From a virus: 26,498 nucleotides of DNA. Shown piece by piece: positions 1 through 26,498 of the stretch. Within the stretch, counting starts at the first letter, position 1. The number at the start of each line of letters is the position of its first letter. The translations under genes and the position numbers were made by a program. Location: positions 1 to 26,498 of the IMG/VR virus record IMGVR_UViG_3300030107_005126; one strand, written 5' to 3'. Under the pieces are notes generated by a model. It was not told the origin of the DNA. It searched no databases and was given only the letters and a program-made list of their open reading frames with translations.

Positions 1-2
1 AA

Positions 3-3000
3 GATAAAAAGACTGATGTACCTAAAGCTGAAGGGACTGAGCCTTTATCTACTAGTAAATTTAGAGATACTATAAAAAATGTTGTATTTAAAAGTAAGAG
101 ATTAGCTAGTGACATTAAAGATAGAATATTATTAGCTGCAAAATTAGATGAAAAACTTTCTGTAAGTAAAGGTGGATTTAAAAAAGACTCTAAGCCTTTG
201 GCATTATATGAAGAAAGTAAAAATATTGTAAGAAGTATACTTCAAAATAATTATATAGTTAAGTTTGGAAAGACTGTAAGTGTAGGTAGGTTAGTAGAAG
301 GTACTAGGGATCGTATAAAGCAAATGGACTCTTTTGCAAAGCATTTAGCTAAAAAAGGTAAAAGCTTTAAAGATATGGTAGATGAAGATGTCCAATTATG
401 GTTAGCTGATAATGCTACTCATGTTACTTCTATGCAAGATTTAGTTAAAATTCTTAAAGATAGAAAAATACTTGATAAAAATAAATTTACTATGGGAGAA
501 GGTGATATATCAGCATTTGCTAATATAGGTAAATATAAAGGTAAACCTAGAGAAGGAGTACGAACAAGTAATGAATTTTTTGATACATCTCAAAGGAATA
601 AAATACGATATCAATTAGGGAAGCAGGCAGATTATATTACTAAATTTGTTACTGAAAAAACTAGAGGACTATTAAGAGGTTTAAAAAAGGTAGTAAAGGG
701 AGAATATTTATTTACAGATACTAAAGGAAATGTATTAAGTAATGCAGTCTTAAATCAATTAACTAATAAAGTATTTGGAAATTTAAAGCAAAAAGATAAA
801 GCTAGATTATTTAGAAAGAGCTTATCAACATATGCTCGTGAAAAATTTGGTCAAAATGAATCCACAGCTATATTAAGATGGGTATTAGGAGAGAAGACAG
901 CAGATATAGGTGAATCAAGGATGAGAAAGCTTCAAAAAGCTTATATAGGAGAAGCTTCACAAAAAGAGTTGGCTAATAAAGTTCTTAAAGCCTTTATAAG
1001 AGATGTAAATAGTAAAAATCCTAGTACATTAAAAGATAAGACAACATATAGTCCAAAACAAATAGCAGATGGTTTAAAGAAAATAAAAGGCAATATTAAA
1101 GTAGGGGAAGTAACTGTATCAAAACAAACAGCTGAAGCTCTATTTAATTATATGTTAGAAACTAGTCCTAGGCTTAATGAAATAGTTCCAAGTAAAAAGT
1201 ATTTAAAAGAACGACTAGAGATACAAAAAGAAAAAGAGAAATATGGACTAGATTATAAACAGTTTGAAGCTGGAAAAGGCGAAGCAATAACACAAACCTT
1301 TTTAAATGAAATGCAATCTAAGAATCCTGGACTTGGCAAGATTATATTTGATTATATAGGTAAAAATACAGGCAATAAAAAATATGCAGGTCGTTTTGTT
1401 AATGGTGCTATAGAACTTATAAAAGGTAATTCAACTATACATACATTCTTTCATGAAAATGGTCATAGACTTAAAAAATTCTTAATTGAAATAGGTGATA
1501 CTAAATCTATCAAGTTAATAGAAAGAGCTGAAAAGTCATTTGCTAATTGGGCAAAGAAAAATGATACCAAGAGATGGAATGAATATTACATGAAAAAGTA
1601 TAAAACAGAAGCTAAAGCTAGAGAAGAATATTTTCTAGATAGAATGGCTGATGTTGCTACTAAAAGACAAACTCAAAAAGGATTAGTTAATAGACTTAAA
1701 CAACATGGAGAACTTATATTTTCTAAAATTAAGAATTTCTTAGGACTTGGTAATAAAGAAGATATAGCTAGAATATATGGTGAACAAGTATTTAAAGGAT
1801 TTTCTACTAAAGGAACAAAACTTAAAGGGATAGAGTTTAAACAGACTGAATCTGCGAAAAGAAATAAGATAAACCTTAGAAAGGACATTAAAACATCATT
1901 AGAAGCTCTTAAAATGCCTCTAAACAACGTAAAAATAGTTGCAGAAAGCTTGGGTATAACTTTGCCTGAAGGTAAGCTTAATTTAGGAAAAATTACAGAT
2001 GAAAAAGTATTGCAAGATATCTTTGATACTATTAAAAAGATCACACCTAACAATAAGAAATTAAGATATAGAAGTACTGACATTTTAAAGTTAATGACTA
2101 ATATTGTAACTCTTAATGAAAAGAAAAATGTTTCTCCTAAATTATTTAGAGATACTTTAGAAGCTTTGGGAGTTAAAGAAGGTAAGTTTGAAAATGCATC
2201 TAGAGAAGCTTTGCAAGATTATTTTGCTATTATAAAAGAAAGTAGAAAAGATGCTCCACAAAAAATTAATACTCAAGAGCTTTTAAATATAGAATCAAAC
2301 ACTCAAAAAGCATTTGCATCTTTATCTATATTGAAAAAAGCTTGGATACCTACTACTCATCTATTAAGGAAATATGGTGGTAACCCTGGAAATATAATAG
2401 CAGATAAGATTGAAAAACATAGCTTATTAGAATCACTATACTTAGGTATGGGTGACAGACGTATGCAAGTAGTTAGAAGTATGTATAGAAGTAATAAAGA
2501 GTATATAGATGATTTAAATAGATATTGGATGATGGATAAACAAAGATTAAAAGATATATTAAAAAACCATTCTGAAAAATTATCTTCTAAGGATAAAGCA
2601 TTTATAGAATCATTAAAAGACAAAGATAGTGTTCAATCTAAAGGTGTAAAAATATTCCAAGATTTAATGAAAGATTATTGGACTTCTATTGAAAAAGAAG
2701 CATCTAAATGGAACAATAAAGCTGAAATGGCTGCTTTAAAAGAAAGATTAAATAAAAGCTTTGTAGAAAATTACTTTACAAGAAAAGTTACAGATAAAGC
2801 ATTTAAGATATTGACGGACAATAAAGAAGCTTTAAAGAAAAGTAAATATTATGAAGATAGTTTATTAGAAGGTGCTATAAATAAAGCAATAAAAGAAAGT
2901 AAAAATCAAAACCTTTCAAAAGCAGATATAGCAAAAAAAGCTAATGAAATAATATCAAAGAATAAAGATAATTTTGCAGAAGAATTTTATGAAAATGCAT

Positions 3001-4898
3001 ATAATAGCATTATATATTCATATTCTAAAGTAAATAATCCTCATTTATTAAAACGTAATGTATATTTAGGAGAATATATAGTTGATCCAGTAACTGGTAA
3101 AAAAGTTAAATCATATGAAACTTCTTTTACAGAAACAGGAGACAGGTATATAAGAAAGATGTCTCAATACTTGCCAAGTATAAGGCATTTTGTTGAATGG
3201 ACAGATGTAGGTGGTTCTCATACTGTCCCTAGAGCAAAGTCTTCTATAATGTTAGGGTTAAAAGATAGCAATTTGCTTGGGAAGTACATGGAAACTGCTA
3301 TACATAGGACTATAGGAATAACAGATAGAAGATTAGATTCTAGTATTGTTGGAACATTGCAAAGATTTGGTAGATGGTCTGCTGTCGCAGGTTTGTCATC
3401 TCCTATGTCAGGTATTAAAAACATACATTTAGCTGTTAACCAAATATATGGAAATACTAATTTACGATCTACTGTTCATGGTTTAAGGCAAATATTTAAC
3501 AAGGAAGCTGATTTATATGCTAGAGAAATAGGTGCTATAAGTGAAAGTACAAAATACATGCAATTAAATTCATGGCAAGAAAAACTATTTAAGTTTAACT
3601 TAATGAGTAAAACTGAAAATTGGGCAAGAATAGCATCTATATATGCTAAAAAAATGTACAATGAAGGATTGATTAATCAATTAAGAAATGATAGAAAAGG
3701 CATTTTTTCTGAAAGAAGTAAAAAAATTGCAAGAAGCAAACTTAAAGAATCTGGTATTAATGATACTCAAATAGATTTTTTAATTAACTACGAACCTGTT
3801 AATGCTAATAAAATGGCTAAAAATATGTATTTAGATATACATACTAAATTAGACCAAATGGCACATAGAAAATTGCAAGGTGGAACATCTGTAGGTGAAA
3901 TGCCATTATGGGCAAGTTCTGAGATAGCTAAACCTTTTACATTATTCCAAAGAATGGCATATGCTGCTACTTGGAATAGTTATAGGCATTATTTAAAACC
4001 TATTAAAAAACATGGAAACTTTATGCCTTTAATGAGATATGGAGCTGCTTCTTATCTTAGTGGTGCATCTTTATATTATATGTACGACAAGTTACTTGGA
4101 ATAGAACCACCAAAAACACAAGATGATAGTAAAGTTTTAAATAATGTTATGATGAATTTATGGAAAGCTGAAACATTAGGATTATTCACCGAAACTATTA
4201 ATTTGTATAGTGGTTACAGTCCCAATATGATTCCATTGCAAACTCCTGTAATAGTTAGGCATGCTCAAAATGCAGGTAAACATTTTTTAAAATGGTATCA
4301 TGGCGACAAAACATTTAATATGGCTGCAACTGATTTTAGTAAAGAATATTTAGTAGTTTTAGGTCAAGCTACTAAGTTTATAGAAAATAGTCAACATCCA
4401 TATACTAGAGATGTAAGAAGAATAAATACATTAAAAAGAGTTTTTATGGAAGAAAAAAATCAAGTAGTTCCAAGAACTGAAAAGTATGGATATGATAGGC
4501 TTCCATATTATACAAAGTTTAGAGCTGACTTTTCTAAGGGTGGGAAAGACATGTATAGATCATATTTTTCAGCATATAACTATATAGTTACTGATTTACT
4601 TAAAGATGCTCAAGTAGATAATCCTTCTAGAGCACAAGCTGAAAATGCACATAAAAAAGCTACTTCTATTTTATCAGGAATAATAACAAAATTAAATCCA
4701 AATAATCTTAGTAAAGAAGTTGGAGTAAGGGAAGTGTCTTTAAGGGATGAGTTTTTATTATGGCTTAAACCTAAAAATAAAAAGATGCTAGAAAGATTAG
4801 AAAAAGAGTATTATTTTAAAGTAAGACAGTTAAACACTCAAATTGGTAAAAACTATAAAAGAAGTAATGTATTGCCATATAAAGTAAAATTCAAGTAA
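3..4898 (+). CDS. Giant late virion-type protein with HExxH metallopeptidase motif (5' end outside window)
   Basis: The frame is open from position 3 to the TAA at 4896-4898 with no convincing start, so the N-terminus lies left of the window; 1631 residues are visible. A TTG at 198 is an in-frame codon, not a supported start. HENGH at 1452-1466 is a zincin-type HExxH. An acidic EEYFLDRMADVA stretch about 50 residues later could give a third zinc ligand. The rest is Lys/Glu-rich and helical. Hydrophobic patches lie near 3370-3450 and 4020-4250, the latter after an aromatic-rich AKPFTLFQRMAY region. Very large late proteins with an embedded peptidase are typically internal or ejection proteins of short-tailed phages, or polyvalent proteins injected with DNA. 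That role is inferred from size, late strand and position. Peptidase activity is plausible from the motif but unproven. No lysozyme motif is visible in this part. Confidence 0.85.
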   Translation, partial: DKKTDVPKAEGTEPLSTSKFRDTIKNVVFKSKRLASDIKDRILLAAKLDEKLSVSKGGFKKDSKPLALYEESKNIVRSILQNNYIVKFGKTVSVGRLVEGTRDRIKQMDSFAKHLAKKGKSFKDMVDEDVQLWLADNATHVTSMQDLVKILKDRKILDKNKFTMGEGDISAFANIGKYKGKPREGVRTSNEFFDTSQRNKIRYQLGKQADYITKFVTEKTRGLLRGLKKVVKGEYLFTDTKGNVLSNAVLNQLTNKVFGNLKQKDKARLFRKSLSTYAREKFGQNESTAILRWVLGEKTADIGESRMRKLQKAYIGEASQKELANKVLKAFIRDVNSKNPSTLKDKTTYSPKQIADGLKKIKGNIKVGEVTVSKQTAEALFNYMLETSPRLNEIVPSKKYLKERLEIQKEKEKYGLDYKQFEAGKGEAITQTFLNEMQSKNPGLGKIIFDYIGKNTGNKKYAGRFVNGAIELIKGNSTIHTFFHENGHRLKKFLIEIGDTKSIKLIERAEKSFANWAKKNDTKRWNEYYMKKYKTEAKAREEYFLDRMADVATKRQTQKGLVNRLKQHGELIFSKIKNFLGLGNKEDIARIYGEQVFKGFSTKGTKLKGIEFKQTESAKRNKINLRKDIKTSLEALKMPLNNVKIVAESLGITLPEGKLNLGKITDEKVLQDIFDTIKKITPNNKKLRYRSTDILKLMTNIVTLNEKKNVSPKLFRDTLEALGVKEGKFENASREALQDYFAIIKESRKDAPQKINTQELLNIESNTQKAFASLSILKKAWIPTTHLLRKYGGNPGNIIADKIEKHSLLESLYLGMGDRRMQVVRSMYRSNKEYIDDLNRYWMMDKQRLKDILKNHSEKLSSKDKAFIESLKDKDSVQSKGVKIFQDLMKDYWTSIEKEASKWNNKAEMAALKERLNKSFVENYFTRKVTDKAFKILTDNKEALKKSKYYEDSLLEGAINKAIKESKNQNLSKADIAKKANEIISKNKDNFAEEFYENAYNSIIYSYSKVNNPHLLKRNVYLGEYIVDPVTGKKVKSYETSFTETGDRYIRKMSQYLPSIRHFVEWTDVGGSHTVPRAKSSIMLGLKDSNLLGKYMETAIHRTIGITDRRLDSSIVGTLQRFGRWSAVAGLSSPMSGIKNIHLAVNQIYGNTNLRSTVHGLRQIFNKEADLYAREIGAISESTKYMQLNSWQEKLFKFNLMSKTENWARIASIYAKKMYNEGLINQLRNDRKGIFSERSKKIARSKLKESGINDTQIDFLINYEPVNANKMAKNMYLDIHTKLDQMAHRKLQGGTSVGEMPLWASSEIAKPFTLFQRMAYAATWNSYRHYLKPIKKHGNFMPLMRYGAASYLSGASLYYMYDKLLGIEPPKTQDDSKVLNNVMMNLWKAETLGLFTETINLYSGYSPNMIPLQTPVIVRHAQNAGKHFLKWYHGDKTFNMAATDFSKEYLVVLGQATKFIENSQHPYTRDVRRINTLKRVFMEEKNQVVPRTEKYGYDRLPYYTKFRADFSKGGKDMYRSYFSAYNYIVTDLLKDAQVDNPSRAQAENAHKKATSILSGIITKLNPNNLSKEVGVREVSLRDEFLLWLKPKNKKMLERLEKEYYFKVRQLNTQIGKNYKRSNVLPYKVKFK

Positions 4899-4900
4899 AA

Positions 4901-4916
4901 AGGGGATAAATCCCCT
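4901..4916. terminator. Bidirectional intrinsic terminator between converging operons
   Basis: A perfect 7-bp stem (AGGGGAT / ATCCCCT) with a 2-nt spacer lies between the + strand giant gene and the end of the - strand early array. Read on the - strand, the stem is followed at once by five T. On the + strand a T-rich stretch begins about 6 nt after the stem. It begins 2 nt after the stop codon at 4898, as expected for a shared terminator of convergent transcripts. Confidence 0.8.
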
Positions 4917-4932
4917 AATTACTTTTTAATTA

Positions 4933-5058
4933 CTATTTAGACTTTTTTTCTTTAGCTTTAGGTTTAGGTTTGTTAAGATCACTTAATATCTGTTCTAAAT
5001 TATCCATTCTTCTTTTTAAATCATCAATAGCTTTATCTACCTCTATAGCTCTACCCAT
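4933..5058 (-). CDS. Small coiled-coil-like protein, 41 aa
   Basis: ATG at 5058 to TAG at 4933, 42 codons. The SD AAGGTAAG lies just upstream. The gene overlaps the 3' end of the RuvC-like gene by 8 nt, so it is the last gene of the leftward array. The first 30 residues (MGRAIEVDKAIDDLKRRMDN and onward through LEQILSDL) have heptad-like spacing of hydrophobics, suggesting a short coiled coil. The tail is rich in Lys and Pro. Function unknown. SD, overlap and position before the terminator support it being a real gene. Confidence 0.7.
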   Translation of the reverse strand: MGRAIEVDKAIDDLKRRMDNLEQILSDLNKPKPKAKEKKSK

Positions 5059-5557
5059 TCTTCTTACCTTTCTTATTTTTGCTTTCTTTGTAATATTGCA
5101 GTTCTTTAGCATAATTTGCTATTAGCAATGCATCACTAACATGCAATGTTACTTTTACATTAGGGAATAAAGATTTAGCTATATCTTTTAGCCAATTCTT
5201 TCTTTCATGTTTGTTTTTTATTACAGGTATATCATAATGTTCTTGCCAAGTCCTAGGTGCTACAGTGCTCCATTCTAGTTCATATGTAGACAATATTCCT
5301 TCCCAATGCCCTAAGTTCCTTCCAAATGAAAAAGCTGCAGGTCTACTATCTGTTGGAAACGAGTGTACATGCTCTATCATGACAAAAATGTCTTTAGTAT
5401 TGTACCTTTGTATAAATGTTTCTAACATAGCAGACAAGTCTTCTAATTCTTTTGGAAACTTCATAGACATATAACTATTGTCTTTTTGTTCTAGAATAGC
5501 TACTCCACCACCTTTTCCTGGGTCTATACCTATTATTAGTTTATATGAATCTTTCAC
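5051..5557 (-). CDS. RuvC-like Holliday junction resolvase / RNase H-fold nuclease
   Basis: 168 aa, the usual size of phage RuvC-type resolvases. The RNase H-fold acidic residues are in order: D12 in GIDPG, E62 in MIEHV, and a C-terminal HVSDALLIA with H139 and D142. These enzymes cut four-way junctions that arise in recombination and replication, clearing branched DNA before packaging. The gene starts inside the 3' end of the DnaB-like helicase (17-nt overlap), so the two are probably translationally coupled. It belongs to the replication/recombination block. Assignment to the RuvC superfamily is strong; junction specificity is inferred from the family. Confidence 0.87.
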   Translation of the reverse strand: MKDSYKLIIGIDPGKGGGVAILEQKDNSYMSMKFPKELEDLSAMLETFIQRYNTKDIFVMIEHVHSFPTDSRPAAFSFGRNLGHWEGILSTYELEWSTVAPRTWQEHYDIPVIKNKHERKNWLKDIAKSLFPNVKVTLHVSDALLIANYAKELQYYKESKNKKGKKNG

Positions 5558-6857
5558 TTATCTTTGCTCCATCTCCTTTGAAATCCATCTTAGCAGAGCC
5601 AGTTTCACCATACCTAACTTTGCCTGCGATGATTTCGATTATTTCTTTACCATAGCCACGTTCTAAAGATTTGTTTTTAAATATCTTATAGTCGTAATAA
5701 GTAAAGAAGACATTTTCGGCTGCTTGCTCAATAGCTCCTGATTCTGCTAAATCCGACAATCTAGGAACAGGATTGCCACGAGTCTCTAAACTTCTATTTA
5801 ATTGAGATACAAGTACAACTGCAGCATTTACATTCTTTGCTAACCATTTGTATTCATGTATTATTTTCTCAAGTTGCAACCTTCTTTCGTTTATTTTATT
5901 ATCAGGAACAATCAATTGGATATAATCATCAAAGATTACATCAGGATTGAACCTCTTCACTTCTGTTGCAGCTTGATTGAAATCTCTTATATTATCAAAC
6001 ATAAGAAACTTATTTTTATTATACTTCTCTTTTATAAGCTCAACAGTTCTATTCATCTCTTTAATGGTAGATTCATTGCCTAAAGCACCACTTCTAACCA
6101 TTGAATAAGACAAAAGTCCAGACTCTAATACTACTAATTTTTTTAACATTTCTGTGTTACTCATTTCTCTATTAAACATAACACATTTATAGCCTTTATC
6201 TATCATATTTTTAAGCATATTAAGGGATAGTGTAGATTTACCATGTCCTGGTCTACCACCTATAATAGTTATTTCACCTCTAGTTAATCCACCTGACATT
6301 TTATCTAAAGATGGATAACCAATAGGAATTAAATTTCTATCGCTGTTCTTAATATTCTCTATAGTTTCTGCCATAGCACTACCTATATCAAAATGCTTTT
6401 GAGGTTGTAAATCCATCAAAGCACTTATAGTAGTGTGAGTATTGTTCAATACTTCATATGCATTACCATTTGAAAGATAGGCTTTGTTTTGAATCTTATG
6501 AGTTTCTTCTATTAGTCTTCTCATTAGGTACTTTTTATATATAACTTTTCCATACGATGGTAAGTTTTCTCTTGTACCTGCATCTGTAGTTAGACCTGTT
6601 ATATAAAACTCATCTAATCCATTACTTCTATCATTTTCAGTTAAATCTGAACATAATGTTACTTGATCTACATGCTCATTATTAGAAATCATATGCTGGA
6701 TTTTATTCCACAACATTTTATTTCTATCATCATAAAATACATTATCATTAGTTATATATTCTCTTGCTTGATGATATGAGTCGCAATCTAACAACACTAT
6801 ACCCAGAATAGCTCCCTCTGCCTCTTTAGCAGAAGGAGATGCCACTATTTTAGACAT
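5541..6857 (-). CDS. Replicative DNA helicase, DnaB family
   Basis: 438 aa, near the usual DnaB length. An N-terminal DnaB domain occupies roughly residues 5-110. The RecA-like ATPase domain follows: Walker A GGRPGHGKST at 200-209, E231 in the NREMS motif, Walker B VIFDD at 307-311, SQLNR at 351-355, and DLAESGAIEQAAENV near 369-383. It would unwind DNA 5' to 3' as a hexamer at the phage fork. There is no zinc or TOPRIM primase domain, so this is a helicase-only protein. ATG at 6857 follows the SD GAGGT. The next gene, RuvC-like, overlaps its end by 17 nt. No primase, polymerase or recognisable loader is in the array, so host enzymes or an unrecognised small protein must supply these. Confidence 0.95.
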   Translation of the reverse strand: MSKIVASPSAKEAEGAILGIVLLDCDSYHQAREYITNDNVFYDDRNKMLWNKIQHMISNNEHVDQVTLCSDLTENDRSNGLDEFYITGLTTDAGTRENLPSYGKVIYKKYLMRRLIEETHKIQNKAYLSNGNAYEVLNNTHTTISALMDLQPQKHFDIGSAMAETIENIKNSDRNLIPIGYPSLDKMSGGLTRGEITIIGGRPGHGKSTLSLNMLKNMIDKGYKCVMFNREMSNTEMLKKLVVLESGLLSYSMVRSGALGNESTIKEMNRTVELIKEKYNKNKFLMFDNIRDFNQAATEVKRFNPDVIFDDYIQLIVPDNKINERRLQLEKIIHEYKWLAKNVNAAVVLVSQLNRSLETRGNPVPRLSDLAESGAIEQAAENVFFTYYDYKIFKNKSLERGYGKEIIEIIAGKVRYGETGSAKMDFKGDGAKISERFI

Positions 6858-6860
6858 ATT

Positions 6861-6986
6861 TTACCTCGCTTTCTTCTTTTTAGTTTTTCTTTTTGCTTTT
6901 TTCTTAGGTTTAGGTTTACTATAAGCTGCTTTTAAACCTTTTCTAAGACTACCAAACATCTCGTGTATTGCTTCTACAAGATTCAT
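6861..6986 (-). CDS. Small very basic protein, 41 aa
   Basis: ATG at 6986 has a strong SD (AAGGAAGG) a few nt upstream. An in-frame ATG at 7076 would give 71 aa but lacks an SD and would run through the gene at 6988-7134, so the shorter form is preferred. Residues 1-20 (MNLVEAIHEMFGSLRKGLKA) could form an amphipathic helix. The last 20 residues are almost all Lys, Arg and Ala with PKPKKK, suggesting nucleic-acid binding. It lies immediately upstream of the helicase (3-nt gap), so a helicase-accessory role is possible but only inferred. Confidence 0.7.
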   Translation of the reverse strand: MNLVEAIHEMFGSLRKGLKAAYSKPKPKKKAKRKTKKKKAR

Positions 6987-6987
6987 A

Positions 6988-7134
6988 CTACCTTCCTTTC
7001 TTTCTACTTGCCATTGCATTTTCATTAAAAATTCCCATACAATACTTGTAAATCCACCAACCATTGTACTTTCCATTTAACTTTTCTATATCTCTAACTC
7101 TTCGTTCATGAGTTGTCATTTTTTTCTTTTTCAT
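6988..7134 (-). CDS. Small protein, 48 aa, unknown function
   Basis: ATG at 7134 is preceded by AGGAGG with a short 3-nt spacing and ends with TAG at 6988, one base before the next ATG at 6986. It starts MKKKKMTTHERRVRDIEKLN and continues with a Trp/Tyr-rich stretch, NGWWIYKYCMGIF. The frame differs from that of the longer 71-aa reading through the same DNA. Its SD and tight spacing to both neighbours favour this frame. Function is not recognised. The Lys/Arg-rich N-terminus and aromatic patch could suit nucleic-acid contact, but this is speculative. Confidence 0.65.
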   Translation of the reverse strand: MKKKKMTTHERRVRDIEKLNGKYNGWWIYKYCMGIFNENAMASRKKGR

Positions 7135-7141
7135 TTTCCTC

Positions 7142-7981
7142 CTAAAACAAGCTCTGCTGTTGTGTTTGTTCTTTTATTATTTTTGCATAATCAGGATTCA
7201 ATTCTATACCAATCCATTTTCTTCCCAACTCTTGTGCTAATTTACAAGTAGTTCCACTACCTGCAAAAGTATCTAATACAATATCATTTTCTTTAGTTGA
7301 TGCTAGTATACAAGGAGCAATTAACTTTCTTGGAAATACTGCAAAATGTGCACCTTTAAAACTAGAAGTATTTATAGTCCATACATCACTTTTATTTTTC
7401 TTTTCATTCTCACTATCTACAGATGGCTCTTGTATAGCTTCGTGATTAAAGTAGTATTTTCCTTTACTCTCAGGATGAGCAAACAAGAACATATGTTCAT
7501 GTGATTTAACACACCTATCCTTGACTGCCTCAGGCATAGGATTCGGTTTATTCCAAATAATATCATTACGGAGATACCACCCATCTTGTTGCATCCTAAC
7601 TGCTACCATCCATGGTATGCCAACTAAATCTTTTGTCTTTAAATACTTATGTTTTGGAGGTGCTTTCTTATGTATGCGATAGTTAGAACCAGTTTCATTA
7701 TTAGTAACAGAATTACTACCATCCCAATGACCACCTTTTGCACCAAAATAAGTGTCCCCTAAATTTAGCCAAAAAGTTCCATCTTTTTTAAGTACTCTTT
7801 TTAATTTACTAAAAACTTTTACAAGACTATCAGCAAATTCTTCTGGAGTATCTTCCATACCTAATTGCTTATCATTATTATAATCTCTAAGATTCCAATA
7901 AGGTGGAGAAGTTATACATGTTTGGACAGTATAAGATTCTATATCATCTAACATATTATTTACATCACCATTAAGTATCAT
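7142..7981 (-). CDS. DNA methyltransferase, beta class (N6-adenine or N4-cytosine)
   Basis: 279 aa. The catalytic motif IV TSPPYWNLRDY (SPPY at 25-28) comes before the AdoMet-binding motif I DTFAGSGTT (FAGSGTT at 239-245), followed by the GIELNPDYAKI helix. This order defines beta-class amino-methyltransferases, which put a methyl group from S-adenosylmethionine on the exocyclic amine of A or C. SPPY fits either N4-cytosine or N6-adenine. The target region between the motifs does not reveal specificity. Its start overlaps the upstream gene in an ATGA arrangement, so it is probably translationally coupled. No classical restriction enzyme partner is adjacent, though a PD-(D/E)XK protein lies four genes upstream. 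Likely roles are protection from host restriction or marking of phage DNA. Confidence 0.92.
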   Translation of the reverse strand: MILNGDVNNMLDDIESYTVQTCITSPPYWNLRDYNNDKQLGMEDTPEEFADSLVKVFSKLKRVLKKDGTFWLNLGDTYFGAKGGHWDGSNSVTNNETGSNYRIHKKAPPKHKYLKTKDLVGIPWMVAVRMQQDGWYLRNDIIWNKPNPMPEAVKDRCVKSHEHMFLFAHPESKGKYYFNHEAIQEPSVDSENEKKNKSDVWTINTSSFKGAHFAVFPRKLIAPCILASTKENDIVLDTFAGSGTTCKLAQELGRKWIGIELNPDYAKIIKEQTQQQSLF

Positions 7982-8241
7982 TTTAAACCCATAACATCAA
8001 TAGCTTTAAGCATTGTTTTATAAAAATCATGATTATAACACCAATCTTTTCCAGATACATGTGCCACCCATTCTAATCTTTCTTTTTCTGTTGATAGTCT
8101 ATTTTTTTCTATATGATAAAAGTCTTTACCTTTACGTTTTACAGTAATAAACTTTTTATCTACATGATAAGTTATATCATCATAAGGTGATTTTTCTTCC
8201 ATCAGCTCTTTTAAAGTCATTACTTTGTTTACTTCTTCCAT
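7978..8241 (-). CDS. Hypothetical protein, 87 aa
   Basis: ATG at 8241 is preceded by AAGGAG at good spacing. The stop overlaps the methyltransferase start by 4 nt. The product has alternating strand-like segments (ITYHVDKKFITVKRKGKDFY) followed by a helical half with WVAHVSGKDWCYNHDFYKTM, and looks like a small soluble alpha/beta protein. No family is recognised. Coupling to the methyltransferase suggests co-expression, which does not by itself imply a shared function. Confidence 0.78.
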   Translation of the reverse strand: MEEVNKVMTLKELMEEKSPYDDITYHVDKKFITVKRKGKDFYHIEKNRLSTEKERLEWVAHVSGKDWCYNHDFYKTMLKAIDVMGLK

Positions 8242-8256
8242 TTTACTTTCTCCTTT

Positions 8257-8457
8257 TTATTTTATTTCTATTCCATTAAACACTTCCATTGCATAATCAA
8301 ACAATGGATGATTTTTTGATTTATAAAACTTACATCCTTTACTAGATATATCTAGTGGTATTTCTTTTTTTTCCTTACCAATAGTTTTAAAGTAGGTGCA
8401 ATGACCTGCTATAGTATATATATCCTCCTCATAATATATACATTTATCACAAGCCAT
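8257..8457 (-). CDS. Small cysteine-containing protein (possible zinc site), 66 aa
   Basis: ATG at 8457 follows the SD AGGTGGG and overlaps the previous gene by 11 nt. CDKC at residues 3-6, then GHC near 18-20 and GC near 41-42, give four Cys and a His that could hold one zinc. Such small treble-clef or ribbon proteins are frequent in phage early regions and usually bind nucleic acid or protein, but the role here is unknown. It sits between another CxxC protein (8447-8638) and the 87-aa gene. Confidence 0.75.
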   Translation of the reverse strand: MACDKCIYYEEDIYTIAGHCTYFKTIGKEKKEIPLDISSKGCKFYKSKNHPLFDYAMEVFNGIEIK

Positions 8458-8638
8458 TTAATTCCCACCTTTTTTTACCTATTTCTCTTTTGGCACATTT
8501 CTGACAAATACATAATTTTGTATTATATCCCTCAGGATAAAGTTGTTTTAATAGCAACTCATATTCATAATTATGAGTAATATTTGTCTTATTGCACATA
8601 TCACATTTATGGTTATATCTACCTAGATATTTTATCAT
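8447..8638 (-). CDS. Zinc-ribbon-like protein, 63 aa
   Basis: The 63-residue product has two CxxC pairs: CDMC near residues 12-15 and CQKC near 45-48, with an additional Cys (LCIC) next to the second pair. The 29-residue separation fits a zinc ribbon or finger. The start at 8638 has a weak SD (AAAGTTAG) and lies within the 3' end of the PD-(D/E)XK gene (20-nt overlap). Function unknown; a nucleic-acid-binding accessory role is a reasonable guess. Confidence 0.72.
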   Translation of the reverse strand: MIKYLGRYNHKCDMCNKTNITHNYEYELLLKQLYPEGYNTKLCICQKCAKREIGKKRWELNGL

Positions 8639-9068
8639 CTAACTTTATAACTCTTAATGCTGTGCTTTCTATTGCTTCTTTAGGAACTAAATATGCTTTT
8701 TTAGGCTCTGTGTCTCCCTTACCTGTAAAAGTAACTAATTTATATCCTTCTAATAAAATCTTATCCTTTATAATATCTCTTGTAGTCCAAGTTAATTTTT
8801 CTCCATCTGAAAATACCCAATAAGTAGCAGTGCTTGACAATAATCCTGATGGCTTTCCAAACATAAATACTTCTATAACATAATTACCTGTATAGTTAGA
8901 TTTTTGATCTTGCTTAACTTCAACAGTTTGTGCAAGTTCAGGTATAACTATATCATGTTCTTTACAATATCCCTTCACCATGTAAGCTTTAGGATATTTC
9001 TTTTTTATACCTTTAAGTACATATTTTTCAGTTATCTTGCCTTCTTGTAATGACTCATTAAATTCCAT
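8619..9068 (-). CDS. PD-(D/E)XK-family endonuclease-like protein, 149 aa
   Basis: Starting from ATG at 9068, the catalytic pattern is D39 (EHDIVIPE), then E50 and K52 (VEVKQD). E66 follows in GNYVIEVFMFGKPSG, with a downstream ATYWVF strand. This matches small phage PD-(D/E)XK proteins that carry a GN-x-x-IE-x(n)-GKPSG core. These are metal-dependent DNA nucleases or resolvases. An upstream TTG at 9116 also opens the frame, but it lies within the preceding gene and lacks an SD, so ATG 9068 (AAGGA about 11 nt upstream) is preferred. It lies with the recombination genes, so DNA processing is more likely than stand-alone restriction. A restriction role with the methyltransferase downstream is not excluded. 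Confidence 0.77.
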   Translation of the reverse strand: MEFNESLQEGKITEKYVLKGIKKKYPKAYMVKGYCKEHDIVIPELAQTVEVKQDQKSNYTGNYVIEVFMFGKPSGLLSSTATYWVFSDGEKLTWTTRDIIKDKILLEGYKLVTFTGKGDTEPKKAYLVPKEAIESTALRVIKLDDKISR

Positions 9069-9417
9069 TTTTAATACTGTCCTTCTTTTTAAATATTTCT
9101 TTATAATTCTTTTCAAACTTTTTTGACCATCTTACTCTTTGTTTAGAGCCTTTACCATTTAGCAGGGAGGAGGGACTAGCATTAAAAGCTCTTTGCCCTC
9201 CTATATCTAGTAGTTTGACGAATAACTTATTCTGACGAATAATATCTATCACCCTGCTTTCGCTATTTAAAATAAATACCCTATGGGTTGGTATAGGATA
9301 TATATTGGAGTTTTTATCCTGCAACTTCCAGCCAGTAATAGGCAGCGAGAGGAGCAGTTGTGTGGAACGATAAGAATTTATCTTGTTCTTTGCTATACAT
9401 TTTAGTGTGCGATTCAT
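9058..9417 (-). CDS. Hypothetical protein with basic C-terminal GSKQR motif, 119 aa
   Basis: ATG at 9417 follows GAGAGGAG with 8-nt spacing, an excellent SD. The C-terminal third (KGSKQRVRWSKKFEKNYKEI and on to the stop) resembles short basic phage proteins that carry a GSKQR or GSGRR motif, and is probably the conserved core. The first 75 residues are different: the DNA is richer in G and C (about 40% over 9161-9360 by hand count) and full of inverted repeats. The protein could be an N-terminally extended version of the short family, or part of this stretch could act mainly as structured RNA (see 9161-9433). It overlaps the nuclease gene by 11 nt. Function unknown. Confidence 0.6.
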   Translation of the reverse strand: MNRTLKCIAKNKINSYRSTQLLLSLPITGWKLQDKNSNIYPIPTHRVFILNSESRVIDIIRQNKLFVKLLDIGGQRAFNASPSSLLNGKGSKQRVRWSKKFEKNYKEIFKKKDSIKNGI

Positions 9418-9433
9418 GAAACGTACTCCTCTC
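9161..9433 (-). ncRNA. Candidate structured RNA / SD-sequestering mRNA element
   Basis: Many inverted repeats lie in one short stretch. AGCAGGG (9161-9167) pairs with CCCTGCT (9252-9258). AGGAGGG (9168-9174) pairs with CCCTCCT (9196-9202). GAATAA-C-TTATTC occupies 9220-9232. Three hairpins lie at 9276-9294, 9295-9320 and 9331-9343. The SD GAGAGGAG of the 119-aa gene (9426-9433) has a perfect 8-nt complement at 9347-9354, which could hide the ribosome site. TGACGAATAA also occurs twice, at 9216 and 9233. The nested geometry resembles a folded RNA with a three-way junction. The pairings are read directly; their formation in RNA is inferred, and no known riboswitch or intron core is recognised. 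Confidence 0.4.
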
Positions 9434-9443
9434 TATTTTTATT

Positions 9444-10049
9444 TTAAAATGGTAAGTCTTCTAAAACTGTTTTAGTTTTAGCATTTTCCCATACCTTGAA
9501 AGCCTTAGCTTCCATAGAAGTTCTGTTAAGACCATCACGACCTACCCAAGGTTTTGATTTATCTACAAAAGCCATTATAGGTTTTCCTAGCATATCATCT
9601 TTTGATAACTCAGGCAACTTAAATACTTCTGTTTCTTTTCCATCTACTTCCATTTTGGTTTTAGGTAATTCCTCTCCTAAAGCCTCACAGAAATACATAT
9701 AACCAACATTACCTTTTGGATATACTTCAAAGTCATCACCAACTTGTGGATTAAGAAAATAGAATACTCCCATACTACGGAATTTATATCCTACATAATC
9801 TTCACCAGTAACTTCCATATCATTTCCTTGTATATCGTTAATAGTGAATTTTAATCCTTTAACATCATCAGCTACTTGTAATATTGGATTGTATATTTTA
9901 GCTTTATACTTTCCCTTTACTTTAACTGTTTTGACTTGACAATCAACCACATGGCATGGATACCAACCTTTAGCTACAGGATTTTTCTTCCTAGTTTCGC
10001 TTACAGGTACATATCCACCATCTAAATTAATTCCTGATACATCTGCCAT
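9444..10049 (-). CDS. Probable single-stranded DNA-binding protein
   Basis: 201 aa from ATG at 10049 with SD AAGGAG. The central part is strand-rich with many aromatic and basic residues (VKTVKVKGKYKAKIYNPIL, VGYKFRSMGVFYF), as in OB-like phage ssDNA-binding proteins. It ends in a short acidic-hydrophobic tip, LEDLPF, like the C-terminal tip that bacterial SSB uses to recruit partners. It directly follows the Rad52-like annealing gene (1-nt gap) and lies in the recombination block. It would coat single strands made by the exonuclease and helicase. The call rests on the tail, size and context. No exact family name is certain; DUF669-type phage recombination proteins are the alternative. Confidence 0.68.
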   Translation of the reverse strand: MADVSGINLDGGYVPVSETRKKNPVAKGWYPCHVVDCQVKTVKVKGKYKAKIYNPILQVADDVKGLKFTINDIQGNDMEVTGEDYVGYKFRSMGVFYFLNPQVGDDFEVYPKGNVGYMYFCEALGEELPKTKMEVDGKETEVFKLPELSKDDMLGKPIMAFVDKSKPWVGRDGLNRTSMEAKAFKVWENAKTKTVLEDLPF

Positions 10050-10050
10050 T

Positions 10051-10692
10051 TTATTCTCCTTTATTATCTCTTTTTACCATCTCTTTTAATTGTGTAATTG
10101 TATGAGATGCATTAAACTTATGTATTTTACCTTCAGATATAGATTTATCAATCTTATCTACTAGATCAAGTTGTATAGCTAAGTCTTTTATAAACTTTAC
10201 TTGCTTTTCACTTAACTCAGCAGATTCTATACGTTTACGATATACATCATCCGATACATTACATAATCTATTAACAGCCACTTTAAAAGCATCTGAGTTT
10301 GCAGCTTTCATATCGTTTCCAATATCTACAAATTCATCTGAACCTCTTTTCTTCTGTATCCTATGAGATGAAATAGAGTCATACTTTCTATTAATGCCAT
10401 TATCGTGAATTGTTAGCCTTCCTTGAACTGCTATCCATTCAGAACCTAAAAGCTCATACTTTATAATTTCCCAATTCCAAGCTGGGTAAAATTGATTAAG
10501 TACATGCCTCATATATCCTTCATCGACATAGTCAAAGCCTTGCTTTTCCTTTACATAATACTTTGGTGTATCTGTAAAAGAAATTTCTTTATGTTTATCC
10601 CTTATAGCATCTTCTATTTCACTAGAAGCAACTATAGGCATAGCTCCATTTTTTACAGGAACTATATTTTCTTCTTTCTTTTTATTAGCCAT
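10051..10692 (-). CDS. Rad52-like single-strand annealing recombinase (Sak/Rad52-22 type)
   Basis: 213 aa. Residues 52-148 contain the Rad52-like core: GFDYVDEGYMRHVLNQFYP, a W..VQGRL strand, RKYDSISSHR, and the helix DMKAANSDAFKVAVNRL at 127-143, which matches the characteristic S/A-D-A-x-K-x-A-x-x segment. A coiled C-terminal region follows. Such proteins form rings that anneal complementary single strands, working with an exonuclease (10782-11564) and an SSB (9444-10049), both adjacent here. ATG at 10692 has an AAGGA site upstream. A perfect 16-bp palindrome lies 21 nt before the start and may be an operator. Family call is fairly strong; activity is inferred. Confidence 0.8.
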   Translation of the reverse strand: MANKKKEENIVPVKNGAMPIVASSEIEDAIRDKHKEISFTDTPKYYVKEKQGFDYVDEGYMRHVLNQFYPAWNWEIIKYELLGSEWIAVQGRLTIHDNGINRKYDSISSHRIQKKRGSDEFVDIGNDMKAANSDAFKVAVNRLCNVSDDVYRKRIESAELSEKQVKFIKDLAIQLDLVDKIDKSISEGKIHKFNASHTITQLKEMVKRDNKGE

Positions 10693-10713
10693 TTTTTTCC
10701 TTTTTTAGCTTTC

Positions 10714-10729
10714 TAGTACAAATGTACTA
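10714..10729. promoter_or_regulatory. Operator-like inverted repeat upstream of the Rad52-like gene
   Basis: TAGTACA-AA-TGTACTA is a perfect 7-bp inverted repeat with a 2-bp centre, 21 nt upstream of the start at 10692 and inside the gap after the exonuclease gene. T-runs on the + side could also make it a weak + strand hairpin, but no + strand gene ends here. Its size, symmetry and position match a dimeric repressor site. A similar palindrome lies 19 nt upstream of the ribbon-helix-helix gene. Confidence 0.45.
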
Positions 10730-10781
10730 TTTTTTCATTTTAAAGCGATATAACCACTATTTTGTGCGAAATAAAGCTATT

Positions 10782-11564
10782 TTAATCCGTATTTTGACAT
10801 AAGTCTTGCCAATTACAATATGAACATTCCCAAGATTCTACAGGGGAGAGTCCCTTCTCAAATTTAGGCATTCCTAATTTATGTTCACTATTAACTTCTT
10901 TCCAAAATTGTATAGCTTTTTCTGTGTAACTTAAATCCACAGGAATTTGTCTCATTACGGATGTATCTTTGTTATAGTAGACTAAAAACATACCATCTAA
11001 CCTACCGAACTCTTTTTTTACTGCATAGCCATAAGTACCAATTTGAAATTCATACTTTAAGCTATTTTTAGCAGGCTTATTATAACTCATTATTGGCTTA
11101 TTTCCAAACTTTAATTTCCAAGGAAAACTAGCCATCGTTTTATAATCGTATAAATATACTTCACCTGTTTCCATTTTTAATACCAAGTCATAGAAACCTC
11201 TAACATTCACAAAATCAATTATGATTTCCTTTTCTTGGTATACAGAGAAACTAGCACTAGGTATACCTTTAGTATTACTACTTATATTACCTTTAGTATA
11301 CAAAATACCACCATTATTATAATAATCAAAGCATTTTTCCATTTCATCATGAAAAATTGTACCTAATCTCATCTTTCTCGACGAGGTATCATTAGGTAAA
11401 TTAGTAGGCTCTGCAACTAGTACAGATTGAAAATATAACTTTCTTCTACAAGAAAAAGCAGAAGAAGCATGGTAATACTCTTCCTTACCTTCGTATCTAT
11501 CTTCTCTATTTTTATCGTTTTTTACTTTAATATAATTATCATACAGAGTCTGTATTTTAATCAT
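10782..11564 (-). CDS. Cas4/RecB-type PD-(D/E)XK exonuclease with predicted 4Fe-4S cluster
   Basis: 260 aa. An N-terminal SAFSCRRKLYFQ holds C39. GTIFHDEME gives a histidine near 72. The nuclease core has D126 (GFYDLV), then D140 and K142 (YLYDYKTM), then Q174-x3-Y178. The C-terminal WECSYCNWQDLC supplies C247, C250 and C256. One Cys before and three after the nuclease core is the Cas4/AddB iron-sulfur signature. The family resects DNA ends to leave single strands for annealing. With the Rad52-like protein and SSB downstream it forms a complete single-strand-annealing module. There is no CRISPR array or Cas1 nearby, so a CRISPR role is unlikely. The start at 11564 lies within the end of the upstream regulator (8-nt overlap). 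Confidence 0.88.
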   Translation of the reverse strand: MIKIQTLYDNYIKVKNDKNREDRYEGKEEYYHASSAFSCRRKLYFQSVLVAEPTNLPNDTSSRKMRLGTIFHDEMEKCFDYYNNGGILYTKGNISSNTKGIPSASFSVYQEKEIIIDFVNVRGFYDLVLKMETGEVYLYDYKTMASFPWKLKFGNKPIMSYNKPAKNSLKYEFQIGTYGYAVKKEFGRLDGMFLVYYNKDTSVMRQIPVDLSYTEKAIQFWKEVNSEHKLGMPKFEKGLSPVESWECSYCNWQDLCQNTD

Positions 11565-11742
11565 TATACTTTATATTTCCTTTAACAAATTCTGTTACTA
11601 GGTCAATAATACAATCATTTAGAGTTACATCATCTTTCATACAGGAAGATTTGAACTTTGCCCATAATGGAGCAGGTATCTGCCTCACTTGAAACGTCTT
11701 AAACTTATTCTCACTTTTATTTTTTTTCATAAAATTAAACAT
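11557..11742 (-). CDS. Ribbon-helix-helix (Arc-like) DNA-binding regulator, 61 aa
   Basis: ATG at 11742 has AAGGA 5 nt upstream. An ATG at 11823 gives a longer frame without an SD and is rejected. Residues about 14-56 fit the Arc/MetJ fold: a strand (KTFQVRQIP), helix A (APLWAKFKSSCMKDD) and helix B (VTLNDCIIDLVTEFVKG). RHH dimers insert the paired strands into the major groove at palindromic operators. A perfect inverted repeat lies 19 nt before its start (11762-11777), suggesting autoregulation. Its 3' end overlaps the Cas4-like gene by 8 nt, so it may control the recombination genes. It is the only clear DNA-binding regulator seen in the window. Confidence 0.72.
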   Translation of the reverse strand: MFNFMKKNKSENKFKTFQVRQIPAPLWAKFKSSCMKDDVTLNDCIIDLVTEFVKGNIKYND

Positions 11743-11761
11743 CCTTTTCCTTTTTGTTAAT

Positions 11762-11777
11762 AGGGTACATATACCCT
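11762..11777. promoter_or_regulatory. Operator-like inverted repeat upstream of the RHH regulator
   Basis: AGGGTA-CATA-TACCCT is a perfect 6-bp inverted repeat with a 4-nt centre, 19 nt upstream of the regulator start at 11742. On the + side it is followed by a T-run, giving a terminator-like look, but no + strand gene precedes it. It shares size and GTAC content with the repeat at 10714-10729. An autoregulatory operator is the simplest reading; an mRNA hairpin is the alternative. Confidence 0.45.
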
Positions 11778-11855
11778 TGTTTTTTGTGTAAATTATAGCC
11801 ATATAAATTACAAAATAATACATATATATACAACTATTATTACTATTAAATTAAA

Positions 11856-12086
11856 TCATTTTTTACTATCATAATCTATTCCAAGCCTTTTAACAAGGTC
11901 TGCATATCCTTCTTTGATTGGGTCTATACCATTGTCAATTAAGAGCCATAATAAGTCTATAACAAGCATATCTTTAGCTTCTAGTTCTGCTTCTTTTATT
12001 ATTAGCATTCCTTTTAGCTGTTTTAAATTAGCAACATGCTCTGTTATTTCTCTTTTTAGCTCTTGTATCTGTTTTATTTGTAACAT
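11856..12086 (-). CDS. Small coiled-coil protein, 76 aa
   Basis: ATG at 12086 has the SD GGAAGGA just upstream, and the start lies 1 nt after the stop of the 36-aa gene. Residues 1-45 (MLQIKQIQELKREITEHVAN and on) have regular heptads of Leu/Ile and no Gly or Pro, a clear coiled coil. A hydrophobic patch (LLWLLI) and a mixed C-terminus follow. It probably oligomerises or binds a partner. No family recognised. Confidence 0.75.
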   Translation of the reverse strand: MLQIKQIQELKREITEHVANLKQLKGMLIIKEAELEAKDMLVIDLLWLLIDNGIDPIKEGYADLVKRLGIDYDSKK

Positions 12087-12087
12087 A

Positions 12088-12198
12088 TTAATCCTTCCAG
12101 AATGTGTAGATAAATCCTAATAAGACTATTGAAATCTTAAATAGTATATCTACTGTTATTGTTAATAAATAAATAAAGTCATACATTGAATCACTCAT
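12088..12198 (-). CDS. Single-pass membrane micro-protein, 36 aa
   Basis: ATG at 12198 to TAA at 12088, 37 codons. GGGGAG lies just upstream with short spacing. The product is short, acidic at the N-terminus (MSDSMYDF) and almost entirely hydrophobic from residue 8 to 34 (IYLLTITVDILFKISIVLLG and on), with FWKD at the end: one membrane helix. It overlaps the 55-aa gene by 8 nt and abuts the next start, so it is embedded in the operon. Phage micro-proteins like this often act at the inner membrane in superinfection exclusion, lysis or host interference. Which applies here is unknown. Confidence 0.65.
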   Translation of the reverse strand: MSDSMYDFIYLLTITVDILFKISIVLLGFIYTFWKD

Positions 12199-12358
12199 AA
12201 TCTCCCCAATCTAAATCTGCATGTAATCTATCCCATGCAACTGCATTTAATAGTATTTTGACATAATGCTTTTTATCTGTTGTTAATTCTTCAATAAATC
12301 CTTCATGAAAGAAATAATCAACTGCTTTTTCGACATCTTGCTTTTTTGGATTACTCAT
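12191..12358 (-). CDS. Small acidic hypothetical protein, 55 aa
   Basis: ATG at 12358 to TGA at 12191, 56 codons. It overlaps the upstream 71-aa zinc-finger-like gene and the downstream 36-aa gene by 8 nt each, typical of this operon. The product is a mixed helical protein (MSNPKKQDVEKAVDYFFHEG, then LLNAVAWDRLHADLDWGDYE), acidic at the C-terminus. The SD is not strong, and translation may depend on coupling. Not recognised. The conserved 8-nt overlaps on both sides are the main support. Confidence 0.65.
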   Translation of the reverse strand: MSNPKKQDVEKAVDYFFHEGFIEELTTDKKHYVKILLNAVAWDRLHADLDWGDYE

Positions 12359-12566
12359 CAGGGTCTAACCTTTCTCCAGCATAAGCTGGGTCATGATAGT
12401 TATCTTTTCTATAAGTATAGATAAATGGGTCATTATAACACTTATCACAATATATTCCTGTATATATTCCATAAATATCGCTCCTTGCCCAATCATGATA
12501 TGCAATAGGTCTAATATCATATCCACTATCTTCTTTACAACCTGTACATCTTTGGTTATCACTCAT
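12351..12566 (-). CDS. Zinc-finger-like protein with two CxxC pairs, 71 aa
   Basis: ATG at 12566 follows AAAGGAG. The product has CTGC at residues 7-10 and CDKC near 40-43, with aromatic and acidic residues between (YGIYTGIYCDKCYNDPFIY). The two pairs about 30 residues apart fit a zinc ribbon. A second overlapping frame (12365-12562) encodes a protein without such a motif and has a poorer start, so it is taken as a shadow. Function unknown. It is one of at least six short Cys-pair proteins in this genome. Confidence 0.75.
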   Translation of the reverse strand: MSDNQRCTGCKEDSGYDIRPIAYHDWARSDIYGIYTGIYCDKCYNDPFIYTYRKDNYHDPAYAGERLDPDE

Positions 12567-12789
12567 TATATTCTCCTTTAAGTATTTTTTGCTCCTTTAA
12601 GTATTTTTCTTTTTTCTCTACTAAATATGCAGGATTACTATCTTTATGTATTTCAGAGATAACTTTTTCTGCATCTTCTATTTGTTTTTTCTGTAGCAAC
12701 ACTACCATCATTAGCTTATCATTTTCATGCTGTAACTCGCAGATAGTTAAATCAGGGTCGCAATCGTTAGTAAAGTGTAATTTACTCAT
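12559..12789 (-). CDS. Small coiled-coil protein, 76 aa
   Basis: ATG at 12789 follows AGGAGG. Residues 18-70 are helical with heptad spacing (ELQHENDKLMMVVLLQKKQI, then IEDAEKVISEIH and KKEKYLKEQKILKG). It overlaps the downstream gene by 8 nt. A coiled-coil scaffold or binding protein is likely; no family recognised. Confidence 0.75.
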   Translation of the reverse strand: MSKLHFTNDCDPDLTICELQHENDKLMMVVLLQKKQIEDAEKVISEIHKDSNPAYLVEKKEKYLKEQKILKGEYNE

Positions 12790-12823
12790 TTTATACCTCC
12801 TCTTTTGTTATATGTATACCACT

Positions 12824-13111
12824 TCATTCTTCTGTACTTTTCATTTCGCCATTATCATCAAAGTCTCTGTTTAAATGGTCAAGATATTGCAAGTGTTCTT
12901 GATGTAGTAAGTGTAAATTGTTACAGATTTCTTGAGCTAGTTCAAGTTTCATTATGTTGTCTTGCCAATGTATGCTATCTATGTTAAAATCAACATAAGC
13001 AACTGTTTTGGCAAAATAATCTGATCTAACAGCTCCATTTGGTCTAACTACTATTGATACTCCACCTTCATCATGTACATACTCTATTGTATAATATTTA
13101 GTTTGTTCCAT
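12824..13111 (-). CDS. Hypothetical protein, 95 aa
   Basis: ATG at 13111 has GGAGG upstream. The N-terminal half looks strand-rich (YYTIEYVHDEGGVSIVVRP). The C-terminal half is helical with many Leu, His and Asp (ELAQEICNNLHLLHQEHLQY). It overlaps the upstream 63-aa gene by 14 nt. A small soluble alpha/beta protein; function unknown. Confidence 0.75.
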   Translation of the reverse strand: MEQTKYYTIEYVHDEGGVSIVVRPNGAVRSDYFAKTVAYVDFNIDSIHWQDNIMKLELAQEICNNLHLLHQEHLQYLDHLNRDFDDNGEMKSTEE

Positions 13112-13289
13112 TATTGTTATCCTCCATGTATTTATCTTTTAATTCACTGTAATTATCCATTATAGCTAAATATGTCTTACCATCTAAGCCTGACAATTCT
13201 ATTGCCATTGGATCGTACATATTATAATAACCTGATCTTCTTACAGTTTCATAGCTTAAAAACTCATCTTTTGTTACTGGTCTTTTCAT
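13098..13289 (-). CDS. Hypothetical protein, 63 aa
   Basis: ATG at 13289 with SD AAGGAG. It shares 14 nt with the next gene and 4 nt with the previous one. The product is polar with several Tyr (ETVRRSGYYNMYDPMAIELS) and an acidic, Asn-rich tail. No recognised family or motif. Confidence 0.72.
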   Translation of the reverse strand: MKRPVTKDEFLSYETVRRSGYYNMYDPMAIELSGLDGKTYLAIMDNYSELKDKYMEDNNNGTN

Positions 13290-13684
13290 TTTATTCTCCT
13301 TTTTCTATAAATATCATGTGAATACTCTTTAACAGAATAGTTTAAAAAATCTCTCAAGCTTCTTAATATAGACATATCTAAAGCTTCAAGTTCTAGAATG
13401 GTAGTATGAGCAGTTGATATTTCTAAACTAAATTCTTTATATCCAACATCTAAGTTTATAAATCCTGCAATTTCTCCGAGATTTTCTCCTATTTTTTCAT
13501 ATCCAAGGCAAACTGTATGTTTTGTAGAGCATTTACTTTCATGTTCATTATTATAAATATTGTTTCCCCAAAAGGTAGTATGACCATTTGGACTCCAATG
13601 TTTTACAGCTCCACTTCTTTCATACTCTTTAGCAGAAAGCCTTATATCATTTGACCTTGTTCTCTTGACTCTTTTTTTATTCAC
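13286..13684 (-). CDS. Hypothetical protein, 132 aa
   Basis: GTG start at 13684, sharing one base with the stop of the upstream gene (TAGTG), with GGAGG 8 nt before it. The N-terminus is very basic (MNKKRVKRTRSNDIR). The middle holds Trp, His and two Cys (KHWSPNGHTTFWGN, SKCSTKHTVC). The C-terminal part is helical, with a final RKRRIK. The basic ends suggest nucleic-acid contact, but no fold is recognised. Confidence 0.75.
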   Translation of the reverse strand: MNKKRVKRTRSNDIRLSAKEYERSGAVKHWSPNGHTTFWGNNIYNNEHESKCSTKHTVCLGYEKIGENLGEIAGFINLDVGYKEFSLEISTAHTTILELEALDMSILRSLRDFLNYSVKEYSHDIYRKRRIK

Positions 13685-13992
13685 TATTTAATCCTCCATA
13701 CTCTAATTGCTTTAGGTTTTTTACCAGTTCCATCAATAGTATGTACAGTAAATCTCATAGCTAATGATTTTTTAGCATTTAAGTTGTACATATATTGTCT
13801 TACACGTTTAGGATTAAAATCTGGTGTATTACCATTTATTTTAAAACTGTCACCTACTTCCATATTATGCACAAAGCTATATTTACTTACAGCATTGTGA
13901 TGATTTCTATCTGGAATAGGTATATTTTTTTCTATTGTTATTACGTTTGTTTCTGTTGCAGGGAGTATTCTCATACTTCTTATTGTTCTCAT
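13684..13992 (-). CDS. Small basic protein, 102 aa (start corrected)
   Basis: ATG at 13992 follows AAGGAG at good spacing. A longer frame from ATG 14043 has no SD and overlaps the upstream gene by 26 nt, so it is rejected. The product is basic and strand-rich, beginning MRTIRSMRILPATETNVITI and continuing with NMEVGDSFKING, NPKRVRQYMYNLNAKKSLAM and a basic tail ending VWRIK. The NPKRVRQYMYNL segment resembles DNA-contacting pieces of phage regulators, but there is no firm assignment. Its stop overlaps the GTG start of the following gene. Confidence 0.7.
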   Translation of the reverse strand: MRTIRSMRILPATETNVITIEKNIPIPDRNHHNAVSKYSFVHNMEVGDSFKINGNTPDFNPKRVRQYMYNLNAKKSLAMRFTVHTIDGTGKKPKAIRVWRIK

Positions 13993-14017
13993 CCTGTTCT
14001 CCTTTTTTTTGTTGTTA

Positions 14018-14224
14018 TTATAAAAAACTTTTGTTACTATCATGTATAGGTGTAGTAACTGTTATAGATGTTACAAGTACCTGTGTTGTTATACCTGTCT
14101 CTTCATCATAATAAACACGTTTGACTGTTGTTTTATCCATACAATCATCGCAGTATATTTCTTTTTGGTTTATGTCATAATGCACGTCTGTACATGCACA
14201 TTCATTACATACGTAGTGTATCAT
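14018..14224 (-). CDS. Zinc-ribbon-like protein, 68 aa
   Basis: ATG at 14224 follows GAGGAG. CNEC at residues 6-9 (plus C11) and CDDC at 25-28 form a compact two-knuckle zinc ribbon. A strand-rich, Thr/Val-rich C-terminal half follows (TTQVLVTSITVTTPIHDSNK). It overlaps the GP88-like gene by 4 nt (ATGA type), so it is coupled. Unknown role; a nucleic-acid or protein adaptor is likely. Confidence 0.77.
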   Translation of the reverse strand: MIHYVCNECACTDVHYDINQKEIYCDDCMDKTTVKRVYYDEETGITTQVLVTSITVTTPIHDSNKSFL

Positions 14225-14811
14225 TTTATCTCCTCATAGATATGTGTTGTTGTATCTGTTTTAGTATAACATTTCAAACAATCTATACAGTTACCAAAAC
14301 AATTAGTTTTATCATTCTTTTTAGTCTGTACTATAAATACCTTATCAAAATATTTAGGCACAGTAGTTTCTACATCTAATCCCATAGCAGAATACACAAG
14401 TATTAAGTTAGATGGCTTACCAATCTGTTTAATTGCCTTCCATACTAATCCCCTGCGTTTAGTCCAGAGAGTAAATGTAGTATTTGGAGACAGACCACAT
14501 ATTTTAAATAAGTTAATTACATGATTTAAGTTAATCAACTCTCCATGTGCAGAAAACCTAACATACAAAGCGTTTGGTGGCTTTGGCAGATATTCTGATG
14601 GATGTACTTTTTTACTTAAAAACTCTCCATATCTCTGAAATGGTGCATCACACATCTTTCTAAATGTCTTCAGCATATTTATACTGTAACAACTCCCACA
14701 AATGCTATCTTTCTTTTTACTCATAGCTTTGCAGAACTCATTATTTAATGGAGATGTATTTAATGCAGGTATTCCTTTGAGTTTACCTGACATAACACTA
14801 TATTTTATCAT
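14221..14811 (-). CDS. GP88-like cysteine-rich phage protein, possible Fe-S
   Basis: 196 aa from ATG at 14811 with SD AAGGAG. The start matches the phage 'gene product 88' type: GKLKGIPALNTSPLNNEFC, then ICGSCYS (C38, C41) and RKMCDAPFQRYGEF. The C-terminus has C171-x3-C175-x2-C178-x2-C181 (NCFGNCIDCLKCY), a ferredoxin-like arrangement. The middle (ALYVRFSAHGEL, TTFTLWTKR, NLILVYSAMGLD) looks like an alpha/beta barrel. The Cys clusters suggest an iron-sulfur enzyme or metal-binding protein. The family's function is not known to me. It is coupled to its neighbours by 4-nt overlaps on both sides. Confidence 0.7.
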   Translation of the reverse strand: MIKYSVMSGKLKGIPALNTSPLNNEFCKAMSKKKDSICGSCYSINMLKTFRKMCDAPFQRYGEFLSKKVHPSEYLPKPPNALYVRFSAHGELINLNHVINLFKICGLSPNTTFTLWTKRRGLVWKAIKQIGKPSNLILVYSAMGLDVETTVPKYFDKVFIVQTKKNDKTNCFGNCIDCLKCYTKTDTTTHIYEEIK

Positions 14812-14969
14812 TTGTTACTCCTTCTGTTTTCTTTCATTATTTCTGATATATATATTTGTTGCAGATTATCAAGATGATTTAAATCTCTTTCATTCTTAAT
14901 AATGCCTTGTTTATCTATTTTATCTTCAAGCTGTTTAATAGCTTTTTCTATTTTATTTATTTCTATCAT
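14808..14969 (-). CDS. Small coiled-coil protein, 53 aa
   Basis: ATG at 14969 to TGA at 14808, 54 codons. AGAGGT lies upstream. The stop overlaps the GP88-like start (ATGA). The product, beginning MIEINKIEKAIKQLEDKIDK, is helical with heptad-spaced Ile/Leu and ends in basic residues. It lies directly downstream of the tRNA-like element. Function unknown. Coupling and SD make it credible. Confidence 0.68.
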   Translation of the reverse strand: MIEINKIEKAIKQLEDKIDKQGIIKNERDLNHLDNLQQIYISEIMKENRRSNK

Positions 14970-14989
14970 CTGTTACCTCTATTTATTAG

Positions 14990-15076
14990 AAGATAGTACA
15001 GGAATCGAACCCATACAACACAGCAACTTCTGGTTTTTACACCTCTATATCTGGTATTGGCTACCAAGCCTATCTT
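14990..15076 (-). tRNA. tRNA-like element, class II shape with irregular anticodon arm (possible pseudo-tRNA)
   Basis: Read on the - strand, 87 nt close with a perfect 7-bp acceptor stem (AAGATAG / CTATCTT). The T-arm is textbook: GGGTTCGATTCC with TTCGATT as the loop and up to 7 bp of stem. The D-loop motif TTGGTA lies within GGC...GCC. A long variable arm (AACCAG / CTG-T-GTT) fits the Leu/Ser/Tyr class. The problem is the anticodon arm: the best stem, ATACC/GGTGT (15039-15057), leaves a 9-nt loop, AGATATAGA, and there is no 8-9 linker. A GTA (Tyr) reading at 15038-15040 lacks a good stem. No CCA is encoded. It is either a degenerate tRNA, a tRNA mimic, or a tRNA I cannot fold correctly. Confidence 0.5.
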
Positions 15077-15081
15077 TATTA

Positions 15082-15159
15082 TTAGTCTTTGTTGTATTCT
15101 TTATAAAAATCAACTGCATATACAATAAATACTATTAATACTAATATTTCTGTTATCAT
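15082..15159 (-). CDS. Membrane micro-protein, 25 aa
   Basis: ATG at 15159 overlaps the TAA of the upstream 107-aa gene by one base (TAATG), with GAAGGGA 9 nt upstream; the TAA at 15082 ends it. Residues 2-16 (ITEILVLIVFIVYAV) are hydrophobic, followed by a polar tail (DFYKEYNKD): a single membrane-spanning peptide. The coupling and SD favour translation, but at 25 codons chance cannot be ruled out. It lies directly upstream of the tRNA-like element. Confidence 0.5.
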   Translation of the reverse strand: MITEILVLIVFIVYAVDFYKEYNKD

Positions 15160-15482
15160 TAACTATTGTCCCTTCCAAATATGACTTTAACTTCTGTAAC
15201 ATTATCATCATCAAAATCAATTATTATATCTTCTACGTACAGTCCATAAATAAACATATCTTCTGTTGTTCCTCTATGTTCTATTATAATAATAGAATCA
15301 TCATTTATATGTAGTTCATGACCATCTTCAAATAATACTGTTACTTTTGTTACTGTTGCATGCATATGAACAGATATATCTCTGTTTTCAATATCTATGT
15401 CCCACTTAACAGTCCCATATTTTACATCTGGCAATTCCTTGCCAAATATAGATATGTCTTTAAAACCTCTGACACTTTCCAT
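15159..15482 (-). CDS. Acidic strand-rich hypothetical protein, 107 aa
   Basis: ATG at 15482 with AGTAGGT upstream. The product alternates hydrophobic and charged residues (VKWDIDIENRDISVHMHATV, DDSIIIIEHRG, VEDIIIDFDDD), suggesting a beta-rich fold, and is acidic overall. Acidic, DNA-mimic-like small proteins are common in phage early regions, but no family is recognised here. Confidence 0.75.
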   Translation of the reverse strand: MESVRGFKDISIFGKELPDVKYGTVKWDIDIENRDISVHMHATVTKVTVLFEDGHELHINDDSIIIIEHRGTTEDMFIYGLYVEDIIIDFDDDNVTEVKVIFGRDNS

Positions 15483-15499
15483 TTATTACCTACTTTCTT

Positions 15500-15715
15500 T
15501 TAATCTAACAGAGTCATATAAGCCTTGATATTATTCTTAATAAACCAAGTTATACCTTTCTGCATTTGTTTATATTTACCAAACATTTCTAAACCCTTGA
15601 TTGTATCATATACAGCCACTTCAGTTGGATTTAACTCTATTTTTGCTCCAGAATATGGATTTTGTATGATTTCTGGCTCTTCGCCAATCATCATATCTTT
15701 ATATGGCAGCTTCAT
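15500..15715 (-). CDS. Conserved-looking small phage protein, 71 aa
   Basis: ATG at 15715 with SD AAGGAG, overlapping the upstream gene by 4 nt. The core NPYSGAKIELNPTEVAVYDT followed by IKGLEMFGKYKQMQKGITWF and a YMTLLD end resembles a small protein I associate with marine phage genomes, with a turn (NP-x-SG) and two helices. No function is known to me. Confidence 0.75.
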   Translation of the reverse strand: MKLPYKDMMIGEEPEIIQNPYSGAKIELNPTEVAVYDTIKGLEMFGKYKQMQKGITWFIKNNIKAYMTLLD

Positions 15716-15909
15716 TTCATCTCCTTTTTTATTAATTCACAGAACATATCATATACTTTCTGTTTATTACCTTTTAGATTAAACTCTTCTTTTATTACAG
15801 AATAACAACTTGGTCGTCTTTTCTTCATACCTAACATTTCCATCTTTAGACCATGCTTTAATACTAACAGCCTAAACCTATCAATGTTTCTACCTGTTAT
15901 TGTTGGCAT
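15712..15909 (-). CDS. Small basic helical protein, 65 aa
   Basis: ATG at 15909 follows AGGAG. The product is Lys/Arg-rich with two or three helices: GRNIDRFRLLVLKHGLKMEM, then a KKRRPSCYSVIKEEF segment and NKQKVYDMFCELIKK. The final two helices resemble a small helix-turn-helix arrangement. It is coupled to the following gene by a 4-nt overlap. A DNA-binding role is possible but not demonstrated. Confidence 0.72.
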   Translation of the reverse strand: MPTITGRNIDRFRLLVLKHGLKMEMLGMKKRRPSCYSVIKEEFNLKGNKQKVYDMFCELIKKEMK

Positions 15910-15919
15910 TGTATTTCTC

Positions 15920-16111
15920 CTATTTTATTCTTGTTACAGTAACAAATCCACAATGTGTAGAAATGCTACAACTTTCATTTACTTTTAATTTTAATACTCT
16001 GTTTACTTCATCAAATGGCATCGTATCAGAGTTTTCTTTTATAAAGTCAATCATTGATGACAGAACAACATTATCATTAAATTCATCTTCAGTTATCATT
16101 ACTTCTTTCAT
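15920..16111 (-). CDS. Hypothetical protein, 63 aa
   Basis: ATG at 16111 with GAAAGGT upstream at moderate spacing. Mostly acidic helix (TEDEFNDNVVLSSMIDFIKE) followed by a strand-rich end containing two Cys (ESCSISTHCGFVTVTRIK). It is the first gene after the terminator-like hairpin at 16160-16199. Function unknown. Confidence 0.7.
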   Translation of the reverse strand: MKEVMITEDEFNDNVVLSSMIDFIKENSDTMPFDEVNRVLKLKVNESCSISTHCGFVTVTRIK

Positions 16112-16159
16112 ACAGTTTACCTTTCCGTTGTTGTTGTTTTATTTATTTATTTATTCAAA

Positions 16160-16199
16160 AACAGGTAGGGGGAAATTAATCCCCCACGATTATCCTGTT
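16160..16199 (-). terminator. Intrinsic terminator inside the early array
   Basis: On the - strand the inner stem GGGGGA / TCCCCC (16168-16173 and 16180-16185) has a 6-nt loop and sits within an outer AACAGG / CCTGTT pairing (16160-16165 and 16194-16199). The - strand run TTTTTG follows the inner stem after a few bases. It lies between the 82-aa and 63-aa genes and would stop or attenuate transcripts from the early promoter. Confidence 0.65.
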
Positions 16200-16211
16200 G
16201 TTCTCCTACTA

Positions 16212-16460
16212 CTATTTTAACCTGCTCAATAATTCCTTTGTTTCTACATAATGCTTGGCACAAAAGAACTTTGGCAGTTTTAATTTGTTTACTTTTATAC
16301 TCATCAAAAGACCACCAGAATCTTTATGTACTCTTTTATTACAGTAAGTACAATTCCTTTTCATTTGATGTATTCTGTATTCTTTACTTTCATTGCTTTT
16401 CTTTACCAATTCAATAACTCTGTCATTGTCTTGATGTATTACTTTTCCCATTAAATGCAT
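16212..16460 (-). CDS. Small basic Cys/His protein, 82 aa
   Basis: ATG at 16460 follows AGGAAAGG; a second in-frame ATG three codons later is possible. It contains CTYC near residues 37-40, then C and H in FFCAKHY near 67-70, enough for one zinc site of C-C-C-H type. It is basic overall. It is bracketed by two hairpin terminators, so it may be a separately expressed very-early gene. Function unknown. Confidence 0.72.
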   Translation of the reverse strand: MHLMGKVIHQDNDRVIELVKKSNESKEYRIHQMKRNCTYCNKRVHKDSGGLLMSIKVNKLKLPKFFCAKHYVETKELLSRLK

Positions 16461-16512
16461 AATATTACAGCCTTTCCTGTATTTGTTGTGTTTAGTGTGT
16501 GTATATACAAAA

Positions 16513-16542
16513 AAGACCTACTAAAATAAATTAATAGGTCTT
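16513..16542 (-). terminator. Intrinsic terminator after the first early gene
   Basis: A perfect 8-bp stem, AAGACCTA / TAGGTCTT (16513-16520 and 16535-16542), has a 14-nt AT loop. On the - strand it runs straight into a T tract (TCTTTTTTG). It lies 26 nt beyond the stop of the 109-aa gene at 16568. Confidence 0.75.
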
Positions 16543-16567
16543 AATTGCTTTGGTTTTACTTGGTTAT

Positions 16568-16897
16568 TTAATCAAGGATCTTGATATTGTCATAATCACT
16601 TTCTATTGTTTCTTTGTAAACGTGCAACACTTCAACAATTTTTAAATCTTTGTTTGTTGGGTGCTTTGCTACATTACCTTGTACAATAGATGTTTTCAAC
16701 TTGTATCTTGTTTCGCCGTTTTCTTTAACCTTGACAAAGTGAGACACTTGAATCTTTTTAGAATGTAGTAATTCAGCTTCTTTCATTTGTTCCCTACAAT
16801 TTAAAGTTTCTTTACAATCATTAGTTTTTTTAGATTGTTTAATCTTACTTTGTTTTAATTGGCTTGATTTAATACCAAGTGCATTTTGTAAACTCAT
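16568..16897 (-). CDS. First leftward (very early) gene, basic protein, 109 aa
   Basis: ATG at 16897 is preceded by GGAGGTGAACC, the best SD in the window. A frame starting at 16933 would add 12 residues without an SD and is rejected. The product is Lys/Gln/Ser-rich and low-complexity at the N-terminus (IKSSQLKQSKIKQSKKTNDC). A strand-rich C-terminal half follows (SHFVKVKENGETRYKLKTSI, LKIVEVLHVYKETI). It stands alone before a terminator, next to the divergent control region: the position of an early regulator or host-takeover protein. No family recognised. Confidence 0.75.
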   Translation of the reverse strand: MSLQNALGIKSSQLKQSKIKQSKKTNDCKETLNCREQMKEAELLHSKKIQVSHFVKVKENGETRYKLKTSIVQGNVAKHPTNKDLKIVEVLHVYKETIESDYDNIKILD

Positions 16898-17098
16898 TGG
16901 TTCACCTCCGTTTATTTTGTTTTCAAAGAACATCTAAATATATTACATATTTATATATTATACAAGTATTATATTATATATATACTATGATGACATTAAT
17001 TTAATTAAGATTTGTTAAATTTTGCCTTTAATACTAAATAGTATAAAATTTAATAATTGATTATAATGACTAAATTCAATCCATTTTTTCAACTAAAT

Positions 17099-17130
17099 GC
17101 GAGGAGGCACTCGGCTCGGCAAGGGGGGGG
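17099..17130. other. GC-rich patch with (G)8 upstream of terS, candidate packaging/terminal site
   Basis: Within a surrounding sequence of roughly 20% GC, about 30 nt are mostly G and C, contain a CTCGGCTCGG direct repeat, and end in eight consecutive G (17123-17130). The position, about 250 nt upstream of the small terminase gene, is where cos or pac sites, or terminal repeats, are often found. This is inference; nothing else identifies the site. Confidence 0.35.
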
Positions 17131-17250
17131 TGTCGATAAAATAAAGACCCACACTCATTCTACTATAATTTTTTGAAAATTGATGTGTATAAAATGCTAT
17201 ATAGTTTTTCTTTGTAAACTTATATATAACTCTTATAGAGTTAATATAAG

Positions 17251-17290
17251 ACCTAGTAGTATACCTAGGTATACCTAGTATTAAGTATAC
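17251..17290. repeat. Tandem GTATACCTAG repeats forming overlapping perfect palindromes
   Basis: GTATACCTAG occurs twice in tandem (17259-17278), flanked by partial copies (ACCTAGTA at 17251-17258 and GTATAC at 17285-17290). The copies create two perfect overlapping palindromes: GTATACCTAGGTATAC (17259-17274) and CTAGGTATACCTAG (17265-17278). A 10-bp period, one helical turn, is typical of cooperative operator sites or of iterons. It lies about 90 nt upstream of terS, upstream of its promoter-like sequence. Confidence 0.6.
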
Positions 17291-17341
17291 AAAATACAAC
17301 AGATAAAATTAAAAGTCAATACCTATTATTTTTGATATTAC

Positions 17342-17370
17342 TTGTTTTTTAAGTACTTGGATTGTTATAT
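17342..17370 (+). promoter_or_regulatory. Candidate promoter for the late/packaging operon
   Basis: TTGTTT (17342-17347), a 17-nt spacer and TTATAT (17365-17370) resemble a sigma70-type promoter. The predicted start of transcription falls at or next to the terS ATG at 17377, which itself has no SD. That would make the transcript leaderless. The match is imperfect in an AT-rich region, so confidence is limited. Confidence 0.4.
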
Positions 17371-17376
17371 TGATTT

Positions 17377-18099
17377 ATGGATTTCAAAGATATAAAAGGT
17401 AAAAGGCATTATATTTACAATTTAACAGAATGGGAGATAAAGTACCCTGAATCTAAGCTAGAAAGCTGGAGAGTTGGGTTGGAGGGCGACTGGGTGCTTA
17501 CTGATGATGACCATGTAGTTCAAATATTGAAGAGAGCTAACTATGGTAACATGGAAATTGTTAGGTGTATTACTGGAACTTATAATGTAGATAGAGATAT
17601 AGATATGACAAGTGAAATCCCTGACAATATTTATTCTTTTTCTAAAGAAGATAACCATGAAAGGTTCTTAAATAAGAAAAAACCATCAAGTAAGGAGTTC
17701 TTATTTGCTAAATACATTGCTAAAGGGGAAGATACTATTCAATCTTACCTAAAGGCTTACAAGACAAAAAACAAAGATTATGCTAATAGAAGAGCTAATG
17801 AGTTGTTAAGGAGTGAAAGGATAAGAAATATGGTCTCTGAAGAGATTAAAAAAATATTAGATGGCGAAGGAGTTACTCCTAGCTATATAGTTCAAACATT
17901 TAAGCAAGTTACTGACTTGGCTGAACGTGATACCGATAGATTAAGAGCTTTAGAAAGCTTAGCAAAGATAGCAGGGTTGTTCGAAGTAGAAAAAAAGAAG
18001 GAAGAACTTACTGTTTTTGCTGGTTTTACCGAAGAACAAATGAAAGCGATAGGGAATGGGTCTACCAAAAGCCTTGCATCTGGTTCAAAAGAGTCTTAG
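17377..18099 (+). CDS. terS: Terminase small subunit
   Basis: 240 aa, starting at ATG 17377 without a clear SD. Residues 1-75 form a strand-rich N-terminal domain seen in some phage small terminases (YIYNLTEWEIKYPESKLESW, EGDWVLTDDDHVVQILKRAN). Residues 103-160 form the DNA-binding helical part: SSKEFLFAKYIAKGEDTIQS, then a helix with YANRRANELLRSERIRNMVS, as in Terminase_2-type proteins. A helical oligomerisation region follows. Small terminases form rings that recognise the packaging site and hand the DNA to TerL, encoded here five genes downstream. It overlaps the next gene by 44 nt. Confidence 0.88.
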   Translation: MDFKDIKGKRHYIYNLTEWEIKYPESKLESWRVGLEGDWVLTDDDHVVQILKRANYGNMEIVRCITGTYNVDRDIDMTSEIPDNIYSFSKEDNHERFLNKKKPSSKEFLFAKYIAKGEDTIQSYLKAYKTKNKDYANRRANELLRSERIRNMVSEEIKKILDGEGVTPSYIVQTFKQVTDLAERDTDRLRALESLAKIAGLFEVEKKKEELTVFAGFTEEQMKAIGNGSTKSLASGSKES

Positions 18100-18319
18100 T
18101 GAAGTTTTAAAGGGATTAGGAAAGAAAAAATCAAAAGAACCTTGTCCTGTTTGTGAAAATGAGCTATATTTCAATGAAGAATTAGATAATAAATGTGCAT
18201 TATTAGATGAAAAGAACTTTGTTATAGGTTGGATTTGTCCACATTGTAGAAGTGAGTTTGATAATGACGATAACATAGTAGAATTATTCGCAGGAATAGA
18301 AGGAAAAGGGGAATCATAG
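18056..18319 (+). CDS. Zinc-ribbon protein, 87 aa
   Basis: ATG at 18056 lies inside the end of terS (44-nt overlap); AGGGA lies just upstream. CPVC near residues 30-33 and CPHC near 61-64 form a classical zinc ribbon (two Pro-containing knuckles), separated by an acidic stretch. The N-terminal 27 residues are helical and basic. The GTG of the following gene overlaps its stop by one base. Between terS and terL such proteins may assist packaging, but no function is known. Confidence 0.75.
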   Translation: MGLPKALHLVQKSLSEVLKGLGKKKSKEPCPVCENELYFNEELDNKCALLDEKNFVIGWICPHCRSEFDNDDNIVELFAGIEGKGES

Positions 18320-18783
18320 TGGGAAATGGTAATAATAATAATGCTCATAGTGCTATAGATAGTATATTAGCATTAAATGATATGAAAAATATGAATTGGG
18401 AAGCTTTATCAGATAGTTTATTAACTGCTGCACGAGGATATAATCCTGGAGGAAGTATGGCAGGTGACCATATATCAGAAGATGGGGGACATAGAGTAAT
18501 GGGTATGGGTAGTAATCCTCTTGGTGGTATGGTTGCTGATATGATGTATCAAGCTTTAAGTGGAAAAGATTATACACAATATGATGCAGCTAGAACTTCT
18601 TTTATTGATCCGTCTATAGGTTATACAGTTGGAGGAAAAAATGTTAATCCAAAAGGTAATTTACCAACAAGAGTTAACCAGCCACAAATAATTCGACCAG
18701 CACATAAAGGTGCTGCTAGACCTGCTAATATTCAAAATATTATAGAGTTAATACATATGATGAACCCTACAGGAAGGAAATAG
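18319..18783 (+). CDS. Hypothetical protein of the terS-terL interval, 154 aa
   Basis: GTG at 18319 overlaps the previous stop by one base, with AAGGGG upstream. The N-terminus is Asn-rich (GNGNNNNAHSAI). The middle is Gly/Met-rich and looks flexible (GGHRVMGMGSNPLGGMVADM). A basic, proline-containing segment (PTRVNQPQIIRPAHKGAARP) then leads to a C-terminal helix NIQNIIELIHMMN. This composition fits a small virion component more than an enzyme. No family recognised. Confidence 0.75.
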   Translation: MGNGNNNNAHSAIDSILALNDMKNMNWEALSDSLLTAARGYNPGGSMAGDHISEDGGHRVMGMGSNPLGGMVADMMYQALSGKDYTQYDAARTSFIDPSIGYTVGGKNVNPKGNLPTRVNQPQIIRPAHKGAARPANIQNIIELIHMMNPTGRK

Positions 18784-19110
18784 ATGAATAAAAATCAAAT
18801 AGATAGAAGTACATTGCAAAGTATTAAAAATTTAGACCAAGGTGATCATGCAAAAATATTATATAGATTTTTAACAAAAGGTGATAATGAAGGCAATAGA
18901 AGAGAAGGGCATATTGGAACTTTTGTTCATGGATTACCAACTCAAGAAAAAAAAGACTTTGATTATATAGGATTGATGGAAGCAATAAAAAATAATCCAA
19001 ATTTTAGCGATACATTGTCTGCTCAAGAAGCAAAAGAATTTATGCAACCTTATACTCCAAGAAGTGCTTCTGATATGCTACGAGAATTGTTAAAATTATT
19101 TGGTTTTTAA
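18784..19110 (+). CDS. Hypothetical protein of the terS-terL interval, 108 aa
   Basis: ATG at 18784 directly follows the TAG of the upstream gene, with AGGAAGG as SD. Mixed polar helices are followed by a proline-containing linker (QPYTPRSASD) and a hydrophobic C-terminal helix (MLRELLKLFGF). The layout resembles that of its neighbours at 18319 and 19133. Function unknown. Confidence 0.75.
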   Translation: MNKNQIDRSTLQSIKNLDQGDHAKILYRFLTKGDNEGNRREGHIGTFVHGLPTQEKKDFDYIGLMEAIKNNPNFSDTLSAQEAKEFMQPYTPRSASDMLRELLKLFGF

Positions 19111-19132
19111 TCAAATCTAAATAGTTTACTTT

Positions 19133-20287
19133 ATGTCAATTACTTTAGATAAATCAAATACTCCTACAGTTTTAAATAAAGAAGACAAAACAGCAAGAGA
19201 TTCATGGAATAGGCTTATTTCTATGCTTCCTGACTCTTCGCAAAAAGATTTTATGTCTAATATAGCAAATATGTTAGAATCTAAAGAAGGAAGACCACTT
19301 CCTTTTGTTAAAATGTATGAACAGGCTATTGATCCTGTTTATTATGAATTTCCTGAAAATTTATTTGATGCTAATTGGGAAACTCCTGATACTATGGGAG
19401 TTGGTGCACCACGTCTTTTTAATGATATAATGGCTGAGTTATCTCATGCTATCGAATCAGATATTCCTCTTGAGGATTTAAAAAAACAACATGAAGAACA
19501 ACAAGCTATTGATAATATATTGACTCATAAAGGTATTGTAAAAGATTATGGAGATTTATATAAACATGAAGGTACTTCTGAATGGGCACATCAAGAAGAG
19601 GGTGAAGATGTTTGGTTTGACTTTCTTCAAAATTATGTATATAAAGATGGAAATTATCCAGACTTATCTGTCGCTAATAAGCCTAAAGGAGAAACAAATT
19701 GGTTTGGTCAATATAAGGCAGGTCAAAAATATCATGAAGATTTACGAAAATATAAAGACTTCCCTAAATACAAAAAGCAAGAAACTAAACCTAGTAGTAA
19801 ATATAGTTGGAAACCAAAATTAAATAAAGAGTCAGAAGAAGCTTTATATAAATCAAAATCTTATGTTGGCAATCTTTTAAAAAATTATAAAAAAGGTTTA
19901 AAAGAAGGTAAAAAAGGTAAGGTTGATAAATTTATACAACAAAGAATGCTTGACCTTATGGGACTTGGTTCACTTGGTTCTATATCTGGAGCTCTAATGG
20001 AAAATGAAAAAGTATTTAAAAAATCTTTAAAAGCTATGGGTACAGGTCTTTTAGGAACATTAATTCAAGACGGATTTATGCCATATTTAGATAAATATCA
20101 AATAAAAGGTATAGATAAGTTATTAAACAATATATATGGCTCTAATAGTAAAGCTACCAATGAAAATGTAAATATGTTGCCTCCTATTGATGTTGAAGCA
20201 CCTCAAGCAAAATATGTACCTGAAACTTTATTAGATAGCCTTAGAGTATTAAGGTCAATGCACCAATATGGCAAATTAAAAAAATAA
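19133..20287 (+). CDS. Hypothetical protein of the terS-terL interval, 384 aa
   Basis: ATG at 19133 lacks an SD; its stop overlaps the terL ATG (TAATG). Residues 1-120 are mixed and acidic. About 140-260 are Lys/Tyr/Trp-rich (SKYSWKPKLNKESEEALYKS). About 268-320 are Gly/Leu/Met-rich (MLDLMGLGSLGSISGALMEN) and could insert into or lie on membranes. The end is proline-rich (LPPIDVEAPQAKYVPE) followed by a basic helix (TLLDSLRVLRSMHQYGK). A virion-associated or ejection-type protein is possible; no family recognised. Confidence 0.8.
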   Translation: MSITLDKSNTPTVLNKEDKTARDSWNRLISMLPDSSQKDFMSNIANMLESKEGRPLPFVKMYEQAIDPVYYEFPENLFDANWETPDTMGVGAPRLFNDIMAELSHAIESDIPLEDLKKQHEEQQAIDNILTHKGIVKDYGDLYKHEGTSEWAHQEEGEDVWFDFLQNYVYKDGNYPDLSVANKPKGETNWFGQYKAGQKYHEDLRKYKDFPKYKKQETKPSSKYSWKPKLNKESEEALYKSKSYVGNLLKNYKKGLKEGKKGKVDKFIQQRMLDLMGLGSLGSISGALMENEKVFKKSLKAMGTGLLGTLIQDGFMPYLDKYQIKGIDKLLNNIYGSNSKATNENVNMLPPIDVEAPQAKYVPETLLDSLRVLRSMHQYGKLKK

Positions 20288-21843
20288 TGGCAAATCTAAA
20301 CCTTAACGGAAATGTTTCTAAAAAAGAAGAAATACTCCATTTAGCCTATAAAGACTTAATAACTTTTGGGCAACTATTTTCCCCTCAAGATTTCTTAGCA
20401 TCCACATCACCTCCTTTTCACCATCAAGTGGGAAAAGAAATGCTTGATAGAAAAAATCAACAATTAGCTATGGTTTTACCTCGTGACCATGCAAAGTCTA
20501 CATTAGCTGCTACATCTGTATTACATAAAATATTATTTGCTACAAAAGAAAGACCTGAATTTATATGTTGGGTTGGTGAGGCTCAAGACCAAGCTATTGA
20601 TAATGTTAGATGGGTACAAAATCATATTGAAATAAATCCTGCTATTCATTATTACTTTGGAGATTTACAAGGAGCTAAATGGACTAAAACTGATTTTAGC
20701 ACTAAAAATGGTTGTCGTATGATAGCCAAAGGCACAAGCCAAAGACTTAGAGGTAAAAAAGAATTATCAACACGTTACACAGGAATTATATTAGATGATT
20801 TTGAATCTGAAGGGAATACTAAAACTGCTGAAGGTAGAATGGCTATTAAGAATTGGGTTACTGCTGCTGTGTACCCTGCTATTGATTTTGATAAAGGTGG
20901 TTTTTTATGGTGCAATGGCACTATTGTTCATTGGGATAGCTTTCTTAACAATATTGTCACGTCTCATAGAGAAGCTGTCAAATCTGATAACGATTTTGCA
21001 TGGAAAGTTATTACATATAAAGCTATAGAAGATGGAAAACCAATATGGGAATCTAGATGGTCACTTAAAAAATTAGACCAAAGAAAGCAATTTTATATAG
21101 ACTCAGGTACACCTAGTAAGTTTTATCAAGAATATATGAATCAAGCTAGAAGTCCTGAAGATCAAATATTCGAAGAAGATGATATTAACAAAGGTTTATA
21201 TGAAGGAGATTGTAAATATGATGCAGATTATGGTTCGTGGTACATACAATTTACTGATGGGACTAAAGAATATATTAATTTATTTATGGGAGTCGATCCT
21301 GCTTCTACGATTACTGAGTATTCTGATTATAGTGTTATTATGGTTATTGGTGTTACTGCTAAACATGATTACTATGTTATTGACTATTGGAGAGAAAGAG
21401 TATTGCCAATGGAATGTGCAGAAAAGATATTTACATTCTTTAAACAATATGAACCAATAAGGAGAATAAATATTGAAACAATCACTTATCAAGAAATGTT
21501 ACGAGACTATGTGCAACGGAGGAGTAAAGATGAAGGACTCTTTCTACCTGGAGTGGAAAAAGGTATTAAAAACTATGGAAGTCAAAAGAAGAAAGACAGA
21601 TTGTTCGAAGGATTACAACCAATGTTCAAGCAAGGAGCAGTACATTTAAAAAAGAAACATAAAGAATTTATAGGTGAATTATTAGATTTTCCTAAAGGTA
21701 GTCATGATGATACTATAGATGCATTTTGGTTAGCTTGTCAATTTACTAGAGGAAATATAGTAAAACAATTTAAACGTGGAGTTGAAACAGCTAAAAGAGC
21801 TGTTAAAAAAAGGTATAATTGGATGACTGGTGCAAGATATTAA
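20287..21843 (+). CDS. terL: Terminase large subunit (packaging ATPase and nuclease)
   Basis: 518 aa, the usual TerL length. The ATPase domain has a Walker A-like LPRDHAKST (R66 to T72), Walker B GIILDDFE near 166-173 and a C-motif region near CNGTIVHW (209-216). The nuclease domain has D337 in FMGVDPAS, E397 in RRINIETI, and the late acidic cluster SHDDTIDAFWLA (D474, D475, D478), the RNase H-like metal site. It pumps DNA into the prohead through the portal and cuts concatemers. The ATG overlaps the previous stop by one base, so it is translationally coupled. The Walker A sequence R-D-H-A-K-S-T is the phage terminase form. Confidence 0.97.
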   Translation: MANLNLNGNVSKKEEILHLAYKDLITFGQLFSPQDFLASTSPPFHHQVGKEMLDRKNQQLAMVLPRDHAKSTLAATSVLHKILFATKERPEFICWVGEAQDQAIDNVRWVQNHIEINPAIHYYFGDLQGAKWTKTDFSTKNGCRMIAKGTSQRLRGKKELSTRYTGIILDDFESEGNTKTAEGRMAIKNWVTAAVYPAIDFDKGGFLWCNGTIVHWDSFLNNIVTSHREAVKSDNDFAWKVITYKAIEDGKPIWESRWSLKKLDQRKQFYIDSGTPSKFYQEYMNQARSPEDQIFEEDDINKGLYEGDCKYDADYGSWYIQFTDGTKEYINLFMGVDPASTITEYSDYSVIMVIGVTAKHDYYVIDYWRERVLPMECAEKIFTFFKQYEPIRRINIETITYQEMLRDYVQRRSKDEGLFLPGVEKGIKNYGSQKKKDRLFEGLQPMFKQGAVHLKKKHKEFIGELLDFPKGSHDDTIDAFWLACQFTRGNIVKQFKRGVETAKRAVKKRYNWMTGARY

Positions 21844-21852
21844 TAAAAAATA

Positions 21853-21882
21853 TTGCAATTTATTATAATAATAGTATATATT
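21853..21882 (+). promoter_or_regulatory. Candidate promoter upstream of portal
   Basis: In the 46-nt gap after terL, TTGCAA (21853-21858) and TATATT (21877-21882) are 18 nt apart. As at terS, the predicted transcript would begin at about the portal ATG (21890), which has no SD. The AT-rich context makes chance matches likely, so this is tentative. Confidence 0.35.
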
Positions 21883-21889
21883 AGTTACT

Positions 21890-23926
21890 ATGACTGACTT
21901 CCCAGAAGATAAAAGAGCAACCGAAATTCAACAAATCTGGCAAAAATGGACAGATGCTAGAGATGAATGGGATGACCATGCACGAGAAGATATTGATTTT
22001 TATTTAGGAAATCACTTCTCTGAAACTGAAGTAGATCAATTAGAATCAAGAAACCAATCCAATTTAACAATAGATAGGTTATACTCTGCGATTGAACAAT
22101 TTAAAGCGATTATAACATCAAAACCTCCTAAGTTTTCTGCTGTTGGAAGAGAAGATTCGGATACTAAAATGGCTCAAGTATGGAAAGTTATACTTGAATA
22201 TATTTGGGATATATCTGATGGTAATGAAGTTTTTAAACAAGTGGTTCATGATTATGCTATTACAGGTTTAGGTTATTTTTATGCATATATAGATACTGAA
22301 GCTGATTATGGAAGAGGTGAAGTTAAGTTTAATTATATTGATCCATTTAGAGTAGCTGTTGATCCTAATGCTAGGAACAAATGGTTTGATGATGCATCAG
22401 GAATATGCTTATCTACTATACTTACAAAAGATCAATTGTTAAATTTATACCCACAATTAAACGAACCTGCTGGAGAAAATACTGAAAAGTTATTAATTGA
22501 CATAGTCAATGGTATGGGATTAGAAGATGAAGATTATCCAAGTCCATTAAACAAAAGAACTAAAGGGTCATTTACTCCTGATGTAGTAAAAGATTTAGAT
22601 TGGGATGTAGATAAATATAGGCTTATTGAACATTTTACAAAAATTAAAGTTCCATACTATAGAATTTTAGATAAATCTACAAATCAAGAACAAATATTTG
22701 ATAGCGAAAAATTTCAAAACTTTATAAATAATGAAGAATTAAAACCATTATTTGAAAAAGGAAGATTTGACTTTGCAGAAGTAATGCAAAATAGAATAAA
22801 AATGACATGTACTGTAGGGCAAATTGTTTTATTTGAAAGAATATTAGATACTGATAGATATCCTATAATACCTGTTCCAAATATATGGACTAATACTCCG
22901 TATCCTATGAGTGATGTACGAAAAGGGAAGGATATGCAAAGGTTCATCAATAAGTTGTTATCACTTATGACTTCTCATGCACAATCATCGGCAGGTTTAA
23001 AACTGCTTATACCACAGGGATCGGTTGCTGATATAGAACAATTAGAACAAGATTGGGCAAATCCTAATGCTACAATAGAATATGATGCATCTTTTGGTGA
23101 ACCTCACTTTCCTTCACCACAACCATTATCATCTTCAATAATGCAATTACCTAAATTAATTGAGCATTATATTGATTTGAATATGGGTATATTTGAAATG
23201 CAACAAGGAAATACTGAAGCTGCTCCTAGGACTTCATCAGGTACAATGATGATGGAAGATTTTGGACAAAGACGTAGTAAAAGTAAATTAAGAGATATAG
23301 AAGGAAGTTTAAAAAGATTAGGTCAAGTTATATATAATTTATCAAAATCGCACTATAATTTTAAAAAGACATTTAGAATAGTGCAACCAAATAACGATAT
23401 TAATGAATATACTATTAATAAAAAATTATATGATAACAAGACACAAGAATTACAAACCATTCAAAACGACATTAATGTTGGACAGTTTGATATCAGAGTA
23501 ATTGGTAACTCAACAATGCCTTCAAATAAATGGGGAGAATGGCAAGTATACATGGAAGCTTACAAATTAGGTTTAATTGATAGAGTAGAAGCATTGAAGA
23601 AAACAGAGATTTTTGATAAATCAGGAGTATTACAACGTATGGATGAAATTGCTAAATTGCAATCCCAATTAAAGGGAGCACAAGAGCAAATTAAAGACTT
23701 ATCAGGTGATCTTCAAACAGCTCGTAGAGAAACTGTTTCTTCTAAGCAACGTGCCGAAGTTGAGAAATTTAAGGGTAGACTTAAAGATAATGAATTAGGT
23801 ACAAAATCTAAAAATCAATTAAGTGTTGATAAGCTAAGCAACGCAGTTAAACTCGAACAAGAGAAATTACGAATCCGTAGTCAAACTCGTGAAAGTAACG
23901 AGAAATTGCAAAACAAAGAAAAATAG
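21890..23926 (+). CDS. Portal protein (P22-like)
   Basis: 678 aa, within the size of P22-type portals. It starts with an acidic helical region (DEWDDHAREDIDFYLGNHFS), then SNLTIDRLYSAIEQFKAIIT and KPPKFSAVG, the characteristic start of P22-like portals. YIDPFRVAVDPNARN is the family's conserved acidic loop. Residues about 584-678 form a long coiled coil (KLQSQLKGAQEQIKDLSGDL and on), like the P22 barrel helix but more charged. It makes the dodecameric DNA gate at the capsid vertex, docks TerL and attaches the tail. It follows terL after a promoter-like gap and precedes the scaffold gene. No SD is visible at ATG 21890. Confidence 0.88.
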   Translation: MTDFPEDKRATEIQQIWQKWTDARDEWDDHAREDIDFYLGNHFSETEVDQLESRNQSNLTIDRLYSAIEQFKAIITSKPPKFSAVGREDSDTKMAQVWKVILEYIWDISDGNEVFKQVVHDYAITGLGYFYAYIDTEADYGRGEVKFNYIDPFRVAVDPNARNKWFDDASGICLSTILTKDQLLNLYPQLNEPAGENTEKLLIDIVNGMGLEDEDYPSPLNKRTKGSFTPDVVKDLDWDVDKYRLIEHFTKIKVPYYRILDKSTNQEQIFDSEKFQNFINNEELKPLFEKGRFDFAEVMQNRIKMTCTVGQIVLFERILDTDRYPIIPVPNIWTNTPYPMSDVRKGKDMQRFINKLLSLMTSHAQSSAGLKLLIPQGSVADIEQLEQDWANPNATIEYDASFGEPHFPSPQPLSSSIMQLPKLIEHYIDLNMGIFEMQQGNTEAAPRTSSGTMMMEDFGQRRSKSKLRDIEGSLKRLGQVIYNLSKSHYNFKKTFRIVQPNNDINEYTINKKLYDNKTQELQTIQNDINVGQFDIRVIGNSTMPSNKWGEWQVYMEAYKLGLIDRVEALKKTEIFDKSGVLQRMDEIAKLQSQLKGAQEQIKDLSGDLQTARRETVSSKQRAEVEKFKGRLKDNELGTKSKNQLSVDKLSNAVKLEQEKLRIRSQTRESNEKLQNKEK

Positions 23927-23934
23927 GAGAAATC

Positions 23935-24627
23935 ATGGTAGGAAATGAAGAAATTCGTGAACCCTTAAATGAAGAACAACAAGAAAAACAAGGGGAAAAA
24001 GATTGGGAAAAGTCAGCTAAGTATTTTCAATCAGAAAATGACAAGAAGACTGAGAAAATCAAAAATCTTGAAAAGTATGAGAAAATTGGTAAGCTCATTG
24101 AATCGAGACCTGATATTCAAAATGCTATTGCTAATACTGTTAGTGGAAATGGTGCACAAGCACCACAAAACAATAGAGTAGAATTAGAAAAAGATGAATT
24201 TGACCCTTGGGAAGCTTATAATGACCCTAAATCTAAATCATATGCTTTTAGAATGCAGGAGATAGGTGATATTGTTAATCAACAAGTTGGTAAGCAAATG
24301 CAAGGTGTACAAAAAAGCACTGCTATGAATCAGCTTAAAGCTGACTTACAAGCTAGAGGTCTTGATGAAAATTCTATGAATGATTTTATAGAATTTGCTG
24401 GAACACCTGCTAATGAACTTGGAGTTGACAATGTTATCAAAATGTGGCGAGCTGTAAGAGAAACTCCAGCTACAGAGAATAATCCATTAGACCAAGTTAG
24501 ACAAACTCAACAAATTCCTCAAAGTGGTGGTGTACTTCAAGGTGAGCGACCACAAGTAAAGGATGATATTGATTCTATGTGGGATGGGATTGTTAGTGCT
24601 GGAGGTAGAACAAATGTCTTAAAATAA
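23935..24627 (+). CDS. Scaffold-like head assembly protein
   Basis: 230 aa from ATG at 23935 with SD AGGAG. The N-terminal half is highly charged and helical (EEQQEKQGEKDWEKSAKYFQ, KKTEKIKNLEKYEKI). The middle is a flexible Gln/Asn-rich linker. The C-terminal part is helical (DENSMNDFIEFAGTPANELG) and ends IVSAGGRTNVLK. Position between portal and major capsid, length and low complexity are those of internal scaffold proteins, which direct prohead assembly and then leave. The call rests on context and composition, not on a specific motif. Confidence 0.72.
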   Translation: MVGNEEIREPLNEEQQEKQGEKDWEKSAKYFQSENDKKTEKIKNLEKYEKIGKLIESRPDIQNAIANTVSGNGAQAPQNNRVELEKDEFDPWEAYNDPKSKSYAFRMQEIGDIVNQQVGKQMQGVQKSTAMNQLKADLQARGLDENSMNDFIEFAGTPANELGVDNVIKMWRAVRETPATENNPLDQVRQTQQIPQSGGVLQGERPQVKDDIDSMWDGIVSAGGRTNVLK

Positions 24628-24638
24628 AGGAGAAGTAA

Positions 24639-25982
24639 ATGGGTACTTTTAACCAAGGACAAGTACAAAGTGGAACTCCTGGAACAGCTAGTAGTGGTTT
24701 TCACTCTAGAAGACTGTATGATTTTAGCGATAGAATCGCTGATTTAGCTCCAGATGAGTCTCCATTTTTTGTATATTTGTCGAAAGTTGGAAAAGTTCCA
24801 ACATCTGATAGTCAATTCAGATTTTTGGAAGATAGAACTAAGGTTCATATTACTGATAGAAGTTTTTTTATAGATGGTGCACAATCACTACCTGATGCAG
24901 GTGGTAGTGCGAACATAACTATAGAAAAATCTAAAGGTGGAAGTGGTACTGATAACCAAGTAAAATGGCTAATTAAAGGTATGGTAGTTCAATTTGCACA
25001 AAATGTAAATTCAGGTGCTGATACTGAAGCTATAACACAAGGAATTGCTAGAATTGAAAGTGTTACACATAATGCTAATGATACTACTATTAATGTAACT
25101 ACAGTAGAAACAACAGGTGATGCTGCTGTAACATTGGATGATGAAGGCGAAGCAGTAGTAATTGGTACATCATATGAACAAGGAAGTGGTGCTCCTGATG
25201 TATGGTCACAAGACTTAGATAATGATTATGGGTATACTCAAATCTTTAAAACAGCTTGTGAAATGAGCAATACAGCTAGAGCAACAGTTTATCGTGGTTA
25301 TGCTGATGAATGGCAACGAATTTGGAATCTTAAATTAAGAGAACATAAAGTTGATATTGAAAGAGCAATGCTTTTTGGTATGAGAGGTTCACAAGGTGGA
25401 ATCCAATATTCTGATGGTATCGTAGGTCATATACTTAAAAATGGGACAGTAACTGATGGAACTATTGGTGCTTATGCAGAAGGTGTTCCATATTTAAGTA
25501 CAATGGCTGCTAGTGAATTAACTTATGATGGTTTATTAACAGCATTTGAAACTATGTATGATCCTGCTAGAGGTGGTTCTCAAAGCAAGTTATGTTTAGC
25601 TTCATTACCTGTAATTACACATTTCAATAAAATTGCAGGATTTGCAGAAGGAAGTTTAACTGCTCAGTTATCTCAATATAACTTTGAGGCATCTCAAGGT
25701 GCTTTTGGGCATAAAGTTATGAAGATTGAAACTGTTCATGGTGATTGTACTTTGATTAAAGAACCATTATTTAGGAATAATGCTTCAGGTCATATGTGTT
25801 TTGTTGATCTTAATCATGTATCCTATAGACCTCTTGTAGGCAATGGTGTTAATAGAGACACTTCAATAACAACTAACGTGCAACAAGCTGATGAAGATTT
25901 ACGAAAAGATATGATTCTAACAGAAGCAGGTCTTGAAGTAAGTATTCCTGAAAGTCATGCACTAATCAATTTGGAGGCTTAA
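24639..25982 (+). CDS. Major capsid protein (HK97-fold expected)
   Basis: 447 aa from ATG at 24639 with SD AAGGAG, following the scaffold gene by 11 nt. The N-terminus has an arm-like SGFHSRRLYDFSDRIADLAP and then ESPFFVYLSKVGKVPTSDSQ, similar to SU10/DUF5309-type major capsid proteins. A long middle with Gly, Thr and Asp and a helix (DEWQRIWNLKLREHKVDIER) fits the P-domain and spine helix. The C-terminus is LTEAGLEVSIPESHALINLE. Gene order portal-scaffold-MCP is typical. The family assignment is by resemblance from memory; the role is well supported by context. Confidence 0.85.
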   Translation: MGTFNQGQVQSGTPGTASSGFHSRRLYDFSDRIADLAPDESPFFVYLSKVGKVPTSDSQFRFLEDRTKVHITDRSFFIDGAQSLPDAGGSANITIEKSKGGSGTDNQVKWLIKGMVVQFAQNVNSGADTEAITQGIARIESVTHNANDTTINVTTVETTGDAAVTLDDEGEAVVIGTSYEQGSGAPDVWSQDLDNDYGYTQIFKTACEMSNTARATVYRGYADEWQRIWNLKLREHKVDIERAMLFGMRGSQGGIQYSDGIVGHILKNGTVTDGTIGAYAEGVPYLSTMAASELTYDGLLTAFETMYDPARGGSQSKLCLASLPVITHFNKIAGFAEGSLTAQLSQYNFEASQGAFGHKVMKIETVHGDCTLIKEPLFRNNASGHMCFVDLNHVSYRPLVGNGVNRDTSITTNVQQADEDLRKDMILTEAGLEVSIPESHALINLEA

Positions 25983-25983
25983 T

Positions 25984-26427
25984 ATGAGAAGTGATAGATT
26001 GAACGTAAATAGCAATTCTTATGAAAATACTAATGTTAAACTACTTGAAATAAATGCAACTTTTAGTGATTTTACAGATGGGGGTGGAGCTGTTGGTACA
26101 TTTGCTACTGGATCTACTATGCCTGTGGGTTCTGTTGTATTATATTCATTTATAGATGTAACTGGAGCTTTTTCAGGAGATACTAGTTGTGCATTGCAAA
26201 TAGGAGATGGTTCTGATGCAGATAGATTTAATGCATCTTCTGATCCTTCTATATTAGCAGCAGGAAATATTGATGGTGGAGTACCACAAGGTGTTCAATT
26301 TTGTAGTGCAGCTACATCAATTACCTTAACAGCTACAGGTGGTAGTGATTGGGGAGCAGTTTCAACTGACGGTGCTATGAAAGTCTATTTAGTTTACGTA
26401 GACCCAACAGTTAGTGTTTCAATATAA
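25984..26427 (+). CDS. Beta-rich protein after the capsid gene, possible head decoration protein
   Basis: 147 aa, ATG at 25984 with GGAGG just upstream. The sequence is Gly/Ser/Thr/Asp-rich with regularly spaced strands (VKLLEINATFSDFTDGGGAV, MPVGSVVLYSFIDVTGAFSG, LQIGDGSDADRF, MKVYLVYVDPTVSVSI), a jelly-roll or immunoglobulin-like impression. Low Lys and high Gly/Ser are usual in capsid surface proteins. Its position directly after the capsid gene supports a decoration or head-stabilising role, but connector or tail proteins are possible. Confidence 0.7.
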   Translation: MRSDRLNVNSNSYENTNVKLLEINATFSDFTDGGGAVGTFATGSTMPVGSVVLYSFIDVTGAFSGDTSCALQIGDGSDADRFNASSDPSILAAGNIDGGVPQGVQFCSAATSITLTATGGSDWGAVSTDGAMKVYLVYVDPTVSVSI

Positions 26428-26463
26428 ACCGAATAAATAAGGTTTAATAGTTATTAGAGCTAT

Positions 26464-26491
26464 GGGGGATGTCGTATAAAGGGCATCCTCC
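26464..26491 (+). terminator. Strong hairpin at the right edge (terminator or start-hiding structure)
   Basis: GGGGGATGTC (26464-26473) pairs with GGCATCCTCC (26482-26491), 10 bp including two G-T pairs, around an 8-nt loop. A weaker stem TAAACC/GGTTTA (26425-26446) precedes it. No T-run is visible before the window ends, so a terminator call is provisional. The hairpin also covers the ATG of a possible following gene (26469). Confidence 0.45.
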
Positions 26492-26498
26492 GAATCTA
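26469..26498 (+). CDS. Possible start of next late gene (3' end outside window)
   Basis: ATG at 26469 opens a frame reading MSYKGHPPNL to the edge. The preceding G-run touches the ATG, so there is no properly spaced SD, and the codon choice (TCG, CCG) is less AT-rich than its neighbours. The reading may be chance, caused by the hairpin sequence. Ten codons are too few to decide. Confidence 0.22.
   Translation, partial: MSYKGHPPNL

Follow-up and report, generated by a model that had tools for sequence, protein, structure and literature searches.

A near-invariant 31-nt RNA element, predicted to fold as a pseudoknot, in the early operon of uncultivated tailed phages

The window analysed here is a 26,498-nt stretch of viral DNA (IMG/VR record IMGVR_UViG_3300030107_005126, positions 1 to 26,498), in which an SSB-like gene and a nuclease-like gene, both on the minus strand, flank a gap rich in inverted repeats. 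This gap belongs to the early (replication and recombination) operon of uncultivated tailed phages. The features of the region are as follows, with the parts of the central element given in the order in which they are transcribed.

9444–10049, minus strand: upstream SSB-like gene (cluster c2), so named because of its position and a DDLPF-type tail at the C-terminus; Pfam gave no match
9266–9448, minus strand: possible enclosing stem P0, 9438–9448 with 9266–9276, an 11-bp perfect pairing
9347–9433, minus strand: 5' hairpin, outer stem 9426–9433 with 9347–9354, perfect over 8 bp and predicted in the fold
9307–9337, minus strand: predicted H-type pseudoknot core, carried by 36 distinct viral records (pairs counted on 17 distinct sequences, with 0 of 500 shuffles as good)
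9333–9337 with 9317–9321, minus strand: core stem P1
9330–9332, minus strand: core loop L1, GCU
9327–9329 and 9323–9325 (bulged A at 9326) with 9307–9312, minus strand: core stem P2
9322, minus strand: core loop L2, G
9313–9316, minus strand: core loop L3, UAAA
9276–9301, minus strand: small 3' hairpin, 9293–9301 with 9276–9284, predicted in the fold with the core masked
9161–9258, minus strand: distal 3' stem, 9252–9258 with 9161–9167 and 9196–9202 with 9168–9174, in the predicted fold
9058–9417, minus strand: 119-aa ORF overlapping the RNA, not conserved; its tail, 9058–9162, may be true coding sequence
8619–9116, minus strand: downstream 165-aa gene (cluster c3), nuclease-like by motif only; phrog_13596, no function assigned

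For the downstream gene, the ATG at 9067 is the likelier start. Elsewhere in the window, a 1566-aa ORF (198–4898, plus strand) has no PHROG match.

The original prediction had drawn attention to the stretch 9161–9433 as an inverted-repeat-rich element. The pairings that it named, namely the two nested ones of the distal 3' stem (9161–9167 with 9252–9258, and 9168–9174 with 9196–9202) and that of 9347–9354 with 9426–9433, are all perfect inverted repeats; in the last of these, a Shine–Dalgarno (SD) sequence does have a perfect 8-nt complement, with the arms 71 nt apart and not 72. Of the seven or more perfect repeats that had been counted, only four are of at least 7 nt (12 are of at least 6 nt), and this count of four does not exceed chance (2.15 expected; at least as many are present in 19 of 100 dinucleotide shuffles). 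Three GC-rich inverted repeats in the same stretch do exceed chance (0.085 expected, 0 of 200 shuffles). The folding energy of the minus (gene) strand, a comparison with dinucleotide shuffles having been proposed as a check, gave z = -3.4 with none of 200 shuffles as good, and that of the plus strand gave z = -1.8; the GC content, put at about 40%, was measured as 38.8% vs 30.5% for the window. The centre of the element had nevertheless been misplaced, as both the pseudoknot core at 9307–9337, which is the key element, and the 11-bp pairing of 9266–9276 with 9438–9448 had been missed.

Searches of PHROGs, viral contigs and isolate phages with the 119-aa ORF that runs over the RNA gave a single match, by tblastn, in Ochrobactrum phage ORM_20 (E = 0.2), which we rejected as a homologue and attribute to chance because it lies antisense to an annotated gene and contains an internal stop. 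No ORF of more than 54 codons passes through the core in that frame in the other non-redundant copies. Where the ORF runs over the RNA, its codons score -0.25 vs 0.38 ± 0.17 for gene windows, while those of its tail (9061–9162) score 0.20; the last third of the ORF (9058–9162, outside the RNA), which had been singled out as the part that looks conserved, is thus gene-like in codon usage. This tail (NGKGSKQRVRWSKKFEKNYKEIF) resembles a short GGKGSxxR...NxxxIF protein in locus L204. A conserved frame together with gene-like codon usage, as expected of a protein-coding gene, was not found for the 119-aa ORF. Shuffled sequence would keep one given frame open over the RNA in 0.4% of cases; the RNA may therefore be translated in the phage of the window, where it happens to overlap an open frame.

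It had been suggested that the 5' hairpin hides the SD of this ORF and thereby controls its translation, and the perfect 8-bp pairing, the well-spaced ATG and the low expectation of the open frame all agree with this. We consider it extremely unlikely, however, since an ORF of that size lies over the RNA in the window alone, neither the pairing nor the ORF is kept in any homologue, the codon usage of the RNA region is unlike that of genes, and the ORF has no protein homologue. The SD pair (GAGAGGAG/CUCCUCUC) represents the window's own form of a 5' hairpin that changes in sequence from clade to clade; a hairpin of this type was not seen in L076, L098 and L236.

The 31-nt core of the window (UACUGGCUGGAAGUUGCAGGAUAAAAACUCC, minus strand, 9307–9337) has homologues in uncultivated phage contigs. 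The first of them, L005, came from an ORF search of loci fetched around genes of related phages, and there ACTGGCTGGAAGTTGCAGGATAAAAACTCC matches at the DNA level within a non-coding gap that has stops in frame. An exact 20-mer scan gave 14 viral contigs, to which relaxed scans added further ones; with the window and L028 counted, 36 distinct viral records carry the core (29 non-redundant ones after the removal of near-duplicates), with one copy in each record examined. Across these roughly three dozen records, whose proteins differ strongly, the core is constant nearly letter for letter, and one phage with about 40–50% protein identity has it unchanged within a non-coding gap. It was absent from the GTDB genomes and plasmids scanned, and isolate phages gave only short, insignificant matches. 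Among related phages the distribution is patchy: the core is missing from 50 of the 52 related loci fetched for the Erf-like gene, and is therefore not essential for that type of operon. Mobile DNA was considered and rejected, as the lineages share the core alone, without common ends.

In Rfam 15, the window had no match at the gathering threshold and only chance-level miRNA matches (E of about 0.6), and eight homologous loci had no match at E-values up to 1. Transfer RNA, tmRNA, introns, known riboswitches and ribozymes were rejected on the basis that neither ARAGORN nor Rfam gave a match, and literature searches, whose coverage mostly excluded subscription journals, did not find the RNA described. 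Since no catalogued RNA family matches, it appears to be a new phage RNA and looks like a new RNA family within a known fold class.

The alignment of the core has 31 columns and is gap-free, with G, GCU, the A bulge, GUU and AAC fixed. The letters that hardly vary (CUG/CAG of P1, GCU of L1, the bulged A, the inner GUU/AAC of P2, the G of L2 and the A-rich L3) cluster at the P1/P2 junction, while the outer pairs of P2 and of P1 drift. It is the core that stays constant, within surroundings that vary. In P2, NNA pairs with UNN in many combinations, namely GGA/UCC, GUA/UAC, GAA/UUC, UCA/UGA, UCA/UGG, CCA/UGG, AGA/UUU and GGA/UCU. In P1, all copies have CUG/CAG except L028, which has AAG/CUU within a 5-bp ACAAG/CUUGU; the two outer pairs of P1 are often unpaired across the copies, and the window has one A·G mismatch. 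For the knotted structure, the 17 distinct sequences gave 19 cells changed on both sides vs 6 in shuffles, 6 of the 11 pairs have double-sided changes, and slid pairings collapse.

The covariation of P1 comes mainly from L028, a divergent but syntenic homologue found by a structural descriptor. This copy sits between an SSB-like and a DnaB-type gene, as in the window, and shares enclosing-stem sequence with L215 and L228, so that a chance match is not the explanation. A scan with P1 left free and a covariance-model search (61 loci) recovered only L028 and chance-level matches as further P1 variants; a match in L019 has no proper knot and was rejected as a copy. Because the scans required parts of the core, the CUG/CAG invariance is partly built in, and the true spread of the core, as well as its variation at the required letters, may exceed that seen. 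From these comparisons, the core is best described as an H-type pseudoknot of two interlocked stems, strongly indicated for P2 and indicated for P1 through L028 and single-pair changes. In L082, L079 and L216, one frame of the core reads WLEVAG/WLQVAV-stop, and a 145-aa ORF of L082 ends inside the core. The frame is broken in L215, L228 and L028, and so probably just follows from the sequence of the RNA.

G-U variants occur in P2, which favours the RNA over the DNA level. A folded single-stranded DNA site in the replication module, such as a replication start, might be expected among replication genes and once per record, as the core is, but the G-U pairs among the P2 variants and an orientation that strictly follows transcription make it very improbable.

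The structure around the core differs between clades. In the window, the possible stem P0 would surround the 5' hairpin, the core and the small 3' hairpin; it consists of A-T pairs only and by itself does not reach significance. For the 150 nt 3' of the core, folding gave z = -4.65 in the window and a median z of -2.4 across the copies vs -1.0 for control stretches; the 100 nt 5' of the core showed no unusual folding as a group. In L028, L215 and L228, the enclosing stems (AGCCAUAGG/CCUAUGGCU, AGCCACAAG/CUUGUGGCU and GGUCAUAGG/CCUAUGACC, respectively) covary, with double changes in four of nine pairs as read directly from the sequences. At the place of the 5' hairpin, several homologues have one that differs in sequence; it covaries in six loci (6 of 12 pairs), in an alignment that favours these stems because they were excised and joined by hand beforehand. 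In L005, L087, L217, L219, L225 and L237, the stretch 5' of the core carries a hairpin specific to that clade, AUUCGU..ACGAAU, which has a covarying inner stem and a conserved internal strand, UARAG. The closing stem starts a few nt 3' of the core in L028, L088, L115, L215 and L228, and in L213, L216, L223 and L226 the outer stem encloses the core plus 3' hairpins; the covariation of the flanking stems is within clades. A separate, GC-rich H-type pseudoknot candidate (ACGGU-CU-GGGGCUC-ACCGU-AAA-GAGCCCC) was seen in L062 (3077–3105, plus strand) and also in L064, L065 and L066; it lies in a gap, with a hairpin and then a start codon after it, in an arrangement that resembles that of the main element, and may be a chance occurrence or a parallel element.

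Taken with the non-coding gaps of the homologues and the ORF without a protein homologue, the compensatory changes bear out one option of the original prediction, an unrecognised structured RNA that overlaps or replaces part of a coding region. Conservation at the amino-acid level without compensatory changes, the pattern that would mark the structure as incidental, was not what we found, and the structure is thus not incidental. On the comparative evidence, the element is almost certainly a structured RNA under selection.

In the loci with readable flanks, the core lies between genes of the same direction and is read in the operon sense; in L082 it shares sequence with the final codons of the gene upstream. 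It is located 3' of an SSB-like gene in nine loci and, in twelve, after a gene chain ending in an HNH protein (Pfam HNH) or one gene beyond, with a variable upstream context in the remaining loci, although such counts by gene context are confounded by kinship. Its place is fixed within clades. The immediate downstream genes are diverse and share no function, and no gene is common to all loci with the core. A role as the translational operator of SSB was rejected, as the core does not stand ahead of the SSB-like gene, and 48 of the 50 related loci without the core also carry an SSB-like gene. The nuclease-like c3 family, with motifs such as EVKTERD and SGITTTKADWW, was seen in 9 of the 28 loci that carry the core and in 0 of 63 related loci that lack it, which may only reflect kinship. 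In L228, the next gene, 79 nt beyond the core, is a 274-aa ORF with a match to class II aminoacyl-tRNA synthetases (PF00152, E = 9e-15); such a gene is unusual for a phage and is not common to the other loci.

A decoy that imitates a defence RNA, perhaps the pseudoknot of a type III antitoxin as with the pseudo-ToxI of phage PhiTE, would agree with the patchy occurrence of the core among related phages; ToxI is likewise a small pseudoknot RNA, and phages carry ToxI mimics (PMC3475682). It is nonetheless very unlikely here: the core is a single copy and not a repeat array, its position in the replication operon is fixed within clades, and none of the ten loci tested has a defence-type neighbour. 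The ten downstream genes had no PADLOC match that would indicate a toxin neighbour, although a phage mimic would not need one.

The sense orientation, the fixed operon position within clades and the varied downstream genes fit a cis element on early mRNA with a common factor. As a good possibility that stops short of being probable, we favour an element that would act in cis within the mRNA of the early (replication) operon and be bound by a conserved factor. The P1/P2 junction is probably a recognition surface, since hardly any of its letters change, in contrast to the drifting outer pairs of P2 and P1. These letters would form a compact tertiary fold presenting one such surface. On the polycistronic mRNA, whether nascent or mature, this surface would be bound in cis by a conserved factor, which might be the RNA polymerase of the host or of the phage, an RNase or some other protein that binds RNA. 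Binding would change how the operon transcript is elongated or processed, or how stable it is. The outer stems would serve as insulation, allowing the knot to fold among different neighbouring genes.

The main rival, which we regard as unlikely, is a trans-acting structured small RNA that would be excised from the mRNA of the operon and have its target elsewhere, in a protein or RNA of the host or the phage. T-even phages have structured small RNAs, and a near-invariant core in a variable gene context, stable hairpins on both sides of it and a downstream gene that is not fixed would all be in keeping with such an RNA. However, the core is always in the operon sense and at a fixed place within clades, and the RNA of the window has no promoter or terminator excess of its own.

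Small ribozymes usually have a fixed core with variable outer stems. The same arrangement is seen here, and the fixed junction might be the catalytic centre of a self-cleaving RNA or the small-molecule pocket of a ligand-binding aptamer; the size, H-type topology and A-rich L3 resemble those of class I preQ1 aptamers (PMC11625349). This is quite improbable, as there is no Rfam match even at permissive thresholds, the downstream genes have no common function, and in the compact forms the ribosome-binding site of the next gene is not within the knot.

Returning to the cis-acting element, the constancy of the core between phages at about 40–50% protein identity suggests a strong and specific interaction. 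Tentatively, the element may represent an undescribed class of phage RNA, in which an autonomous 31-nt pseudoknot would serve several lineages as a portable control module, either by recruiting a widely conserved partner (RNA polymerase, the ribosome or an RNase) or by ligand binding or self-cleavage. Should one of these three prove to be the partner, phages would have a further means of steering their early operons by RNA alone. Because the core is short, both its structure and its partner are directly testable. To our knowledge, few small structured RNAs are known from phages, and near-invariant cores are rarer still.

The operator of T4 gene 32 is likewise a pseudoknot in a phage mRNA, located ahead of the SSB gene. 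The core is beside an SSB-like gene in one of its contexts, but it lies 3' of that gene (nine loci) and elsewhere away from it. T4 gp32 is an autogenous repressor (PMC535899). The class I preQ1 riboswitch (PMC11625349) is similar in being a compact H-type pseudoknot with an A-rich 3' tail segment. However, the core has no Rfam match and differs in its loop sizes and fixed letters; it is not ahead of queuosine-related genes, and the preQ1 model does not recognise it. ToxI consists of 36-nt repeats beside a toxin gene, and PhiTE carries a pseudo-ToxI (PMC3475682), a phage-borne small pseudoknot RNA like the core, which differs in that it is present as a single copy per record and forms no repeat array. 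The putL and putR antiterminator RNAs of phage HK022 are of about 70 nt, have two stem-loops without a long-range knot as their hallmark and occur as two copies downstream of the early promoters, where they bind RNA polymerase and suppress pausing and termination (PMC9378689). By its covariation, the core differs from these in being one pseudoknot between genes in place of two stem-loops. Both are small structured RNAs of phage early transcripts that are conserved at the sequence level, and put acts in cis on RNA polymerase, which by analogy is the kind of mode that we propose for the core.
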